NCBI RefSeq assembly: GCF_040436365.1 | Contig: NZ_AP026369.1 | Coordinates: 186,001 to 250,000, forward strand | Reading direction: 5' to 3' | Source: Hydrogenimonas sp. SS33 | GTDB lineage: Bacteria > Campylobacterota > Campylobacteria > Campylobacterales > Hydrogenimonadaceae | Length of the DNA stretch: 64,000 bases | Made by a program: the position numbers and the translations under genes | Notes under the pieces: model-generated | Seen by the model: only the letters and a program-made list of their open reading frames with translations | Told to the model about the DNA's origin: nothing | Database searches by the model: none | Shown: piece after piece, positions 1 to 64,000 of the stretch | Numbering within the stretch: the stretch's first letter is position 1 | Layout of the letters: each line of letters opens with the position of its first letter

Positions 1-1
1 G

Positions 2-892
<891 letters not shown>

Positions 893-899
893 TACTCCC

Positions 900-925
900 T
901 TTTCCGCACCTTCGGGTGTGGAAAA
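900..925. terminator. Hairpin after icd, possible terminator
   Basis: A palindrome begins 7 bp after the icd stop: TTTTCCGCACC, loop TTCG, GGTGTGGAAAA (one G-U pair). The UUCG-type loop is stable. The U-tract lies on the 5' side in the + direction, so it is a better intrinsic terminator for minus-strand reads and may act mainly as a 3' end stabiliser for icd mRNA. Confidence 0.5.
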
Positions 926-975
926 GCGATACAGGATGGGTGAATGAAGCTTCGCAGCGGCGAGGTTTTATTCAC

Positions 976-1004
976 TTGTCCGTCTGTCTGTTCTATACTA
1001 TAAT
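976..1004 (+). promoter_or_regulatory. Predicted sigma70 promoter for mdh-kor run
   Basis: TTGTCC at 976-981 and TATAAT at 999-1004 are separated by 17 bp, an ideal sigma70 spacing. It lies 90 bp upstream of the mdh start and after the icd hairpin, so the mdh-fum-suc-kor run can be transcribed independently of icd. Confidence 0.6.
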
Positions 1005-1093
1005 CAATACGTTCTTCCGGTGAATTTTCAAAAAAAGCAAAATCTCTTTGACCGGAACCAGGGAACGGCAAACTCCATAGCTAAAGGATTATC

Positions 1094-2050
1094 ATGGGGA
1101 AAGGAAAACGAGTCGGTGTCGTCGGAGCCGGGAATGTCGGTTCGACGGTCGCCTTCATTCTGGCGATGAACGGCGTCTGCCATGAAATCATTCTGCGTGA
1201 CAACAAACTGGATATCGCCAGGGGAAAAGCGCTGGATATGAGTCAGGCGGCGGCCGCGGCGCGCAGCCACACCATCGTCTCCGTCGCGGAAGAGCCCGAA
1301 CAACTCAAAGATTGCGACGTGGTCGTGGTAACGGCCGGAAGCCCGCGCCTGCCAGGCATGAGCCGGGACGACCTGCTGCTGACCAACGCGGAGATCACCA
1401 AAGAGGTGGTCAACGACATCAAGACCTACTCGCCCAACGCCATCATCATCATGGTCTCCAACCCTCTGGATGCCATGACCTACGTGGCGCTGAAGGAGAG
1501 CGGTTTCGAACGCAACCGCGTGCTGGGAATGGCCGGTATTCTGGACAGCTCCCGGATGGCCTACTTCATCCAGGAGAAGCTGGGGTACGGCGCGGGCCAG
1601 ATCCGCGCCTCGGTCATGGGCGGCCACGGGGACGACATGGTGCCCCTGCCGCGCTACTCCACCGTCGCCGGCGTGCCCCTCAACGACCTGCTGACCGATG
1701 AGGAGATCGACGAGATCGTCGAGCGCACCAAGCACGGCGGGGCGGAGATCGTCGGATACCTCAAAACGGGTTCCGCCTACTATGCGCCGGCCAAATCGAC
1801 GACGATCATGGTGGAAGCGATTCTGAAAGACACGAAACAGATCTACCCCTGCGCCGTCTACCTCGACGGAGAGTACGGCTACAGCGACATCGTCAGCGGT
1901 GTACCGGTGAGCATCGGCGCCAACGGCGCGGAAGAGATCATCACCGTTTCACTCAACGCCTGTGAGCGCAAAATGTTCAGGCGCTCCGTCGACTCGGTCC
2001 AGAAACTGGTCGATACGCTCAAACAACACAACTTCTTCAAAGAGGATTAA
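1094..2050 (+). CDS. mdh: Malate dehydrogenase (LDH-like type)
   Basis: The 318-residue protein is an NAD-dependent malate dehydrogenase of the LDH-like family interconverting malate and oxaloacetate. The N-terminal Rossmann motif GAGNVG follows the first few residues. The substrate loop [11 protein letters not shown] carries the arginine that selects malate over lactate, and MGGHGDDM holds the catalytic histidine. The length is normal. The start ATG follows AAGGATT. It is the first gene of a tight run with the fumarase genes (2 bp gap), consistent with the oxaloacetate-malate-fumarate segment of the reductive TCA cycle. Confidence 0.96.
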
Positions 2051-2052
2051 CC

Positions 2053-2904
2053 ATGAGAGAGATTCATTACGACGACATCGTATCCGCGGTCAAGAATATG
2101 GTCATCCATACGGCGACGAACCTGCCGGAGGATGCCCTGAACAAGCTCAAAGAGGCCCACGAAAAAGAGAAGAGCCCCGTCGCCAAGAAGGTGCTGGAGC
2201 AGCTTCTGGAGAATGCCGAAATCGCACGGGACGAGAAGCGCCCCCTCTGCCAGGATACGGGCCTGGCGGTCTACTTCGTCAAAGTGGGGCAGGATGTCCG
2301 CATCGTCGGCGGCCTCCTCAAAGACGCCATCAACGAAGGGACAGAAAAGGGGTACATCGAAGGGTATCTGCGCGCCTCCACCTGCGACTGCTTCACCCGG
2401 GAGAACCTGAAGGACAAAATCGGCTACAATCTGCCGGCCGTCATTCATATCGACCTGGTGGAAGGGGACAAGATCGACATCGAGTACGCGGCCAAGGGCG
2501 GCGGAAGCGAAAACGTCAGCCGCGCCCGCGTTCTCGCGCCCGCCCAGGGACGGGAAGGGGTCATCGACTTCGTCAAGAGCGTCATCTCCGAAGCGGGCCC
2601 CAACCCCTGTCCTCCGATCATCGTCGGCGTGGGCATCGGCGGTACCTTTGAAAAGGCGGCCATCTCCAGCAAGCATGCCCTTTTCCGCGAGGCGGGCCAG
2701 CCCAACCCCGATCCGGAGGTCGCCGAATTCGAAAAAGAGCTGCTCTACGAGCTCAACAAGCTGGGAATCGGCGCCATGGGTATGGGCGGTACGGAGACGG
2801 TGCTGGCGGTCCATGTGGAGAAGAACCCCTGCCACATCGCTTCCCTGCCGGTCAGCGTCAACGTCCAGTGCCACAGCAGCCGGCACAGCCATATCACCCT
2901 TTAA
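2053..2904 (+). CDS. Class I fumarate hydratase, alpha subunit
   Basis: This 283-residue protein is the alpha (N-terminal) subunit of the iron-sulfur class I fumarase/tartrate dehydratase family, which hydrates fumarate to malate. Conserved cysteine segments are visible: RPLCQDTGLAVYFV, ASTCDCFTREN and GPNPCPPIIVGVGIGG, which together supply the cluster ligands. The split alpha/beta arrangement with the next gene is typical of anaerobes and Campylobacterota. It starts 2 bp after the mdh stop and precedes the beta subunit by 9 bp, so the two subunits are surely co-translated. The [4Fe-4S] cluster would make the enzyme oxygen-sensitive. Confidence 0.95.
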   Translation: MREIHYDDIVSAVKNMVIHTATNLPEDALNKLKEAHEKEKSPVAKKVLEQLLENAEIARDEKRPLCQDTGLAVYFVKVGQDVRIVGGLLKDAINEGTEKGYIEGYLRASTCDCFTRENLKDKIGYNLPAVIHIDLVEGDKIDIEYAAKGGGSENVSRARVLAPAQGREGVIDFVKSVISEAGPNPCPPIIVGVGIGGTFEKAAISSKHALFREAGQPNPDPEVAEFEKELLYELNKLGIGAMGMGGTETVLAVHVEKNPCHIASLPVSVNVQCHSSRHSHITL

Positions 2905-2913
2905 GGATTAGCC

Positions 2914-3474
2914 ATGAGCCAAGTACACTACCTCGAAACACCTTTGACGGACGAAGATATCATGAACCTCAAAGCCGGGGATATCGTCTACCTCTCCGGC
3001 ACGATTTTCACGGCGCGCGACGCGGCCCATAAACGGTTGGTGGACCTGATCGAAAACAAGGAGGAGCTCCCCTTCCCGCTGCAGGGCGCCGTCATCTATT
3101 TCGTCGGGCCGACTCCGCCCAAACCGGGTGAACCCATCGGCAGCGCCGGGCCGACGACGAGCTACCGGATGGACAGCTATTCCCCCACGCTCATCAAGTA
3201 CGGCCTCAAGGGAATGATCGGAAAAGGGAAGCGGAACCAGGCGGTCAAGGATGCCTGCAAAGAGTACAAAGCGGTCTATTTCGGCGCCACCGGCGGTGCC
3301 GGCGCGCTTTTGGGCAAGCTCATCAAGGATGCAAAAGTGATCGCCTACGAAGAGCTGGGGCCCGAAGCGATCCGCATGCTGAAAGTGGAGAACTTCCCCG
3401 TCACCGTCATCAACGACGCCTACGGCAACGACCTCTACGAAGAGGGCCGCAAACAGTACGAAGTCAAAGACTGA
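2914..3474 (+). CDS. Class I fumarate hydratase, beta subunit
   Basis: The 186-residue protein is the beta (C-terminal) domain of class I fumarase, pairing with the upstream alpha subunit. The recognisable core is YFGATGGAGALLGKLIKDAK followed by AYEELGPEAIR and NDAYGNDLYEEG. The length fits the usual ~180-200 residues. It is preceded by AAGGATTAGCC and lies 9 bp after the alpha-subunit stop. Confidence 0.95.
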   Translation: MSQVHYLETPLTDEDIMNLKAGDIVYLSGTIFTARDAAHKRLVDLIENKEELPFPLQGAVIYFVGPTPPKPGEPIGSAGPTTSYRMDSYSPTLIKYGLKGMIGKGKRNQAVKDACKEYKAVYFGATGGAGALLGKLIKDAKVIAYEELGPEAIRMLKVENFPVTVINDAYGNDLYEEGRKQYEVKD

Positions 3475-3499
3475 GAAACCAACAAAGAAAGGATAGAGC

Positions 3500-4663
3500 A
3501 TGAATATACATGAATATCAGGCGAAAGAGATCTTCCGACAGTACGGCGTTCCCGTACCCCGCGGTCAGGTCGCCTTCACCGTCGACGAAGCGGTGGAAGC
3601 CGCCCGCAACCTGGGCGGTAACATCTGGGTCGTCAAAGCCCAGATCCACGCAGGCGGACGGGGCCTCGGCGGCGGCGTCAAGCTGGCAAAGTCCCTTGAT
3701 GAAGTCCGTGACTGGGCCGACAAGATCCTGGGCATGACCCTGGTGACCCACCAGACCGGTCCCGAAGGGAAACTGGTCCAGAAGGTCTACATCGAAGAGG
3801 GTGCCGATATCGCCAAGGAGTACTACCTGGGAATGCTCCTCGACCGTGCCGCGGAGATGCCGGTCATGATGGCCTCCACCGAAGGGGGAATGGAGATCGA
3901 GAAGGTGGCGGCCGAAACGCCGGAGAAGATCGTCAAGGTCCATATCGACCCCTCCGTCGGATTCCAGGGCTACCACGGCCGCGAGCTCGCTTTCGGCCTC
4001 GGCCTGGCGAAAGAGGAGATAGGCCCCTTCATCAAGTTCGCCAAAGCGCTCTATGAAGTCTATATGGACAAAGACGCCGAAATGATCGAGATCAACCCCC
4101 TCATCAAGACCGGCGACGGCAAATTCCTGGCGCTTGACGCCAAAATGGGCTTCGACGACAACGCCCTTGGCCGCCACCCCGACATTCTCGAAATGCGCGA
4201 CCTGAGCGAAGAGGAGCCCACGGAAGTGGAAGCCAAAGAGCACGGCCTCAGCTACGTCAAGCTCGACGGAAACGTAGGCTGTATGGTCAACGGCGCCGGC
4301 CTGGCGATGGCGACGATGGACATTATCAAACACGAAGGGGGCGAACCTGCCAACTTCCTCGACGTGGGCGGCGGGGCCAACCCCGAAACGGTCGCCAAGG
4401 GATTTGAGATCATCCTCAAAGACCCCAACGTCAAAGCAATCTTCGTCAACATTTTCGGCGGCATCGTACGCTGCGACCGTGTCGCCAACGGTATTCTTGA
4501 AGCGACGAAAATCACCGATGTCAACGTGCCCGTCGTGGTGCGCCTTGACGGAACCAATGCGGAAGAGGCGGCGGAGATTCTCAAAAACGCCGGTATCAAA
4601 AACATCATTTCTGCGACCGACCTCGCCGACGGTGCGAAAAAAGCGGTCGAAGCTGCGAAGTAA
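3500..4663 (+). CDS. sucC: Succinyl-CoA ligase, beta subunit
   Basis: The 387-residue protein is the ATP-grasp beta subunit of ADP/GDP-forming succinyl-CoA synthetase. It begins with the family-typical [18 protein letters not shown], has the ATP-grasp segment [12 protein letters not shown] and ends with [14 protein letters not shown] near the CoA-binding flavodoxin-like domain. It converts succinate plus CoA and ATP to succinyl-CoA in the reductive direction, or the reverse. It is 12 bp upstream of sucD and follows the fumarase genes. Confidence 0.97.
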
Positions 4664-4675
4664 AGGAGAAAGAGT

Positions 4676-5548
4676 ATGAGTATTCTGGTCAACAAAGATA
4701 CGAAAGTCATCGTCCAGGGATTTACCGGCAAAGAGGGGACTTTCCACGCTTCCCAGTGTATCGACTACGGTACCCAGATCGTCGGCGGCGTCACACCCGG
4801 CAAAGGAGGGCAGGAGCATCTCGGCAAACCGGTCTTCAACACCGTCCGGGAAGCGGTTGAGACGACGGGAGCCACGGTCTCCATGATCTTTGTTCCGCCG
4901 GCCTTCGTCGCCGACGCGGTCATGGAAGCGGCGGAAGCGGGCATCGAGCTGGCGGTCATCATTACCGAGGGGGCGCCCGTTCGGGACATGATGTACGCCA
5001 AAATGTACGCCACCAAGAAGGGAATGAGCACCATCGGCCCCAACTGCCCCGGTATCATCACCGCCGAAGAGTGCAAAATCGGCATCATGCCCGGCTTTAT
5101 CTTTAAAAAGGGTCCGGTGGGCCTCATCTCCAAATCGGGTACCCTCACCTACGAAGCCTCCAACCAGGTGGTCAAAGAGGGGCTGGGCATCACGACCGCC
5201 GTCGGTATCGGCGGCGACCCGATCATCGGGCTTAGCTACAAGCAGCTTCTGCCCATGTTCGAAGCCGACCCCGAAACTGAAGCGATCGTCATGATCGGCG
5301 AGATCGGCGGCGACCTGGAGATCCAGGCGGCGCAATTCATCAAGGAGAACATCACCAAGCCCGTCGTCGCCTTCATCGCGGGTCAGACGGCACCCAAAGG
5401 GAAACGGATGGGCCACGCCGGCGCCATCATCAGCGGCGGCAGCGGTACGGCGGCGGAGAAGATGGCGGCTCTGGAAGCGGCCGGTGTCAAAGTTGTCGTT
5501 TCGCCTGCGGACATCGGCAAAGCCGTCAAAGAAGTGATGGGGAAATAA
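4676..5548 (+). CDS. sucD: Succinyl-CoA ligase, alpha subunit
   Basis: The 290-residue alpha subunit carries the CoA-binding Rossmann domain at the N-terminus ([20 protein letters not shown]) and the phosphohistidine motif [10 protein letters not shown] near residue 246, the site of the phosphoryl intermediate. It forms the SucCD complex with the preceding gene. It is followed after 7 bp by a small metal-binding protein gene and then the kor genes, so succinyl-CoA made here can be passed to 2-oxoglutarate synthase. Confidence 0.97.
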
Positions 5549-5555
5549 GCGACCC

Positions 5556-5855
5556 GTGAAGAAGCGATTCGCCGTCGCCAACATCCGCTGCGAAGGGTGT
5601 GCCAATACGATTCGTAACGCCCTCTCCCAGCGGTTTGGCGACAGTGTGGAGGTCGATCTTGAGGCAGTGCCACGAATAGTAACAGTGGATCTGGCCGAGG
5701 AAGAGGATGAAGCCTTTTTTACGTCGACCTTAAGGAAGCTGGGTTATCCTCTAATCGACGATGAGACTTCAGGCATCGAAAGCGCCGTGATGAAAGGTAA
5801 GAGTTTCGTTTCGTGCGCCATAGGAAAATTCAACCCAACGAAGGAGAAGCAATGA
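5556..5855 (+). CDS. Small heavy-metal-associated (HMA) domain protein inside the rTCA operon
   Basis: The 99-residue product has an HMA-like ferredoxin fold signature: beta strand RFAVANI, then RCEGCANTI with the metal-binding pair Cys12 and Cys15, a helix, and a second strand IVTVDLAE. This is the copper-chaperone family pattern, although the usual GM before the first cysteine is replaced by IR. There is no signal peptide, so it should be cytoplasmic. The start is GTG 7 bp after sucD, and its stop overlaps the korD start (ATGA), which means co-translation with the oxidoreductase. A metal or iron-sulfur-related helper role for KorD/KorB is only a guess. The C-terminal 25 residues after the HMA fold look unstructured. 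Confidence 0.75.
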   Translation: MKKRFAVANIRCEGCANTIRNALSQRFGDSVEVDLEAVPRIVTVDLAEEEDEAFFTSTLRKLGYPLIDDETSGIESAVMKGKSFVSCAIGKFNPTKEKQ

Positions 5856-6169
5856 GTCTGATGAAAGCGCCGGAGAACACTCCGGTATGGACCGACGAGA
5901 GCCGATGCAAAGCGTGCGATATCTGTGTCGCCGTCTGCCCCGCAGGCGTTCTGGCGATGCGCTACGACCCCCATACCATTCTGGGGCAGATGATTACCGT
6001 CGTCGAGCCTGATGCCTGCATCGGGTGCAACGAGTGTGAACTCTCCTGTCCCGATTTCGCCATTTTCGTGGCGGACAAAAAAGAGTACAAATTCGCCAAA
6101 CTGACCGAGCAGGCGAAAGAGCGTGCGAAGAAGATCGCCGAAAACAACTATATGGTTCTCGGTGCCTAA
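5852..6169 (+). CDS. korD: 2-oxoglutarate:ferredoxin oxidoreductase, delta (ferredoxin-like) subunit
   Basis: The 105-residue protein has two CxxCxxCxxxC [4Fe-4S] motifs, at Cys19/22/25/29 (CKACDICVAVCP) and Cys56/59/62/66 (CIGCNECELSCP), and acts as the electron-transfer subunit of 2-oxoglutarate:ferredoxin oxidoreductase. I chose the ATG at 5852, preceded by AAGGAGAAGC, rather than an upstream in-frame start, because it gives the normal family N-terminus and a strong ribosome-binding site. It overlaps the HMA gene by 4 bp and is 15 bp ahead of korA. Confidence 0.95.
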   Translation: MSLMKAPENTPVWTDESRCKACDICVAVCPAGVLAMRYDPHTILGQMITVVEPDACIGCNECELSCPDFAIFVADKKEYKFAKLTEQAKERAKKIAENNYMVLGA

Positions 6170-6184
6170 CAAAGGAGAAAGAAT

Positions 6185-7324
6185 ATGAGTGACAAAAGAG
6201 AATTGATATCTTCCGGTAACGAACTTTCCGCCATCGCCGCGGTCGACGCCGGCTGTATGTTCTTCGGGGGGTATCCCATCACCCCGTCGAGTGAAATCAT
6301 GCACACCATCTCCGACCTGCTTCCCAAAGTGGGCGGTGCGGCGATCCAGATGGAAGATGAAATCGGCGGTATCTGTGCCGCCATCGGCGCATCCATGAGC
6401 GGTGTACGCGCCCTTACGGCGACATCCGGCCCCGGAATCTCCCTGAAAGCGGAGAACCTGGGTCTGGCCCAGATGGCGGAAGTGCCCCTGGTCGTCGTCA
6501 ACGTCATGCGCGGCGGCCCCTCCACCGGTCTGCCCACCCGTGTCTCCCAGGGGGATGTCGCCCAGGCGAAAAACCCGAGCCACGGTGACTACAAGTCGAT
6601 CACTCTGTGTGCCGGAAACCTCGCCGAGTGTTACACGGAAGTGGTCCGCGCCTTCAACCTGGCCGACCGTTTCATGCAGCCGGTCATCGTCCTGACCGAC
6701 GAAACCATCGGCCATATGCACGGCAAAGCGCTTCTGCCCAGCCTCGAAGAGGTCAAAGCCGGCATCAAACAGCGCAAGACTTTCGACGGTCCGCCGGAAG
6801 AGTACAAACCCTACGGCGTCGGTCCGGACGAGCCCGCGGTTTTGAACCCGATGTTCAAAGGGTACCGTTACCACTTCACCGGGCTCCATCACGACGCCGA
6901 CGGTTTCCCGACTGAAGAGATCGAAACCTGCCGCAAGCTGATCGACCGTCTTTTCCGCAAGGTAGACGCCCATCGTGACGAATTGGAGAGCAACGAAGAG
7001 TTCATGCTCGACGATGCCGACATTCTCTTCGTCGCCTACGGTTCCGCCTCTCTGGCGGCCAAAGAGGCGATTCTCGAACTGCGTGAGCAGGGGATCAAAG
7101 CGGGCCTTTTCCGCCCCATTACCCTCTGGCCGAGCCCGGAAGAGCGCCTCTATGAACTTGGACAGAAATTCGACAAGGTTCTCTCTATCGAACTGAACCA
7201 GGGACAGTATCTCGAAGAGATTCAGCGGGCGATGGGTCGCAAAGATATCCAGAAACTGACCAAAACCAACGGTCGTCCCTTCTCTCCGGCAGACATTATC
7301 AACAAAGTCAAGGAGGTATTCTAA
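6185..7324 (+). CDS. korA: 2-oxoglutarate:ferredoxin oxidoreductase, alpha subunit
   Basis: The 379-residue alpha subunit contains the pyrimidine-binding pyruvate:ferredoxin oxidoreductase domain I (FFGGYPITPSSEIMH, then QMEDEIGGICAAIGASMSG) and the transketolase-C-like domain II. With KorB, KorC and KorD it carboxylates succinyl-CoA to 2-oxoglutarate with reduced ferredoxin, a key CO2-fixing step of the reductive TCA cycle. It is called oorA in Campylobacter and Helicobacter. A strong AAAGGAGAAAG site precedes the ATG. Confidence 0.96.
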   Translation: MSDKRELISSGNELSAIAAVDAGCMFFGGYPITPSSEIMHTISDLLPKVGGAAIQMEDEIGGICAAIGASMSGVRALTATSGPGISLKAENLGLAQMAEVPLVVVNVMRGGPSTGLPTRVSQGDVAQAKNPSHGDYKSITLCAGNLAECYTEVVRAFNLADRFMQPVIVLTDETIGHMHGKALLPSLEEVKAGIKQRKTFDGPPEEYKPYGVGPDEPAVLNPMFKGYRYHFTGLHHDADGFPTEEIETCRKLIDRLFRKVDAHRDELESNEEFMLDDADILFVAYGSASLAAKEAILELREQGIKAGLFRPITLWPSPEERLYELGQKFDKVLSIELNQGQYLEEIQRAMGRKDIQKLTKTNGRPFSPADIINKVKEVF

Positions 7325-7325
7325 T

Positions 7326-8192
7326 ATGGCTTTCAATTACGATGAATATTTGCGCGTCAACAAGATGCCGACACTCTGGTGCTGGGGATGCGGTGACGGC
7401 GTGATTCTGAAGGCGTTCATCCGCGCCATGGACAAACTCGGCATCAGCAAGGACGACATGTGTGTCGTCTCCGGTATCGGCTGTTCCGGCCGCTTCTCCT
7501 CCTATATCGACGTCAACACGGTCCACACGACCCACGGGCGTACCATCGCCTATGCCACCGGTATCAAACTGGCCAACCCCGACAAACATGTCGTCTGTGT
7601 CGCCGGTGACGGCGACGCCCTGGCGATCGGGGGGAACCATACCATCCACGGCTGCCGACGTAATATCGACATCACGTTGATTCTCATCAACAACTTCATC
7701 TACGGTCTGACCAACTCCCAGACCTCTCCCACCACGCCGCAGGGGATGTGGACGGTTACGATGAAGAAAGGTAACATCGACCCGACCTTCGATGCCTGCA
7801 AACTGGCCGAAGCGGCCGGCGCCTCTTTCGTCGCCCGCGAAAAGGTAACCGAACCCCGAAAGCTGGAAAAAGTTTTCGTGGAAGCGCTGAAACACAAAGG
7901 CTTCTCCTTCGTTGATGTCTTCTCCAACTGCCACATCAACCTGGGCCGCAAGAACAAGATGCAATCCGCCATGGAGAACCTGGATTGGATCGATCAGATT
8001 TCTATGTCAAAAAAGAAGTGGGAAAAGCTGCCTGACGAAGAGAAAGACAAATATTTCCCCACCGGTATCCTGAAACAGGACAACGAAGTGGAAGAGTATA
8101 CAAACCTCTATCAGAAGCTCAAAGATATCTATCAGGGCAAACGTGGGCCTCTGACGCCGGAAGATTTCAAAAAATCGAGCAGTGAAGGATAA
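7326..8192 (+). CDS. korB: 2-oxoglutarate:ferredoxin oxidoreductase, beta subunit (TPP-binding)
   Basis: The 288-residue beta subunit binds thiamine diphosphate and Mg2+ through the GDGDALAIGGNH segment (about residues 93-104), followed by NNFIYGLTNSQTSPTTPQG. Cysteines near the N-terminus (LWCWGCGDG) and at GIGCSG fit the extra [4Fe-4S] cluster of this family. It starts 1 bp after korA and precedes korC by 3 bp. Confidence 0.96.
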   Translation: MAFNYDEYLRVNKMPTLWCWGCGDGVILKAFIRAMDKLGISKDDMCVVSGIGCSGRFSSYIDVNTVHTTHGRTIAYATGIKLANPDKHVVCVAGDGDALAIGGNHTIHGCRRNIDITLILINNFIYGLTNSQTSPTTPQGMWTVTMKKGNIDPTFDACKLAEAAGASFVAREKVTEPRKLEKVFVEALKHKGFSFVDVFSNCHINLGRKNKMQSAMENLDWIDQISMSKKKWEKLPDEEKDKYFPTGILKQDNEVEEYTNLYQKLKDIYQGKRGPLTPEDFKKSSSEG

Positions 8193-8195
8193 GCG

Positions 8196-8768
8196 ATGAG
8201 TAGAATTGTCATGCGATTTACCGGGGTCGGCGGACAGGGCGTCCTGCTGGCCGGTGAGATTTTCGCCGCGGCGAAAATCAAAATGGGCGGCTACGGTGTC
8301 AAAACCGCAACCTACACATCTCAGGTACGGGGCGGCCCGACCGTCGTCGATATCCAGCTTGATGACAAGGAGATCTGGTACCCCTATGCCATCGACGGGC
8401 AGATCGACTTTATGCTTTCCGTCGCCGACAAGAGTTTCCAGCTCTTCAAGAACGGGGTGCGCGAAGGCGGTACCATCGTCATAGACCCCAACCTGGTCTA
8501 TCCGAAAGACGAAGACTATGCCAAGTGGAACATCTATGAGATTCCGATCATCACGATCGCCAAGGAAGAGGTCGGAAACGTCATCACCCAGAGCGTCGTG
8601 GCACTGGCCATCGCCAACACCTTCACCAAGGCGCTTCCCGAAGATATCCTGATCGAAACGATGCTCAGCAAAGTTCCGAAAAAGGTTCACGAAGCGAACC
8701 TCAAAGCCTATGAACTCGGTAAAAAATATGCCGAAGAGGCTATCGCCAAAGGGCCTGTGAAGAAGTGA
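8196..8768 (+). CDS. korC: 2-oxoglutarate:ferredoxin oxidoreductase, gamma subunit
   Basis: The 190-residue gamma subunit has the family's N-terminal RFTGVGGQGVLLAGEI and TSQVRGGPTVVDIQ segments that close the CoA-binding region of the complex. It is the last gene of the mdh-kor run. The next 270 bp hold a dispersed repeat copy and then a separate promoter. Confidence 0.96.
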   Translation: MSRIVMRFTGVGGQGVLLAGEIFAAAKIKMGGYGVKTATYTSQVRGGPTVVDIQLDDKEIWYPYAIDGQIDFMLSVADKSFQLFKNGVREGGTIVIDPNLVYPKDEDYAKWNIYEIPIITIAKEEVGNVITQSVVALAIANTFTKALPEDILIETMLSKVPKKVHEANLKAYELGKKYAEEAIAKGPVKK

Positions 8769-8814
8769 TCTTCTTTTTATCAGCGGCGCATCCCGTCGCC
8801 GCCGATACTTTACA

Positions 8815-8936
8815 ACTGACGTTATGCATTTTGCATAACGTCTTCTCGAAATCTTTGATTTCGTAGCTTTAGGGGGGGTGCAGGGGACGGCCAGTCCCCG
8901 CCAAAACATGGGCTTTGCTCATGTTTTGCGTAACTT
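8815..8936. repeat. Dispersed hairpin repeat, copy A
   Basis: This is a member of an intergenic repeat family seen at least six times in the window. Order of parts: outer palindrome GTTATGCATTTTGCATAAC, segment CTCGAAATCTTTGATTTCG (itself an inverted repeat), AGCTTTAGGGGGGG, hairpin GGGGACGGCCAGTCCCC, hairpin CATGGGCTTTGCTCATG and the terminal arm TTTTGCGTAAC. It follows korC and precedes the promoter of the next gene. It has no coding capacity. Confidence 0.85.
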
Positions 8937-8994
8937 TGAAATTGAATTCTTTTCTCTATTTTCCCCATATCAAAACCTTCCGACCTCTTTTTGT

Positions 8995-9000
8995 TATAAT
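8995..9000 (+). promoter_or_regulatory. -10 box for the molybdopterin oxidoreductase gene
   Basis: TATAAT preceded by a T-rich stretch lies 38 bp upstream of the next start codon. No good -35 hexamer is visible, which is common in Campylobacterota, where an AT-rich upstream region substitutes for it. Confidence 0.5.
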
Positions 9001-9038
9001 CTTTCAAACCTTGAAAAACCCGCAATTTGGGAGATTGA

Positions 9039-10841
9039 ATGATACGCACCGCCTGTCCCCTCGACTGTTACGATGCCTGTGCCGTCACCTGTGACCCGGC
9101 CCATCCCCACAAGCCCATCGCCACCCAGGGGCACCCCATGTCCAACGGCGCCCTCTGCGCCATGCTCAACCGTTATATGCACGAAATGCCCCGCATCGAA
9201 AAACCGAGAGTCGACGGCAAAGAGGTCTCCATGGAAGAGGCGCTGGATGCCGTTGCGGCATCATTGAAAGGGAAAAAGTCGCTGCTTTGGCGGGGTTCCG
9301 GGAACCTGGGCGTCATGCAGAGCGTTACCAACCTGCTGATGGAAAAGACGGGCGGGTGGCTCACCCATGGAAGCCTCTGCGACGCGGCGGGCCAGGCGGG
9401 CATCGAAGCGGGGAGGGGGCTCAACCGTGTGCTGCCACCGGAGCAGATCGCCAAGGCGGATGTCGTGGTCGTCTGGGGGCGCAACCTGACGGTGACCAAC
9501 GCCCATCTGATGCCCTTCATCGAGGGGAAAAAGCTGGTGGTCATCGACCCGGTCAAAACCCCCATCGCCAAAAAGGCGGACCTTCACATTCAGCTCAAGC
9601 CCCGCACCGATTTCTACCTGGCGGTGATGCTGGCGCGCTTCAACATCATGGAGGATGCCCAGAACGACGAATGGCTGGAGTCGATGGAGATGGAGATCGA
9701 CGATTTCTACGACTTTACCCGGAGTTTTCGCATCAAGGCCATTCTGGAGTTCATGGGGCTTGGCCTCGACCAGATGGGGGATCTTTTGCTGCTGCTTCAG
9801 CAGCCCAGGGTGGTCTACCTGGTGGGGGCCGGGGTTCAGAAGTACAGCATCGGCCATTACGTGCTGCAGGCCATCGACTCCCTGGCGGCGACCCTGGGGC
9901 ATTTTGGAAAGGAGGGGTGCGGCGTCAGTTTCCTGGGCAACAGCCGGCTGGGTTTCGACGATCCTTTCAGGGTGAAAACCAAAACCGTCTCCATCGTCAC
10001 CACCCCTTTCGAGGAATTCGACACCGTCATCGTCCAGGGCGGCAACCCCGCCGCTTCCATGCCCAACACGTCCCGGGTCATCACCTCTTTGAAAGAGGTG
10101 GAAAACCTGGTCTATTTCGGCCTCTACGAAAACGAAACCAGCGAACTGGCACGCATCGTCCTGCCCGCCAAAAGTTTTCTGGAGAAGGAGGATATCCGCC
10201 TCAGTTACGGCCACCAGTACGTGATGCGGATGAACAAGGTCGTCGACAGCGACATCGGCATCAGCGAGTACGATTTCACGAAAAAGATGTTCGAGAAGCT
10301 GGGTTTCGACGGGCTCGAGAGCGAATCGGCCTACCTGCAGCGGTGGCTCGACCAGTGCGAGAGGGAGGAGGAAACCCACATCTCCCCCGCCTATGAAGAG
10401 ATTCCCTATGCCGAAGGGTTCAGGGAGGATGGGGACGAACCTTTCGAATTCATCGACGATTTCGACGACGATTTCGAAGATATCAAACCGCTTAGAAAAT
10501 TCAGAAAGAAGGGGGTAAAAGAGGAGGAGGGGATCTACCGTTTCCTCACCCCCAAATCTCCCCACTCCCTCAACACCCAGTTCAGGCGGGACGACAGGGT
10601 CTATCTGCACCCCTCGCTGGGGTACAGAGACGGGGAGCGGGTCATCGTCTATTCGGAGGTCGGAGAGCACGCCTTCAGGGTCGAAACCACGGAGAAGCTC
10701 CGCCCCGACTGCGTGCTCATCCATGCCGGTACCTACGGCGTCAATTACCTCACCCCGGATATCGAGAGCGAAGAGGGGGACAATGCCTGCTTTCAGGAGA
10801 TCAAGGTGAAGATCCGTCGTGAAACAGAGCATAGAGATTAA
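9039..10841 (+). CDS. Molybdopterin-dependent oxidoreductase, catalytic subunit, unknown substrate
   Basis: The 600-residue protein is a stand-alone member of the DMSO-reductase superfamily. An N-terminal [4Fe-4S] motif is complete (Cys6, Cys10, Cys14, Cys40; CPLDCYDAC). Middle regions such as VVVWGRNLTVTNAHLMPFI and VIVQGGNPAASMPN are the molybdopterin guanine dinucleotide-binding pattern. The C-terminal dinucleotide-binding barrel includes YLHPSLGYRDGERVIVY. No twin-arginine signal is present, so it is cytoplasmic. At 600 residues it is shorter than formate dehydrogenase or nitrate reductase. A very acidic linker (FEFIDDFDDDFEDIK, around residue 470) interrupts the fold before the last domain. 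There are no electron-transfer subunits beside it, so the substrate cannot be called. Confidence 0.85.
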   Translation: MIRTACPLDCYDACAVTCDPAHPHKPIATQGHPMSNGALCAMLNRYMHEMPRIEKPRVDGKEVSMEEALDAVAASLKGKKSLLWRGSGNLGVMQSVTNLLMEKTGGWLTHGSLCDAAGQAGIEAGRGLNRVLPPEQIAKADVVVVWGRNLTVTNAHLMPFIEGKKLVVIDPVKTPIAKKADLHIQLKPRTDFYLAVMLARFNIMEDAQNDEWLESMEMEIDDFYDFTRSFRIKAILEFMGLGLDQMGDLLLLLQQPRVVYLVGAGVQKYSIGHYVLQAIDSLAATLGHFGKEGCGVSFLGNSRLGFDDPFRVKTKTVSIVTTPFEEFDTVIVQGGNPAASMPNTSRVITSLKEVENLVYFGLYENETSELARIVLPAKSFLEKEDIRLSYGHQYVMRMNKVVDSDIGISEYDFTKKMFEKLGFDGLESESAYLQRWLDQCEREEETHISPAYEEIPYAEGFREDGDEPFEFIDDFDDDFEDIKPLRKFRKKGVKEEEGIYRFLTPKSPHSLNTQFRRDDRVYLHPSLGYRDGERVIVYSEVGEHAFRVETTEKLRPDCVLIHAGTYGVNYLTPDIESEEGDNACFQEIKVKIRRETEHRD

Positions 10842-10861
10842 GAAAAATTTAAAAATTATGC

Positions 10862-10867
10862 TATAAT
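10862..10867 (+). promoter_or_regulatory. -10 box of rnpB
   Basis: TATAAT ends 5 bp before the first paired base of RNase P RNA helix P1 at 10873, the right distance for transcription to begin at the mature 5' end. The preceding 25 bp are almost all A/T. Confidence 0.65.
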
Positions 10868-10872
10868 AGCGC

Positions 10873-11319
<447 letters not shown>

Positions 11320-11425
11320 ATTGTCCATCTCCTCGAAAAACTTCAATCAATATTTTTGAACAAATAATCTTGTTTTAATTTGTCATACTTTATACTCTTT
11401 TTTATATCCCATTCAAGGAAAGATC

Positions 11426-12175
11426 ATGAAAAAAGGCATCGCACTCTTTTTCGCCACGGCATTCGCCACCTCCGTCGCCATGGCGGGACACCATACCATC
11501 CACTGGGGTTACAGCGGCCACGGCGGCCCCGAGCACTGGGGTGAACTCTCCGATGACTTCAAAATGTGTATGATCGGCAGGAACCAGTCCCCCATCGACA
11601 TCCGCACCGACACCGCCTACCAGACCAAACTGCCGGCGATCGGGTTCGACTACCATACCCCCACCAAAGATGTGGTGGACAACGGCCACACCGAGCAGGT
11701 GGATATCGAAGCCGGCAGCGGTATCACGATCGACGGCATCAGGTTCGAACTGAAGCAGTTCCACTTCCATACCCCCAGCGAAAACCGCATCGACGGCAAA
11801 TCCTTCCCCCTGGAAGCCCACTTCGTCCATGCCGACGAGCACGGCAACCTGGCGGTCGTGGCGCTGATGTTCAAATATGGCAAAACCAACCCGGTTTTGG
11901 CGAAAATCTGGAACAAAATGCCCAAACATGCGGGCAAAAAACATCATCTGACCATGACGGCGGAAGATGTCCAGCACCTTCTTCCCAAAAACAGGGCCTA
12001 CTACCGCTTCAACGGCTCCCTGACGACGCCTCCCTGTTCCGAAGGGGTGCGATGGTTTGTTCTGAAGCACCCGGTCACCGTCTCCAAAGCCCAGGTACGC
12101 AAATTCGCGCGCATCCTCGGCTTTGCCAACAACCGGCCGGTGCAGCCGATCAACGCCCGCGTTATTCTCAAGTAG
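11426..12175 (+). CDS. Alpha-type carbonic anhydrase, periplasmic
   Basis: The 249-residue protein has a signal peptide (MKKGIALFFATAFATSVAMA, cleavage expected after residue 20) and the alpha-carbonic anhydrase fold. Zinc ligands are His113, His115 and His132 in QFHFHTPSEN and EAHFVH. The conserved NQSPIDI and TTPPCSEGVRW segments are present. It hydrates CO2 to bicarbonate in the periplasm, which suits an autotroph that fixes CO2 by the reductive TCA cycle. AAGGAAAGATC precedes the ATG. A small gene follows after 3 bp, probably co-transcribed. Confidence 0.95.
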   Translation: MKKGIALFFATAFATSVAMAGHHTIHWGYSGHGGPEHWGELSDDFKMCMIGRNQSPIDIRTDTAYQTKLPAIGFDYHTPTKDVVDNGHTEQVDIEAGSGITIDGIRFELKQFHFHTPSENRIDGKSFPLEAHFVHADEHGNLAVVALMFKYGKTNPVLAKIWNKMPKHAGKKHHLTMTAEDVQHLLPKNRAYYRFNGSLTTPPCSEGVRWFVLKHPVTVSKAQVRKFARILGFANNRPVQPINARVILK

Positions 12176-12178
12176 GAT

Positions 12179-12415
12179 ATGCGAGACCCCTTCGATATCC
12201 CTTCACGCAAAGCGGTGCGGCGGAAACCCTTCCGCCCCCGCTGCAAGACCTGCCGCACCAATAAACATATCATTCCCATCGTCTACAGTGTCGACATTTC
12301 CGAAGAGCTTTTCGAAAAAGAGGCGAAGGGTGAACTGAAGATCGGCGGCAACTGCCGCAGTGTAGATGCGCCCAACTGGTACTGTACCTGTTGCGGGGGA
12401 AGCTTTTTGCGGTAA
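12179..12415 (+). CDS. Small zinc-ribbon-like protein, unknown function
   Basis: The 78-residue protein has paired cysteines CKTC (22, 25) and, near the C-terminus, a cysteine cluster CTCC (69, 71, 72) plus Cys59, a pattern that could bind one zinc ion. It has no signal peptide or membrane segment. The basic N-terminus (RKAVRRKPFRPR) suggests nucleic-acid contact, which is inference. It starts 3 bp after the carbonic anhydrase stop. I do not recognise the family. Confidence 0.6.
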   Translation: MRDPFDIPSRKAVRRKPFRPRCKTCRTNKHIIPIVYSVDISEELFEKEAKGELKIGGNCRSVDAPNWYCTCCGGSFLR

Positions 12416-12417
12416 AT

Positions 12418-12523
12418 TGTTGGTCGTTGGTCGTTGGGGCGCGTTGATAACGATTTTCATAACTACCAATGTTGCGCAAAATAAGAGCGAAGGCTATACC
12501 CCGCTATACTTTACCAACGACCA
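12418..12523. repeat. Heptamer tandem repeat (TTGGTCG) with inverted copy downstream
   Basis: Between the two convergent genes TTGGTCG is repeated (TTGGTCGTTGGTCGTTGG, 12420-12437), and ACCAACGACCA at 12513-12523 is its reverse complement. The two can pair to form a long-range hairpin. GTTGCGCAAA at 12471-12480 resembles the arm of the dispersed repeat. Nothing else is seen in the gap. Confidence 0.55.
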
Positions 12524-12532
12524 CTCACTTTT

Positions 12533-14098
12533 TCACAAAAACTCTTTTCTCAGCGCCTCTTTGTCGATCTCTTGGCTATGGAGCGATTTGCGGGGCATGT
12601 CGGGGCGGTAGACAATCTGCCCCGGGAGCATGTAGTGGGGAAGGTGTTTTTTTAGCTCGAAAAGGATCTCGTTTTTCGGAATCTCCCGCTTCCCGCCATA
12701 GACCATGACGATCTCCTCCTCGATCTCTTCGTCGGGCACCGAAAAGACGGCGCATTCGGTGATTTCGGGGATATATTTGTAGACGACGCTCTCGATCTCG
12801 AAGGGGCTGACGCGGAAGCCTCTGGTTTTGATCATGTCGTCTTTCCGGCAGACGAAGTAGATGTACCCCTCTTCGTCGGCATAGACGTAATCGCCGCTGG
12901 CGACGACGATTTCGTCGGTCAGGTGGCCTTCTGGGGCGATTACTTTGTCGAGGGTGTGGATGCTTTTGAAGCGAAGCGCCGTCTCTTCGGGGGCGTTCCA
13001 GTAGCCCCGGTAGATGCACGCGCCCCGGTGGATCAGTTCGCCCACCTCCCTGGGTTTGCACGCTTCGCCCCGCTCGTTGACGATGTAGAGTTCCACGTCT
13101 GGTACCGCCTTGCCGATGGAGTCGGGGCGGATGTGGATCTGCGACGGGTCCAGGTAGGCCGAGCGGAAGGCTTCGCTAAGCCCGTGCATCGAGTAGAAGG
13201 CGGCGTCGGGGAAGTGGGTCGTGACGTTTTTGATCATCAGCGGGGTCAGGTTGCCGCCGGAGGAGGTGACGGCCCGCAGCCGTTTGAAGTGTTCCGGCTT
13301 GGGGATGCGGTGGGGGTCTTCGTCGAACATCCGGGTAATGTGGATCGGCATCAGCGGCAGCACCGTCACTTCGTCGTCGATGAGGTGGGCGAAGAAGTCG
13401 GCGGGGAGAACGAAGCGGTGGATAGCCAGGGTCGCGCGGTTGTAGAGGGCGTTGAAGATCTGGTTGAGGCCGTAGTCGAGGTTGAAGGAGAGGATGCCGC
13501 TGATGACATCCTCTTCGCCGAGGTGCAGGTATTTGGAGACGATGGCGGCACCGTCGAAAAAGGCGCGGTGGTCGATGACAACGCCCCTGGGGTTGCCCGT
13601 GGAGGCGAAGGTGTAGGTGATGGCCGCCAGGTCGTGGCCCTTGATGTCGCACTCGACGGTTCCTCTGTGGCACTTGAGGATCTCTTCGAAAGAGACGTCG
13701 GCTTCCTGTGAAGGGGTGTAGGTGACGATGGGGCCGGTAAATCCCGCCTCTTTGACGGTGGCGATCTTTTTGACCCCCGTGATCATCAGCGCGATGCCGG
13801 CATCTTCGATGATGTGTTTGACCTGTTCGGGTTTGAGCAGCCGCGTGATGGGCACGAAGACGTAGGGGGTGGACATCACCGCGAGAATAGCAACGACTTG
13901 GTCGCAGCTCTTGGCGGAGTAGATGCCGATGCGGCTGCCGGCGGGAAGGTTCTGCGCACGCAGGAAGAGGGCGATGCTGTCGACTTTTTCCAGAAGTTCT
14001 TGGTAGGTGTAGGTGACGCTGCCTTCATTGAGGGCGATTTTGTCGCCGTGGGTGGCGGCGGCCTTTTCGAGCAGTTCTCTGACGGTATTGACGGTCAT
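12533..14098 (-). CDS. AMP-forming acyl/aminoacyl ligase in a glutamate mutase operon
   Basis: The 521-residue protein belongs to the ANL (acyl-CoA synthetase/adenylation domain) superfamily. Visible motifs are the P-loop ITYTFASTGNPRG (about residues 160-175, with Arg in place of the usual Lys), the A5-like YSMHGLSEAF, the A7-like SGDYVYADEEGYIYFVCRKDD and the hinge motif IKTRGFRVSPFEIE. The A10 motif, normally PRTxxGKID, reads PRKSLHSQEID, so the lysine that catalyses adenylation is missing or displaced. There is no carrier-protein domain. It is the last gene of a four-gene operon and overlaps the preceding MutL gene by 4 bp. It probably activates, or once activated, a carboxylate related to the mutase product. 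The substrate is unknown. Confidence 0.85.
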   Translation of the reverse strand: MTVNTVRELLEKAAATHGDKIALNEGSVTYTYQELLEKVDSIALFLRAQNLPAGSRIGIYSAKSCDQVVAILAVMSTPYVFVPITRLLKPEQVKHIIEDAGIALMITGVKKIATVKEAGFTGPIVTYTPSQEADVSFEEILKCHRGTVECDIKGHDLAAITYTFASTGNPRGVVIDHRAFFDGAAIVSKYLHLGEEDVISGILSFNLDYGLNQIFNALYNRATLAIHRFVLPADFFAHLIDDEVTVLPLMPIHITRMFDEDPHRIPKPEHFKRLRAVTSSGGNLTPLMIKNVTTHFPDAAFYSMHGLSEAFRSAYLDPSQIHIRPDSIGKAVPDVELYIVNERGEACKPREVGELIHRGACIYRGYWNAPEETALRFKSIHTLDKVIAPEGHLTDEIVVASGDYVYADEEGYIYFVCRKDDMIKTRGFRVSPFEIESVVYKYIPEITECAVFSVPDEEIEEEIVMVYGGKREIPKNEILFELKKHLPHYMLPGQIVYRPDMPRKSLHSQEIDKEALRKEFL

Positions 14099-15291
14099 GG
14101 TCTCTCCTTTGCGCTCACCGCTTCCATTCCGTAGGTCCAGATTTCGTAGTCGTGGTCGAGCACCAGCTGGGGAATCTGGTGGAAATGGAGCAGTTTTTTG
14201 TAGAAGAAGCGCAGTATCGCTTCCGCATCCTCTTCGTCCAGTACTTTGGTGATGCCGCCCGTGAGGACGATGCTGTTGAGGTTTTCGAGTTTGAGCTCCA
14301 CATACTCGCCGTGGTGGCGGGAGACTTTGTAGAGCACCAGGAAGATGGCCAGCTGCATCAGCACCCTCGTCGCCTCTTCGCTCTGTTTTTCCAAAATATC
14401 CTCCGTCACACCCAGGTACTCCAGCAGTTCGAAGACATATTCGTTCTGTCTTGCCGTGTGGATAAGACTTTCGCGGGACTTGTAGACACCGAGCTTCTTG
14501 AAGACGAGACGGTCGTAGCCCCCTTCGCCGGTGATGTTGTCGCTCACCAGGTCGCGGCTGTAGTGGATATCGGTCGTCGCGCCCCCGATGTCGATGACGA
14601 TAAAGGGGTCGGCCACATCCAGTTTTTGGGAGATGGCAGGAAGCGCCTGGTTGACGATGTAGGGGGTCGAGAAGATCTGGTTGGCGGTGATGTCGTAGAG
14701 CCGCTTGATCTCCTCTTTGCCCATGATGTCGGCCTGGTAGAGGTCGGTGAGGTAGGTTTTGAGCCCCTTGTCCCTCATCTTCAGCTTCCCGTCGACGATA
14801 TTGTCGAGAATGACGACATTTTCGATGGCCTCTTTGACGAAATCGATGTCGGCATCGCTTCCGACGTAGACGATGTTGCTGTAGTCGACTTGGCGCAGGA
14901 AAGCGGCCGTTTCGGGGCCGAAGAACCCCGCCACCCCGTCGATGCCCCCGACCAGGATCACCACATCCACCTGCTCTTTTGGGGGTGTCGCCTCGGCAAG
15001 GCGCGGCAGCAGCACCGTGTCGATGATGTTGATGCCCGAATTGAAGGCGATGTTGACGGCGTATTTGAGGCTGAAAGATTCACTGAGCCCCAGAATGAGG
15101 GTGCTGAGCCCGCCGTTGGCGGAGCTGCAGATGAAGATATTCTCCGGCGTGTGCCGGGCGACGAGGCCGCCGCATTTGTCCATCAAGTCGTCATGGATGG
15201 GGCGGGTGAAGTCCCTGAACCAGTGGCGGACCCTACCGTTTTCCATCACCTTGAAATAGGTGCTTCCGATATCGAGCATCAGCGGATTCAT
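14095..15291 (-). CDS. glmL: Glutamate mutase-associated MutL/GlmL protein (ASKHA ATPase)
   Basis: The 398-residue protein has the phosphate-1 motif LDIGSTYFKV at residues 5-14 and a second nucleotide motif VIDIGGATTDIH, typical of the ASKHA-fold MutL proteins encoded between glutamate mutase sigma and epsilon genes. By analogy with diol dehydratase reactivases, it is thought to recharge or chaperone the cobalamin enzyme. I chose the start MNPLMLDIGS, which overlaps the epsilon gene stop by 4 bp. A longer upstream frame is a shadow of the epsilon gene. It is somewhat shorter than clostridial MutL (~460 residues). Confidence 0.88.
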   Translation of the reverse strand: MNPLMLDIGSTYFKVMENGRVRHWFRDFTRPIHDDLMDKCGGLVARHTPENIFICSSANGGLSTLILGLSESFSLKYAVNIAFNSGINIIDTVLLPRLAEATPPKEQVDVVILVGGIDGVAGFFGPETAAFLRQVDYSNIVYVGSDADIDFVKEAIENVVILDNIVDGKLKMRDKGLKTYLTDLYQADIMGKEEIKRLYDITANQIFSTPYIVNQALPAISQKLDVADPFIVIDIGGATTDIHYSRDLVSDNITGEGGYDRLVFKKLGVYKSRESLIHTARQNEYVFELLEYLGVTEDILEKQSEEATRVLMQLAIFLVLYKVSRHHGEYVELKLENLNSIVLTGGITKVLDEEDAEAILRFFYKKLLHFHQIPQLVLDHDYEIWTYGMEAVSAKERP

Positions 15292-16649
15292 TGCATGATC
15301 CCTATGTCTTTGATGATCTTCTCCACCACCGTCTCGCCAGGTTGGAGGCGGATTTTGCTCTTTTCGTAGGCGAAACTCTCGTCGCTGATGGGAAGCTTCC
15401 CCCTCTCCAGGATGCGGATATTCTCCTGGGGGTCGCGGATGGTGATCACTTCGTTGGCGTTGATGACGTGGGGGGAGAAGGGGATCTCGATATGCCCCTT
15501 TTTGATGGCGTTGAAGACTTTGCGCCAAAGGGTGTCGGCCCCGTCGTTGAGGACCGCTTCCATGATCTCCCTGACCATCCGCTCCAGGTGGGCCTCCTCC
15601 TCTTCGTCCTCGACGGGGGGAATGCCCTTGAGCATCCCCAGGGTGTACTGCACGCTGGCGACGGCCCGGGCGTTGGCCTCCTTGGTGGGGATGCCGAAAG
15701 CTTCGTCACGGGTCTTGACGATGATCTTGTCGGCGCCCACCATGGCGGCGATGACGGTGGAGGTGGTAATGAGAGCGTCGGAAAACTCCTTGTTCCGGGG
15801 GAAAGCCCCCATCCACTGGTGGTATACCAGGTGGATCGACGCGTCGGTGTGGCCGAAGCGGTCGGCGTATTCGCGGGCCAGTTTGCGCAACACCTTCGCC
15901 GTCACCACATCCTGGATCATCGAGCCGCTCTGAGAGAAACTGACGGAAAAGGACTTGACCCCCTCTTCCAGGGAGAGCAGCATCTCCACCAGTTGGATGA
16001 CGATGACGATGGCCGGGGGCTGGAGCGTGGCGCTGAGCGGCCCGAAGGATTCCCTGTTGATCGGTTCGTTGAAGGCCGAGTAGTGGGCGCAGACCCGCTC
16101 CACATATTTCCAGTAGAGGAAGGCCTTGTCCAGGGGGAAGTTCTTGGAGTAGGGGAGCAGGTAGGTGATGGGGCCGCCCTCGATCTCGAAGATGCCGCTG
16201 GCGATGGCCACCTCCACCAGCAGCCTGGCGTCGGGCGTGCCGTGGCGCAGGCTCACTGGGGTGTTGAAGTGGGTCATCATCCTGCGGGTCGTGCGGTAGC
16301 CGTGGATGATGAGGGGGTAGCCGTTGAGCATGTCCACGTCGTTCTCTTCGCTGAGAATGAGCATCTTCTTGGCGGTGGCGTAATCGTTGAGGCGGGTGTT
16401 GGAGTCGATGGTCAGGGGCAGCACGTCCACGCCGGCGGCGGTGAACTCCTCATAGAGCTTCCACACCTTTTCGAAGGTGGGAAAACCGCCGCGGGGCTGC
16501 ACCAGCATCTTGTCGCGGGTTTTGAAGTGGTGGGAGATGAAGAGGTTCTTGTCGGCGTTTTTGACGAAATCTTCGATCTCTTCGAAGTCGAAGCGGTCTA
16601 CATACTCGTTGCGGGTGATGATGGCCCGCTCCCTTTGAAAGAGGCTCAT
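15288..16649 (-). CDS. glmE: Glutamate mutase epsilon (catalytic) subunit
   Basis: The 453-residue protein is the TIM-barrel epsilon subunit of adenosylcobalamin-dependent glutamate mutase, which interconverts L-glutamate and threo-3-methylaspartate. Segments matching the characterised clostridial enzyme are VQPRGGF (Arg53), LNGYPLIIHGYRTTRR, RHGTPD (Arg135, His136) and EIEGGPITYLLPYSK (Glu157, Tyr163, Tyr167). These correspond to the substrate-binding arginines, the catalytic glutamate and the tyrosines of the known structure, so an active mutase is likely. Overlaps of 4 bp with both neighbours indicate translational coupling. It is about 30 residues shorter than clostridial GlmE, mainly at the termini. 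Confidence 0.9.
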   Translation of the reverse strand: MSLFQRERAIITRNEYVDRFDFEEIEDFVKNADKNLFISHHFKTRDKMLVQPRGGFPTFEKVWKLYEEFTAAGVDVLPLTIDSNTRLNDYATAKKMLILSEENDVDMLNGYPLIIHGYRTTRRMMTHFNTPVSLRHGTPDARLLVEVAIASGIFEIEGGPITYLLPYSKNFPLDKAFLYWKYVERVCAHYSAFNEPINRESFGPLSATLQPPAIVIVIQLVEMLLSLEEGVKSFSVSFSQSGSMIQDVVTAKVLRKLAREYADRFGHTDASIHLVYHQWMGAFPRNKEFSDALITTSTVIAAMVGADKIIVKTRDEAFGIPTKEANARAVASVQYTLGMLKGIPPVEDEEEEAHLERMVREIMEAVLNDGADTLWRKVFNAIKKGHIEIPFSPHVINANEVITIRDPQENIRILERGKLPISDESFAYEKSKIRLQPGETVVEKIIKDIGIMQ

Positions 16650-17056
16650 GAGACCCGCTCTTTCAGACGCGCCTGCACTTCGTCAAGCGATGCATTGATG
16701 TCCTTCTGGTGGTAGACCAGGTCGAAGCCGAAGTTTTTGAATTTGGGGACGATCTCCTCTTCCTTCACTTCGCCCACCGCCAGATTGCCCCCGATGACGA
16801 AGAGGGGGTCTTTGCGGAAACGGTAATTCTGCCGCAGAATCTTCAGGTCGCGGCACCATCCCTCGGCCTCCCCGTTGAGGGAGGAGATGAGAAGTACGTC
16901 CGCATCCGTTTCGAGCATGGCGTCTAAAAACTCCTCCAGGTAGGTGTTGACCCCCAGGTTGTAGACAGTAAAACCCCGCTCTTTCAAAGAGATTTCGATA
17001 AGCCGGTTGGCGACGACGTGAATGTCATTGCCAACGACGCCGGTGACCACTTTCAT
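16646..17056 (-). CDS. glmS: Glutamate mutase sigma (cobalamin-binding) subunit, variant motif
   Basis: The 136-residue protein is the B12-binding Rossmann-like sigma subunit. The lower axial ligand His13 lies in DIHVVAN (Asp11, His13), where the consensus DxHxxG has Ala16 instead of Gly. The second element SSLNGEAE replaces the usual SSLYGQGE, and the third, VIGGNLAVGE, is conserved. It pairs with the epsilon subunit encoded next and opens the four-gene operon. This glmS is unrelated to the glucosamine-synthase gene of the same name. Upstream (17057-17160) a weak TAGAAT can be read on the minus strand; no cobalamin riboswitch is seen. Confidence 0.88.
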   Translation of the reverse strand: MKVVTGVVGNDIHVVANRLIEISLKERGFTVYNLGVNTYLEEFLDAMLETDADVLLISSLNGEAEGWCRDLKILRQNYRFRKDPLFVIGGNLAVGEVKEEEIVPKFKNFGFDLVYHQKDINASLDEVQARLKERVS

Positions 17057-17127
17057 GAAAGGACTGTCCTTGAATGAATTGAAGTTATTCTATCGGATTG
17101 GGGCTTAACCTTCACGCTCCCCTGTGT

Positions 17128-17133
17128 TATAAT
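17128..17133 (+). promoter_or_regulatory. -10 box upstream of small membrane protein gene
   Basis: TATAAT lies 29 bp upstream of the start at 17163, in the divergent gap between the glutamate mutase operon and the plus-strand genes. Confidence 0.5.
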
Positions 17134-17162
17134 CGAAGTAAAAACGGATTGAAAAGAGATCG

Positions 17163-17435
17163 ATGATGGAAAAGCTGCTGGTTATCGGTGCACTTGCCCT
17201 CTTTGTTTTCGGGTTTTTGATCTGGTCGGCTTTGATGCAGAAAAAGGCCCTGAAATCCCAGCAAAATGCCATCGAAGTCCAGGCCGAGGCGAATGAAAGG
17301 GAAAAGAAAATGGAGGCCTATATGGAGGAGATGGTGCGATTGAACAGGGAACAGCTCGAAGTTTTGAATAGGATAAATGCGGGACTGGGTGATGTAAGGA
17401 AAGTGTTGGACGGAAAATCCGAAACCTCTCGATAG
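17163..17435 (+). CDS. Small single-pass membrane protein with coiled-coil tail
   Basis: The 90-residue product has one membrane helix at about residues 5-25 (LLVIGALALFVFGFLIWSAL), then a charged, heptad-like region (KKALKSQQNAIEVQAEANER onward) likely to form a coiled coil. No family is recognised. It is followed 44 bp later by the rraA-like gene, and GCGTAACACCACTCGAA at 17452-17468 resembles part of the dispersed repeat arm. Confidence 0.65.
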   Translation: MMEKLLVIGALALFVFGFLIWSALMQKKALKSQQNAIEVQAEANEREKKMEAYMEEMVRLNREQLEVLNRINAGLGDVRKVLDGKSETSR

Positions 17436-17479
17436 CACCCGCTGTTGCGTAACACCACTCGAAGAAAAGGTATGACTTC

Positions 17480-17980
17480 ATGAAATTCTACACGGCCGAC
17501 ATTTGCGACGAACTGCAGGATGAGGTGCAGGTTTTCGAGCCCGTTTTCAAACCCTATGGCGGGGTGGAGGCGGCTTTCGGGCCCATACGCACGCTCAGGC
17601 TGGAGCGTAATAACACGGAACTCATCGCCATGCTCAAGGAGCCCGGGAACGACGCCTTTTTGGTGGTGGATGTCGCTGCCGAATATTGGGCCGTCGTGGG
17701 GGAGAATCTGATGAAGCTAGCCCACCACAACGGCTGGGCCGGCATCCTGGTCAACGGCTACGTCCGCGACATTCATGTCACCCAAACCGTGCCGGTGGGG
17801 CTCTGGGCACTGGGGACCTGTCCGCGCAAGAGTTTCGAGCATAACCCCGCCGAGCGCGGCGTGCCGCTCAGTTTCGGCGGTGTGGAGCTGAAAGAGGGGG
17901 AGTGGCTTCTTGCCGACCGCGACGGGGTCATCGTTGTGACGGACGAGGCGATGGAGCGGCTGCAGGAGAAACTTTTTTAG
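17480..17980 (+). CDS. rraA: RraA-family protein
   Basis: The 166-residue protein begins TADICDELQDEVQVFEPVF and contains NGWAGILVNGYVRDI and FGGVELKEGEWLLADRDGVIV, the RraA/HMG aldolase-like fold signature. In Escherichia coli RraA inhibits RNase E; related proteins are class II aldolases. Campylobacterota generally rely on RNases Y and J (rny lies at 38.7 kb here), so an RNase E partner is doubtful, and an aldolase or other role is equally possible. RBS GAAAAGG lies upstream of the ATG. Confidence 0.85.
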   Translation: MKFYTADICDELQDEVQVFEPVFKPYGGVEAAFGPIRTLRLERNNTELIAMLKEPGNDAFLVVDVAAEYWAVVGENLMKLAHHNGWAGILVNGYVRDIHVTQTVPVGLWALGTCPRKSFEHNPAERGVPLSFGGVELKEGEWLLADRDGVIVVTDEAMERLQEKLF

Positions 17981-18077
17981 ACTAACCCCAAAATTGACAA
18001 CTGTTCTCAAAAAGGTTAGAATAACCGCTAACGGCCCGAAAGCGGCGCCGGGGAGATAAAAAACGAAAGGAGTAGGC

Positions 18078-18383
18078 GTGAAGCGGATTATTCAGATCGT
18101 TCTGCTGATGGCGCTCTTTGTCAATGCGGCGCACGCCTACTTCATCGTGGCCGAAGAGCACTGCACCCACGAAACGGTGCACGAGTATGTGGTGGAGATG
18201 GAGCATGGAAGCCAGTGCGGTGACCTGTGCGACCTTCACCATATGTTCCATCTTCAGGCCATTCCCGTCACGCCGGCGGTGGTGCTTCCCCGATTGAGCC
18301 GCCAACCGGAGCTTCCGGAGTACAAAGAGCACTACCAACCTCACCTCGACGAACCCTCCTATCGACCCCCTATAACTCTCTGA
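18078..18383 (+). CDS. Periplasmic His/Cys-rich small protein heading a metal-efflux operon
   Basis: The 101-residue protein has a signal peptide (MKRIIQIVLLMALFVNAAHA) and a mature N-terminal half rich in potential metal ligands: EEHCTHETVHEY, MEHGSQCGDLCDLHHMFH. The C-terminal half is proline-rich. The start is GTG after AAAGGAG. It lies ahead of cytochrome, PepSY and CusCBA-type genes, so a metal-sensing or metal-passing role in the periplasm is plausible. No named family is recognised. Confidence 0.7.
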   Translation: MKRIIQIVLLMALFVNAAHAYFIVAEEHCTHETVHEYVVEMEHGSQCGDLCDLHHMFHLQAIPVTPAVVLPRLSRQPELPEYKEHYQPHLDEPSYRPPITL

Positions 18384-18501
18384 TCTTTTTTTCGACCACG
18401 CCGAACGATCGCTGAATAGCGATGTAACGGTGTTTGGCACTTTTGTGTTGCCGAGCAACTCCCTGTTTTAATACGAACATCGAAATGTTGGAGAGAAAAT
18501 C

Positions 18502-18963
18502 ATGAAAACGAATATCGTAACGGCCCTGCTTCTGGGCGCTGCGTCCCTATGGGCATCCCCGGAAGGCGCCAAAGTCTACGAAAACTACTGCAAGGCGTGC
18601 CACACGCTTCAACCTCCGTCGGCGATGGCCCGGAGCCAGGCGATGAAAGCGCCTCCCATGATGATGGTCGCCCACCGGGTCCGCCGTTTTGTCGGCGGTG
18701 ACAAAGTACGCTTTGTCGCCTTCGTCACCGATTACATCCGGCATCCCGACCGCTCCAAAGGGGTCTGCATGCCCATGGCGTACCGGCGCTTCGGCACGAT
18801 GCCCCCCATCGGTGCCTCTATGAGCGTAAAGGAGCGCCGCAGCGTCGCCGAGTGGATATACGAGCGTTTCAAAAGCACCGGCGGCGCATGGATGGGCCAC
18901 GGCGGCATGGGAAAAGGGTGCCGCATGGGCGGTATGCACGGCCCGATGCAGGAGAGGCCATGA
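18502..18963 (+). CDS. Periplasmic mono-heme cytochrome c with Met/Gly/His tail
   Basis: The 153-residue protein has a signal peptide (to about residue 18) and one heme c site CKACH (Cys30, Cys33, His34). A later MPPIGA segment may supply the distal methionine. The C-terminal 25 residues (GGAWMGHGGMGKGCRMGGMH) are rich in Met, His, Gly and one Cys, which suggests copper or silver binding. It sits in the metal-efflux operon, with ATGA overlap to the next gene. Linking a cytochrome to a Cus-like pump is unusual. Confidence 0.85.
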   Translation: MKTNIVTALLLGAASLWASPEGAKVYENYCKACHTLQPPSAMARSQAMKAPPMMMVAHRVRRFVGGDKVRFVAFVTDYIRHPDRSKGVCMPMAYRRFGTMPPIGASMSVKERRSVAEWIYERFKSTGGAWMGHGGMGKGCRMGGMHGPMQERP

Positions 18964-19289
18964 GAAGAATCCTTTCGCTTCTCGCCTGCTTCGTCATCGT
19001 TGCCGCGGCAGGGGAGAACATCACGCCCCAGGAGCACAACCGCTTCCACAACAGCAACCACCGGCCCACCATCCGGCTGCAGAAAGAGCGGACGATGCAG
19101 GAGCTGGTGCGGATAGACCGCTCTCAGGCCCGAAAGATCGCCAGGGAAAAGTGTCCCGATGCCGGCATAGAAAAGATAGAGCTTCGCCACCGCAACCGGT
19201 TGATCTACTGGCAGGTGACTACCCCGGCGTGCCGGTTGAAAATCGACGCCGTGAGCGGATCGATCATCGAGAAGGAGAATCGGAAATGA
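18960..19289 (+). CDS. Periplasmic PepSY-like protein
   Basis: From the ATG overlapping the cytochrome stop, the product is 109 residues, with a short signal peptide (MRRILSLLACFVIVAAAGE) and a PepSY-like domain: SQARKIAREKCPDAGIEKIE, then YWQVTTPACRLKIDAVSGSI. PepSY modules occur in secreted peptidase inhibitors and membrane redox proteins. Its stop overlaps the next start (ATGA), so it is co-translated with the efflux genes. Confidence 0.75.
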   Translation: MRRILSLLACFVIVAAAGENITPQEHNRFHNSNHRPTIRLQKERTMQELVRIDRSQARKIAREKCPDAGIEKIELRHRNRLIYWQVTTPACRLKIDAVSGSIIEKENRK

Positions 19290-20455
19290 AAAAGATTTTA
19301 CTGCTTGGCGCGGGTTTCGTTCTGCTGTTCGCTCAGGAGTACAGGACATTCGAACGGCAAGTCCTCGAAAAAGCGCCCGAAATCGAAGCGCTGCATCTGC
19401 AACGGGATGTGGCGAGACTGGAAGGCGAAAAACGCCTGCGTTATGACAACCCCTCCCTGGAGGTGGAAGGGAGCCGTTTCGATGCCGATGCGGGCGGCGA
19501 CGAGAACGGATGGCGGGCGGCGCTGAACCAGCCCTTCCGGGTTTTCGGCCTCGGCGATGACCTGAAAGCCTATGCCCAGGCGCTGCAGACGATCGCCGCT
19601 ACCGGGTATGAAAAGGGGGTCGCCGCTATGAAGAGAGAGCTTCGCACCCTCTATACCGGCTATGTCCTGGCGGTACGCCAAAAGGCGCTCTTGAAGGAGC
19701 GGACCGCCCTGGCCGAAAGGCTGGAGCGGATCGCGCAGGAGCGTTTCAGGGAAGGGGGCGGCACGAAGGCGCGGGTGATGCAGGCATCGTTGCAGCGTAT
19801 CGACGCCGAGTCGAAGCTCCTTGAGCAGGAACGGCGCATTCAGGCGCGCTACTACGCCCTGCTTAAAGCGGCCCAGACGGAGGGGCACCCCTCCCTCGCC
19901 GCGGCCTTCCTCTATCCCGTCGAAAAGGTCGAAACTGTCAAAGGGCCCGCCAACCCTTCGCTCGCGCAGCTCGAAGCGGAGTCGAAACGTTACGAAGCGG
20001 AGTCGAAGGTGAACGACCGCAGCGTCAAGTCGTGGAACCTCTTTACCGAGTATGAAGAGGAGCCTGACCAGTCCATCGCACGTATCGGCGTGGGGGTGGC
20101 GCTGCCGCTTTTCAACCGAAACGCCCAGGAGCGGCAGATCGCTTCCATTAGAGCCAAACAGAAGCGGCTGGAGGCGCTGAAGCTGCGGCGGCAGCAGAGA
20201 GTACAGATCGCGTCGCTGAAGAGCCGGCTGGAGAATCTGGCGCGAACCTACCGCACCCTCGAAAAGCAGAAAAAGAAGTTAGAAGCGCTTCTGGCCCTCT
20301 TTACGGAGGGGTACAAAACGTCGCAGATCTCCCTGCTCGACCTCATCGAAACCCAAAAGAGCCTCATCGAAACCAAAGGGCGCCTGCTGCAGACGCAGTA
20401 TCTGGCCAATCTCTACCGAATCAATATCGAATACCTGGAAGGAACATTGCAATGA
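19286..20455 (+). CDS. TolC/CusC-type outer membrane efflux protein
   Basis: The 389-residue protein has a signal peptide (MKKILLLGAGFVLLFAQ) and long alpha-helical repeats ending in LLDLIETQKSLIETKGRLLQ and YLANLYRINIEYLEGTLQ, the outer-membrane efflux protein pattern. It would form the trimeric exit duct for the adaptor and RND pump encoded next. I chose the start overlapping the PepSY gene stop (ATGA); an in-frame upstream extension lacks a signal sequence. Overlaps with both neighbours indicate one operon. Confidence 0.88.
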   Translation: MKKILLLGAGFVLLFAQEYRTFERQVLEKAPEIEALHLQRDVARLEGEKRLRYDNPSLEVEGSRFDADAGGDENGWRAALNQPFRVFGLGDDLKAYAQALQTIAATGYEKGVAAMKRELRTLYTGYVLAVRQKALLKERTALAERLERIAQERFREGGGTKARVMQASLQRIDAESKLLEQERRIQARYYALLKAAQTEGHPSLAAAFLYPVEKVETVKGPANPSLAQLEAESKRYEAESKVNDRSVKSWNLFTEYEEEPDQSIARIGVGVALPLFNRNAQERQIASIRAKQKRLEALKLRRQQRVQIASLKSRLENLARTYRTLEKQKKKLEALLALFTEGYKTSQISLLDLIETQKSLIETKGRLLQTQYLANLYRINIEYLEGTLQ

Positions 20456-21537
20456 AAAAGAGTCTTATCTTTCTATTGGCCTCGTTTCTGACTCTCTACG
20501 CCGCTGGCATCGAAACGGATGTGGCGGTTCAGAAACGTTTCGGAAAAACGGTGCGTACCAACGCCAAGGTCGTGCAGCTGAGCAACCAGCGCCAGGAGAT
20601 CGTCTCCCGCATCGGGGGCCATCTGGAGCGCTATTTCGTCAAGCCCGGCGCGGAGGTCAGACGCGGCGACGCGGTGGCGAAGATCAAGTCGCTGGAACTT
20701 TCCCGCATGAGTGCGGAGTACCTCGCTCTCAAAACCAAGCGGCGTTCCGCCAAAGAGCGGCTCGAATCGACCCGGCGGCTCTACGCCAAGGGGCTCGCTT
20801 CCAGGCAGGACCTCAACCGCGAAGAGATGGCGCTCGCCTCCATCGACGCCAGCCTCAACACGCTGGCGAGCCAGCTGCACTCCCTGGGCATCGATGCAAA
20901 AAAGCTCACGAAAGCGACGGACACCCTGGTCATTCGCGCCCATATGGACGGCCGCATCGAGAAACTCAACCTTCCCCTTCACGCCAACTTCACTGCCGAG
21001 ACCCCCATCGTCTCCCTGGTGCAAAAAAGCGGTTACTACGCCATCGCCTATCTGAATATAGAAGATGCCCTCCATGCGCCCAAAGGGGTCAAAGGGCGCT
21101 TCACATTAGGAGACGAGAGCTTCGCCTGCCGCTACCTCTACCTGATGCCGGGGGTGGACGAAGAGACCCAGCGGGCCCAGATGCTTTTCTGGGTCGAAAG
21201 TGCCAAAAAGCCCCTTCTTCTCAACGCCTACGGTGAAATGAGGCTGCAGATGCCCCCTTATAAAACACAGACCGTGGTCAAACGCACGGGCCTGACGATG
21301 CTTGAGGGAGAGTGGGTGCTCTTCGTTCCCGCCAAAGAGAAAGAGCATGAAGAAGAGGAGGAGCATGAACACCACAAAGCCCTCCCCTATGAACCCCGCG
21401 TCGTCGAGGTGCTGGGAACCTTCGGCGAAGAAGCGGCGGTCAGGGGCATCGCGCCCGGCGAGGCCTACGTCAGCGACGGGGTCTGGTTCGTCAAGTCGAT
21501 GCTGCTCAAGTCCGAACTGGGCGAGCATGGGCATTGA
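20452..21537 (+). CDS. Periplasmic adaptor (membrane fusion protein) of metal RND efflux, CusB/CzcB-like
   Basis: The 361-residue protein has a signal peptide, a lipoyl-like half domain (GGHLERYFVKPGAEVRRGDAV), an alpha-hairpin (residues ~85-150) and beta-barrel domains. A His/Glu-rich stretch KEKEHEEEEEHEHHK lies at about residues 293-308, and the protein ends GEHGH; both are likely metal-binding. It connects the RND pump to the TolC-like duct and may pass periplasmic metal to the pump, as known for CusB. Confidence 0.9.
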   Translation: MKKSLIFLLASFLTLYAAGIETDVAVQKRFGKTVRTNAKVVQLSNQRQEIVSRIGGHLERYFVKPGAEVRRGDAVAKIKSLELSRMSAEYLALKTKRRSAKERLESTRRLYAKGLASRQDLNREEMALASIDASLNTLASQLHSLGIDAKKLTKATDTLVIRAHMDGRIEKLNLPLHANFTAETPIVSLVQKSGYYAIAYLNIEDALHAPKGVKGRFTLGDESFACRYLYLMPGVDEETQRAQMLFWVESAKKPLLLNAYGEMRLQMPPYKTQTVVKRTGLTMLEGEWVLFVPAKEKEHEEEEEHEHHKALPYEPRVVEVLGTFGEEAAVRGIAPGEAYVSDGVWFVKSMLLKSELGEHGH

Positions 21538-21550
21538 TGGAACAGTGAAC

Positions 21551-21566
21551 GGGGCTTTTGTGCCCC
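21551..21566 (+). terminator. Hairpin between adaptor and pump genes
   Basis: GGGGC, loop TTTTGT, GCCCC lies 13 bp after the adaptor stop. No U-tract follows, so it is more likely an attenuating or mRNA-stabilising hairpin than a full terminator. A TGAACAG/TGAACGG-like heptamer precedes it (GAACAGTGAACGGGG). Confidence 0.4.
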
Positions 21567-21602
21567 CTGCATAGGTTTGCATAAATAAAAGGTTGAACCA
21601 TT

Positions 21603-24600
21603 ATGAAAGCGTTTTTCAAACTACTGATACGGTATAAGTTTCTCGTCATCGCCCTTTTCGTGGCGATCGCGGGATTCGGGTACCAGGCGTACCGGGAGAT
21701 TCCCGTGGACGCCTTTCCCGACATTACTCCCAAACAGGTGGTGATCTACACCGAGAGCCCGGGCAACTCCGCCCAGGATATCGAAACACTGATCACCTAT
21801 CCCATCGAGTCGGCCATGGCGGGGCTTCCGGGGGTGAAGATGATCTTGAGCAACTCCATCTTCGGGCTCTCCTACGTCTCGATCTTCTTCGAAGACAACT
21901 ACGACATCTACTTCCTTCGCCAGCTCGTGACCGAGCGGCTCAACACGGTGGAGATTCCCAAAGGGTGGGGCAAGCCGGTCATGGGGCCCAACACCACGGG
22001 GCTTGGCCAGGTCTTCTGGTACCGGCTGGCGGACAAGAGCGGCAAGTATGACCTGACACAGCTTCGTGCCCTGCAGGAGTATGTGGTCGCCCCGATGCTC
22101 AAGGCGGTGGACGGGGTCGAAGAGGTGATCGGCTGGGGCGGTTTCGACAAGCAGTACGACGTGCTGATCGACCCCAAACGGCTCCAGGCGCTGGATGTCA
22201 CCTACGACGAGATCGTCGACGCCCTGCAGCGAAGCAACCGGAATGCGGGCGGGCAGTACCTGGAGATGAACCGGGAGCAGTATCTGATTCGCGGGGACGG
22301 CTTCTACAAGAGCCTCGACGACATCCGCAACAGCGTCATCAAGGCCAAAGAGGGGCGTGCCGTGACCATCGGCGACGTGGCGAAGGTGCAGCCGGGCAAG
22401 GCCCCCCGGTTCGGCGCCGTCACCGTCGACGGGAAGGAGGCGATGTTCGGCATGGTGCTCCAGCGCAGCGCCACCAACGCCGCCAAAGTGGTCGAGCGCA
22501 TCAAGGAGAAGCTGCCCCTGGTCGACGCCGCGTTGCCTGAAGGGGTGTCGCTGAAGGCTATCTACGACCGGACCGAAATCACCCACAAGGCGGTGAAGAC
22601 CATGACCGGCGCCCTGGCGACGGGGGCGATACTGGTGGCGATTGTCCTCTTTCTCTTTCTCTTCGAGCTGCGCAGCGCCTTCATCGTCATCCTCTCTCTG
22701 CCGCTGTCGCTGCTCATCGCCTTTTTGCTGATGAAACACTACGGCATCAGCGCCAACCTGATGAGCCTCTCGGGGCTGGCCATCGCCATCGGGATGATCG
22801 TCGACGGCACCATCGTCGTGGTGGAGAACGCTTTCCGGCTGCTCCATGAGCGGCCCAAAGATTCCAAACTGGAGATCATCGCCGAAGCGGCGGCGGGGGT
22901 GGCCAAGCCGGTCACATTCGCCTTGCTCATCATCGCCGCGGTCTTCATTCCGCTGCTGAGCCTGGGGGGACTGGCGGGCAAACTCTACACCCCCATGGCC
23001 ATTGACATTGTCTTCGTCATGCTGGGCTCCCTTGCCGTGGCGATGCTGCTGGTGCCGGTGCTGGCCTATCTTTTCCTCAAACCCGCCAAAAGCGGGGTCA
23101 GCCCGCTGATGCGCGCCATCAAGGCGCTCTATGTGCCGGTGCTGGAGTTCTGCCTGCGTCACGCCAAAGCGGTGACGCTGCTGGCGGCGGTTCTCTTCGT
23201 CGTCAGTGCCGTGGCGCTGAGCCGCCAGGGGCGGGAGTTCATGCCCGAACTCAACGAAGAGTCCATCATGTACCGGGTCATCGCCATTCCCGGCACGGCG
23301 CTGGGCGAGAGCGTGGCCCTCTCCAAAGAGATCGAGGGGTATCTGCTCAAACAGTACCCCCGACAGGTGGAAAGCGTGCTGGCGATGATCGGCCGGAGCG
23401 AAAAGGGCGAGACGGCCCAGGGCAACTACATGGAGATTTTGCTGACCCTCAAGCCCGGCATCGAAGAGCTAAAGAGGCTGGCGAAAGAGATGACCGAGAA
23501 GCTGCAGCACCGGTTCAACTATGTGCAGTTCGTGCCCACCCAGCCCATCGCCATGCGGATCGAAGAGCTGCTGGAGGGGGTCAAGGCGGAGCTGGCGGTG
23601 AAGATTTTCGGCGAGAACCAGAAAGAGATGGATGCCATCGCCGCCCGGATCCAGAAGGTGCTGCAAAGCATCGACGGGTTGGAGCGCACCGAGGTGGAGA
23701 CCCAGCTTGGCCAGGCGCAGATCCGCATCCGCCCCGATTTCCTGGCGCTTTCTCGTTACGGCATCGGGGTGGATGAGGTGATGCGCGTCATCCGCCACGG
23801 CATCGGGGAGGAGCCGGTGACCGAAAAGATCGAAGGGGTGAGGCGTTTCGGCGTCGTCCCCAAAATCGTAGGTGCTAAGAGAGACATAGTGGCCATCGGC
23901 GAGACGCTGCTTAGAAGCCGAAGCGGCAAAATGGTCCCGCTCAAAGAGGTGTGCCACATCTCGGTGGAGCAGGGGCCCTCCTTCATCAAACGGGAGAACC
24001 TGAGCCGCTACATGGTCATCTCCTTCGACGTGGAGGGGCGGGACATCGCCTCCTTCGTCAAGGAGGCCGACGCCAAAATCAGAAAAGAAGTCACCATTCC
24101 CAAAGGGTACTACATCCGCTGGGCGGGCGACTTCAAAAACATGGAGGAGGCGACCAGGAAACTGATGGTCATCATCCCCGTCACCTTCGTGCTCATTTTG
24201 CTGCTGCTCTATACCGCCTTCAACTCCTTCAAAAAGTCGCTGCTGATTCTGCTGGGCGTGCCTCTGGGGCTCATCGGCGGTATCGCGGCACTGGTCATGA
24301 GCGGCGAGTACCTGAGCGTTTCCGCCATCGTCGGCTTCATCGCCATCTTCGCCATCGCCATTCTCAACGGCATCGTGCTGGTGAGCTTCATCGACGAACT
24401 GCGGGAGAAATTCCCCGACGTGGCGCTGCCATCCCTGCTCAAGGATGCCGCCAGCCTGCGGTTGCGGCCCGTGCTGATGACCGCCTTTACGACGCTCTTT
24501 GGCATTTTGCCGCTTCTGTGGGCGACGGGGGTGGGAAGCGAGATCCAGTACCCCCTGGCGGTCGTGGTCACCGGCGGCATCGTCAGCTCTACGGTTCTGA

Positions 24601-24653
24601 CGCTTCTGGTTCTGCCTGCGCTCTACCTGCTCTTTTATCGTAAAGTGAGGTAA
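21603..24653 (+). CDS. Heavy-metal efflux RND pump, CusA/CzcA family
   Basis: The 1016-residue inner-membrane protein has the RND layout of two sets of six transmembrane helices with two large periplasmic loops. It starts with FRYKFLVIALFVAIAGFGYQ-like helix 1 followed by DAFPDITPKQVVIYTE, a heavy-metal RND hallmark. The TM4 motif reads AIAIGMIVDGTIVVVEN with Asp near residue 401. This resembles the AIAIG-type (Cu/Ag-like or unassigned) subgroup more than the DFG-type Zn/Co subgroup. Methionines in the loops may form a copper relay but I cannot place them structurally. It is the last gene of the operon started at 18078. Confidence 0.92.
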   Translation: MKAFFKLLIRYKFLVIALFVAIAGFGYQAYREIPVDAFPDITPKQVVIYTESPGNSAQDIETLITYPIESAMAGLPGVKMILSNSIFGLSYVSIFFEDNYDIYFLRQLVTERLNTVEIPKGWGKPVMGPNTTGLGQVFWYRLADKSGKYDLTQLRALQEYVVAPMLKAVDGVEEVIGWGGFDKQYDVLIDPKRLQALDVTYDEIVDALQRSNRNAGGQYLEMNREQYLIRGDGFYKSLDDIRNSVIKAKEGRAVTIGDVAKVQPGKAPRFGAVTVDGKEAMFGMVLQRSATNAAKVVERIKEKLPLVDAALPEGVSLKAIYDRTEITHKAVKTMTGALATGAILVAIVLFLFLFELRSAFIVILSLPLSLLIAFLLMKHYGISANLMSLSGLAIAIGMIVDGTIVVVENAFRLLHERPKDSKLEIIAEAAAGVAKPVTFALLIIAAVFIPLLSLGGLAGKLYTPMAIDIVFVMLGSLAVAMLLVPVLAYLFLKPAKSGVSPLMRAIKALYVPVLEFCLRHAKAVTLLAAVLFVVSAVALSRQGREFMPELNEESIMYRVIAIPGTALGESVALSKEIEGYLLKQYPRQVESVLAMIGRSEKGETAQGNYMEILLTLKPGIEELKRLAKEMTEKLQHRFNYVQFVPTQPIAMRIEELLEGVKAELAVKIFGENQKEMDAIAARIQKVLQSIDGLERTEVETQLGQAQIRIRPDFLALSRYGIGVDEVMRVIRHGIGEEPVTEKIEGVRRFGVVPKIVGAKRDIVAIGETLLRSRSGKMVPLKEVCHISVEQGPSFIKRENLSRYMVISFDVEGRDIASFVKEADAKIRKEVTIPKGYYIRWAGDFKNMEEATRKLMVIIPVTFVLILLLLYTAFNSFKKSLLILLGVPLGLIGGIAALVMSGEYLSVSAIVGFIAIFAIAILNGIVLVSFIDELREKFPDVALPSLLKDAASLRLRPVLMTAFTTLFGILPLLWATGVGSEIQYPLAVVVTGGIVSSTVLTLLVLPALYLLFYRKVR

Positions 24654-24665
24654 GTGACCCGGTGG

Positions 24666-24735
24666 TATAATTTCGACTATTATTAACGCCTGATGTTACA
24701 AAATCTGTGTATGTTTTGCGTAACATCGGTTCAAA
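24666..24735 (+). promoter_or_regulatory. -10 box followed by terminal arms of the dispersed repeat (leader of metallopeptidase gene)
   Basis: TATAAT at 24666-24671 is followed by GATGTTACAAAA at about 24692 and TGTTTTGCGTAACATCGGTT to 24735. The last two are the left and right arms of the dispersed repeat without the central hairpins. The segment would lie in the 5' untranslated region of the gene at 24749. Confidence 0.5.
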
Positions 24736-24748
24736 AGAAGGTTGACGG

Positions 24749-25651
24749 ATGCGACTGGACGATATGAGAGAGAGTGAAAATGTCGAAGACAGACGTTTTC
24801 AAACCGGAGGTTTCGGAGGAAGGGCCGGAGGTGTTTTGCGGCTTTTGCCTCTGGTAAGGTCACTTTTAAGGACGAAATTCGGCTGGCTTATCATCGCCGC
24901 AGGTGTTGTAGCCTATATGAAGGGATACGACCCGCTGGCGCTTTTGCAGGGCAGTCCGGCGGCTACGGAAAAGAGGGTTCCGGCCCGGGAGGATCATGGA
25001 GCACGCTTCATAAAACGGGTGTTGGCTTCCACGGAGGATGTATGGAGCCGTCTCCTTCCGAAATACGGAAAACGGTATACGAAGCCGACACTCGTTCTGT
25101 TTAGGGGATCGACCCAAAGCGGATGCGGATACGCTTCGGCACAGACGGGCCCCTTCTACTGCCCCGCGGACAGAAAAGTCTACCTCGATCTTGGGTTTTT
25201 CGATCAGTTGGCGAACCGGCACGATGCGCCCGGCGATTTTGCCCAGGCCTACGTGCTGGCCCATGAGATAGGCCACCATGTCCAGAATATTTTCGGAACC
25301 CTCGAAAAGGTCCACAGAGCGCAAAAGAATGCACTTCAGATAGGAGACAAAACGACGGCGAACCATCTGCAGATTCCTGTGGAACTGCAGGCAGACTGCT
25401 ATGCGGGCATATGGGCCCATTACAACCAAAACCGCCTCGATCCCGGAGATGTGGAGGAGGCGATCACCGCCGCATCGCATATCGGTGATGATACGCTGCA
25501 GAAAGAGGCGCGGGGTTACGTGGTCCCCGACAGCTTCACCCACGGCACTTCGAAACAGAGAGTGACATGGTTTCTGCGGGGATTCAAAAGCGGGAAACCG
25601 GAAGCCTGCAACACATTCCGTCTACCCCGCACGGCTATTTTTAACCGGTGA
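24749..25651 (+). CDS. Neutral zinc metallopeptidase, YpfJ/KPN_02809 family
   Basis: The 300-residue protein has an N-terminal glycine-rich segment (FQTGGFGGRAGG), one membrane helix (about residues 48-62) and a metallopeptidase domain with HEIGHH (His172, Glu173, His176). It also has the family-typical GCGYASAQTGPFYCPADRKV upstream and ELQADCYAGIWAHY downstream, the latter supplying the third ligand. Substrates are not known. It ends 13 bp from a convergent gene. Base composition is lower in G+C than in the neighbouring efflux genes. Confidence 0.9.
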   Translation: MRLDDMRESENVEDRRFQTGGFGGRAGGVLRLLPLVRSLLRTKFGWLIIAAGVVAYMKGYDPLALLQGSPAATEKRVPAREDHGARFIKRVLASTEDVWSRLLPKYGKRYTKPTLVLFRGSTQSGCGYASAQTGPFYCPADRKVYLDLGFFDQLANRHDAPGDFAQAYVLAHEIGHHVQNIFGTLEKVHRAQKNALQIGDKTTANHLQIPVELQADCYAGIWAHYNQNRLDPGDVEEAITAASHIGDDTLQKEARGYVVPDSFTHGTSKQRVTWFLRGFKSGKPEACNTFRLPRTAIFNR

Positions 25652-25664
25652 CTACTGCGTAAAG

Positions 25665-26201
25665 TTATTTTTTGATTTTCGTAATCTTCGACCCCTCCAG
25701 GGTCAGGTTGTACATCAGTCCCTGGTTGCCGAAAACGAAACCGACGACAGGGTCTTTGAAATCGATGGTGTTGATATCTTCACCCACGCCCCACTTGGCG
25801 ATGGCGACGGAAGCGTCGGCCCCGATTTTCCAGCCGTCGCTCTTTCTGAATTCGTTCAGGGCTTTCTGGGTCAGGAAAACGATGATGACCGACTTCTTCT
25901 GGGCCCCGATCTGCCACCCGAAAGAGGCGGAGACGGTATTGTAGTAGTCGACGATTCTTCCGCCCATAAGCAGCGCCCCCTCGCCATACTCTCCCCCGAT
26001 GCCGAACCCCGCTTTGTAGACATTGGGAAAGACCAGGTACCCTTTCGCCTTGCGGAGGAACTCGCTCCCCCCGTTGACCTCTTTGTCGAAGCGTTTGATC
26101 GTCGCGCGGATTTCGATATTCAGCTCCTCCTTCGAAGCCGCCGTCAGTGTCGTGACAGCCGCGAACAGCGTCAGAAGAAGCATTATTGACACTTTTTTCA
26201 C
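25665..26201 (-). CDS. SYLF/YSC84-type lipid-binding domain protein, secreted
   Basis: The 178-residue protein has a signal peptide (KKVSIMLLLTLFAAVTTLTA) and the SYLF/Ysc84 domain: KAKGYLVFPNVYKAGFGIGG, GEYGEGALLM and SFGWQIGAQKKSVIIVF. I prefer the GTG at 26201 because AAGGAGA lies 8 bp upstream. The in-frame ATG at 26216 would put that ribosome-binding site inside the coding region. Bacterial members are periplasmic or outer-membrane proteins of unclear role. Confidence 0.85.
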   Translation of the reverse strand: MKKVSIMLLLTLFAAVTTLTAASKEELNIEIRATIKRFDKEVNGGSEFLRKAKGYLVFPNVYKAGFGIGGEYGEGALLMGGRIVDYYNTVSASFGWQIGAQKKSVIIVFLTQKALNEFRKSDGWKIGADASVAIAKWGVGEDINTIDFKDPVVGFVFGNQGLMYNLTLEGSKITKIKK

Positions 26202-26356
26202 ACTCTCTCCTTGCAACCTTTTTGGGGTGTATTATAGCTTTTGGAACGGGGGATGCCGGGTGAATCGTTGTAAACGGCACATAGAAACCGGGTGAAAGCG
26301 CCATCTCAACCGTTTCGTAGTAAAATCTTCTACATTTACGACATTTTGGACGGGAT

Positions 26357-27157
26357 ATGAAGAGATTGCTTTTTATGGTCGCTTTTTTAGGCATGGCGCT
26401 CTGGGCGGCACCGGAGCACTATGCGAAACTGCAGCCGTACGAAACCTACGTCATCAAAGCGGCGGCGGCGGGGCAGGTGCTGCAGGCCCGTGACGAGATG
26501 GAGGGGCGTACCGGCACCGGTGCGGTGGTCGTTCAGATCGACGACAGGGTGGACCGCTCCCAAAAAGCGGCGCTGGAAGTGACGTTGAAAGCCCTGCGGC
26601 AGACCCTGAAGATCACCGAAGCCATGGAGAAGAACCAGGAAAAGGTGGCCGAACGGGACAGGCGATACTACGAGCGGGTCAAAAATCTCAAAACCAAATC
26701 CCGGACCGAAAAGGACCGCATCTTCTCCAAAATGGCCGCCTCCGAAAACCAGCTGCTGAGCCTTGAGGAGAAGATGGCGACGCTCAAAAGGCAGATCGCC
26801 GATACGAAGGCGCAGATCTTCCAGCTGGAAGACCGCATCGGCAAGAAGGCGGTCCGGGCGAAGGGGCTCTACATCTACAAAGTGGCGGTCCGCCCCGGAG
26901 ATTACGTCAATCCGGGTACGCTGCTGCTGAAGGCGATGGACCTGCGCAAAGGACGGCTGGTCCTCTACCTCGACCCGGAAGAGGTGGAGGGGATCGAAAA
27001 GAAGAAGATCTACCTCAACGGCAAGCCCACCGGCCTGAAGTTCGAAAAGGTGCTGAAAGTAACCGACGAAACCCACATCTCCTCCTACCGGGCGGAGATT
27101 GTTCTCGACCATCCCGAGGGGCTCTTTTCGAGGCTTTTGAAAGTGGAAATCAGGTGA
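26357..27157 (+). CDS. HlyD-like periplasmic adaptor protein
   Basis: The 266-residue protein has a signal peptide (MKRLLFMVAFLGMALWA), a split lipoyl-like motif (IKAAAAGQVLQARDEMEG early; YKVAVRPGDYVNPGTLLL late) and a long coiled-coil hairpin between them (residues ~65-160). This is the architecture of efflux/secretion adaptors. The gene two positions downstream encodes a TolC-like protein, but no inner membrane pump is nearby. Confidence 0.8.
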   Translation: MKRLLFMVAFLGMALWAAPEHYAKLQPYETYVIKAAAAGQVLQARDEMEGRTGTGAVVVQIDDRVDRSQKAALEVTLKALRQTLKITEAMEKNQEKVAERDRRYYERVKNLKTKSRTEKDRIFSKMAASENQLLSLEEKMATLKRQIADTKAQIFQLEDRIGKKAVRAKGLYIYKVAVRPGDYVNPGTLLLKAMDLRKGRLVLYLDPEEVEGIEKKKIYLNGKPTGLKFEKVLKVTDETHISSYRAEIVLDHPEGLFSRLLKVEIR

Positions 27158-27171
27158 GCTGTCGTTTGTCA

Positions 27172-27240
27172 TTTGAACGGAGCTTCGCTCCTTCTGATGG
27201 ATAAAATCCAATATTCAAAGAGGGCCGAAGGCCGTTCAAA
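27172..27240. repeat. Inverted repeat upstream of argD
   Basis: TTTGAACGG (27172-27180) and CCGTTCAAA (27232-27240) are exact inverted copies, and CATTTG-like sequence continues on both outer sides. Between them are small hairpins GGAGCTTCGCTCC and GGCCGAAGGCC. It lies in the 123 bp gap before argD and may be a leader structure. Confidence 0.5.
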
Positions 27241-27280
27241 CGTCAAATGTCTAAATCAAAATTTTCAAGGAGATAGTGAC

Positions 27281-28468
27281 ATGACGATAGAAGCGATGGA
27301 CAAGGCGTATGTCCTGCCTACCTACGCCAGAAACTACGACGCCCATTTCGTTAGGGGCGAAAACGCCATGCTCTACGATGCCGAAGGAAACGATTATGTC
27401 GATTTCGGCAGCGGTATCGCCGTCTGCAGCGTGGGGCACGGAAACCCGCGGCTGGCGGAGGCGATCTGCGACCAGGCGAAAAAGCTGATCCACACTTCCA
27501 ACCTTTATCTCATCGAACCCCAGGCGAGGCTGGCGAAACGGCTGGCGGAGCTGAGCGGTATGGATGTGCGCACCTTCTTCGCCAACAGCGGGGCGGAGGC
27601 CAACGAAGGGGCCATCAAAATCGCCCGGCGCTACGGCACCGACGACGAAGGCAACGTGAAACGGTACAAGATCATCACCCTGGAGCACTCTTTCCACGGC
27701 CGGACCATCACCGCCCTCAAGGCGACGGGCCAGGAGGCGATGCACACCTACTTCGGCCCTTTCCCCGACGGCTTCGTCTACGCCAGAGACATCGAGCACA
27801 TCTACGACCTGATCGACGACCACACCGTCGCCGTGATGATCGAACTGGTCCAGGGCGAAGGGGGCGTGCAGCCCATGGAGAGGTCGGCGGTGCAGAAACT
27901 GGCGGCGGCGCTGAAGGAGCGGGACATTCTGCTCATCGTCGACGAGGTGCAGACCGGCATCTACCGCACCGGAGAGGTGCTGGCCTCCAACCTCTACGAG
28001 ATCACCCCCGACGTGGTGACCCTGGCCAAGGGGCTGGGTGGGGGCGTGCCCATCGGCGCGATCATGACGACGCTCAAGGAGATCCTCAAACCCGGAGACC
28101 ACGGCAGCACCTTCGGCGGCAATTTCCTCTCCACCCGCGCGGCTCTGGAGGTTCTGGAGATTCTCGAAAGCCACAAGACGAGCGGGGAGCTCGACCACAT
28201 GATGCTGCTTTTCGAGGAGCGCCTCAAAGAGATCGCCCGAATCTACGACAGGCTTTTCGACAAAGAGGTGGGCGTGGGGTTCATGCGGGGCCTGCGGGTC
28301 AAAGAGGGGTTCGACGCAGGCGAGATCGTGAAGGCCGCTTTCGACGAGCGGGTCGTCGTCCTCAAGGCGGGGCGCAATACGGTGCGCTTCCTGCCGGTGC
28401 TGACCATGACGAAAGAGGAGATGGCGCTTGGTTTCCAACGCTTCATTGCTGCGCTGGATCGCCTGTAG
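27281..28468 (+). CDS. argD: Acetylornithine aminotransferase (class III PLP)
   Basis: The 395-residue protein is a class III aminotransferase of the acetylornithine/succinylornithine type. It has DYVDFGSGIAVCSVGHGNP, FFANSGAEANEGAIKIARRY, the PLP segment LIVDEVQTGIYRTGE and the lysine segment TLAKGLGGGVPIGA. It makes N-acetylornithine from N-acetylglutamate semialdehyde in arginine synthesis, with argB at 52.8 kb. The ATG at 27281 has AAGGAGAT 8 bp upstream; the longer in-frame start lacks one. It is placed oddly between an adaptor and a TolC-like gene. Confidence 0.93.
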   Translation: MTIEAMDKAYVLPTYARNYDAHFVRGENAMLYDAEGNDYVDFGSGIAVCSVGHGNPRLAEAICDQAKKLIHTSNLYLIEPQARLAKRLAELSGMDVRTFFANSGAEANEGAIKIARRYGTDDEGNVKRYKIITLEHSFHGRTITALKATGQEAMHTYFGPFPDGFVYARDIEHIYDLIDDHTVAVMIELVQGEGGVQPMERSAVQKLAAALKERDILLIVDEVQTGIYRTGEVLASNLYEITPDVVTLAKGLGGGVPIGAIMTTLKEILKPGDHGSTFGGNFLSTRAALEVLEILESHKTSGELDHMMLLFEERLKEIARIYDRLFDKEVGVGFMRGLRVKEGFDAGEIVKAAFDERVVVLKAGRNTVRFLPVLTMTKEEMALGFQRFIAALDRL

Positions 28469-29657
28469 CCTGCTGGGAGGCTCTCTGCTGCTGGCCGGCC
28501 AGGGCCCCGAAGCGCTCCTTTCCAAACTGAAGCGTCAAACCCTGCAGCTGCAGCACGAGAAGAACCGTGCCGACAGCACCCAGCTGAAGTGGAGCTGGAT
28601 CAACCCCGTGACCGTGGGCTATTACGACAGCCGCAACACCCAGTTCGACCGGACCCAGATATCGAAGGAGTTTTCCATCCGTGTGGACCAGCCCATCTTT
28701 AAAAGCGGCGGCATCCTCTATGCCGTCAAATACGCCGCCGCGACCCGCAGGGTGGGGGATCTGGCCATCGAGGCGCAGGAGCGGAAGCTCATCAAGGAGG
28801 TGGTGGCGACGCTGTTTGATTTCCGCATCAACCGCTACCGCATCGCCAAGCAGAAGCTGCTGATCGAAAACGACCGCATCGACATCGAACGCAAGAAAGA
28901 GGCCTATCTCAGTGGCGACCTGGACAGCGGTTTTCTGGACCAGGCGATTTTGAAGAAGAACCGGGACACCCTGCAGCTCTATACCCTCCAGGACACCCGG
29001 GCCCAGCTGCACAGGACCTTCAAAAACCTGAGCGACGCCGATGCCGAAACGGTGACGCTGCCCCACTTCACCATCATGGAGAAGGCGCACTTCTTACGAA
29101 ACGACATCGACCTGCTGCAGCTGCGCCACAGGGTGGAGCAGAAGAGGGATTTCAAGACGATGACCCTCTCCCGCTACCTGCCGACCCTTTCGCTCCAGGC
29201 GAGTTATGTCAAGCCCTACGAAAACAGCTACTATTTCACCGGCGGCCGCTACCCGGGTCTCGGTGACGACTACTACACCTACGGCTTCAGGGTGACGATG
29301 CCCATAGACATCAAGGCGTGGCCCACCTTCGAATCGGCTCGGGTCGACCATCTCGTGGCCGAAGTGCAGCTTCTGGACAAGCGCAGAGAAGCCGACAACA
29401 CCTACGACGCCGCCATGAAGCGGCTGAAAGTGCTCGATAGGATGATCGCCCTCTCCAAAGAGGATGAGAAGCTCTACGACTCCCTCGTGACCAGTACAAA
29501 AGAGCAGATGGAAGCGGGCGAAAAGACCGCCTACGACCTCAAGACGATGAAAAATTCCAAAAAGATCCGCCAGATCGACCGCAAGATTTTCCAGCTCCAA
29601 AAGCAGCTCGTTCTGCTGGACCTCTACGAAAAAAGCTACACCAAGGGGGAAAAATAG
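28428..29657 (+). CDS. TolC-like outer membrane protein
   Basis: The 409-residue protein has a signal peptide (CSLLGGSLLLAG) and helical repeats with strands such as TLSLQASYVKPYENSYYF and DYYTYGFRVTMPIDI, matching divergent outer membrane efflux proteins. The start is TTG at 28428 or a nearby TTG at 28446; both lie inside the argD end, giving up to 41 bp of overlap. No ATG is available. It likely partners the adaptor at 26357. Confidence 0.75.
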   Translation: MVSNASLLRWIACSLLGGSLLLAGQGPEALLSKLKRQTLQLQHEKNRADSTQLKWSWINPVTVGYYDSRNTQFDRTQISKEFSIRVDQPIFKSGGILYAVKYAAATRRVGDLAIEAQERKLIKEVVATLFDFRINRYRIAKQKLLIENDRIDIERKKEAYLSGDLDSGFLDQAILKKNRDTLQLYTLQDTRAQLHRTFKNLSDADAETVTLPHFTIMEKAHFLRNDIDLLQLRHRVEQKRDFKTMTLSRYLPTLSLQASYVKPYENSYYFTGGRYPGLGDDYYTYGFRVTMPIDIKAWPTFESARVDHLVAEVQLLDKRREADNTYDAAMKRLKVLDRMIALSKEDEKLYDSLVTSTKEQMEAGEKTAYDLKTMKNSKKIRQIDRKIFQLQKQLVLLDLYEKSYTKGEK

Positions 29658-29712
29658 GCCATGCACAATCTTCCTTTTACTGTTCACTGTTCACCACTTC
29701 CGGGGGAAGTCC

Positions 29713-30717
29713 ATGAAACCCTTCAGTGAATACATGAACGAATGGCTCTACGGGCCCCAGGGCTATTACGCCAGGTTCAAGGCGATCGGCAAAGAGGGCG
29801 ACTTCTATACCGCCGTCAGTACCAGCCGCTTTTTCGGGGCGACGATCGCCCACCACCTGGTGGAAACGGTCAAAGAGGCGCGGCTTTCGCCCCATACATG
29901 GCTCGTGGAGATCGGCGCCCACCAGGGGTATCTGCTTGGGGACATGATCGAATGGATCGCCCAGGAGGCGCCGGAACTGCTGGAGACGATGCGCTTTGGC
30001 ATCGTGGAGCGTTTCGAAGCGCTGCGGGAAGTGCAGAAGGAGCATTTCAAAACCCGCTTCGGCGACGCGGTGACGCTGCACCACTTCGTCCATCCGGCGG
30101 AAGTAGGGGCGAAAGAGGCGTTTGTCGTGGCCAACGAGATTTTCGACGCCTTCCCCTGCGACCTTGTCTACAAAGGAAAGACGGCGCTGGTCGATGAAAA
30201 AAACCACCGCATCCGTTTCGAGGGGCACGATGAACAGGCGCTGGCGATCGCCCGGAAGTACGGCCAGGAGAAGGGGGAAGTGGCCAGAGGCTACGAAACC
30301 TTCGCCGCCGCCATGGCCCGGCTGGCCAAAAAGCTCTACTTCGTCTCCTTCGATTACGGAGAGAAGGAGGCCCGCACCGATTTCTCCATCCGCATCTACA
30401 AAGGGCATGAAGTCTATCCCCTTTTCGAAGAGGGGCTCGACCTGGCTTCGCTGTTCGGGCAGAGCGACATCACCTACGACGTCAACTTCTCCCATGTCAT
30501 GGATGCCTTCGAAGCCGCGGGTTTCGAAACGGCTGGCTACAAGACCCAGCTTCGGGCCCTGACGGAGTTCGGCCTCCCCGACCTGCTGGAGCAGCTGGCG
30601 AAGCTGGGGAACCAGAGCCTCTATCTGCGGGAACTCAACAAAGTCAAAATCTTAATCGATCCTCAGATCATGGGGGAGCGTTTCAAAATGGTTGCCTTTC
30701 AAAAGGGTTTGGGTTAA
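29713..30717 (+). CDS. SAM-dependent methyltransferase, MidA/NDUFAF7 (DUF185) family
   Basis: The 334-residue protein matches the MidA family: FSEYMNEWLYGPQGYYA, GDFYTAVSTSRFFG, the SAM site LVEIGAHQGYLLGDM and the FVVANEIFDAFPCD motif. The mitochondrial homologue methylates an arginine of complex I subunit NDUFS2; the bacterial substrate is not established. The gene stands after a short spacer carrying CTGTTCACTGTTCACC heptamers (29679-29696). Confidence 0.85.
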   Translation: MKPFSEYMNEWLYGPQGYYARFKAIGKEGDFYTAVSTSRFFGATIAHHLVETVKEARLSPHTWLVEIGAHQGYLLGDMIEWIAQEAPELLETMRFGIVERFEALREVQKEHFKTRFGDAVTLHHFVHPAEVGAKEAFVVANEIFDAFPCDLVYKGKTALVDEKNHRIRFEGHDEQALAIARKYGQEKGEVARGYETFAAAMARLAKKLYFVSFDYGEKEARTDFSIRIYKGHEVYPLFEEGLDLASLFGQSDITYDVNFSHVMDAFEAAGFETAGYKTQLRALTEFGLPDLLEQLAKLGNQSLYLRELNKVKILIDPQIMGERFKMVAFQKGLG

Positions 30718-30726
30718 TATAGCCCC

Positions 30727-31320
30727 ATGAAGAAGTTTTGGACCCTTTTGAGCTTACTGTTTGTTGCGGTGCAGGCCGATCCGGTCAACGGATGGGAGCC
30801 GCTGCACGAGGCAGTTTTCGCCGACGACCTGAACAAAACCAGGGAAATGGTGGAGCAAAAACATTGCGACATCGACGCCCAGTCGAAAGCCGGCATCTCT
30901 GCGCTGCATATCGCCGTCAAGACGCGAAACCTGCCGATGGTCATCTATCTGGTGGAGCATGGCGCCGATGTGGACATTCAGGACAACAACGGCTATACGC
31001 CACTGCTCTATGCGGTGGCCCAGCGGCGCATAAAAATCGTCAAGTACCTGGTGATGCACGATGCGGATGTCAATGAAGCCAACCATGCTGGCATCACGCC
31101 GCTGCAGCAGGCGGCCTACAGCAACGCCTACACCATCGTCGACTACCTGCTCAAGCACGGCGCCGATCCGGACCTGACCAACGCCAACGGGGTCAATGCC
31201 TGCGAACTGGCCTACCTGAAAGGCAATTTCGCCATTGCCCATTATCTGAAATCCTTCACCCACGGGGTGTGCGGCCTCTATCTGGACGAACTCAATGCGA
31301 CGAAAAAGGAGAATGAATGA
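30727..31320 (+). CDS. Secreted ankyrin-repeat protein
   Basis: The 197-residue protein has a signal peptide (MKKFWTLLSLLFVAVQA) followed by about four to five ankyrin repeats, each with G-(S/I)-ALHIA or G-TPL-type starts (AGISALHIAVKTRNLPMVIY, NGYTPLLYAVAQRRIKIVKY, AGITPLQQAAYSNAYTIVDY). It is probably periplasmic and protein-binding. A TAATAT box ends 6 bp before the ATG, so the transcript may be leaderless. The stop overlaps the thiS start. Confidence 0.85.
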   Translation: MKKFWTLLSLLFVAVQADPVNGWEPLHEAVFADDLNKTREMVEQKHCDIDAQSKAGISALHIAVKTRNLPMVIYLVEHGADVDIQDNNGYTPLLYAVAQRRIKIVKYLVMHDADVNEANHAGITPLQQAAYSNAYTIVDYLLKHGADPDLTNANGVNACELAYLKGNFAIAHYLKSFTHGVCGLYLDELNATKKENE

Positions 31321-31517
31321 AAGTGACGGTCAATGGAGAAGAGAAGCGTTTCGACGCGGGGGTGACCCTTCAGCAGATCATCGAAACCCTGGGTATCGCC
31401 GACAAAGTGATGGCGGCGGCGGTCAATATGGAGGTGGTAAAAAAGGAGCGGTGGAGCGATTTTCGGCCCAAAGAGGGGGACAAAATCGAGCTTCTACACT
31501 TCGTCGGAGGGGGATGA
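31317..31517 (+). CDS. thiS: ThiS-like sulfur carrier protein
   Basis: The 66-residue ubiquitin-like protein begins MKVTVNGEEKRFDAGVTLQQ and ends HFVGGG, with the C-terminal Gly-Gly that is adenylated and thiocarboxylated for thiazole synthesis. No thiG, thiF or other thiamine gene is adjacent. It overlaps the ankyrin gene by 4 bp at its start and the convergent acpS by 24 bp at its end. Confidence 0.85.
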   Translation: MKVTVNGEEKRFDAGVTLQQIIETLGIADKVMAAAVNMEVVKKERWSDFRPKEGDKIELLHFVGGG

Positions 31518-31862
31518 GGCTTCGATGGCGGCGACGGCGATGGCGAAGCCGCCGTCATGGGCGATGGAGAGCGAAGTGCCGGTGATGCCGAACTTTTTCA
31601 TGAGTGGATCGCTTAGGCAAAAGTGAGGCGCGCCCCTTTCGTTTTTGTAAAGCCTGATGTCGTGAAATCCCACGGTGGAGCCGATGCCCGTCCCCAGGGC
31701 TTTGGCGACCGCCTCTTTCGCCGCCCAGAATCCCGCGGCGGTCTCCGGCTTTTTGGCCAGCACTGCCTCCTCTTCGTTGAGGTAGCGTAGCAAAAAGCGC
31801 TCCCCATGCTTTTTCAAAGAGGCTTCGATGCGTGCGATGACGACGATGTCGACGCCGATCAT
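31494..31862 (-). CDS. acpS: Holo-[acyl-carrier-protein] synthase
   Basis: The 122-residue protein transfers 4'-phosphopantetheine from CoA to acyl carrier protein. It has the Mg2+-binding MIGVDIVVIARIE and FWAAKEAVAKALGTG motifs and the C-terminal SLSIAHDGGFAIAVA. The length is normal for a group I AcpS. It overlaps fliL by 4 bp, and its 3' end runs 24 bp into thiS on the other strand. Confidence 0.93.
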   Translation of the reverse strand: MIGVDIVVIARIEASLKKHGERFLLRYLNEEEAVLAKKPETAAGFWAAKEAVAKALGTGIGSTVGFHDIRLYKNERGAPHFCLSDPLMKKFGITGTSLSIAHDGGFAIAVAAIEASSPSDEV

Positions 31863-32392
31863 TGAATGACGAACTCCGTAAAGTAGACGTGGCGTATCTC
31901 GCCGTCGTCGAGATGCTTGTTTATCTGGTTGATGATCTCCTCCTTCAGCTTCTCTTTTCCTTTTGCCGTCGTGATCTCCTCCACGGTTTTGGAGGAGAGG
32001 ATGGAGATGATGATGTCGCGGATCATCGGTGTCTTTTTGTCAAGCTCCGGCGTCAACTCTTCCCCATCCTCTTCCAGGTTCATTTTGACGACCAGGTACC
32101 GGGTGCCGTTGTCGCTCATCAGATTGACGGTAAATTTGTCAAGGGGGTACATGGGCCCTACCGCCAGATCCTCGCTTTTGCGTTTGTGTTTTTTCTCCAC
32201 CTTCTCCTGTTTTACGACGGTGCCGTCATCCGCTTCGTCTCCCGAGAGCATCAGATAGGCGACGACCCCGCCGATGGCCAGGACCAGTACGAGCAACACG
32301 ACGATCAGTATCAGAACGATGTTGCTTCCGCCCGATTTTTCCGATTTCGATTCCTCTTTTTCCTGGTTTTCCTCTTTAGCTTCTTCCGCCAT
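31859..32392 (-). CDS. fliL: Flagellar basal body-associated protein FliL
   Basis: The 177-residue protein has a charged cytoplasmic N-terminus, one membrane helix (VLILIVVLLVLVLAIGGVVA, about residues 26-46) and a periplasmic FliL domain (YPLDKFTVNLMSDNGTRYL and TPMIRDIIISILSSKT). It supports stator-flagellar motor torque. The pairing with acpS downstream is seen in other Campylobacterota, from memory. Confidence 0.9.
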   Translation of the reverse strand: MAEEAKEENQEKEESKSEKSGGSNIVLILIVVLLVLVLAIGGVVAYLMLSGDEADDGTVVKQEKVEKKHKRKSEDLAVGPMYPLDKFTVNLMSDNGTRYLVVKMNLEEDGEELTPELDKKTPMIRDIIISILSSKTVEEITTAKGKEKLKEEIINQINKHLDDGEIRHVYFTEFVIQ

Positions 32393-32505
32393 GGGTGCAT
32401 CCTTGCAAAGTGATTCTTCGAAATACTATCGGCATTTCAGTGAATTTGGTTAAAATAGACCAAATCATTTACTGCGAAATATCAGTAAACTGGGATGACA
32501 ATCAT

Positions 32506-33312
32506 ATGACACTCGGGTTTATAGAAAACTTTTTTGCCTGGATCGGGCGGCCTTTCGTCAGACTTTATGAGATGATCGTGGGTTTCGGCGCATTCATCGA
32601 ATTTCAGACGGGGCTGATTCCCCTCTATTTCAAACGGCCCTACCGCATTCGCGAATTTTTTCAGCAGATGGACTCCATCGGCATTGGAACGACGGGGGTC
32701 ATCCTCCTGACGGCGCTCTTTACCGGCATGGTGGAGGCGATTCAGCTCTACCACGGTTTCCACCGCTTCAATGCCGAAAATTTCATGGGGTATACGATTT
32801 TCGTCTCCATCTCCAGGGAGCTGGGCCCCGTCTTCGCCGCACTGATGCTCACCTCCCGCGCCGTCAGCGCCATGGCGGCTGAGCTGGGGACGATGCGGGT
32901 GACGGAGCAGATCGACGCCATCGAAACCCTGGCGGTCGACTCGAAAAAGTATCTCATCATCCCGCGCATTCTCGCCACGACGGTCTCACTGCCTCTGCTG
33001 GTGGCGGTTTTCGATTTTGTCGGGAACGTGAGTGCCTACCTCATCTCGACCGACGCCCTCGGCGTCAATCCGGTCGCCTACCGCGATACGATCACCCAAT
33101 ACCTCACCTTCGCCGATATCGGAACGGGCGTTTTAAAAGCATTCGTTTTCGGTTTTCTGGTCGCTTCCATCGGTACCTATCTCGGTTATACGGCGCGTGG
33201 GGGTGCCAGAGGGGTAGGGCAGGCGACGACCGCCGCCGTCGTTTACGCCTCCATCACGATCTTCGCTGCCAACTACTTTCTTTCGTCGCTCTTTCTGCTG
33301 CTTGACTGGTGA
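32506..33312 (+). CDS. mlaE: MlaE-like ABC transporter permease
   Basis: From the ATG at 32506 the product is 268 residues, the usual length of MlaE/YrbE permeases. Five or so membrane helices and the motifs LTALFTGMVEAIQLY, SRELGPVFAALML and ELGTMRVTEQIDAIETLAVD are characteristic. It is the membrane component of a phospholipid (Mla) transporter maintaining outer-membrane asymmetry. The ATPase and MCE-protein genes are not in the window. An in-frame upstream extension of 37 residues has no homology-like features, so I left it out. Confidence 0.88.
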   Translation: MTLGFIENFFAWIGRPFVRLYEMIVGFGAFIEFQTGLIPLYFKRPYRIREFFQQMDSIGIGTTGVILLTALFTGMVEAIQLYHGFHRFNAENFMGYTIFVSISRELGPVFAALMLTSRAVSAMAAELGTMRVTEQIDAIETLAVDSKKYLIIPRILATTVSLPLLVAVFDFVGNVSAYLISTDALGVNPVAYRDTITQYLTFADIGTGVLKAFVFGFLVASIGTYLGYTARGGARGVGQATTAAVVYASITIFAANYFLSSLFLLLDW

Positions 33313-33327
33313 TTCAATACCCGGCAA

Positions 33328-33361
33328 GAGACCGGAATACACGACTTCCGGTCTCGTTTTT
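33328..33361 (+). terminator. Rho-independent terminator after mlaE
   Basis: GAGACCGGA (33328-33336) pairs with TCCGGTCTC (33347-33355), with a 10-base loop, then CGTTTTT. It lies 15 bp after the mlaE stop. Confidence 0.85.
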
Positions 33362-33375
33362 GGTTAGGGACAGAC

Positions 33376-33506
33376 GTTACGCAAAAAGCGTAACATCCTC
33401 TCGAAATCCTCGATTTTGAAGCTTTGGGGGGAAACCATAAAAGCTTTTGGGACGGCCACTCCCCGCCAAAGCTTGGGCTTTGCTCATGCTTTGCGTAACA
33501 TCAGTT
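33376..33506. repeat. Dispersed hairpin repeat, copy B
   Basis: This copy has the outer palindrome GTTACGCAAAAAGCGTAAC, CTCTCGAAATCCTCGATTTTG, GAAGCTTTGGGGGG, then GACGGCCACTCCCCGCC, GCTTGGGCTTTGCTCATGC and the arm TTTGCGTAACATCAGTT. It lies between the mlaE terminator and a small minus-strand gene whose paralogue at 40901 is also preceded by copies of this repeat. Confidence 0.85.
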
Positions 33507-33519
33507 AGGAGTAAATCTT

Positions 33520-33798
33520 CTATTCGCACCGGTCAATGCCCAGCTTTTTCATCAGGACGTCGAAAAAAGGGCCCGCCTCCTTGTCGTAGTCGTCGTGGAA
33601 TTCGACGGAGACGATGCCCCGCCCTTCGCCCTCTTCGATCGTGGAGATCTCCACCTGGCACTCTTTCCGCCAGGGTGTCGAGGCGATAGCGTCGAGAATG
33701 CGGGCTTTCTCTTCGGCGTTGCGGTAGAGGAGTTCGAGCTTCTCGTAACGCTCCTCATGGGAGTGGATGGCGGTAATGTGGTCGGTGATATCGGTCAT
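33520..33798 (-). CDS. Small conserved protein, paralogue of the gene at 40901
   Basis: The 92-residue product (ATG at 33798; a TTG two codons earlier is possible) shares a C-terminal block with the protein at 40901: HDDYDKEAGPFFDVLMKKLG followed by IDRCE here, NDDYDKEGGDFFEILLKKLG followed by IDHCE there. Both have an RYE(K/G)L(E/Q)L helix near the N-terminus and end in a near-terminal cysteine. No family is recognised, and there are no membrane or signal features. It has a dispersed repeat copy immediately 3' of it. Confidence 0.7.
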   Translation of the reverse strand: MTDITDHITAIHSHEERYEKLELLYRNAEEKARILDAIASTPWRKECQVEISTIEEGEGRGIVSVEFHDDYDKEAGPFFDVLMKKLGIDRCE

Positions 33799-33863
33799 AT
33801 GCAAGTTTTCTTTCTGTAAAATCTGTAGAATGATTGCTGAATCATAGCATGAAAAGGGTCACG

Positions 33864-34418
33864 ATGAATTTTCTTTTCGATGCCAGATCCCATTTCAATC
33901 TGGCCAACCTCTTCACGATGATGAATATCACGGCCGGTCTGGTGGCGGCCTACCTGGTGACGCAGCACCAGTTCGCATGGGCTGCCCTCTTCGCGTGGGT
34001 CGGAGGCGCTTTCGACATCTTCGACGGAAAGATTGCCAGAAAATACGGCCTATCCAACGAGTTCGGTGTCCAGCTCGACTCTTTTGCCGATTTTCTCACC
34101 TTCGTGCTGGTGCCGGTCTTTTTCATCTTCGTCGGGGTCTATGAAAAGATGGAAGGGGTGTGGTTCGCTCTGGGAGCCGTGGCGGTGGTCTATTATGTCA
34201 TCAGCGGGCTGCGGAGGCTCATTCAGTTCAATATCGACGCCTCCCCGGGGAACGTGGGAAAATATTTCGTCGGGGTACCGACACCGCTCGGGGCGATTCT
34301 GCTCTGGCTCGTCTGGCTGGGAAATCTCTACGGTCTCATTCCGGATGGGGCGGTCATCGCGTTGATGTTTCTGACAGGCTGGCTGCTCAACTCCCGTGTC
34401 AAAGTGCCCCATCCGTAA
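33864..34418 (+). CDS. pssA: CDP-diacylglycerol--serine O-phosphatidyltransferase
   Basis: The protein (184 residues from the ATG at 33864, which has AAGGG 8 bp upstream) contains the CDP-alcohol phosphatidyltransferase signature DGxxARxxxxxxxxGxxxDxxxD: Asp54-Gly55, Arg59, Gly68, Asp72 and Asp76. It has several membrane helices and makes phosphatidylserine, precursor of phosphatidylethanolamine. In-frame starts at 33849 and 33834 would add 5 or 10 residues. It is short for PssA, lacking extra C-terminal helices. Confidence 0.85.
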   Translation: MNFLFDARSHFNLANLFTMMNITAGLVAAYLVTQHQFAWAALFAWVGGAFDIFDGKIARKYGLSNEFGVQLDSFADFLTFVLVPVFFIFVGVYEKMEGVWFALGAVAVVYYVISGLRRLIQFNIDASPGNVGKYFVGVPTPLGAILLWLVWLGNLYGLIPDGAVIALMFLTGWLLNSRVKVPHP

Positions 34419-34428
34419 GGGAGCGGCG

Positions 34429-34698
34429 CTATTTCTGGGCTTTGACCTTCTCGGGCGTGAGCCCGAAATTCTCCAGAATGTGGCGGAGTTTGACCACTTC
34501 GTCTTTGGTGAAATGGTCGCCGTGGGGCAGTTGGAGAATCTCCTCTTTCTCTTCGAAGAAGAGTTTCGCGCTGTGCCCTTTGGTCGTTTCGATGTGGACG
34601 CCGAAATGCTCGATGGCGGAGAGGGTTTTTCGCACGTCCAGATTGGAAGGAAGCGGGTGGGAGAAGATTTTCTCGATCTTTTGAATGTGTTTGCTCAT
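34429..34698 (-). CDS. HicA-like small protein without a HicB partner
   Basis: The 89-residue protein (ATG at 34698, with AAGGAGT upstream) reads KHIQKIEKIFSHPLPSNLDV, a segment containing HFGVHIETTKGHSAKLFFEE, and ILQLPHGDHFTKDEVVKLR. This resembles HicA-type (YcfA) dsRNA-binding-fold proteins of Campylobacterota, although the catalytic-site region GHSAK differs from the usual GSH(H/R). No antitoxin hicB gene is beside it, so a toxin role is doubtful. Convergent with pssA, 10 bp apart. Confidence 0.6.
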   Translation of the reverse strand: MSKHIQKIEKIFSHPLPSNLDVRKTLSAIEHFGVHIETTKGHSAKLFFEEKEEILQLPHGDHFTKDEVVKLRHILENFGLTPEKVKAQK

Positions 34699-34736
34699 AC
34701 TTGACTCCTTGAATTGAATTTTTATACCAAACCACA

Positions 34737-34941
34737 ACCAATCCCTAACAAGACATTGGGGGCGTGTGTTTGGATAGCGTTGCGATTTGAGCGGCCTCTC
34801 TCCGTCAAGAAAACCGCGCGTGCCCGCAGGGTGCCGCAGGCATTAGCGGTTTTTAGGAGAGAGGCCGCGTCCCGCAGGGCAAATCGCACCCCCGCGTACC
34901 AAACGCACGAACCCAATGTTATTTTATTAATGGGGATTGGT
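34737..34941. repeat. 205 bp imperfect palindromic element
   Basis: The two halves are long imperfect inverted copies. ACCAATCCC (34737-34745) pairs with GGGATTGGT (34933-34941), ACATTGGG with CCCAATGT, CGTGTGTTTGG with CCAAACGCACG, TGCGATTTG with CAAATCGCA, GCGGCCTCTCTCC (34791-34803) with GGAGAGAGGCCGC (34856-34868), and AAAACCGC with GCGGTTTT. The centre holds CCGCAGG copies. It fills the gap between the radA stop (2 bp away) and the HicA-like gene. It has no ORF and resembles a foldback or miniature inverted-repeat element. Confidence 0.75.
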
Positions 34942-34942
34942 A

Positions 34943-36289
34943 TTACATCCACTCGACCACTTTGGCCACCTCTTCGGCGACGAAACATTTCATCGGCGTT
35001 TTGAAAGAGGGTTTTCTGGGAACGATCGCTTTGGTGAAACCCAGGGTGTGGGCTTCTCTGAGGCGCTGTTCGAGGTGGAAGACCTCACGGATGTCTCCGA
35101 TGAGGCTCACTTCCCCGATAAAGACGCTTTCGTCGCTCAGCGGCCGGTTGCGGAAGGAGCTGATGATGGCGGCGATGATGGCCAGGTCCGCCGCCGGCTC
35201 GGTGATCTTGATGCCTCCCGCGATGTTGACGAAAACGTCGTACTGCCCGAAGGGGAGGTCCAGCTTCTTCTCAAGAAGGGCCAGCAGCATCGTCAGGCGG
35301 CTGGCGTCGTAGCCGGTGGTGGAGCGTTTCGGGTTGCCGTACCCGCTGTCGGCAACCAGCGCCTGGACTTCGATGACCAGCGGGCGCGACCCCTCCATGA
35401 TGACGGTGACGGCGCTGCCGGCCTGGGGCTTGCCGCGGCTGAAGAATTTGGAGGCGATATTCTTGGCGCTGGTGAGGCCCGCTTCGGTCATTTCGAAGAT
35501 GCCCACCTCGCTGGTGCTGCCGAACCGGTTTTTGAAGCTTCTCAGCATCCGAATCTCCCGGCTGGCATCGCCCTCGAAATAGAGAACCGTGTCGACCATA
35601 TGCTCCAGCACCCGCGGGCCCGCGATGGAGCCCTCCTTGGTGATATGGCCGATGATGAAGATGGGAATCTGCTTCTCTTTGGCCAGGCGCATCAGGTCGA
35701 AGGTGATGGTGCGTACCTGGGTGACGCTGCCGGGCGCCGAGGGGACCGCTTCGGCATAGAGCGTCTGGATGGAGTCGACGATGACCAGGTCGTAGGCGTT
35801 GCGCTCCACCTCCGCCATGACGCTCTCCAGACGGATCTCCCCCAGCAGGTAGAGGTTGTCGTGGTTGGCGCCCAGGCGGTTGGCCCGCATCTTGATCTGC
35901 CCGCCCGACTCCTCACCGCTGACGTAGAGGATCTTTTTCCCCAGCGCCGCCAGGTTTCCCCCGATTTTGAGCAGCAGCGTCGACTTGCCGATCCCCGGGC
36001 TTCCGCCGATGAGCACCAGCGACCCCGGGACGATGCCGCCTCCCAGCACCAGGTCCAGCTCGTCGTCGCCGCTTGTGAAGCGGGAGACCTCCTCCTCTTC
36101 GATCTGGGTGATGGGGGTGGCATGGGCCGCGGCGGTTTGGCTTTTGGAGATTTCGTTCAGGACTTTCTGCTGTTGGGCCGTAAGTTCGACGAAACTCTCC
36201 CATGCCCCGCAGTTGGGGCATTTGCCCATCCACCGTGGGCTCTGCATCCCGCAGGCCTGGCATTCGTAGAGACTCTTTTTCTTAGCCAT
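34943..36289 (-). CDS. radA: DNA repair protein RadA/Sms
   Basis: The 448-residue protein has the N-terminal zinc finger CQACGMQSPRWMGKCPNCGAW, Walker A GGSPGIGKSTLL, the RadA-specific KNRFGSTSEVGIFEM motif and a C-terminal Lon-protease-like domain. It is a DnaB-like helicase/ATPase promoting branch migration of recombination intermediates. The length is normal. Its stop abuts the palindromic element. Confidence 0.96.
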   Translation of the reverse strand: MAKKKSLYECQACGMQSPRWMGKCPNCGAWESFVELTAQQQKVLNEISKSQTAAAHATPITQIEEEEVSRFTSGDDELDLVLGGGIVPGSLVLIGGSPGIGKSTLLLKIGGNLAALGKKILYVSGEESGGQIKMRANRLGANHDNLYLLGEIRLESVMAEVERNAYDLVIVDSIQTLYAEAVPSAPGSVTQVRTITFDLMRLAKEKQIPIFIIGHITKEGSIAGPRVLEHMVDTVLYFEGDASREIRMLRSFKNRFGSTSEVGIFEMTEAGLTSAKNIASKFFSRGKPQAGSAVTVIMEGSRPLVIEVQALVADSGYGNPKRSTTGYDASRLTMLLALLEKKLDLPFGQYDVFVNIAGGIKITEPAADLAIIAAIISSFRNRPLSDESVFIGEVSLIGDIREVFHLEQRLREAHTLGFTKAIVPRKPSFKTPMKCFVAEEVAKVVEWM

Positions 36290-36299
36290 GATGACTCGT

Positions 36300-36318
36300 G
36301 GGAGGGTGAGAGGGTGGG
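36300..36318 (+). other. Potential G-quadruplex motif upstream of radA
   Basis: Four runs of three guanines with loops of 1, 5 and 1 bases (GGGAGGGTGAGAGGGTGGG) occur on the plus strand just upstream of the radA start, so on the template-complementary side of radA. Further G-rich repeats (GGTGGGAAGGTGGGAAG) follow at about 36335-36352. Confidence 0.5.
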
Positions 36319-36367
36319 AACGCCGCTTCGCGGCTGGTGGGAAGGTGGGAAGTGTTGTATTGTGCTC

Positions 36368-36395
36368 CCAATGACCAATGACCGGTGACCAATGG
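36368..36395. repeat. AATGACC-type heptamers between radA and ftsY
   Basis: CAATGACCAATGACCGGTGACCAATGG contains AATGACC/GGTGACC copies in 7-base register, the same unit as the longer array at 54775-54814. It directly follows the ftsY stop. Confidence 0.5.
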
Positions 36396-37538
36396 CTACC
36401 CCTCCAGCTCTTCCGCCCGGTAGGCCCTCAGAATGGAGCCGTCCTTGTCCAGCACTTCGATGGTCTCCGAAAGGTCGTTGACGTTGAGGCGGTAGGTTTC
36501 ACCGCTTTTGCGGTCGGAGACGAAATGCTTGGAGAGCAGGTTGTAGCCGTCGTTGTCCAGCAGCTCTTCCAGTTTGGCCCGCTGGGCGTCGGTGAGGTTG
36601 TGCAGGTCGACGTTGTGGGTTTTTCCGGAGGAGGGTACGGAGCTCTTGTCTTCGATGAAGATGGCGTCGAGGATCGTGTTGACGAACGCCTGCGCATCGA
36701 AGGGGATCAGGTCCTCCGCCCGCTCGCCCACACCGATGTAGTAGATGGGGAGTTTGAGCTCGTCGGCGATGGAGAAAAGCGCGCCCCCTTTGGCGGTGCC
36801 GTCGAGTTTGGTGATGATGATGCCGTCGATGTCGATCATCTCCTTGAAGGCTTTGGCCTGGTTGATGGCGCTGTTGCCCTGGGTGCCGTCGAGAATCAGG
36901 ATTTTGCGGTGGGGCGCCGCTTTGTGCGTTTCGGTTGCGGGCATCGCTTTGCCGCAGACGCGGACGATCTTTTTGAGCTCTTCGGCGAGGTTGGTCTGGG
37001 TATGCAGGCGCCCCGCGGTGTCGATGATGACCCGGTCGAATCCTTTGGCCTTGGCGGAGCTGATGGCGTCATAGGCGACGGCGGAGGGGTCGTGCCCCTG
37101 CTTGGTGTAGACGATGGGGACGTCCAGCTTCTCGGCCCAGGTGCGGAGCTGCTCGATGGCGGCGGCGCGGAAGGTGTCGGAGGCACCCAGCATGACCCGC
37201 TCCCCTTCGCTCTTGTAGCGCTGGGCCAGCTTGGCGATGGTCGTGGTTTTGCCCGCGCCGTTGACGCCGACGATCAGCTCCACGAAAGGCTTTTCTCCTT
37301 TTGGCTCGATCTTTTCGGCTTCGTACATGAAGATGGAAACGAGGGTGTTGTAGAGCTGGACCCTCTTGACGCTCTCGGGCAGCGATTCGACGATCTTCTC
37401 CACCAGGTCGTAGGTGACGTCGGCTTCCAGAAGCAGGTCTTCCAGCTCGTCGCGGTCGATCTTCTCCCGTTTGACGGGTGCGTTGCTCTCGATGGTCTCG
37501 ACGGTCTTTTTGAGGCCGCGCTTGAGAAAGGAGAACAT
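36396..37538 (-). CDS. ftsY: Signal recognition particle receptor FtsY
   Basis: The 380-residue GTPase has the G1 motif VNGAGKTTTIAKLA, DTFRAAAIEQL, DTAGRLHTQ and TKLDGTAKGG in the SRP-family NG domain. The N-terminal A region is short and basic, as is common in Campylobacterota. It docks ribosome-SRP complexes at the membrane. It follows the TlpA-like gene by 1 bp on the minus strand. Confidence 0.96.
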   Translation of the reverse strand: MFSFLKRGLKKTVETIESNAPVKREKIDRDELEDLLLEADVTYDLVEKIVESLPESVKRVQLYNTLVSIFMYEAEKIEPKGEKPFVELIVGVNGAGKTTTIAKLAQRYKSEGERVMLGASDTFRAAAIEQLRTWAEKLDVPIVYTKQGHDPSAVAYDAISSAKAKGFDRVIIDTAGRLHTQTNLAEELKKIVRVCGKAMPATETHKAAPHRKILILDGTQGNSAINQAKAFKEMIDIDGIIITKLDGTAKGGALFSIADELKLPIYYIGVGERAEDLIPFDAQAFVNTILDAIFIEDKSSVPSSGKTHNVDLHNLTDAQRAKLEELLDNDGYNLLSKHFVSDRKSGETYRLNVNDLSETIEVLDKDGSILRAYRAEELEG

Positions 37539-37539
37539 C

Positions 37540-38124
37540 CTATTTCACCTCCCCCAGCGCCTCTTTGATATCGCTTTCGATCATCTCTTCGGGGACCATA
37601 CCGATGTAGTGGCGGAAATATTTGCCCTTGACGAAGAGGATCATGAAAGGGATGGAGAAGTTTTTGGGCTGGTGGAGCATGTCGGCGGTGGTGGTGGCGA
37701 AGTCGATGTTGTCGGGGGCGTTGGAGACGAAGTAGTTGATGCCGTGGCCCTCGATGAAGCGGTTCATCGCCGCGGTGCTTTTGGTTTCGATGAGGACGCC
37801 GATCACTTTGAGTTTGCCCTCGTACCGTTTCTGCAGGTCCGCCAGGTGGGGGATCTCAGCGCGGCAGGGAGGGCACCAGGTGGCGAAAAAGTCGATCAGC
37901 ACGACCGGCTCGGTGACGTTGAAGTCGTACCCTTTCTCCGTCAGCTTCGCAGAGATGGTCTCTTTGCCGTTGCCAAGAAGAAAACTCTCTTTTTTCTGGG
38001 GGGCGGCCGCTTCCGTTTTGCTCCGGGCCGGGGCGGCACTCTGCTCGTTTTTCTTTTCGCCGCATCCCGTAAAGCCAAGAAGTATGGCGAGAGAGGCGGT
38101 GAGGAGAAGTCGTTTTGTATTCAT
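37540..38124 (-). CDS. TlpA/ResA-like thioredoxin-fold lipoprotein
   Basis: The 194-residue protein has a lipoprotein signal (LAILLGFTGC, lipobox Cys) and a thioredoxin fold with active site FFATWCPPCRAEIP, the WCPPC type of TlpA/ResA that works in periplasmic disulfide reduction for cytochrome c maturation or protein repair. The start was set at MNTKRLLL because it gives the signal peptide; the frame extends upstream without features. It is upstream of ftsY in the same direction. Confidence 0.9.
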   Translation of the reverse strand: MNTKRLLLTASLAILLGFTGCGEKKNEQSAAPARSKTEAAAPQKKESFLLGNGKETISAKLTEKGYDFNVTEPVVLIDFFATWCPPCRAEIPHLADLQKRYEGKLKVIGVLIETKSTAAMNRFIEGHGINYFVSNAPDNIDFATTTADMLHQPKNFSIPFMILFVKGKYFRHYIGMVPEEMIESDIKEALGEVK

Positions 38125-38176
38125 GGACCAACCTTTGATAGAATAGTCGCAATTATATCCAAGGGGAACTGAAAAG

Positions 38177-38770
38177 ATGGACAAAGCGGCTTTTCGCAAA
38201 ATCTGCCTGGCGCGTTTGAAAAGAGCGGAGCGGACCGGGCGGTGGTACCGCAATCGCGCCGTCTTGCGAAAATTGGAAAAAATTATAAAAAAAACGAATC
38301 CGAAATCGATCCTTCTCTATATGCCGATGGGCCATGAAGTGGACGTGTGGCCGCTCTTTCGGCATCTTCGCCGCCGCCACCGTCTTTTCGTCCCTTTTAT
38401 GGAAGGAGAAAGTTTCAAACTGGTACAATATCGACTGCCTCTGTTTAAAAAACAGTACGGCATCTATGAACCGAGCAATTCACGATTTTATCTGACGAAT
38501 ATCGATATGGCGGTCGTTCCGGTCGTGGGGGTTGACGGACGATTTCGCCGAATAGGATTTGGAAAAGGCATGTACGACCGTTTTTTCGGATCACTCAAAC
38601 ACAAACCTGTCACCCTCTTCGTACAGCTGACTGCCTGCTGTACGAAAGAGCGTATCACCGACGATTACGATGTGGAGGCAGACATCTATATAACCCCCGA
38701 AATGACTCTATTTCGAGGAAAACGACATGATTACGGAAATTATCGTAGGAGGTGCGGCAGCCGCTATTAG
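38177..38770 (+). CDS. ygfA: 5-formyltetrahydrofolate cyclo-ligase family protein
   Basis: The 197-residue protein matches the 5-FCL family: ILLYMPMGHEVDVWPLF, the FVPFMEGESFKL segment and the ATP-binding VVGVDGRFRRIGFGKGMYDRFF near the C-terminus. It converts 5-formyl-THF to 5,10-methenyl-THF with ATP. Its end overlaps the rny start by 44 bp in another frame. It has lower G+C than its neighbours. Confidence 0.88.
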   Translation: MDKAAFRKICLARLKRAERTGRWYRNRAVLRKLEKIIKKTNPKSILLYMPMGHEVDVWPLFRHLRRRHRLFVPFMEGESFKLVQYRLPLFKKQYGIYEPSNSRFYLTNIDMAVVPVVGVDGRFRRIGFGKGMYDRFFGSLKHKPVTLFVQLTACCTKERITDDYDVEADIYITPEMTLFRGKRHDYGNYRRRCGSRY

Positions 38771-40262
38771 CGGTGCAGCGGCATATTTACTCACCAAACG
38801 CATTGAAGCTTCCAAATACGACGTCTATGTGGAGCAGGCGAAGGCGAAAGCGAAGGCCATAGAGCACGAAGCCGAAGCGGTGCTGCAAAATGCGAAGCTC
38901 CAGGTCAAAGAGGCCGAACTCGAGGCGAAACGCAAATACGAAGAAGAGATTCAGAAGCTCAATACCGAATACAATGCCCGCCTTTCTCAGCTGGAGAAGC
39001 GGGAAGCCCAGCTGGCGGAAGAGTGGGACGACCTCAAAGAGACGAAGAGGGAGCTGAAGAGTCTCGAAAACCGGGCGGAGAGCCTTCGAAAAGAGTACGA
39101 GACGAAACGCAACGAGGCGTTGAAGATATTGGAGAGGGCTTCGGGGCTGACGAAAGAGGAGGCCCGGGAGCTGGTTCTCAAACAGGTGGAAGAGGAGGAG
39201 AGGGCCGAGATCGCCCATATCGTCCGACGTTACGAAACGGAAGCGAAAAACGAGGCGAAGCGGCGTGCCAACTACATCTTGGCACAGGCGACGACCCGTT
39301 TCGCCGGAGAGTTCGCGGCGGAGCGCCTCATCAACGTCGTCCATCTGCCCGACGACGACCTGAAGGGGCGCATCATCGGCAAAGAGGGGCGTAACATCAA
39401 GACCCTCGAAATGCTGATGGGGGTCGATATCATCATCGACGATACGCCGGGCGCCATCATCCTGAGCAGTTTCAACCTCTACCGCCGCGCCATCGCCACC
39501 CGGACCATCGAGCTTCTCATCGAAGACGGCCGCATCCAGCCGGCGCGGATCGAAGAGATTTACGAAAAGGTGGTGGAAGAGTTCGACCAGAAGGTTCTCG
39601 AAGAGGGGGAACAGATCGTCGTGGACCTGGGCCTCTCGCCGATGCATCCGGAGCTGATGAAGCTGATCGGCCGCCTCCGCTACCGGGCCAGTTACGGGCA
39701 GAACGCTCTGGGGCACTCCCTGGAGGTGGCCCATCTGGCCGGCATCATGGCCGCCGAGATGGGTGGCGACGACACGCTGGCCAAACGGGCGGGTATCCTG
39801 CACGACATCGGCAAGGCGCTGACCCACGAATATTCGGGGAGCCATGTGGACCTGGGGGCGGAAGTGTGCCGCCGCTACAAGGAGCATCCGGTGGTCATCA
39901 ACGCCATCTACGCCCACCACGGCCACGAAGAGCCCGAGACCATCGAGGCGGCCGCCGTCTGCGCCGCCGACACCCTCTCCGCCGCCCGGCCGGGTGCGAG
40001 ACGGGAAGTACTGGAGAGCTTCCTCAAGCGGGTCAAGGCGGTGGAGGAGATCGCCACCTCCAAACCGGGCGTCCACCATGCCTACGCCATCAACGCGGGC
40101 AGGGAAGTGCGTGTCATCGTCAACGCCTCCCTGGTCAACGACGACGAAGCCGTCCTCCTCAGCAAAGAGATCGCGGAAGAGATCGAAAAGGCGGTGCAGT
40201 ATCCGGGCGAGATCAAAGTCAACGTCATCAGAGAGACCCGGGCGATCAACTACGCCAGGTAA
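38727..40262 (+). CDS. rny: Ribonuclease Y
   Basis: The 511-residue endoribonuclease has an N-terminal membrane anchor (ITEIIVGGAAAAISGAAAYL), a long coiled coil (residues ~30-190), a KH domain (GRIIGKEGRNIKTLEMLMGV) and an HD domain (GHSLEVAHLAGI; ILHDIGKALTHE). It starts bulk mRNA decay at the membrane. The last ~24 codons and the stop region are duplicated downstream at 40377-40463. Confidence 0.97.
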   Translation: MITEIIVGGAAAAISGAAAYLLTKRIEASKYDVYVEQAKAKAKAIEHEAEAVLQNAKLQVKEAELEAKRKYEEEIQKLNTEYNARLSQLEKREAQLAEEWDDLKETKRELKSLENRAESLRKEYETKRNEALKILERASGLTKEEARELVLKQVEEEERAEIAHIVRRYETEAKNEAKRRANYILAQATTRFAGEFAAERLINVVHLPDDDLKGRIIGKEGRNIKTLEMLMGVDIIIDDTPGAIILSSFNLYRRAIATRTIELLIEDGRIQPARIEEIYEKVVEEFDQKVLEEGEQIVVDLGLSPMHPELMKLIGRLRYRASYGQNALGHSLEVAHLAGIMAAEMGGDDTLAKRAGILHDIGKALTHEYSGSHVDLGAEVCRRYKEHPVVINAIYAHHGHEEPETIEAAAVCAADTLSAARPGARREVLESFLKRVKAVEEIATSKPGVHHAYAINAGREVRVIVNASLVNDDEAVLLSKEIAEEIEKAVQYPGEIKVNVIRETRAINYAR

Positions 40263-40276
40263 CAAGCCTTTTCGAT

Positions 40277-40376
40277 CTTCTCGAAATCTTTGATTTCGAA
40301 GCTTTAGGGGGGTGCAGGGGACACTTGTGTCCCCGCCAAAGCATGGGCTTCGCGCATGCTTTGCATCACATGGTCC
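40277..40376. repeat. Dispersed hairpin repeat, copy C
   Basis: CTTCTCGAAATCTTTGATTTC, GAAGCTTTAGGGGGG, hairpin GGGGACACTTGTGTCCCC, then GCATGGGCTTCGCGCATGC and the arm TTTGCATCACATGGTCC. The right end (GCTTTGCATCACATGGTCC, followed by AAAGGCGGT) is identical to that of copy D. It begins 15 bp after the rny stop. Confidence 0.85.
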
Positions 40377-40463
40377 AAAGGCGGTGCAGTATCCGGGCGA
40401 GATCAAAGTCAACGTCATCAGAGAGACCCGGGCGATCAACTACGCCAGATAGAAGCCTTTTCA
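40377..40463 (+). pseudogene. Duplicated 3' end of rny
   Basis: About 87 bp at 40377-40463 repeat 40187-40274 almost exactly (only the last few bases around the stop differ, AGGTAACAAG against AGATAGAAG), 190 bp downstream. It encodes the last ~24 residues of RNase Y plus a stop but has no start, so it is a dead fragment. The unit rny-tail plus copy C appears to have been duplicated or carried by the repeat. Confidence 0.85.
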
Positions 40464-40576
40464 ATCCAAAGGCGCAAGGCGCCGCGGGCCCGCTGCCGAA
40501 GCGGACACAGCGTCAGCGCAGGGACCGGAGCTTCGCTTCGGTCCCGTATTCGGCGGAGCCGAAATGAAAACAGATC
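40464..40576. repeat. Hairpin-rich segment sharing 25 bases with rnpB P12
   Basis: Positions 40482-40506 are identical to 11051-11075 inside the enlarged P12 region of rnpB and fold as CCGCT-GCCGA-AGCGG. The flanks carry further hairpins (GACCGGAGCTTCGCTTCGGTC; CGGCGGAGCCG-like). It has no coding capacity and ends at copy D. Confidence 0.65.
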
Positions 40577-40664
40577 GAAGCTTTAGAGGGTGCAGGGGAC
40601 ACTTGTGTCCCCGCCAAAGCATGGGTTTCGCTCATGCTTTGCATCACATGGTCCAAAGGCGGTA
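40577..40664. repeat. Dispersed hairpin repeat, copy D (5'-truncated)
   Basis: It begins at GAAGCTTTAGAGGGTGCAGG, has the hairpin GGGGACACTTGTGTCCCC, GCATGGGTTTCGCTCATGC and the same right flank as copy C (CATCACATGGTCCAAAGGCGGT). The CTCGAAATC...GATTTCG part is missing. Confidence 0.8.
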
Positions 40665-40900
40665 CCATCGCCGCACGATCACGGCGTTGCGACGGCATCG
40701 GCGCGTAGCTAAAGCTACGCCTCGCCGCCGCGCCTTGTGCTCGCACGACGCTGATGCCGCGGAGGATGGCATATACTGCATAACATCAGTTTTTAAAATG
40801 GCCGATATAAAAGAAAATATTCTTTTAGTCGATAAAAGCTATTGATTTTTTTTCTGTTTTGTGATTAAATCACCCAACTTCAAAAAGGAGTTTTTCAAGC
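40665..40900. other. Non-coding remainder of the rny-downstream gap
   Basis: This stretch holds an exact hairpin GCGTAGCT-AA-AGCTACGC (40703-40720), GC-rich short repeats (GCCGCCGCGCC), a repeat-arm trace CTGCATAACATCAGTTTTT (40780-40798), then an AT-rich segment (40810-40890) that probably carries the promoter of the next gene and ends in AAAAAGGAG before its ATG. No gene is seen. Confidence 0.55.
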
Positions 40901-41209
40901 ATGTCAGATATTAAAACGCCCAACCGATGCGGTCAGATCCAGGCACATTTTCGCCGTGAAGAACGATATGAAGGGTTGCAACTCGTATTCAAGGAGCATC
41001 CCGAACTGAAAGAGGAGATTCTTCGGGCCATCGAAGAGACGATGAAGGAGACGGGAGAAAAACCCGCCGTTTTCGAAAACAGTGAGAAAGCGGGAGAGAC
41101 GCCCTACGCTTTCTATATCGAATTCAACGACGATTACGACAAAGAGGGCGGAGATTTCTTTGAAATTCTTCTGAAAAAACTGGGCATCGACCACTGCGAA
41201 AACGACTGA
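40901..41209 (+). CDS. Small conserved protein, paralogue of the gene at 33520
   Basis: The 102-residue protein is homologous to the product at 33520-33798, with the shared C-terminal block NDDYDKEGGDFFEILLKKLG and then IDHCE, and an N-terminal RREERYEGLQLVF helix. No signal peptide, no membrane segment and no recognised family. AAAAAGGAG lies 12 bp upstream. It lies directly after a dense cluster of dispersed repeats and ends at a clear terminator. Confidence 0.75.
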   Translation: MSDIKTPNRCGQIQAHFRREERYEGLQLVFKEHPELKEEILRAIEETMKETGEKPAVFENSEKAGETPYAFYIEFNDDYDKEGGDFFEILLKKLGIDHCEND

Positions 41210-41233
41210 TCGCCTTTTAAGCTCCCTAACCAT

Positions 41234-41263
41234 CCCGGCCCTTATGCCTGGGCCGGGTTTTCC
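41234..41263 (+). terminator. Rho-independent terminator, overlapping the convergent CDF gene end
   Basis: CCCGGCCC (41234-41241), loop TTATGCCT, GGGCCGGG (41250-41257), then TTTTCC. The right half encodes the last residues of the convergent CDF transporter, an economical overlap. Confidence 0.8.
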
Positions 41264-42192
41264 TCCTTTCCCTTCTCGTTTTCAGTACTGTTGCCGGCAA
41301 ACTGCGGGTACTCCTCTTCATTGATTTGTGAATCGTCATAGGGATCCAGGTGGATGTTGATCAGCCAGTCGGCCCTGGGGTCGATGGCTTTGATCTTCTC
41401 CTCCACATTGTCGCCGATGCGGTGCGCTTCCAGCAGTGACATCTCCGGGTTGAAGACCAGGTGGACGTCGACGAAGTAGTCGTTGCCCGCTTTGCGGGTT
41501 TTGAGCCAGTGGTAGTCGGTGACTTTGGGTTCGCTCTTGATCGCCTCGACGATCTTTCCGACGATCTCGTCGTCCAACGCCACATCCAGCAGCATCAGAA
41601 CCCCTTCCTGAATCAGTTCGTAGGCGGAGTAGACGATATATACGGCGATGCCGATACCCAGGATGGCGTCGATGAGGTAGAAGTCGGTGAACTCGATGAC
41701 GAGGAGGGAGATGAGAATGGCGCCGTTGCTGAAGAGGTCGGTTTTGTAGTGGAGCGCATCGGATTTGATGACCATGTTGTCGGTCACTTTGGCCACATGG
41801 TTGAGGTAGGCGACCAGTGCGCCCGTCATGACGATGGAAAGAAGCATGACCCCGATGGAAGCGCCCATGTAGTGGAGCGGTTCGGGGTGGATGATCTTTT
41901 CGATCGCCTTGTAGCCGATGAAGAGGCCCGACATCGTGATGACGACCCCTTCGATCACCGCGGCGATCGCCTCGATCTTGCCCAGGCCGTAGTTGAACTT
42001 TTCGGTGGCCGGTTTCTCGGCGTTGGAGACGGCGAAATAGTTGAATAGCGAGACCGCCAGGTCCAACCCCGAGTCGATGGCGGAGGCGAGAACCGCCACC
42101 GAACCGCTGATGAGTCCGACAATCAGTTTGACGATGACTAGGATGGTGGCGACGGAAGAGCTGACGACGGTCGCCCTTTTTTGCATGGTCAT
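41242..42192 (-). CDS. Cation diffusion facilitator family transporter
   Basis: The 316-residue protein has six membrane helices and a cytoplasmic C-terminal domain of the CDF type. Metal site A is Asp40/Asp44 (AIDSGLDLA) and His148/Asp152 (ALHYKTD), the DD-HD arrangement of YiiP-like exporters of Zn, Fe or Mn. The C-terminal ferredoxin-like domain ([20 protein letters not shown]) is complete, followed by an acidic tail. The start is set at [10 protein letters not shown]; the longer frame runs antisense through cmoB. Confidence 0.92.
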
Positions 42193-42227
42193 ACGAAATC
42201 CTCGAATGAAAATTTCCGAGATTTTAC

Positions 42228-42233
42228 TATAAT
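42228..42233 (+). promoter_or_regulatory. -10 box 7 bp before the cmoB start (leaderless?)
   Basis: TATAAT ends 7 bp before the ATG at 42241, so transcription would begin at or next to the start codon and the mRNA would have no leader or ribosome-binding site. Confidence 0.55.
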
Positions 42234-42240
42234 CGGCTTT

Positions 42241-43155
42241 ATGAAAGATGAGACCCTGGAAAAAGTGATCGACGAACGGAAGCGGTGGCTGGAGTGGAAA
42301 AACATACGCCCCCTGCGGGAAGCGCTGGCGTCGCTGCCACAGCTGAAAGAGGTGGAGGTGGAGCTGGGGGACTGGGTGCGCCTGACGAGTCCCCGGGCCG
42401 ACGAAGCGTTCAAACGCCGCATTGAAGCGGTGGCCAAAATGATGAAACCCTGGCGAAAAGGCCCTTTCGACCTCTTCGGCGTCCGGATCGACAGCGAATG
42501 GCGAAGCGACAAAAAGTTCAACCTGTTGCGCCCCTATCTGGACCTGGAGGGCAAGCGGGTGGCGGATGTAGGGTGCAACAACGGCTATTACATGTTCCGG
42601 ATGCTCGCCATGCGGCCGGCCTCGGTACTGGGTGTCGACCCTTCGCCGCTTTTCAAGACCCAGTTCGACCTCATCAACCGCTATCTTCGAAGCGACAGGC
42701 TTCGTTATGAAATGCTTGGGATTGAACATATGCGGCTCTTTGCCGATATGTTTGATACAATCTTCTGTCTGGGGGTGCTCTACCACCGCAGCGACCCGGT
42801 GGTGGCGCTGAAATCGCTGAAACAGTCCCTGAAAAAGGGGGGCGAACTCTTTTTGGACACCTTCTACATAGAAGGGGAAGAACCGGTCTGCCTAGTGCCC
42901 GAATCGACCTATTCGAAGATCGGCAACATCCACTTCGTACCGACGATCCCGGCACTGGAGCATTGGTGCAAAAAGGCCGGTTTCACCGGTTTCGAAGTGC
43001 TCGAAACGGTCAGGACGGGCATCGACGAGCAGCGAAAGACACCTTGGATCGACGGGGAGAGCCTCGAGGATTTTCTCGACCCAGAGGATCCCGCGAAGAC
43101 GGTAGAGGGCTACCCGGCGCCCAGACGGGTGTATATCAAAGCGTACAGGAAATAA
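42241..43155 (+). CDS. cmoB: tRNA U34 carboxymethyltransferase
   Basis: The 304-residue protein matches CmoB, which uses carboxy-SAM to make 5-carboxymethoxyuridine at position 34 of tRNAs. The SAM-fold motif [15 protein letters not shown], the [19 protein letters not shown] segment and [16 protein letters not shown] are characteristic. I chose the ATG at 42241 because the upstream extension overlaps the divergent CDF start. The cmoA gene is not in the window. The thioesterase gene follows after 2 bp. Confidence 0.93.
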
Positions 43156-43157
43156 CG

Positions 43158-43631
43158 ATGGCCGAAGAGAAACTGGAAGATGAGACCGAAGAGGTAGAGA
43201 ACGTCAACAGTAATGAAAATATTCCGTTGCGGACACATCAGCGCATCGACCAGTCCCTTTGCGGGACACTGGTGCAATTGAAACCGGGATATGCGAAGGT
43301 GGAGCTGGAGACGACGCGGGAGATGATCGTCGACGATATGGGACTGGTCCATGGAGGTTTCACCTTCGCCGCCGCGGACTTCGCCGCCATGGCCGCGGTG
43401 AATGAACCCAACGTGGTGCTGGTCAGCAGCAACTGCCGTTTCCTCTCACCCGTCAAGGTCGGCGACAAGGTGGTTTTCGAAGCGAAGGAGCTCTTTCGGG
43501 AGGCCCGCAAACGCAACATCCATGTCATCGGCTATTTCGAGGATATCAAGGTATTCGAAGGGGAGTTCATGGCGGTGGTGCTGGAGCGGCACGTTCTGAA
43601 GCTGAAACTGGTGAAGGACGAGGAGGAGTGA
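43158..43631 (+). CDS. Hot-dog fold thioesterase (PaaI-like)
   Basis: The 157-residue protein has an acidic N-terminal extension (about 20 residues rich in Glu), then a hot-dog domain with DDMGLVHGGFTFAAADFAAM, whose LVHGG is the active-site motif of PaaI/YbgC-type thioesterases, and SSNCRFLSPVKVGDKVVFEA. The acyl-CoA substrate is unknown. It is 2 bp after cmoB and 3 bp from the convergent metallo-beta-lactamase gene. Confidence 0.85.
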   Translation: MAEEKLEDETEEVENVNSNENIPLRTHQRIDQSLCGTLVQLKPGYAKVELETTREMIVDDMGLVHGGFTFAAADFAAMAAVNEPNVVLVSSNCRFLSPVKVGDKVVFEAKELFREARKRNIHVIGYFEDIKVFEGEFMAVVLERHVLKLKLVKDEEE

Positions 43632-43634
43632 CCC

Positions 43635-44234
43635 TTACCCTCCCAGCGCCCTGATCCAGTAGGGTATGTTCCTTTTCTCTTTGGCCAGCGTGGTGCTCGG
43701 GCCGTGCCCGGGGTAGAGGGTGACCTCCTTTTCGCAGGCCATCGCTTTTTTCAGGCTTTTTACCATGGCGGCGGGGTCGGAGTAGGGGAAGTCGACCCGG
43801 CCGATGGAGCCCTGAAAAAGAAAATCGCCGCAGAACCAGGCATCGCCGATTTCGATGGCGCTGCAGCCGGGGGTGTGCCCGGGGAAATGGAGAAAGGTGA
43901 AGGGGACGCCTTCGATCGTTACCCTTTCGTCCGGCTTGACCGCCACATCGGCCCGGCTGGGGGGCGTTCCCTGGCCGAAAGGGTCGTTCTCCAGCATGAA
44001 AAGATCCCCTTCGGGGCAGTAGATGGGCAGGTTCAGCCTCTCTTTGAGCTCGGCATTGCTCCAGACATGGTCGAAATGGCCGTGGGTATTGAGAATGGCC
44101 ACCGGGTGGGTGACGCGGCTCTCCACCCACTCCGCCGCGCCGACACCCGGGTCGATGATGTAGTCTTTCCCATCCACCGTCACGATGTAGCAGTTGGTCT
44201 GATAGGCCCCCATGGGCTGCATCTGAATCTGCAT
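43635..44234 (-). CDS. Metallo-beta-lactamase fold hydrolase (glyoxalase II-like)
   Basis: The 199-residue protein has the metal motif THGHFDH (HxHxDH) with further ligands in FPGHTPG, CGDFLF and YPGHGPST. This is the compact glyoxalase II-like/persulfide-dioxygenase-like subgroup without the C-terminal domain. The start could be any of three nearby methionines (residues 1, 5 or 8). A later start would leave room for a promoter, since the divergent gene starts only 15 bp away. Confidence 0.88.
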   Translation of the reverse strand: MQIQMQPMGAYQTNCYIVTVDGKDYIIDPGVGAAEWVESRVTHPVAILNTHGHFDHVWSNAELKERLNLPIYCPEGDLFMLENDPFGQGTPPSRADVAVKPDERVTIEGVPFTFLHFPGHTPGCSAIEIGDAWFCGDFLFQGSIGRVDFPYSDPAAMVKSLKKAMACEKEVTLYPGHGPSTTLAKEKRNIPYWIRALGG

Positions 44235-44236
44235 GC

Positions 44237-44242
44237 TATAAT
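44237..44242 (+). promoter_or_regulatory. -10 box 7 bp before the DUF455 gene start (leaderless?)
   Basis: TATAAT lies in the 15 bp gap between two divergent start codons and ends 7 bp before ATG 44250. The transcript would start at the ATG. The -35 region would lie inside the divergent metallo-beta-lactamase coding sequence. Confidence 0.55.
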
Positions 44243-44249
44243 CATCCTC

Positions 44250-45068
44250 ATGGAATTTTTCACCACCTTACGGCAGGCCTTGCGCGAAAGCGACCCGTCC
44301 CGAAAAGGCGATCTCGTAGAGCAATTGTACACCAACTTGCGGCACGGTGTTTTCACTTTCGACCACGATACGCCCGTCGAAACCTTCGACACCCCCTCCT
44401 ACGCCTCCGTCGCACCCATTGTCCGCCCCAGAGAGGTGCCCAAACGGAAGCGTTTCGACGACCCGGAGGGGCAGGGTGTGCTGCTTCACGCCATCGCCCA
44501 TATCGAATACAGTGCCATCGACCTGGCCCTCGACTCGGCCTACCGTTTCCGCCGCATGCCCGAAGCCTACTACGCAGACTGGGTGGAGGTGGCCCATGAC
44601 GAGGTACGCCATTTTCGGATGCTGGAAGCCCTGATGCGAAAAATCGGCGTCCGGTACGGCGACTATCCGGTCCATACGGCCCTTTTCGATGCCGGCAGAA
44701 AGAGCGGAGGCGACCCGCTCGAACGGATGGCGGTGGTGCCCCGCTACCTGGAGGCCAACGGGCTGGACGCCAACCCGAAGATCATCGAAAAACTGCGCCG
44801 CTACCCGCCGACGCCGATGCTCGAAGCGATCGTGGAGGCGTTGGAAGTGATACTGGAAGAGGAGGTCTCCCATGTGTCCAAGGGGGATCGTTGGTTCAAA
44901 CATTTCTGTGAAGCGCGGGGGGTGGATACCGCTGTCTATTTCGACATTGTGGAGCGCTACTACCCGGGTCTGGAGCAAAAAAACCTTCGGCTCAATGTCG
45001 ATGCCAGGCGTGCCGCCGGTTTCGCCTGTGATGAATTGAAACGGATGGGGGCCAAGAAGTGCGAATAG
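44250..45068 (+). CDS. DUF455 ferritin-like protein
   Basis: The 272-residue protein matches the DUF455 ferritin-like family. Helix-borne metal ligands appear in HAIAHIEYSAIDLALDSAYR, EVAHDEVRHFRMLEALM and LEEEVSHVSKGDRWF, that is, the E...ExxH-type pairs of di-iron four-helix bundles. Function is not established; related proteins are linked to tRNA modification (MiaE-like). Its predicted transcript is leaderless. 99 bp of AT-rich sequence follow. Confidence 0.88.
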   Translation: MEFFTTLRQALRESDPSRKGDLVEQLYTNLRHGVFTFDHDTPVETFDTPSYASVAPIVRPREVPKRKRFDDPEGQGVLLHAIAHIEYSAIDLALDSAYRFRRMPEAYYADWVEVAHDEVRHFRMLEALMRKIGVRYGDYPVHTALFDAGRKSGGDPLERMAVVPRYLEANGLDANPKIIEKLRRYPPTPMLEAIVEALEVILEEEVSHVSKGDRWFKHFCEARGVDTAVYFDIVERYYPGLEQKNLRLNVDARRAAGFACDELKRMGAKKCE

Positions 45069-45167
45069 CGACACTTAGCTCGGAAGATTATATATAAAAG
45101 CAGCAATTCATAATAATTTCAGTATTATATTTCCAGTTTTAGAAATTCTCAGCGGAAGGAGTGAAGC

Positions 45168-46304
45168 GTGGCACGAGAGATTCCTTTTTTTGTACCCGAC
45201 ATCGGCCCGGCGGAGCGGGATGAGGTCGATCAGGTTCTGAGCCTCGAAGGTGAAGGGAAAATTGACGCACTGGAAGAGGCGTTCAGGAAAAAGACCGGCG
45301 CGACCTATGCCGTCTCCACCAACAGCGGCACGTCGGCACTGCATCTGGCCATGTGCGCCATGGACCTGAAGCGGGGCGACAAGATCATCTGCTCCGTCAA
45401 CGCCTTTCCCTCCGTGCCCGAGGTGGTCCGCCATTTCGATGCGGAGCCGATCTTTGTCGATATCGACGGCGACGATTTCAACATCGACCTGGACGCCCTG
45501 GAGAAGGTGCTGGAAGAGAACCGCTCGAAAAAGCTCAAAGGGGCCATCGTCAACCATGTGGCGGGCCAGCCGACCGATCTGGCGCGACTCTACGACATCG
45601 CGGCGAAATACGGCATCAAGATCGTCGAAGACGCCAGTGACGCGCTGGGGGGAACCTACGACGGCAGGCCCATCGGTGCCACGGGAGCGGACATCACCTG
45701 CTTCAGCTTCTCGCCCCATATGAAAAACTCCATCGCCAACGCGGGGATGCTCCTTTGTGAAGACGATACCCTCCATGAGCGTGCCACGCTGCTGCGCAAT
45801 CACGCCATCCAGTCCGACGGGTGGGACAAGTACGGCAACCTGGAGTATGTCTACGATGTGGTCGATATCGGTTGCAAGTACGACATCAGCCTGCTGGATG
45901 CCGCCTACGCCCTGGCCCAGTACAGGCGGATCGACAAGATGGTGGCGCGCCGCCAGGCGATCGCGGCGAAGTACGACAAGGCGCTGGCCGGCGTCAAGCA
46001 TGTCACCCTGCCGGTAAAAAAGCGCGACCACATCTACCAGCAGTACATCATACGCATCGACCGCAACCGCGACGGCTTCGCCAGGGCACTGAAAGAGAAG
46101 GGGGTGCATACCGGGCTGCACTATATTCCCCTCCATCTGCTCAGCTACTACAAACAGAAATACGGCCTTCGCGTCAACGACTTCCAGCAGGCGCTGCAAA
46201 CCTACCAGCAGGTGCTGTCGCTGCCCATCTACCACAACATGAGCGACGATGACGTGGCCTATGTCTGCAACGCCGTCCAAGAGGTCGCGGCGGCCCATAT
46301 CTGA
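45168..46304 (+). CDS. DegT/DnrJ/EryC1-family aminotransferase
   Basis: The 378-residue PLP enzyme starts at GTG, with GGAAGGA upstream. It has the DegT family segments YAVSTNSGTSALHLAM, VEDASDALGGTYDG and SFSPHMKN with the PLP lysine Lys186. Such enzymes aminate sugar-nucleotide keto groups for surface polysaccharide or flagellin glycan precursors. No other sugar-nucleotide genes are beside it; lpxK follows after 57 bp. Confidence 0.9.
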   Translation: MAREIPFFVPDIGPAERDEVDQVLSLEGEGKIDALEEAFRKKTGATYAVSTNSGTSALHLAMCAMDLKRGDKIICSVNAFPSVPEVVRHFDAEPIFVDIDGDDFNIDLDALEKVLEENRSKKLKGAIVNHVAGQPTDLARLYDIAAKYGIKIVEDASDALGGTYDGRPIGATGADITCFSFSPHMKNSIANAGMLLCEDDTLHERATLLRNHAIQSDGWDKYGNLEYVYDVVDIGCKYDISLLDAAYALAQYRRIDKMVARRQAIAAKYDKALAGVKHVTLPVKKRDHIYQQYIIRIDRNRDGFARALKEKGVHTGLHYIPLHLLSYYKQKYGLRVNDFQQALQTYQQVLSLPIYHNMSDDDVAYVCNAVQEVAAAHI

Positions 46305-46361
46305 GCCTCCGGAAGGCGGCCGCTGCTTTCCCGCAGGGTTGCCTCCGATGATCCCAGCATC

Positions 46362-47279
46362 GTGAAATCTGCCGTCACATTCTTCGAAAACCTCTTCTAC
46401 CGCCCCAAGTGGTACCACTGGGTCGCGGCATTCGTCCTTCTGCCGCTCTCTCTGCTCTACGGTTTGGTGATGTTTCTCAGGCGCCGCCTCCTGCGCCCGC
46501 GCGATATGGGCGTGCCCGTCGTCAGTGTCGGCAACCTCACCGTCGGCGGCAGCGGAAAGACCCCCATGACCATCACGTTGGCCCGCCGTTTCGAAAAGGC
46601 GGCGGTGGTGCTTCGGGGGTATGGCCGCAAGAGCGAGGGGTTGCACGTCGTGAGCCTCTGGGGAGCGGTTCAGTGCGGCGTCGAAACCGCCGGCGACGAA
46701 GCGATGCTGCTGGCCCGCAAACTTCCCGAAGCCACGGTCATCGTGGCGGAAGATCGGGTGGAGGGGATAGAAAAGGCCAAAGAGGCCGGGGCAAAGGTGG
46801 TCTTTCTCGACGACGGGTTTTCGAAAGTCGGCATCGAAAAGGTCGACCTCCTGCTGCTTCCCTCCGACCTGCCCAACCCCTTTCCCCTGCCGTCGGGCCC
46901 CTTTCGGGAGTTTCCATTCGAAAAGCGCCGGGCCGACATTGTTTTGAAGGAGGGGCGCGATTTTCGGCGCGAAGTGCATTGCCCAGAGTGCGACAAATTC
47001 CGCCGTCTGCTGCTGGTCACGGCCATCGCCAACCCCGCCAGGCTGGAGCCCTGGCTGCCGAAGAATCTGGCCGGCCGCCTCCTCTATCCCGACCATGCCT
47101 GGTTCGACGAAGAGCAGATTCGCGAAAAAATGGCGGAGACGGGCGCCGACGCCCTGCTGGTGACCGAAAAAGATGCGGTAAAATTGGAGAAGTTCAACCT
47201 TCCGATGGCCCGGCTGGAGCTGCAGATGCAGGTCGACCCGGCCATTGTGGAGAGAATCGCAGGGGAGGTGCAGCGATGA
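46362..47279 (+). CDS. lpxK: Tetraacyldisaccharide 4'-kinase
   Basis: The 305-residue protein has an N-terminal membrane segment (WVAAFVLLPLSLLYGLVMFL), the Walker A VGNLTVGGSGKTP and VVLRGYGRKS plus LDDGFS motifs of LpxK. It phosphorylates lipid A disaccharide at the 4' position in the inner membrane. GTG start. Its stop overlaps the next start (ATGA), joining it to the secreted-protein/ABC-transporter operon. Confidence 0.93.
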   Translation: MKSAVTFFENLFYRPKWYHWVAAFVLLPLSLLYGLVMFLRRRLLRPRDMGVPVVSVGNLTVGGSGKTPMTITLARRFEKAAVVLRGYGRKSEGLHVVSLWGAVQCGVETAGDEAMLLARKLPEATVIVAEDRVEGIEKAKEAGAKVVFLDDGFSKVGIEKVDLLLLPSDLPNPFPLPSGPFREFPFEKRRADIVLKEGRDFRREVHCPECDKFRRLLLVTAIANPARLEPWLPKNLAGRLLYPDHAWFDEEQIREKMAETGADALLVTEKDAVKLEKFNLPMARLELQMQVDPAIVERIAGEVQR

Positions 47280-47917
47280 AACGTCTTGTAGCTATCGGTT
47301 CGCTTTTGATGGCGGCAGCCCTTTTCGCGGCAACGTTCGCGTGGGATTTCGAAAAGACGCCGATCGGGAAGGTGCCGAAGGGGTGGCAGGTCGGGGTGAC
47401 CAACGCCGACACCCTGCCGGAGTGGAAAGTGGTCGGGCAGAGGGGCAACAGGGTCCTTCTGATGGCCAAACCCGCCGTCAGCGGCGGGGTTTTCGGCATC
47501 GGTTCGGTCTTCAACCTCTGCTACACCCGTGAGGCGGCGGCGGAAGACCTCGACGCAACGGTCCGTTTCAAGGCGCTCTCGGGGCGGGAGGACCAGGGCG
47601 GCGGCATCATGTGGCGGGTGAAGGATGACGGGACCTACTATGTGGCCCGCTTCAATCCGCTGGAGGATAACTTCAACTTTTACAAAGTGGTTCGGAGCCA
47701 TCGCAGCAAGATCGCCGGGGCCCGGGTGAAGCCGGCACCCGGCTGGCATACCATGCGCATTGTCCAAAAGGGCGGCAGGTTCGAAGGGTACCTGGACGGG
47801 AAGCGCATACTTTCGGCCACCGACAGCAGCATCGAGGGGCGAGGCGGCACGGGCCTCTGGACCAAAGCGGATGCCGTGACGGCGTTCGACGACTTCAGGG
47901 TGAAGGTGCTGAAGTGA
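47276..47917 (+). CDS. Secreted beta-sandwich (concanavalin-like/DUF1080-like) protein
   Basis: The 213-residue protein has a signal peptide (MKRLVAIGSLLMAAALFAA) and a single jelly-roll-like domain: WDFEKTPIGKVPKGWQVG near the start, GGGIMWRVKDDGTYYVARFN in the middle, and GWHTMRIVQKGGRFEGYLDG, GGTGLWTKADAVTAFDDFRV at the end. This is the pattern of 3-keto-disaccharide hydrolase-like and LamG-like domains. It is translationally coupled to both lpxK and the solute-binding protein gene, so it may work with the importer. That is inference. Confidence 0.75.
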   Translation: MKRLVAIGSLLMAAALFAATFAWDFEKTPIGKVPKGWQVGVTNADTLPEWKVVGQRGNRVLLMAKPAVSGGVFGIGSVFNLCYTREAAAEDLDATVRFKALSGREDQGGGIMWRVKDDGTYYVARFNPLEDNFNFYKVVRSHRSKIAGARVKPAPGWHTMRIVQKGGRFEGYLDGKRILSATDSSIEGRGGTGLWTKADAVTAFDDFRVKVLK

Positions 47918-48951
47918 AAAAGACATTCTATGCCGTCATCGGCGCGATTCTGGTCATCGTGGCCCTGCTGCTGATGTCCCGGAAGGGTGAAAAGGGCAGG
48001 GAAGAGGGTGTCCGGCCGTCGGTGACCGTCTATGTCTCGGAAGACAGGGTCTTTTCCGAACCGGTCCTGAAGGCTTTCGAAGAAGAGACAGGCATCCGTG
48101 TCGATGCGGTTTACGACACCGAAGAGGCCAAGAGCACCGGGGTGATGAACCGGCTCATCGCCGAAAAGGAGCACCCGAAAGCCGACGTCTACTGGGCCAA
48201 CGAACCGATTCGCGCCGAAATTCTGAAACAAAAGGGGGTGACGGCGCCCTATGTCAGCCCCAACGCGAAAGGGATCCCGCCCCGCTTCAGGGACCCGCAG
48301 GGGTACTGGACCGGCTTTTCGGCCCGGGCCAGGGTACTGCTGGTGCATCGGGGGCTGGCGCCCGAACCCGCGTCGATTCTGGCCTACACCGACCCCCGTT
48401 TCAAAGGAAAAGGGGTCATCGCCAATCCGCTTTTCGGCACCACCACCTCCCACATCGCCGCCCTTTTCACGGTCTGGGGGGACGAGCGGGCCATCGCTTT
48501 CATGAAAGCGATGAAACGAAACGGCACCGCCATCTCCACCGGCAACGGCGAGAGTGCCGACCTGGTTGCCATGGGTGCGGCCGGTTTCTCCCTGGTCGAC
48601 AGCGACGACGCCGTCAGCCGCCTGCGGCAGAAGAAGCCGGTGAAGATGCTCTTTCCCGACCAGAAAGAGGGGGAGTTGGGTTGTTTCATCGTCCCCAATA
48701 CCGTCATGCTGATCAAAGGCGCCCCCCATCCCCACCTGGCGAAGAAACTGATCGACTATCTTCTTTCAAAAAAGACGGAAGAGCGGCTCGCCTTCGCCGA
48801 CTGCGCCCAGATTCCGCTGCATGAAGGGGTGAAGATTCCCAAAGAGCTGACCCCCATCGACCGGCTTCGGACGATGAAGGTGGACTATGCCCGGGTGGCG
48901 AAGAAGATGCTGGAGATTCAGCCGTTTCTGCGCGAATGGGCGGGATTGTGA
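47914..48951 (+). CDS. ABC transporter substrate-binding protein, iron(III)-type
   Basis: The 345-residue protein has an N-terminal hydrophobic segment (residues ~4-20, signal peptide or anchor) and the periplasmic binding protein fold of the FbpA-like family (VTVYVSEDRVFSEPVLKAFE; ADVYWANEPIR). The adjacent tyrosine pair that binds ferric iron in classical FbpA is not evident, so the ligand could be another compound. GTG start overlaps the previous stop (GTGA). Confidence 0.82.
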   Translation: MKKTFYAVIGAILVIVALLLMSRKGEKGREEGVRPSVTVYVSEDRVFSEPVLKAFEEETGIRVDAVYDTEEAKSTGVMNRLIAEKEHPKADVYWANEPIRAEILKQKGVTAPYVSPNAKGIPPRFRDPQGYWTGFSARARVLLVHRGLAPEPASILAYTDPRFKGKGVIANPLFGTTTSHIAALFTVWGDERAIAFMKAMKRNGTAISTGNGESADLVAMGAAGFSLVDSDDAVSRLRQKKPVKMLFPDQKEGELGCFIVPNTVMLIKGAPHPHLAKKLIDYLLSKKTEERLAFADCAQIPLHEGVKIPKELTPIDRLRTMKVDYARVAKKMLEIQPFLREWAGL

Positions 48952-50528
48952 GACGGGGGCTCTCCCCACTAAAAGCCATCATTCTCCTCCTTTCGCTTCT
49001 CTGGCTGGCGGCCGCTTTTTTGCCTCTGCTTTGGCTGACGGCATCGTCGCTCTTCGGTGATGATGTAGCGGCGTTTTTGAAGAGTGACGCCACCCCCCGG
49101 ACGATGCAGCTGCTTGCCCACTCCCTGTGGCTGGCGCTGGCCGTCACCGTGACGTCGGCGGCCGGCGGTGTGGGCCTGGCGCTTCTGTTGCAAAAGAGCC
49201 GGCTGCTTTTCAGAAGGTTCTGGCTCTGGCTCTTTGTCGTGCCGCTGCTGGTGCCCCCCTACCTTTGGGCACTGGGATGGGCCGATCTTCTCTCTCCCGA
49301 AGGGCCCCTCGCCCGGTGGCTGCCTTCCTCGTCGCTGGAGCCGCTGAGGGCGTGGTTCTCCGGTTTCGGCGGAAGCTGGTTCGTGCTGAGTGTCGTTTTT
49401 CTGCCGATCCCTATGGTGGTGACGGCGCTCTTTCTCCGCTCGGTCCCCGCCGCGCTGGAGGAGGCGGGGCTGCTGGCGACGGGGTGGCGCGGCGTTCTGG
49501 GAGGCATTACCCTCCCTCTGGTTTGGCCGGGCATCCTTCTTTCCGCGGTGGTAGTCTTTCTCCTCGTGTTGGGGGAGCCCACGGTACCCCAGTTTTTCCG
49601 CTACAACGTTTTCATTACCGAAATTCTCACCCGTTTCGCCGCCTTCTACGACATCCGTTCGGCGACGCTCCTTTCCCTTCCCCTGGTGTTGCTCGCCGCT
49701 TTGCTGCTCTTTCTTGAATACAGAGGCGGGCGCTCCCACACGCCCCTTGCGCTCACCTTCGAAGGTAGAGAGACGCTTCCTGTGCCTTTGCGGCATCCTC
49801 TTCTTTTAGAGGTAGCGCTGGGTGGGTTTGCGCTTCTGACGGTGGGCCTGCCCCTGGCGGGGCTGCTGGCGCAGGCCGCTTCCATGCGGGTTGGGGAACT
49901 CTACGCCCATGCCGCGGATGCCCTGGGAAACTCCCTCTTCTACGCCTTCTGGGGTGCGACGCTTCTGACGCTTTTTGGCTTTTTCATCGGTTACGGCGTG
50001 CAGCGGCGGCTCTGCGGCGCGGGAAGGGTGACGGAGGCGCTCTCCCTTTTTCTCTTCGCCCTGCCGGGCAGTGTCGTGGCCATATCCATGATCCTCTTCT
50101 ACAACCGCCCCTCTTTCGCCTGGCTCTACGGCACGGCTGCGCTGGTCATCGTGGCCTACCTGGCCAAATATCTGCTGCTTCCCTCCCGCATCACGGCCCT
50201 GCAGATGGCGGCGATTCCCCCTTCCATGGAGGAGGCGGCGAGGCTGGCGGGGGCGTCGTGGCGTCTGCGCCTGGTGGCGATCGTTGTGCCCCTGGCGAAG
50301 CGGGGGATCGCCGTCGGGTGGCTGAGCGCCTTCCTCTTCATCCTGCGGGATACCGACGTGACGATGCTCCTCTATCCCCCCGGCGGCGACACCCTTTCGG
50401 TGCGGCTGCTCACACTCATGGCCAACGGCGCGCCGTCGCTCATCGCCGGCGTGGCGTTGCTGCAGATCGCCGTAACGGCACTGCCTGCCGCCTTTTTGTC
50501 GCTGCTTTTCAGGGGTGAGGGACGATGA
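48948..50528 (+). CDS. Iron(III)-type ABC transporter permease (fused two-half)
   Basis: The product has two homologous halves of about six membrane helices each, in one chain of 526 residues, as in FbpB/SfuB. EAA-like loops occur in both halves (LEEAGLLATGWRG; MEEAARLAGASWRLRL). I prefer the GTG at 48948, overlapping the upstream TGA as in the neighbouring genes; ATG 48936 would add four residues. It forms the channel for the binding protein and ATPase next to it. Confidence 0.88.
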   Translation: MRRGLSPLKAIILLLSLLWLAAAFLPLLWLTASSLFGDDVAAFLKSDATPRTMQLLAHSLWLALAVTVTSAAGGVGLALLLQKSRLLFRRFWLWLFVVPLLVPPYLWALGWADLLSPEGPLARWLPSSSLEPLRAWFSGFGGSWFVLSVVFLPIPMVVTALFLRSVPAALEEAGLLATGWRGVLGGITLPLVWPGILLSAVVVFLLVLGEPTVPQFFRYNVFITEILTRFAAFYDIRSATLLSLPLVLLAALLLFLEYRGGRSHTPLALTFEGRETLPVPLRHPLLLEVALGGFALLTVGLPLAGLLAQAASMRVGELYAHAADALGNSLFYAFWGATLLTLFGFFIGYGVQRRLCGAGRVTEALSLFLFALPGSVVAISMILFYNRPSFAWLYGTAALVIVAYLAKYLLLPSRITALQMAAIPPSMEEAARLAGASWRLRLVAIVVPLAKRGIAVGWLSAFLFILRDTDVTMLLYPPGGDTLSVRLLTLMANGAPSLIAGVALLQIAVTALPAAFLSLLFRGEGR

Positions 50529-51160
50529 TCGAACTGAAAGATGTGACGAAACGGTATGGGGATGTCACGGTTCTGGAGAACTTCAGCCTGAAAGTGGAGA
50601 GGGGCGAACGGCTGGCGGTTGTAGGGCCTTCGGGGTGCGGCAAAACGACCCTGCTGCGGCTCATCGCCGGTTTCGAAGCGCCCCAGAGGGGAGAGGTACG
50701 GCTACAGGGGCGTCCGGTCGCGGCGGAAGGGGCCATCCTCGTGCCGCCGGAGAAGCGGGGTGTGGGCATGGTCTTCCAGGACCTGGCGCTGTGGCCCCAT
50801 ATGCGGGTTTTCGACAATATCGCCTTCGGCCTGAAGATGCGGGGGCTTTCGAAAAAGGAGATCGCAAAACGGGTCGGAAAATGGCTCGAAGCGGTGGGGC
50901 TGGAGGGGTTGGAGAGGCGCTACCCCGCCCAGCTCTCCGGCGGCCAGCGCCAGAGGGTGGCCCTCGCCCGCGCCCTGGCCACGGAGCCTTCGGTCCTGCT
51001 GATGGACGAACCCCTCTCCAGCCTCGACGAGACGCTGCGCGGGAGACTGGCCGGGCTCATCGTCGAGCTTCAGCAAAAGCGGGGCTTTACGCTGCTCTAC
51101 GTCACCCATGACCGCAGGGAAGTGGAGACCATCGCGACACGGGTTTACCGGATGGAATGA
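50525..51160 (+). CDS. ABC transporter ATP-binding protein
   Basis: The 211-residue ATPase has Walker A GPSGCGKTT, the signature LSGGQRQRVALARAL, Walker B VLLMDEPLSSLD and the switch histidine in YVTHD. It lacks the C-terminal TOBE-like domain of full-length FbpC (~350 residues). ATGA overlap with the permease gene. It powers the importer formed with the two preceding genes. Confidence 0.9.
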   Translation: MIELKDVTKRYGDVTVLENFSLKVERGERLAVVGPSGCGKTTLLRLIAGFEAPQRGEVRLQGRPVAAEGAILVPPEKRGVGMVFQDLALWPHMRVFDNIAFGLKMRGLSKKEIAKRVGKWLEAVGLEGLERRYPAQLSGGQRQRVALARALATEPSVLLMDEPLSSLDETLRGRLAGLIVELQQKRGFTLLYVTHDRREVETIATRVYRME

Positions 51161-51230
51161 CGGCATGGCAGAAAAGTAGAGGTGCCCTATATAACACTTT
51201 TTGCGAATGTCTGATCATGCAAACCTTCGA

Positions 51231-51236
51231 TATAAT
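51231..51236 (+). promoter_or_regulatory. -10 box upstream of repeat copy E
   Basis: TATAAT lies 6 bp before the left end of repeat copy E and 233 bp before the transporter gene, so the repeat would be transcribed as a long 5' leader. Confidence 0.5.
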
Positions 51237-51242
51237 GAAGAG

Positions 51243-51408
51243 ACGTAACACAAAGCGTGACGTCCTCTATATTTTCGATTTCGAAATATGAAGGAGAGAG
51301 CATAAAATCTTTTGGGAGGGCCGGTCTTTGCCAAAACAAGCGAAGCGTTCCCGAAGGGATGTTTTTTTGGAAAACCTGGGCTTTGTCCATCTCTTGCAAT
51401 AACATCAA
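51243..51408. repeat. Dispersed hairpin repeat, copy E (divergent)
   Basis: Degenerate parts in the family order are seen: GTAACACAAAGCGTGAC, CCTCTATATTTTCGATTTCG, ATAAAATCTTTTGGGAGGGCC, then a lengthened centre, CCTGGGCTTTGTCCATC and TCTTGCAATAACATC. It fills most of the 309 bp gap between the ABC ATPase and the next transporter. The rest of the gap (51409-51469) is AT-rich with GGAGGGGGAGG and AAAGGAAAA before the GTG start. Confidence 0.65.
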
Positions 51409-51469
51409 ATCATAAATACTGCGATTCCGCAAGTGGAGGGGGAGGACATTTGCCGACAAAAGGAAAAAA

Positions 51470-52552
51470 GTGGGAACCCGTCTCTACCGTTTTCTGGTCG
51501 ATGAGTGGTTGCTTCTCGTTTCGCTGATCGGCCTGATTACCACATCACTCTATCTGAAGCATTGGCCGCATTACACCTGGCGGGACGGCGCTCCCGTTTT
51601 TCTCCTTTATGCACTGTTCGTATCTGTCAAAGGCATCGAAAAGAGCCGTTTGTTGCTCGGTATCTCCGGGTTTTTGGAGAAGAGTCACCATGTGCCTTTG
51701 ATTCTTGTCATCACTACTTTTTTTCTCTCCATGTTCCTCACGATCGATGTCAGTCTGGTTACGATGCTTCCCATTGTCCTTTCCATGCATCTGAAGCAGA
51801 AAGGACGCCTCGTGATTCTTGTGGCGTTGACCGCCCATGCCGGCGCTGCCCTGACCCCTTTCGGAACGCCCCAGAACCTCTTTATCTACACTTATTACGA
51901 TCCGGGCTTCATCCCTTTCCTGAAGGCAATCGCCCCTTTCTCTTTCGGACTATTGTTCCTCTATCTCCTTGCCGCACTGTTTATGGGAAGAAAGCCCGCT
52001 ACCAAATTGAAAAGCGGTCACGTCCATATCGAACGGCCCAAAGCTTTCGTCTGGATACTTCTGTTGGGCATCGTCGTTTTGTCTACTTTGCATCTCCTAC
52101 CGGCAGGGACCGCGCTGTTCGCACCGCTCTATGCCCTTCTCATCGACCGTAGAAGCTTGAAGGTAGATTATGCGCTCTTGTTGACATTTCTCGCTTTCAT
52201 AGGATTGACTTCCAATATCAAGGCATTGATCGGGGGCACCATAGAGCATCCCGGACATATTTTTCTGCTTTCGAGTCTGACGAGTCAGGTGCTCAGCAAT
52301 GTACCGACGACCCTCCTGTTCGAAAAGTTCACTTCCCAATGGCAGGCGCTGCTTTGGGGGACCAATGTCGGAGGGTACGGAACCCTTGTCGCAGCCATCG
52401 CCAATCTCATCACCTACCGCATCTATAGAGCCTCTGCACCCAAAAATGTAGAGTGCGCTTTCCTGAGAAATTTTACCTTGGCAGGCTTTCTCTCTTTTTT
52501 TGCGGGATTTGTCATCCATTTCATGCTCTACAACCATCTGTACCGGTTTTAG
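51470..52552 (+). CDS. Anion/arsenite-type (ArsB/NhaD superfamily) membrane transporter
   Basis: The 360-residue protein has about ten membrane helices and motifs of the ion-transporter superfamily: MFLTIDVSLVTMLPIVLSM, HAGAALTPFGTPQNLFIY (the PFGTPQN hairpin) and, in the second half, SQVLSNVPTTLLFE with TNVGGYGTLVAAIANL. These resemble the N-P-containing hairpins of ArsB/DASS permeases. The substrate cannot be told. GTG start. Lower G+C than neighbours and repeats on both sides hint at acquisition. Confidence 0.8.
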   Translation: MGTRLYRFLVDEWLLLVSLIGLITTSLYLKHWPHYTWRDGAPVFLLYALFVSVKGIEKSRLLLGISGFLEKSHHVPLILVITTFFLSMFLTIDVSLVTMLPIVLSMHLKQKGRLVILVALTAHAGAALTPFGTPQNLFIYTYYDPGFIPFLKAIAPFSFGLLFLYLLAALFMGRKPATKLKSGHVHIERPKAFVWILLLGIVVLSTLHLLPAGTALFAPLYALLIDRRSLKVDYALLLTFLAFIGLTSNIKALIGGTIEHPGHIFLLSSLTSQVLSNVPTTLLFEKFTSQWQALLWGTNVGGYGTLVAAIANLITYRIYRASAPKNVECAFLRNFTLAGFLSFFAGFVIHFMLYNHLYRF

Positions 52553-52593
52553 AGCTCTCCTTTGGTTTTTGCAGAGTGTCAGCTTTTTGCCGA

Positions 52594-52599
52594 TATAAT
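52594..52599 (+). promoter_or_regulatory. -10 box upstream of repeat copy F (argB leader)
   Basis: TATAAT in CGATATAATGATC lies 8 bp before the left arm of copy F and 180 bp before argB, so argB mRNA would carry the repeat in its 5' leader. Confidence 0.5.
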
Positions 52600-52607
52600 G
52601 ATCTTTT

Positions 52608-52720
52608 GTTACGCAAAACTTGAGTGAAGCCCATGCTTTGGCGGGGACACGAGTGTCCCCTGCACCCCCCTAAAGCTTCGAAATCGGAGATTTCGAGAAG
52701 AGGCCACGCCTTTGCGTAAC
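52608..52720. repeat. Dispersed hairpin repeat, copy F (reverse orientation)
   Basis: Reading the minus strand gives the family order: GTTACGCAAA arm, CTCTTCTCGAAATCTCCGATTTC, GAAGCTTTAGGGGGG, hairpin GGGGACACTCGTGTCCCC, GCATGGGCTTCACTCAAG and arm TTTTGCGTAAC. On the plus strand the arms GTTACGCAAA (52608) and TTTGCGTAAC (52711-52720) are exact inverted repeats, which marks the element ends. Confidence 0.85.
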
Positions 52721-52744
52721 CTCCAATACCTAATGAATCTTGTT

Positions 52745-52760
52745 GCACCCCGTCGGGTGC
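52745..52760 (+). promoter_or_regulatory. Hairpin 18 bp before the argB start
   Basis: GCACCC-CGTC-GGGTGC is an exact 6 bp stem with a 4-base loop, just upstream of the GGGAGCG ribosome-binding site of argB. It may affect initiation; no known arginine leader is recognised. Confidence 0.35.
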
Positions 52761-52778
52761 GGCACAGGGAGCGATGGA

Positions 52779-53630
52779 ATGCAAAAGAAGATGCAGGTGG
52801 TCCAGACACTGCTGGATACGCTGCCGTTCATACGCAAATTTTCGGGCCAGACCGTCGTCGTCAAGTATGGCGGTGCCGCCCAGGTCAATCCGGAATTGAA
52901 AGAGAAGTTCGCCCAGGATATCGTACTGATGCATCTGGTGGGCATCAAACCGGTGGTGGTCCACGGCGGCGGGCCGAAGATCACCCAATTGCTGGGCGAC
53001 CTTGGGATCGAAACCGAATTCGTCGACGGACAGCGTGTCACCTCGAAAGAGGCGATGCGGATCGCCGAAATGGTGCTCAGTGGTGAGGTGAACAAGGAGA
53101 TTGTCTCCATGCTCAACGACCACGGTTCCAAAGCCATCGGTATCAGCGGCAAAGACGCTCAGTTCATCCTGGCGAGGGCCAAAGACCGCAGCCGCTGGGG
53201 CTACACCGGGGTCATCGAAGAGATCAATGCAGAGGTGGTGGAGAATCTGATGAAGGAGCACTTCATCCCCGTCATCGCCCCCATCGCCGCGAGCAAAGAC
53301 CCGGGGGAACCGGGCTTCAACATCAACGCCGACCTGGCGGCCAGCCGCATCGCCGTGGCGCTGAAGGCGACGAAAGTGGTCTTCCTGACCGACACCCCCG
53401 GCGTACTCGACGGCGACGGGCAGCTCATCGGTACCCTGGGGAGCGAAAAGATCGAACTGCTCAAGAACGAGGGGGTCATCAGCGGCGGCATGGTCCCCAA
53501 GGTGGACGCCTGCCTGGAGGCGATCCGCGGGGGCGTGCAGAAGGCGCATATCATCGACGGGCGTATCGAACACTCTTTGCTGCTGGAGATCTTCACCAGC
53601 GAAGGTGTAGGCACACAAATCGTACATTAA
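52779..53630 (+). CDS. argB: Acetylglutamate kinase
   Basis: The 283-residue amino acid kinase phosphorylates N-acetylglutamate in arginine synthesis. Motifs are VVKYGGAAQ, VVVHGGGPKI, FNINADLAASRIAVALKA and FLTDTPGVLDG. The N-terminal helix preceding VVKYGG (QVVQTLLDTLPFIRKFS) is that of arginine-sensitive hexameric enzymes. I chose the ATG at 52779; the longer frame runs through the leader hairpin. Confidence 0.95.
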   Translation: MQKKMQVVQTLLDTLPFIRKFSGQTVVVKYGGAAQVNPELKEKFAQDIVLMHLVGIKPVVVHGGGPKITQLLGDLGIETEFVDGQRVTSKEAMRIAEMVLSGEVNKEIVSMLNDHGSKAIGISGKDAQFILARAKDRSRWGYTGVIEEINAEVVENLMKEHFIPVIAPIAASKDPGEPGFNINADLAASRIAVALKATKVVFLTDTPGVLDGDGQLIGTLGSEKIELLKNEGVISGGMVPKVDACLEAIRGGVQKAHIIDGRIEHSLLLEIFTSEGVGTQIVH

Positions 53631-53639
53631 AGGGTGACT

Positions 53640-54062
53640 ATGAGATTATGGAAAAAGAGTCTGGTGCTGGCTTCGGCCATGGTGATGCTGGGGGGCTGCT
53701 TCAAAAGCGAAGCCCCCAAGTGTTCCGACCCGCAGGTGATCGGCCTGGTGAAGCAGATCTATGCCGAAAACGTGGCGGAGATGGCCAAAACCAACCCGAT
53801 GTTCGCCATCTTCAAAGAGGCGATACCGAGCCAGATCGTCTCCATCGATTCGGCCCGGCCCGTCAAATATGACGAGAATATCAAGCTCAGAAGCTGCAAA
53901 GCCGTCGCCCGTTTCGACGACAACCGCACCGCCAACATCGAATACACCGTCCAGCTGGATGAGAAGAAGAGCGACCAGTTCTATGTGGAGATGAAATTCG
54001 ACTTTCTCCAGGGGCTCGCCCAGCAGGGGATGATGCAGAAGATCATGCACGATGTGAAGTAG
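53640..54062 (+). CDS. Putative lipoprotein
   Basis: The 140-residue protein has a lipoprotein signal with lipobox MLGGC (start MRLWKKSLVLASAMVMLGGC, ATG preceded by AAAGGGTG) and a compact domain of unknown family (KCSDPQVIGLVKQIYAENVA; RSCKAVARFDDNRTANIEYT). Two cysteines in the mature part may pair. It lies between argB and an ABM protein gene with short gaps. Confidence 0.7.
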   Translation: MRLWKKSLVLASAMVMLGGCFKSEAPKCSDPQVIGLVKQIYAENVAEMAKTNPMFAIFKEAIPSQIVSIDSARPVKYDENIKLRSCKAVARFDDNRTANIEYTVQLDEKKSDQFYVEMKFDFLQGLAQQGMMQKIMHDVK

Positions 54063-54070
54063 GGGAACCG

Positions 54071-54436
54071 ATGTCGAAGAAGATCTACTGCATCGCCCAG
54101 TTTCGCGCCAGGAAGGGCCGGGAAGATGAGCTTTTCGAAACCCTCAAAGCCCTCGAACCCGACACGTTGCGGGAAGATGGCTGCCTAAGGTATGTCGTGA
54201 CCAGAAAAATAGAGCACCCCTGTGCGCCGGGAACCACCGACTACCCCATCGTCTTCAACGAGATCTGGGCCGACGATGCCGCTTTCACGGCCCACTGCCG
54301 ACGGGAGGCGATCCAGAGCTTTTTTCAGCGCGAGTGCGTCGACCCGGAAGGCGCCGTGGAAGCCTACAATGTCTGCGTCTATACCGACGAAGGCGTCCAT
54401 TACGACGCACCTGAATTCGGAGCTACCTGTGAGTGA
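54071..54436 (+). CDS. ABM-domain (antibiotic biosynthesis monooxygenase-like) protein
   Basis: The 121-residue protein has the ABM ferredoxin-like fold: CIAQFRARKGREDELFETLK, LREDGCLRYVVTRK and FNEIWADDAAFTAHCRREAI. Members include quinol monooxygenases and heme-degrading proteins; the specific role is unknown. Its end overlaps cutA by 8 bp. Confidence 0.8.
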   Translation: MSKKIYCIAQFRARKGREDELFETLKALEPDTLREDGCLRYVVTRKIEHPCAPGTTDYPIVFNEIWADDAAFTAHCRREAIQSFFQRECVDPEGAVEAYNVCVYTDEGVHYDAPEFGATCE

Positions 54437-54746
54437 GTTTCGCCTGGTGCTTGTGAGCGCCTCGGGCATCGACGAAGCGGAGCGTATCGCCCGCAAAATC
54501 GTGGAGAAGGAGCTGGCGGCCTGTGTCAACATCGTCCCCAAAATCAGCTCCGTCTACCGCTGGCAGGGAGAGGTGCAGGAGGACAGGGAAGCGCTGATGC
54601 TCATTAAAACCGATGCCAAAAACCTTCCCAGACTCAAAAAGCGCATCAAAAAGATGCATAGTTACGACATTCCCGAATTTCTCGTTTTCGACATAAAAGA
54701 CGGTGATGACGACTACCTCAAATGGATGGGAAGCGTTCTGCGGTGA
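54429..54746 (+). CDS. cutA: CutA-like divalent ion tolerance protein
   Basis: The 105-residue protein matches CutA: LVLVSASGIDEAERIARKIV, ELAACVNIVPKISSVYRWQG, EALMLIKTDAKNLPRLKKRI and YDIPEFLVFDI. Start GTG inside the end of the ABM gene gives the normal N-terminus. CutA forms a trimer, and its proposed copper tolerance role is uncertain. Confidence 0.92.
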   Translation: MSEFRLVLVSASGIDEAERIARKIVEKELAACVNIVPKISSVYRWQGEVQEDREALMLIKTDAKNLPRLKKRIKKMHSYDIPEFLVFDIKDGDDDYLKWMGSVLR

Positions 54747-54814
54747 ACAGGGAACAGTGAACGGTGAACGGTTTCCCAATGACCAATGACTAATGACCAA
54801 TGACCAATGACCAA
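54742..54814. repeat. Heptamer tandem arrays upstream of thrC
   Basis: Two 7-base units occur in tandem: GTGAACG/GGAACAG-type (54742-54771) and AATGACC repeated about five times (54779-54813, one copy AATGACT). The second array ends 7 bp before the thrC -10 box. Confidence 0.7.
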
Positions 54815-54820
54815 ACTTGC

Positions 54821-54826
54821 TATAAT
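54821..54826 (+). promoter_or_regulatory. -10 box of thrC
   Basis: TATAAT lies 30 bp upstream of the ATG at 54857. The -35 position falls inside the AATGACC array (TGACCA-like hexamers in 7-base steps), so the number of repeat units could change spacing. Confidence 0.55.
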
Positions 54827-54856
54827 CGCGGAAAAATTTATGACAGGAATGACGGT

Positions 54857-56323
54857 ATGACCTTTATCGAAACCCGTGGAAATGACGGTGTCAAACCCTC
54901 GGAGGTGGCTTTCAGCGAAGCCATTTTGTCTCCCAGTGCCAGTTTCGGGGGGCTCTATGTTCCCAAAACGCTGCCCCGGCTCGATTTCGACTTTTTCAAA
55001 GCCCACACCGGCAGCCACTACAAAACACTCTGCAAAGCGCTTTTCGAAAAGTTCGACGTGGATATCCCCGCAGAAGAGCTGTCGGCGGCGCTGGACCGCT
55101 ATGACCGCTTCGACGACCCTTCCGACCCGGTTCCGCTGAAGCAGGTGGAAGAGGATGCCTTCGTCAGTGAGCTGTGGCACGGTCCGACCCGCGCATTCAA
55201 AGATATGGCGCTCCAGCCTTTCGGCTACATTCTCTCCAAACTGGCCGAGCGCAGGGGCGAGCACTACCTGATCATGGCGGCTACCAGCGGCGATACGGGG
55301 CCCGCGACACTGGAGACATTCAAAAATGCCCCCAACATCAAAGTCGCCTGCCTCTATCCTGCCGGCGGCACCAGCGACGTTCAGCGCCTGCAGATGGTCA
55401 CCGAAGAGGCGGCCAACGAAAAGGTCATCGGCATCCGCGGCGACTTCGACGATGCCCAGACCGCTTTGAAGAACCTGCTCGCCAGCGAAAGTTTCAAGCG
55501 CAAGCTCAAAGAGAGCCAGACCGAACTCTCCGCGGCCAACTCGGTCAACTTCGGGCGTATCATCTTCCAGATCATCTACCATATTTACAGCTACCTCAAG
55601 CTCGTGGAACGGGGTGAAGTGGCGCTGGGAGAGCATATCTACATCATCGTTCCCAGCGGAAACTTCGGCAACGTGTTGGGTGCCTATTACGCCAAAAAGA
55701 TGGGACTGCCGGTCGAAAAGCTGCTCATATCATCAAATATTAACAACATTCTGACGGACCTCGTCACCAAAGGGGAGTACGACCTGCGGGGCAGGTCGCT
55801 TTGCCAGACCACCTCTCCGGCGATGGATATACTCAAATCCTCCAACGTCGAGCGCGTTCTTTTTGACAAATTCGGCCCCGAGCGGACCAGGGAGCTGATG
55901 GAGAGCCTGAACGAAAAGGGCTTTTACAGGCTGAGCGGGGACGAATTGGCGATGCTGCGGGAGGATTTCGACGCCACCTTCTGCAGTGATGAGGAGGGCA
56001 AGGCGGTCATCGCAGCCTATGCGAAAAAGGGGTATATCATGGACCCCCACACGGCGACCTGTTTCAAAGCCTACGATCAACTTCGCAAAAAATCCCTCAA
56101 AACCGTCATCTGCTCCACGGCGGAGTGGACCAAATTCAGCCGAACCGTCTGCGACGCCCTGGGTCATCCGGTCGAACGGGACATCGAGGCGCTGCAGTGG
56201 GTGAGCGGACACTACGGCGTCGAGGTGCCGCCCATGATCGCCGAACTTTTCGAAAAGCCGATCGTCCATGACACGGTGGTGGAGAAAGAGGCGATCGAGG
56301 AAGAGATCCTCAAGTTCATCTGA
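54857..56323 (+). CDS. thrC: Threonine synthase
   Basis: The 488-residue PLP enzyme makes threonine from O-phosphohomoserine. The PLP lysine motif is in ELWHGPTRAFKDMALQPFG, and AATSGDTGPATLETFKN and VPSGNFGNVLGAYYAKKMG bind cofactor phosphate. This is the longer (~480 residue) threonine synthase type. The start at MTFIETRG was preferred over an upstream ATG in the repeat array. Its stop overlaps the next gene start. Confidence 0.95.
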   Translation: MTFIETRGNDGVKPSEVAFSEAILSPSASFGGLYVPKTLPRLDFDFFKAHTGSHYKTLCKALFEKFDVDIPAEELSAALDRYDRFDDPSDPVPLKQVEEDAFVSELWHGPTRAFKDMALQPFGYILSKLAERRGEHYLIMAATSGDTGPATLETFKNAPNIKVACLYPAGGTSDVQRLQMVTEEAANEKVIGIRGDFDDAQTALKNLLASESFKRKLKESQTELSAANSVNFGRIIFQIIYHIYSYLKLVERGEVALGEHIYIIVPSGNFGNVLGAYYAKKMGLPVEKLLISSNINNILTDLVTKGEYDLRGRSLCQTTSPAMDILKSSNVERVLFDKFGPERTRELMESLNEKGFYRLSGDELAMLREDFDATFCSDEEGKAVIAAYAKKGYIMDPHTATCFKAYDQLRKKSLKTVICSTAEWTKFSRTVCDALGHPVERDIEALQWVSGHYGVEVPPMIAELFEKPIVHDTVVEKEAIEEEILKFI

Positions 56324-57549
56324 TGCGAATCGCCGTCATAGGCGGCGGCGCCGCCGGGCTGATGGGCGCACTGACCGCGGCGAAAGCGGGCGGTGACCGG
56401 GTTCATATAGATTTATATGAATCCGGGGACGAGGTGGGGCGAAAGATTCTCGCCTCGGGAAACGGCCGCTGCAACATCTCCAACAAAGACCTCTCTTACC
56501 ACCATTTCCACGGGTTGGATCCCGCTTTTGTCCAACCGGCCCTGAAGCGCTTCGGTTTTGACGATTTCCGCCGTTTCTGCGAGTCGATCGGCCTGCTCCT
56601 GCAGGTTCGGGAGGATGGCCGCGCCTATCCCCTCGGCAACGAAGCGCGTTCGGTACAGCGCGCCCTGAAGCGCGCCGTAGAACGCGCCGGCGTGCAGGTC
56701 GTGACCGAGACGCCGGTTTCGTCGCTGCGACGGGAGGGGGGAACGTTCACGCTGCCGACCCCCGCCGGGCCGAAGCGCTACGACCGCATTCTCGTTGCCA
56801 CGGGCTCTCCGGCGGCGCCGCAGCTCGGCGGCACTGCGGGAGGGCTGGAGCTGGCCGCCTCCCTGGGACACACCCTCATCCCCTCCTATCCGGCACTGGT
56901 GGGGCTGCATCTGAAAGAGCGGCGGCACGAAAGGATGCAGGGTGTCAAAACGGTGGCGGCGTTGACACTCTACATTGACGGCAGGGCAGGGAAAAAGGTG
57001 ACGGGAGACCTGCTCTTCACCCGTTACGGCATGTCGGGTTTCGGGGTGCTGGACATCTCCACCGAGGCTTCCGAAGCCCTCGTGACAGGACGGGATGTCA
57101 AGGTCGGCGCGGATCTGCTCCCGGAGCTGGGCCGGCAGGAGATCACAGCCGTTTTGACCCGTTTCGCCAAGGCTTTTTCCCAAACCCCGGTGTCGGAAGT
57201 GCTGGAAGGGTTGCTCCCCCATAAAATCGCCCGGACACTCTGTCAAAGCCTGGGACTCGACCCCTCTTTGCCAGCCGGCAGGTTGACACCCAAAGAGATC
57301 CGAAGCCTCGGCGCCAGAGTCAAGGATTGGCGTTTCGGCGTCGTGGAGACCCACGGTTACAGACACGCCGAAGCCGCCGGTGGCGGGGTGCACTGCCTGG
57401 AAGTCGACAGCAGGACCATGGCATCCAAAAAGGTGGAGGGGCTCTATTTCGCCGGGGAGGTGCTCGACATCGTCGGAGAGAGGGGCGGGTACAACCTCCA
57501 TTTCGCCTGGGCATCGGGCTATCTGGCGGGTCTTGCCCTGGTGAAATAG
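56323..57549 (+). CDS. HI0933/YhiN-family FAD-dependent oxidoreductase
   Basis: The 408-residue flavoprotein begins with the FAD motif MRIAVIGGGAAGLMGAL, has GRKILASGNGRCNISN (diagnostic for this family), a middle domain and the C-terminal GLYFAGEVLDIVGERGGYNL. Substrates are unknown. Overlaps the thrC stop by 1 bp. Confidence 0.92.
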   Translation: MRIAVIGGGAAGLMGALTAAKAGGDRVHIDLYESGDEVGRKILASGNGRCNISNKDLSYHHFHGLDPAFVQPALKRFGFDDFRRFCESIGLLLQVREDGRAYPLGNEARSVQRALKRAVERAGVQVVTETPVSSLRREGGTFTLPTPAGPKRYDRILVATGSPAAPQLGGTAGGLELAASLGHTLIPSYPALVGLHLKERRHERMQGVKTVAALTLYIDGRAGKKVTGDLLFTRYGMSGFGVLDISTEASEALVTGRDVKVGADLLPELGRQEITAVLTRFAKAFSQTPVSEVLEGLLPHKIARTLCQSLGLDPSLPAGRLTPKEIRSLGARVKDWRFGVVETHGYRHAEAAGGGVHCLEVDSRTMASKKVEGLYFAGEVLDIVGERGGYNLHFAWASGYLAGLALVK

Positions 57550-57634
57550 CCCTTCTCTCTTTCAGTCTGACATAAGAGCAGTTGGGGGATAATAAATCAT
57601 AATACCGGATACCAGTTGCAGAAAGAGGTTTGCC

Positions 57635-58684
57635 ATGGAGATTATGAAGTTCGGCGAAGCGGCCAAAAGAATGCATGCCGACCAGGACCGTACGAAAGCG
57701 CTGCTGGACGAAAACATCGTTCCCAATATCAAAAAGAGCGGCAACAAACGGGACACCTACTACGTTCCCGAACTCTTTTTCGACTATGCCAAAGCGATGC
57801 TCGGTCTCGAAAAGGAGAAGGAGTTCAAACATCTGCCGATAGACGTCGAGACCTACCGGAAGTTTCACAACCGCAAAGGCGTGAAGACCATCGCCTTCTC
57901 CAATCTCAAAGGGGGTGTGGGGAAAACTTCCATCGCCGCCAACTTCGCCTACAACCTGGCGCTGCTGAACAAGCGGGTGCTTCTGGTCGACATGGATTCC
58001 CAGGCCAACAGCTCCCGCTACTTCGCCAACCGCTACTTCGTCAACGAGAGCATCAAGAACATCTTCGACAAAATGACCCGCAGGGAGCCGGTGGAAAAAG
58101 AGGATGTCCGCCGCTACATCGTTCCCATCGACTTCGACAATGCCGAGCTGGAACTGCTGCCCAGCGAACTCTCCCTGGGGCGTATCGTGGAGTTCAGCCG
58201 CTCGGTCTTTACGATGCCCCACAAAAAGCTGGCCGATATGCTCAAACTGGTTGAAGAGGATTACGACTTCATCGTCATCGACACCCCGCCCTCGGTGGGT
58301 CTCTCCCTGCATATGGCGCTCTATGCCAGTGACCTGGTGAGCATCGTGACCGATGCGGAAGACTTCAGTGTCAACGGCCTCAACGAACTCTACCTGGAGA
58401 TCCGTGAACTGGCGGAGGAGACCGACCACGATGTCCGGGTCGATTCGGTCTTCATCAACAAAGTCAAAAAGAGCAACATCCACAGCGTCTACATCGAAGC
58501 GATCGCCGAGATGGCAGCCCGGGAGGGGATCGACAACGTCTATGTCGTCAAGGAGAGCACCCGGCTCAAAGAGTCCCAGAATCTGCACATTCCCCTCGTA
58601 GAGTACAAGAAGGAACTCGAAAAACGGCTGCCGATCGCCGAGAGTATGGTCGAATATGCCGTCGAAAAAGCGCAGGAGGCGTAA
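57635..58684 (+). CDS. ParA-family ATPase with N-terminal DNA-binding-like domain
   Basis: The 349-residue protein has an 80-residue N-terminal region (MKFGEAAKRMHADQDRTKAL and onward) resembling the helix-turn-helix part of plasmid type Ia ParA. It is followed by the deviant Walker A NLKGGVGKTS (Lys92, Lys97), LLVDMDSQANSS, and VIDTPPSVG. Chromosomal Soj proteins are shorter and lack this N-terminus, so this is a plasmid- or chromid-type partition ATPase. The ParB-like gene follows after 2 bp. Confidence 0.88.
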   Translation: MEIMKFGEAAKRMHADQDRTKALLDENIVPNIKKSGNKRDTYYVPELFFDYAKAMLGLEKEKEFKHLPIDVETYRKFHNRKGVKTIAFSNLKGGVGKTSIAANFAYNLALLNKRVLLVDMDSQANSSRYFANRYFVNESIKNIFDKMTRREPVEKEDVRRYIVPIDFDNAELELLPSELSLGRIVEFSRSVFTMPHKKLADMLKLVEEDYDFIVIDTPPSVGLSLHMALYASDLVSIVTDAEDFSVNGLNELYLEIRELAEETDHDVRVDSVFINKVKKSNIHSVYIEAIAEMAAREGIDNVYVVKESTRLKESQNLHIPLVEYKKELEKRLPIAESMVEYAVEKAQEA

Positions 58685-58686
58685 AA

Positions 58687-59379
58687 ATGGCCAAACTCGA
58701 CATTCAGAAATTCAAAAAGAACGCCAAAAGCACCCTGGACAGGAAAGAGAGCCACGGTATCTTCAAAGAGCAGGCGGAAAAGGTGGAGACGATCCCCCTC
58801 GACGCTCTGGAAACCGGTCTGGCGATACGCCTTTTCGAGACGGGTTCGGAGCTCTTGAAAGCCTCCATTGCCGAAATGGGCCAGTTGGAGCCGATCGTCG
58901 TGCGCCGCGCGGGAGAGAAGTACGAAATACTTGATGGCCACCGCAGGGTCGCCGCGGCCAGAGCGCTCGGAAGGGCGGACATACCCGCGGAAGTGGCGGC
59001 GGTCGGGGAGAAGGAAGCCCCCTTCATGCCCTGGCTGCTCAACGCGCCGGAGAGTTTCGACCTCATTGAGACGGCCCTCTACCTGCAGAGGCTGGAGCAG
59101 GTGTTCGGCTTCGACGAGGAGACGATCGAGCGCAACATCGGGCTGAAACTCTCCGACTACCGCGAACTCTTTTTCGATTGCCAGGAAGGCGAAGCGCCGC
59201 TGAGCGCTTTCAACCGCCACTTCGAAGGGGTGTTGAAACGCTATTTCCGGTTTGTCAACGGAGAGCTCGACATCGAGAAGAGCGGGGTGAGGCTGCGCCT
59301 CAAAATCGACGAGGCCAAAGCCGATGACAAAGCGAAAGCGGAAATCTATCGTTTGATATTCCGTCTTTCAAAGCTATGA
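58687..59379 (+). CDS. ParB/Spo0J-like protein
   Basis: The 230-residue protein has a ParB N-terminal domain with MGQLEPIVVRRAGEKYEILD followed by GHRRVAAARALG, the CTP-binding/CTPase region. The middle (SFDLIETALYLQRLEQVFG) fits the HTH part. The C-terminal domain is small. It pairs with the upstream ParA, and the stop overlaps the lipoprotein gene (ATGA). Centromere-like repeats were not found nearby. Confidence 0.82.
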   Translation: MAKLDIQKFKKNAKSTLDRKESHGIFKEQAEKVETIPLDALETGLAIRLFETGSELLKASIAEMGQLEPIVVRRAGEKYEILDGHRRVAAARALGRADIPAEVAAVGEKEAPFMPWLLNAPESFDLIETALYLQRLEQVFGFDEETIERNIGLKLSDYRELFFDCQEGEAPLSAFNRHFEGVLKRYFRFVNGELDIEKSGVRLRLKIDEAKADDKAKAEIYRLIFRLSKL

Positions 59380-60809
59380 AAATCCATTTTTTGATACGTC
59401 TTTCATTTGGCGGCCTGCTTTTTTTATTTCTGCTTACCGGCTGCGGCGGCGAAAACGGCTCTGCCGCCTCCGAAAAGCAGGAGCCTCGCAACTATACGCT
59501 CCATACAAACGTTACTGCGACGGTTTTCTGGATCGGTGAGGAGGCGGGGCCGCAAAACGGCGGTATCGCCAATCGTTCCAGTGCCTGGGATGAAAACTGG
59601 GTGGCGCATTACGGCGGTATCGACACGCCGAAGAGTCGCAAAGGATACGGGCCGGCGGGTTTCTTTCCTCATGAGAACCCTTTTTATGCGGCACTCCCTT
59701 TCAATGATTTTGATGCCGAGGGTCTCAGGAAGGCGAATCTTTCCGGGATCATCCCCTGGTATGAAGCCGGATTGCCGGATGGTCGTTCCTACTGCAAAAA
59801 CCGATGGATAGAAATCGTCAAAGGGAGCCGAAAAGCCTATGCCCAGTGGGAAGATGCCGGTCCTTTCGGCGAAGATGACGCCGCCTATGTTTTTGGCGAT
59901 GCGAGACCGAAAAACCGGATCAACGAAGGAGCGGGCATCGACCTTTCGCCGGCGGTAAGGGACTATCTCGGCCTGGAGGATATCGACCGGGTTGCGTGGC
60001 GTTTTGTCGATGAGAAAGATGTTCCCCAGGGGCCCTGGAAAAGGGTTGTTACGGTCAGCGGTGTCGATTGGCCGGCGTGGGTTTCTTTGGCACCCCGTAC
60101 GACATGGCAATGGCAGTTGCAGGGTGAGGTGAATCTCTCTTATGATGTAGATATGTACGATATCGACCTTTTCGAAGCGGAGCAAGCATTGATCGGGAGA
60201 CTCCATGCCGACGGAAAGTATGTGGTCTGTTATTTCAGTGCCGGCAGTTATGAAAAGTGGCGTGAGGACAGCGGAAGATTTCCCGAAGCGGTTCTCGGAA
60301 AACCGCTCCGGGAATGGGAAGGAGAGAGATGGCTGGATATCCGTGCCGAATCGGTTCGCGGCATTATGAAATCAAGGCTTGAACTGGCAAAAGCGAAAGG
60401 GTGTGATGCCGTGGAACCGGACAATGTAGACGGATATGTAAACAATACCGGTTTTGTTCTGACGGGAAGAGATCAGCTTGACTATAACCGGTTTCTTGCC
60501 GAAGAGGCCCATAAGCGGGGTTTGGGAGTGGGACTGAAAAACGACCTGGATCAATCGGAAACTTTGGAACCCTGGTTCGACTTCTCAATGAATGAAGAGT
60601 GTCATCAAGATCAGGAATGTGACCTTCTTACTCCTTTTATAAGAGCGGGGAAACCGGTTTTCAATGTAGAGTATGCACAAAAATACAGAGAAGATATAGA
60701 TGCCCGGTACATGCTTTGTGAAGATGCGAGAAGGCGGGGTTTTCACACACTCGTTCTTCCGGCCGGACTGGATGACAGTTTCCGCTACAGTTGTGACAAC
60801 ACTCCCTGA
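59376..60809 (+). CDS. Lipoprotein with GH114-type glycosidase domain
   Basis: The 477-residue protein has a lipoprotein signal (LLFLFLLTGC, Cys23), a first domain of unclear type (residues ~35-235; possibly a double-psi beta-barrel or similar sugar-binding domain), then a TIM-barrel domain of the GH114 endo-alpha-1,4-polygalactosaminidase family from WQWQLQGEV (about residue 244). The latter includes YDIDLFEA, VVCYFSAGSYEKWR and GCDAVEPDNVDGY, whose Glu346 and Asp348 are the likely catalytic area. GH114 enzymes cut galactosamine polymers such as Pel exopolysaccharide. It is translationally coupled to parB, which is surprising. G+C drops in the second half. Confidence 0.82.
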   Translation: MKIHFLIRLSFGGLLFLFLLTGCGGENGSAASEKQEPRNYTLHTNVTATVFWIGEEAGPQNGGIANRSSAWDENWVAHYGGIDTPKSRKGYGPAGFFPHENPFYAALPFNDFDAEGLRKANLSGIIPWYEAGLPDGRSYCKNRWIEIVKGSRKAYAQWEDAGPFGEDDAAYVFGDARPKNRINEGAGIDLSPAVRDYLGLEDIDRVAWRFVDEKDVPQGPWKRVVTVSGVDWPAWVSLAPRTTWQWQLQGEVNLSYDVDMYDIDLFEAEQALIGRLHADGKYVVCYFSAGSYEKWREDSGRFPEAVLGKPLREWEGERWLDIRAESVRGIMKSRLELAKAKGCDAVEPDNVDGYVNNTGFVLTGRDQLDYNRFLAEEAHKRGLGVGLKNDLDQSETLEPWFDFSMNEECHQDQECDLLTPFIRAGKPVFNVEYAQKYREDIDARYMLCEDARRRGFHTLVLPAGLDDSFRYSCDNTP

Positions 60810-61014
60810 AAGTTCTATAAAGTACCGATTTAGACCCTGGAGAAACGTTACATACAAGAGTGTGGTTGAAAAATTAGATATGACCGTCTGATTGCAATAG
60901 ACGAAAGATAGGTAATAGTGCAGGGTTGTTGCTGTTCAAAACTTTTCCTCTGCCGGAGAGTCCGGAAAACGATGGTTTTCCGAACCGCTCCATCGGGAAA
61001 AAATGTCGTGAATC

Positions 61015-61455
61015 CTATTTCTCCCACGCCCATCTTCTGACTTGGCGGTGGCACCATGTGCATTGCTGCATGATATGTGTATACCCTGCGGCAATCCGTG
61101 AATAGTCGTGTTTGCTGAAGATATCTTCACGCATCATGTCAACATATTTCTGAATTTTCATTTCACTCTGTTTGGCCATGCTCATGGCAAATTCAGGATT
61201 GTCGGGCATGAATCTCTTCAGAGCCTCTCCATGTTTAGTGAGAAAACCGGGACGCACCCTCTTGAGGTCCCTTACGCCGGCGAGCAGCAGTACTCTGTCG
61301 TTGTAGAGTATCGCTTTTTGGATCCGCATCAATCCGTTGGCCATGGATTTCATGGTATTTTTGAGCGCTTGTTGCTCCGGGGTCATTGGTGTTTTTGTCT
61401 GACCGGCACCCAACATCACAATTCCGAGTCCGAGTGTCAAAAGAATCTTCTTCAT
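61015..61455 (-). CDS. Periplasmic cytochrome c with C-terminal heme site
   Basis: The 146-residue protein has a signal peptide (MKKILLTLGLGIVMLGAG) and a single heme motif CTWCH at the C-terminus (Cys132, Cys135, His136), as in cytochrome c'-like four-helix proteins. The rest is helical and Met-rich. It stands alone between 205 bp and 127 bp gaps in which I see no gene. Confidence 0.82.
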   Translation of the reverse strand: MKKILLTLGLGIVMLGAGQTKTPMTPEQQALKNTMKSMANGLMRIQKAILYNDRVLLLAGVRDLKRVRPGFLTKHGEALKRFMPDNPEFAMSMAKQSEMKIQKYVDMMREDIFSKHDYSRIAAGYTHIMQQCTWCHRQVRRWAWEK

Positions 61456-61582
61456 GACAGCTCCTTTCGTTGTGATAAGAATATTTTATTCCAATAACCC
61501 AAAGGATGCCTTGAAAAATATAAATTAAGATTATATTTAATCTATTGGTGCAAGGTGATGTGAAATTCCATAGAAGTGATCG

Positions 61583-61900
61583 TCAGGAAAAGAGAAGAGA
61601 GTAGGGGCGCTCCAGTTGCTGCACGAGGGCCGGGATGCTGACGTTTCGGCTGACTCTAACGAACTCTTTGCCGTCGAGAAAGACGATGGCCGTGGGGATG
61701 GAGAAGACGCCAAACTGCGCCGCGATGTCGGGGTGTTCGCCCACATCCACGGTGATCTTTTCTATTTCGGGGAAACGGTCGTCGAATGCTTCGAAGAGTT
61801 TGGGCTGCAGGGCGTGGCAGACGTTGCAGTGCTCCCCCCAGAAGTAGAGCATCACCCCCGGTTTTTCGGCTATGGCTTGCTGTACGCTTTCCAGTGTCAT
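61583..61900 (-). CDS. Thioredoxin-like protein with CNVC active site
   Basis: The 105-residue cytoplasmic protein has a thioredoxin fold: VMLYFWGEHCNVCHALQPKL, with Cys25-Asn-Val-Cys28 instead of CGPC, and the cis-proline segment FSIPTAIVFLDG. The altered dipeptide suggests a different redox potential or partner. It is 3 bp downstream of uup on the same strand. Confidence 0.88.
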   Translation of the reverse strand: MTLESVQQAIAEKPGVMLYFWGEHCNVCHALQPKLFEAFDDRFPEIEKITVDVGEHPDIAAQFGVFSIPTAIVFLDGKEFVRVSRNVSIPALVQQLERPYSLLFS

Positions 61901-61903
61901 CGG

Positions 61904-63862
61904 TCACTCCTCTCTATTTTCCAGCTCTTCCTTGAGCTCCAGCAGCTCCAGGTAGCGGTCGGCTTTGGTGTTGTAGGCCACCTCCAGCCCGTTCAGTTCG
62001 TCGGTCAGTTTCTGGATGCCCTTTTCCTGATAGCAGTCGGGGTCGGCCAGGCATTCGTTGATTTCGGCGATGCGGTTTTCGAGCGCATCGATCTCCTCCG
62101 GCAGGGCGTCGAGTTCCCGCTGCTCTTTGTAGCTCAGTTTTCTTTTCTTTCTCTGGGCCTGCTTTGCCACCGGCCGGGGTTTCTCCTGTTCCGTTTCGAT
62201 CTCGTGTTCGTAGGCTTCCAGGTTTTTGAGCTCCTTTTCGATGGCGAGAAATTCGGAGTAGGGCCGGAAGCTCTCCTCGACGATGCCATGGCCTTTGAAA
62301 ATGAAAAGTTTTTTTGCGATCTTGTCCACGAAATAGCGGTCGTGGCTGACGAAAATGAGGGCGCCGGGAAAGTTGAGCAGGTACTCTTCGAGAATGTTGA
62401 TGGTGGGAATGTCGAGGTCGTTGGTCGGTTCGTCGAGGATGAGGCAGTCGACCTTTTTAGTAAAGAGCAGGGCCAGGGCGACCCGGTTCTTTTCACCGCC
62501 GCTGAGCACGCCGATCTTCTTGTCCAGGTACTCCTTGGGAAAGAGAAAATTTTTCAGGTAGCCGTAGACGTGCATGTTCTTGCCCTGTACGTCGACCCGG
62601 TCGCCGCCGTAGGGGCAGAAGGTTTCGATGAGGTTTTTGTCGTCGTCGAGCATCTCCCTGTGCTGGTCGAAATAGCCGATTTTGAAATCACCCCGTTTGA
62701 TGACGCCGGCGTCGGGTTTCTCCCGCCCCAGCAGCAGGTGAAGGAAGGTCGATTTTCCGCTGCCGTTCTTGCCGACGATGGCGATGCGGTCTTTCTGGAG
62801 GATGCGGTTGGAGAAGTTGTGGATGAGCAGTTTCTCCCCCAGCCGTTTCTCCAGATGCTCGATCTCGAAGAGGACCTTTTTCCGGCTGACCCCCTCTTCG
62901 CGGTTGAAGTGGTGTTTCTCCCGCTCCAGTTCCAGTTTGATCTTCCGGATGGCGGCAGGGTTCTTTTTCGCTTTTTCCCGCAGCTCCATGACCCGCTTTT
63001 TGCGCCCCTCGTTGCGTTTGAGCCGTGCTTTGACCCCCCGGCTGAGCCACTCCTCTTCGGCTTTGAGGAGTTTGAGGAGGTTTTCGTGCTCCTTCGCCAT
63101 GGCCTGCAGCAGCTGCTCTTTTTGCTGGAGGTAGCTTTCGTAGCCCCCCTTGAAGCTGCGCAGTTTGTGGTCGTCGATCTCCACGGTGCGCGTGGCGATG
63201 CGGTCGATGAAGTAGCGGTCGTGAGAGATGAGAAGCAGGGTGAAGCGCTCTTTGAGCAGGAGCTCTTCGAGAAATTCGACCATATAGACATCCAGGTGGT
63301 TGGTCGGCTCGTCCAGCATCAGGATGTCCGGCTTTTTCAGAAGCAAAGAGGCCAGCGCCACGCGGCGCTGCTCGCCCCCGCTGAGGAGGTTGACGGGGCG
63401 TTTTTCGTAGGTTTTGAGGTCGAACTCTTTGAGGATGCGTTCGATCTTGTCGTCCAGGTTCCAGGCGTTGTGGTAATCGAGAAAGGCAGTCAGTTTGGCG
63501 TGCTCCTCCAGCAGCGCTCTGTTGTCAAAATCCTCAGCCAGAAGATGGGAGAGCTCTTCGTAGCGGGCTTTGGCGGCCTGGATTTCGGTCAGCTCCTTCT
63601 CGATGGCCTCCCTGACCGTGACGCCCGCCTCGAACACGGGCTGCTGCGGCAGCATCTCGATACGGATGCCCTGACGGACGATGCGCTTGCCGCCATCGGG
63701 TTCGATCTCGCCGGCGACGATCTTCATGAGGGTGCTCTTGCCGCTGCCGTTACGCCCCACGATGACGATGCGTTCGCCCTCGTCGATATGGAAATCGATC
63801 CCTTTGAAAATGATCTGATGTTCGAACTGCTTGTCGACATCCAGGAGGTCTACGAGTGCCAT
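61904..63862 (-). CDS. uup: ABC-F ATPase, Uup type
   Basis: The 652-residue protein has two ABC domains with Walker A GRNGSGKST and GKNGSGKST, signatures LSGGEQRR and LSGGEKNR, Walker B ILMLDEPTNHLD and LILDEPTNDLD, an interdomain P-site linker, and a C-terminal coiled coil (about residues 560-652) that identifies Uup-like ABC-F proteins acting on ribosomes or DNA. Normal length. Confidence 0.95.
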   Translation of the reverse strand: MALVDLLDVDKQFEHQIIFKGIDFHIDEGERIVIVGRNGSGKSTLMKIVAGEIEPDGGKRIVRQGIRIEMLPQQPVFEAGVTVREAIEKELTEIQAAKARYEELSHLLAEDFDNRALLEEHAKLTAFLDYHNAWNLDDKIERILKEFDLKTYEKRPVNLLSGGEQRRVALASLLLKKPDILMLDEPTNHLDVYMVEFLEELLLKERFTLLLISHDRYFIDRIATRTVEIDDHKLRSFKGGYESYLQQKEQLLQAMAKEHENLLKLLKAEEEWLSRGVKARLKRNEGRKKRVMELREKAKKNPAAIRKIKLELEREKHHFNREEGVSRKKVLFEIEHLEKRLGEKLLIHNFSNRILQKDRIAIVGKNGSGKSTFLHLLLGREKPDAGVIKRGDFKIGYFDQHREMLDDDKNLIETFCPYGGDRVDVQGKNMHVYGYLKNFLFPKEYLDKKIGVLSGGEKNRVALALLFTKKVDCLILDEPTNDLDIPTINILEEYLLNFPGALIFVSHDRYFVDKIAKKLFIFKGHGIVEESFRPYSEFLAIEKELKNLEAYEHEIETEQEKPRPVAKQAQRKKRKLSYKEQRELDALPEEIDALENRIAEINECLADPDCYQEKGIQKLTDELNGLEVAYNTKADRYLELLELKEELENREE

Positions 63863-63928
63863 GGAATCCTTTTCTTATGCGATGCAACTACTTCGTTGTT
63901 TCGGAAATGGATTTTAACCTATCTGGGC

Positions 63929-63934
63929 TATAAT
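63929..63934 (+). promoter_or_regulatory. -10 box for the gene entering the right edge
   Basis: TATAAT lies 31 bp upstream of the ATG at 63966, divergent from uup. Confidence 0.45.
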
Positions 63935-63965
63935 CCGGCTAATTCAACCGATCGGGGCTATTTTC

Positions 63966-64000
63966 ATGATTCAGGCACTCTCCATTCTCTACTTTCTCTA
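63966..64000 (+). CDS. Start of a gene truncated by the window edge
   Basis: An ATG followed by eleven open codons (MIQALSILYFL) lies downstream of a -10 box. The hydrophobic start suggests a membrane or exported protein. Nothing more can be said. Confidence 0.35.
   Translation, partial: MIQALSILYFL

Follow-up and report, generated by a model that had tools for sequence, protein, structure and literature searches.

A conserved five-gene glutamate mutase module with ligase-like and RraA-like partners in vent and marine bacteria

A conserved five-gene module, in which a glutamate mutase is accompanied by a ligase-like and an aldolase-like protein, was found in Hydrogenimonas sp. SS33 and in other vent and marine bacteria. 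The mutase and these two partners probably feed a short, undescribed pathway. Glutamate mutases are otherwise known to act in glutamate fermentation, in the haloarchaeal methylaspartate cycle and in the production of actinomycete antibiotics. The window, that is, the whole stretch of DNA analyzed, covers 64,000 nt (GCF_040436365.1, contig NZ_AP026369.1, positions 186,001-250,000 of the forward strand), and the five genes are located in it as follows:

17480..17980, plus strand: divergently oriented partner gene encoding an RraA-like protein of 166 aa (PF03737, NF006875, co-occurrence)
16646..17056, minus strand: cobamide-binding sigma (S) subunit (136 aa) of glutamate mutase (NF002612, PDB 1be1, DxHxxA)
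15288..16649, minus strand: epsilon (E) subunit (453 aa) of the same mutase (PF06368, PDB 6h9e, active-site residues)
14095..15291, minus strand: MutL/GlmL-type ASKHA protein, 398 aa (PF13941; length compared with GlmL)
12533..14098, minus strand: free-standing ANL-superfamily ligase-like protein, 521 aa, with a VinN-like pocket and eroded A3 and A10 sequence motifs (PF00501, PDB pocket match, motif counts)

The original prediction placed sigma, epsilon, MutL and an ANL ligase in one minus-strand run with 4-bp overlaps, and the coordinates, the ATGA present at every junction and the family profile scores all agree with it. The overlap between epsilon and MutL presumes ATG 15291 as the start codon of MutL, the list of open reading frames having used an upstream TTG instead. 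Around the operon, no Rfam match that would indicate control by a cobalamin riboswitch was detected at the four loci searched. A search for a conserved regulatory motif upstream of sigma yielded just AT-rich words and a possible −10-like sequence (GATAAAAT), and no widely recurring conserved neighbor was found downstream of the ligase gene at the loci examined. Response-regulator and kinase genes are close to some copies of the module; they are members of large common families.

The mutase was found in 57 of the 397 Campylobacterota-class genomes surveyed, or about one in seven. An ortholog of the ligase was present in 56 of these 57 genomes and in none of the 340 mutase-negative ones, and the dN/dS ratios of sigma, epsilon, MutL and the ligase, calculated from close pairs, were about 0.01-0.10; the association of these genes is thus far beyond chance. 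The RraA-like gene was detected in 57/57 mutase-positive genomes versus 15/340 others, adjacent and divergent to the module in 44 of the 57, and its relocated copies belong to the same subfamily. The four genes first described as the operon are therefore conserved together, but a fifth one had been omitted. The ligase itself is under strong purifying selection, and its dN/dS of about 0.03-0.08 rules out a pseudogene.

The mutases of the module form one monophyletic clade. In the epsilon tree, gammaproteobacterial genomes that carry the module genes together nest beside Arcobacteraceae, and the module has been transferred between Campylobacterota and marine gammaproteobacteria. Its spread beyond Campylobacterota is known from samples only, and its presence in HTCC2143 and in a Vibrio does not point to the link with the reductive TCA cycle that had been suggested. 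A full-text search, whose coverage leaves out most subscription papers, returned no paper joining the names of the mutase with Epsilonproteobacteria or Arcobacter.

Glutamate mutase chemistry, the conversion of glutamate to 3-methylaspartate, is a well-supported prediction. Sigma passed the NF002612 cut-off (150 bits versus 110), fell below that of TIGR01501 (95.6 versus 135.8), scored 44 bits with PF02310 and matched PDB 1be1 with an E value of 1.1e-20. Its cobamide-binding motif reads DxHxxA instead of DxHxxG in all the sequences listed from a 109-sequence alignment. Since the Asp and His are kept, and since the sigma homologs of a Streptomyces and a Methylobacter have Asn in place of this Gly, the motif is a variant and not a loss of the His ligand. 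Epsilon scored 386 bits with PF06368 and 368.9 bits with TIGR01503, below the cut-off of 390.1, and matched PDB 6h9e (E 2.1e-83). The equivalents of GlmE R66, R100, R149, E171, Y177, Y181, K326 and E330, which we take to be the substrate-binding arginines and catalytic residues, as well as of H150, are identical and invariant in 107 sequences, and the active site is intact at the level of these residues. MutL matched PF13941 (97-98 bits), but its score with the GlmL profile (70 bits) was far below the cut-off of 475. A CobA family adenosyltransferase (192 bits) is also encoded in the genome.

Like the catabolic methylaspartate loci of Prevotella, an E. coli plasmid and Rhizobium sullae, the module thus combines sigma, epsilon and a MutL/GlmL protein with the mutase active-site motifs, and its mutase shares about 37% identity with the catabolic type, compared with about 30% for the mutases of Streptomyces plasmids. 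It differs from the catabolic loci in gene order (S-E-L, versus S-L-E-methylaspartase), in the DxHxxA motif and in a shorter MutL (398 aa versus 461-467 aa for catabolic GlmL); moreover, it lacks methylaspartase, and it has the ligase and RraA genes but no downstream catabolic genes.

The absence of methylaspartase, also foreseen in the original prediction, was borne out: PF07476 gave just partial enolase-superfamily matches (scores of up to 49 bits across the class and no higher than 40 bits in Hydrogenimonas sp. SS33), and with a full-length enzyme in 0/397 genomes the methylaspartase-mesaconate route was rejected. The expected lack of an NRPS context was confirmed as well. The sole PP-binding protein of the genome is a fatty-acid ACP flanked by fabG- and fabF-like genes, which leaves no NRPS/PKS acceptor, and an NRPS/PKS route was rejected for this genome; a single PP-binding match was likewise found in 5 of the 16 mutase-positive genomes checked. 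At the loci examined, no ACP or PLP decarboxylase gene adjoins the module. Without methylaspartase or a dedicated carrier, neither cleavage of the product to mesaconate nor its use by an NRPS/PKS is likely. To this extent the earlier interpretation is supported; the pairing of a glutamate mutase with a free-standing ligase is, however, not new in itself, since the VinH/VinI mutase of the vicenistatin pathway is known to work with the free-standing 3-methylaspartate ligase VinN (PMC11284099).

The ligase-like protein scored 199.5 bits with PF00501, and its AlphaFold model (pLDDT 85.5) matches ANL structures. A PDB fold search with the whole model retrieved ANL relatives of a general kind, among which VinN did not stand out. 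VinN was the sole PDB match of the pocket fragment. D230, F231, S299 and R331 of VinN have as counterparts D208, Y209, S280 and R312, none of which varies among 60 ligases; the change from F231 to Y209 is conservative, the loop is ungapped and the position of K330 is occupied by F311. Only part of this match is specific, because Arg312 and the short loop (TEAFRS) are also common to exosortase-type ligases. Binding of 3-methylaspartate by this pocket is moderately supported. The best NCBIfam match was TIGR03098 (acyl-CoA ligase, exosortase A system-associated, as in Aureimonas, Sinorhizobium and Sphingomonas), at 442.8 bits versus a cut-off of 592.35, and the best plasmid homologs, annotated TIGR03098 members among them, share about 33-36% identity. 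Unlike TIGR03098 ligases, in which both the AMP-binding signature and the A10 lysine are preserved and which adjoin a PLP decarboxylase and an ACP, the ligase of the window has no PLP decarboxylase neighbor, and none recurs at the other loci examined.

The ATP-handling motifs A3 and A10 of the ligase family are eroded in sequence. The protein is free-standing, as originally described, but the label "adenylating" is for this reason an assumption, as is the activation of a substrate. It may be that the ligase-like protein no longer adenylates and serves the mutase as a 3-methylaspartate-binding, perhaps nucleotide-binding, sensor, as a chaperone or as a non-ATP enzyme; the module would then put out 3-methylaspartate in free form, which might serve as a solute or signal. 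The AMP-binding P-loop signature (A3) was found in 0/60 ligases, whereas four exosortase-type relatives carry it, loss of the A10 lysine has occurred repeatedly, conservation reaches 95-97% for the substrate pocket and motifs A4-A6 versus 57% for A10, and the genome encodes no dedicated carrier. However, E309 (A5), D403 (A7) and R418, K424 and R429 (A8) are invariant, and the A10 lysine is in place in 29 of the 60 ligases, about half of the family (in 14 others it is shifted by one residue, and 17, that of the window among them, lack it). The AMP-binding signature alone is not decisive, because a genuine-looking ligase from a Streptomyces cluster fails it as well. We consider this explanation unlikely.

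Still less probable, in our view, is that the module is a remnant of, or an input to, a conventional natural-product pathway, in which the ligase would load 3-methylaspartate on a carrier encoded elsewhere. In vicenistatin biosynthesis in Streptomyces, VinN loads the ACP VinL, and VinO is the decarboxylase (PMC11284099). The module resembles this system in its mutase-ligase pairing and in the pocket residues; on a Streptomyces plasmid, the genes for a mutase, an ACP and an AMP-binding protein lie next to each other, and the exosortase-type relatives of the ligase are accompanied by an ACP and a PLP decarboxylase. The module nevertheless differs from the vicenistatin system in its RraA-like partner, in the eroded A3 and A10 and in lacking a dedicated ACP and an adjacent PLP decarboxylase, and the single PP-binding protein, here and in 5 of the 16 module genomes checked, also speaks against such a pathway.

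The RraA-like protein scored 120 bits with PF03737 and passed the NF006875 cut-off (145.7 bits versus 136). It shares the fold family and the Arg-Asp pair (R96 D97, invariant) with RraA/HMG-CHA aldolases, but it has an NG[YF][VI]RD signature and lacks the acid of the RDx2E/D motif, which is missing from all 16 aligned sequences; an alternative metal motif is mentioned for this family (PMC5065237). RNase E/G is absent from the genome (no PF10150 match), so that a role as RNase E regulator was rejected; RNase Y is encoded within the window. The role of RraA/HMG aldolase homologs in organisms without RNase E is an open question (PMC5065237).

A salvage or anaplerotic route is about as improbable as the natural-product pathway. 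In this route 3-methylaspartate would be transaminated to 3-methyloxaloacetate, from which the RraA-like protein would produce 2-oxobutyrate by decarboxylation, as a source of isoleucine or propionyl units. RraA-fold aldolases do show activity as oxaloacetate decarboxylases (PMC5065237), RraA accompanies the mutase without exception, an aminotransferase-like gene adjoins it in four gammaproteobacterial loci and no citramalate synthase match exceeded its cut-off, but the aminotransferase is unlinked in Campylobacterota, the RDx2E/D acid is missing, the ligase would be left without a role, and isoleucine needs no second source because threonine ammonia-lyase (ilvA, 526.7 bits) is encoded, 3-methylaspartate being for this reason held unlikely as an isoleucine precursor.

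The reading that we prefer, to which we give somewhat less than an even chance, is that of a self-contained, carrier-free five-gene module in which the mutase supplies 3-methylaspartate that is bound and activated by the ligase, with a further RraA step. On the basis of active-site conservation and knowledge of the families, sigma and epsilon would form an adenosyl-cobamide glutamate mutase converting L-glutamate to (2S,3S)-3-methylaspartate, and MutL would use ATP to reactivate it and thus keep it active. The ANL protein would bind the product in its VinN-like beta-amino-acid pocket and, assuming that it activates at all, would activate it for a general acceptor (CoA, the fatty-acid ACP or an amine) instead of a dedicated carrier, while the RraA-like protein may work on an intermediate or on the product of the pathway. 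More tentatively, this may be a new carrier-free pathway of a monophyletic mutase clade, in which an obligate RraA-like enzyme and an ANL protein whose 3-methylaspartate pocket, but not its conserved ATP-handling motifs, has been preserved would lead from glutamate to an undescribed 3-methylaspartate-derived metabolite.

Throughout one monophyletic clade of mutases, the same pair of non-mutase genes has been passed on along with the mutase, without methylaspartase or a dedicated carrier, and the ANL protein combines conserved substrate recognition with non-conserved ATP handling. The module is testable, as it is carried by the cultured Sulfurospirillum cavolei, S. diekertiae and Malaciobacter halophilus, and a subfamily of RraA gains a testable function. 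If our reading is true, bacteria common in vents, sediments and seawater would have an unrecognized use of 3-methylaspartate.

The original prediction of a minus-strand run of sigma, epsilon, MutL and ligase genes was borne out by the gene coordinates, by the ATGA common to each neighbouring pair (sigma/epsilon, epsilon/MutL, and MutL/ligase), and by profile matches for all four genes. The top PDB relatives of sigma and epsilon are solved glutamate mutase subunits, and the closest relatives of the epsilon gene come from Hydrogenimonas MAGs (87% identity). The host genome is a single contig of 2.25 Mb.

Genes of the module and its divergent flank
17056-16646, minus strand: glutamate mutase sigma (profile match, PDB relative)
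16649-15288, minus strand: glutamate mutase epsilon (profile match, PDB relative)
15291 (ATG)-14095, minus strand: MutL (profile match)
14098-12533, minus strand: ANL-family ligase protein (profile match)
17163-17435, plus strand: 90-aa ORF between sigma and the RraA-like gene (no Pfam match)
17480-17980, plus strand: RraA-like gene (recurrent module neighbour)

The window also carries a bacterial RNase P class A RNA (10873-11323, plus strand; RF00010, 263 bits), overlapped by predicted ORFs on both strands, and a central-metabolism run (1094-8768) encoding malate dehydrogenase, fumarase, a succinyl-CoA ligase-type ATP-grasp protein, and 2-oxoacid:ferredoxin oxidoreductase subunits.

The four genes keep the same order in most of the 80 related loci and 30 further loci from class members that were compared, some of which lie on contigs that end early. 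In some MAG copies, an insertion separates epsilon from MutL. Six split loci (L013, L054, L062, L067, L069, and L071) carry a LysM protein, a sensor kinase-like protein or other genes between the sigma-epsilon and MutL-ligase pairs, and MutL and the ligase remain adjacent in most of them. Neighbour clustering yielded one further recurrent neighbour, the RraA-like protein (45 of 72 loci of at least 6 kb), whose gene is divergent wherever it lies beside sigma. Another short gene, unlike the 90-aa ORF, fills the sigma-RraA gap in Sulfurospirillum.

Epsilon was found in 57 of 397 genomes of the Campylobacterota class. A ligase ortholog was present in 56 of these 57 genomes and in none of the 340 others, and RraA-like genes in 57/57 versus 15/340 (Fisher tests ignoring the relatedness of genomes, P < 1e-50); the pattern was repeated in 20 of 68 genera. 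The RraA gene lies within 10 kb of the mutase in 44 genomes, always divergent and upstream, and elsewhere in the other 13. Eleven of these 13, those with a readable match, belong to the NG[YF][VI]RD subfamily (41-57% identity to the protein of the window). RraA is able to stand alone, since the same subfamily occurs in three mutase-free genomes of one family.

The mutase active site is intact. The epsilon equivalents of GlmE R66, R100, R149, H150, E171, Y177, Y181, K326, and E330, which we take to bind substrate and cofactor as in the clostridial enzyme, are invariant (n = 107). The sigma cobamide motif retains Asp and His, and Ala replaces Gly in all sequences listed. Catabolic sigma subunits have Gly at this position, whereas one Streptomyces and one Methylobacter homolog have Asn, so Ala is a clade signature rather than proof of lost cofactor binding. 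Together with a cobamide adenosyltransferase encoded in the host genome, these residues suggest that epsilon and sigma likely convert glutamate to 3-methylaspartate.

Both the profile match and a good AlphaFold model (pLDDT 85.5, pTM 0.85) place the ligase among the ANL proteins. When its substrate-pocket region was searched alone, the sole PDB match was VinN, the enzyme of vicenistatin biosynthesis that charges the carrier VinL with 3-methylaspartate (PMC11284099). Among the VinN residues named in PMC11253843, D230, F231, S299, and R331 correspond to D208, Y209, S280, and R312, all invariant (n = 60), and K330 to F311; the loop aligns with VinN ungapped. The Arg and the loop are common to exosortase-type ligases, and Asp-Tyr to one of them, so the VinN-like specificity signal is moderate; we infer 3-methylaspartate as the putative ligand.

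The ATP-handling motifs are eroded. The AMP-binding signature was matched in 0 of 60 module ligases versus 4 of 4 exosortase-type relatives, but is not decisive alone, since one Streptomyces cluster ligase also lacks it. Of the 60, 29 keep the A10 lysine at its usual position, 14 have it displaced, and 17, the window ligase among them, lack it. Conservation is 95-97% for the pocket and A4-A6 motifs, 73% for A3, and 57% for A10. Decay was ruled out by dN/dS values of 0.03-0.08 in close pairs. Judged from sequence, the ligase protein is functional, adenylation being an assumption.

The classic partners are missing from this genome. No methylaspartase was found, and the single carrier protein is flanked by fabG- and fabF-like genes; 5 of 16 module genomes checked had one PP-binding match only. 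Regulation of RNase E/G by the RraA-like protein was ruled out, because the host genome has no RNase E/G. Aldolases of the RraA fold act as oxaloacetate decarboxylases, and a metal motif is retained in most homologs (PMC5065237); the family of the window retains Arg-Asp and lacks the RDx2E/D acid.

The module does not match catabolic plasmid loci (S-L-E-methylaspartase), a Streptomyces plasmid (mutase, ACP, AMP-binding protein), or exosortase-type ligases, whose neighbours are a PLP decarboxylase and an ACP. It most resembles the early part of the vicenistatin system, minus carrier and decarboxylase, and, as tested, is not a member of that system. A plasmid of Streptomyces sp. NBC_01216 (L121, 6507-14065) holds an unusual cluster of glutamate mutase genes, a lantibiotic dehydratase, an ACP, an AMP-binding protein, and an ATP-grasp protein. 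On a Roseibium aggregatum plasmid (L124, 639-8069), a long methylaspartate mutase subunit E of 664 aa is grouped with an amino acid adenylation protein, an aromatic amino acid lyase, and an amino acid racemase, all adjoining one another. A row of genes on a Methylobacter sp. YRD-M1 plasmid (L123, 2898-8258) encodes asparagine synthetase A, a B12-binding protein, a hypothetical protein of 505 aa, an epsilon-like mutase, and an EamA transporter, possibly for a methylasparagine-type product and another undescribed glutamate mutase use.

In the epsilon tree, the module mutases form one clade (support 99) separate from catabolic and Streptomyces-type mutases, with long outgroup branches. Gammaproteobacterial copies are nested within Campylobacterota, next to Malaciobacter and the Arcobacter group, and their loci also contain the remaining module genes, with RraA adjacent in most, which indicates that the module moved by lateral transfer between these lineages. 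Epsilon of a MAG named Sulfurimonas (L073) falls among the gammaproteobacterial copies, through lateral transfer or a binning error. In the gene content, conservation, and co-occurrence observed here, the module is a real, conserved, and undescribed variant of glutamate mutase use.
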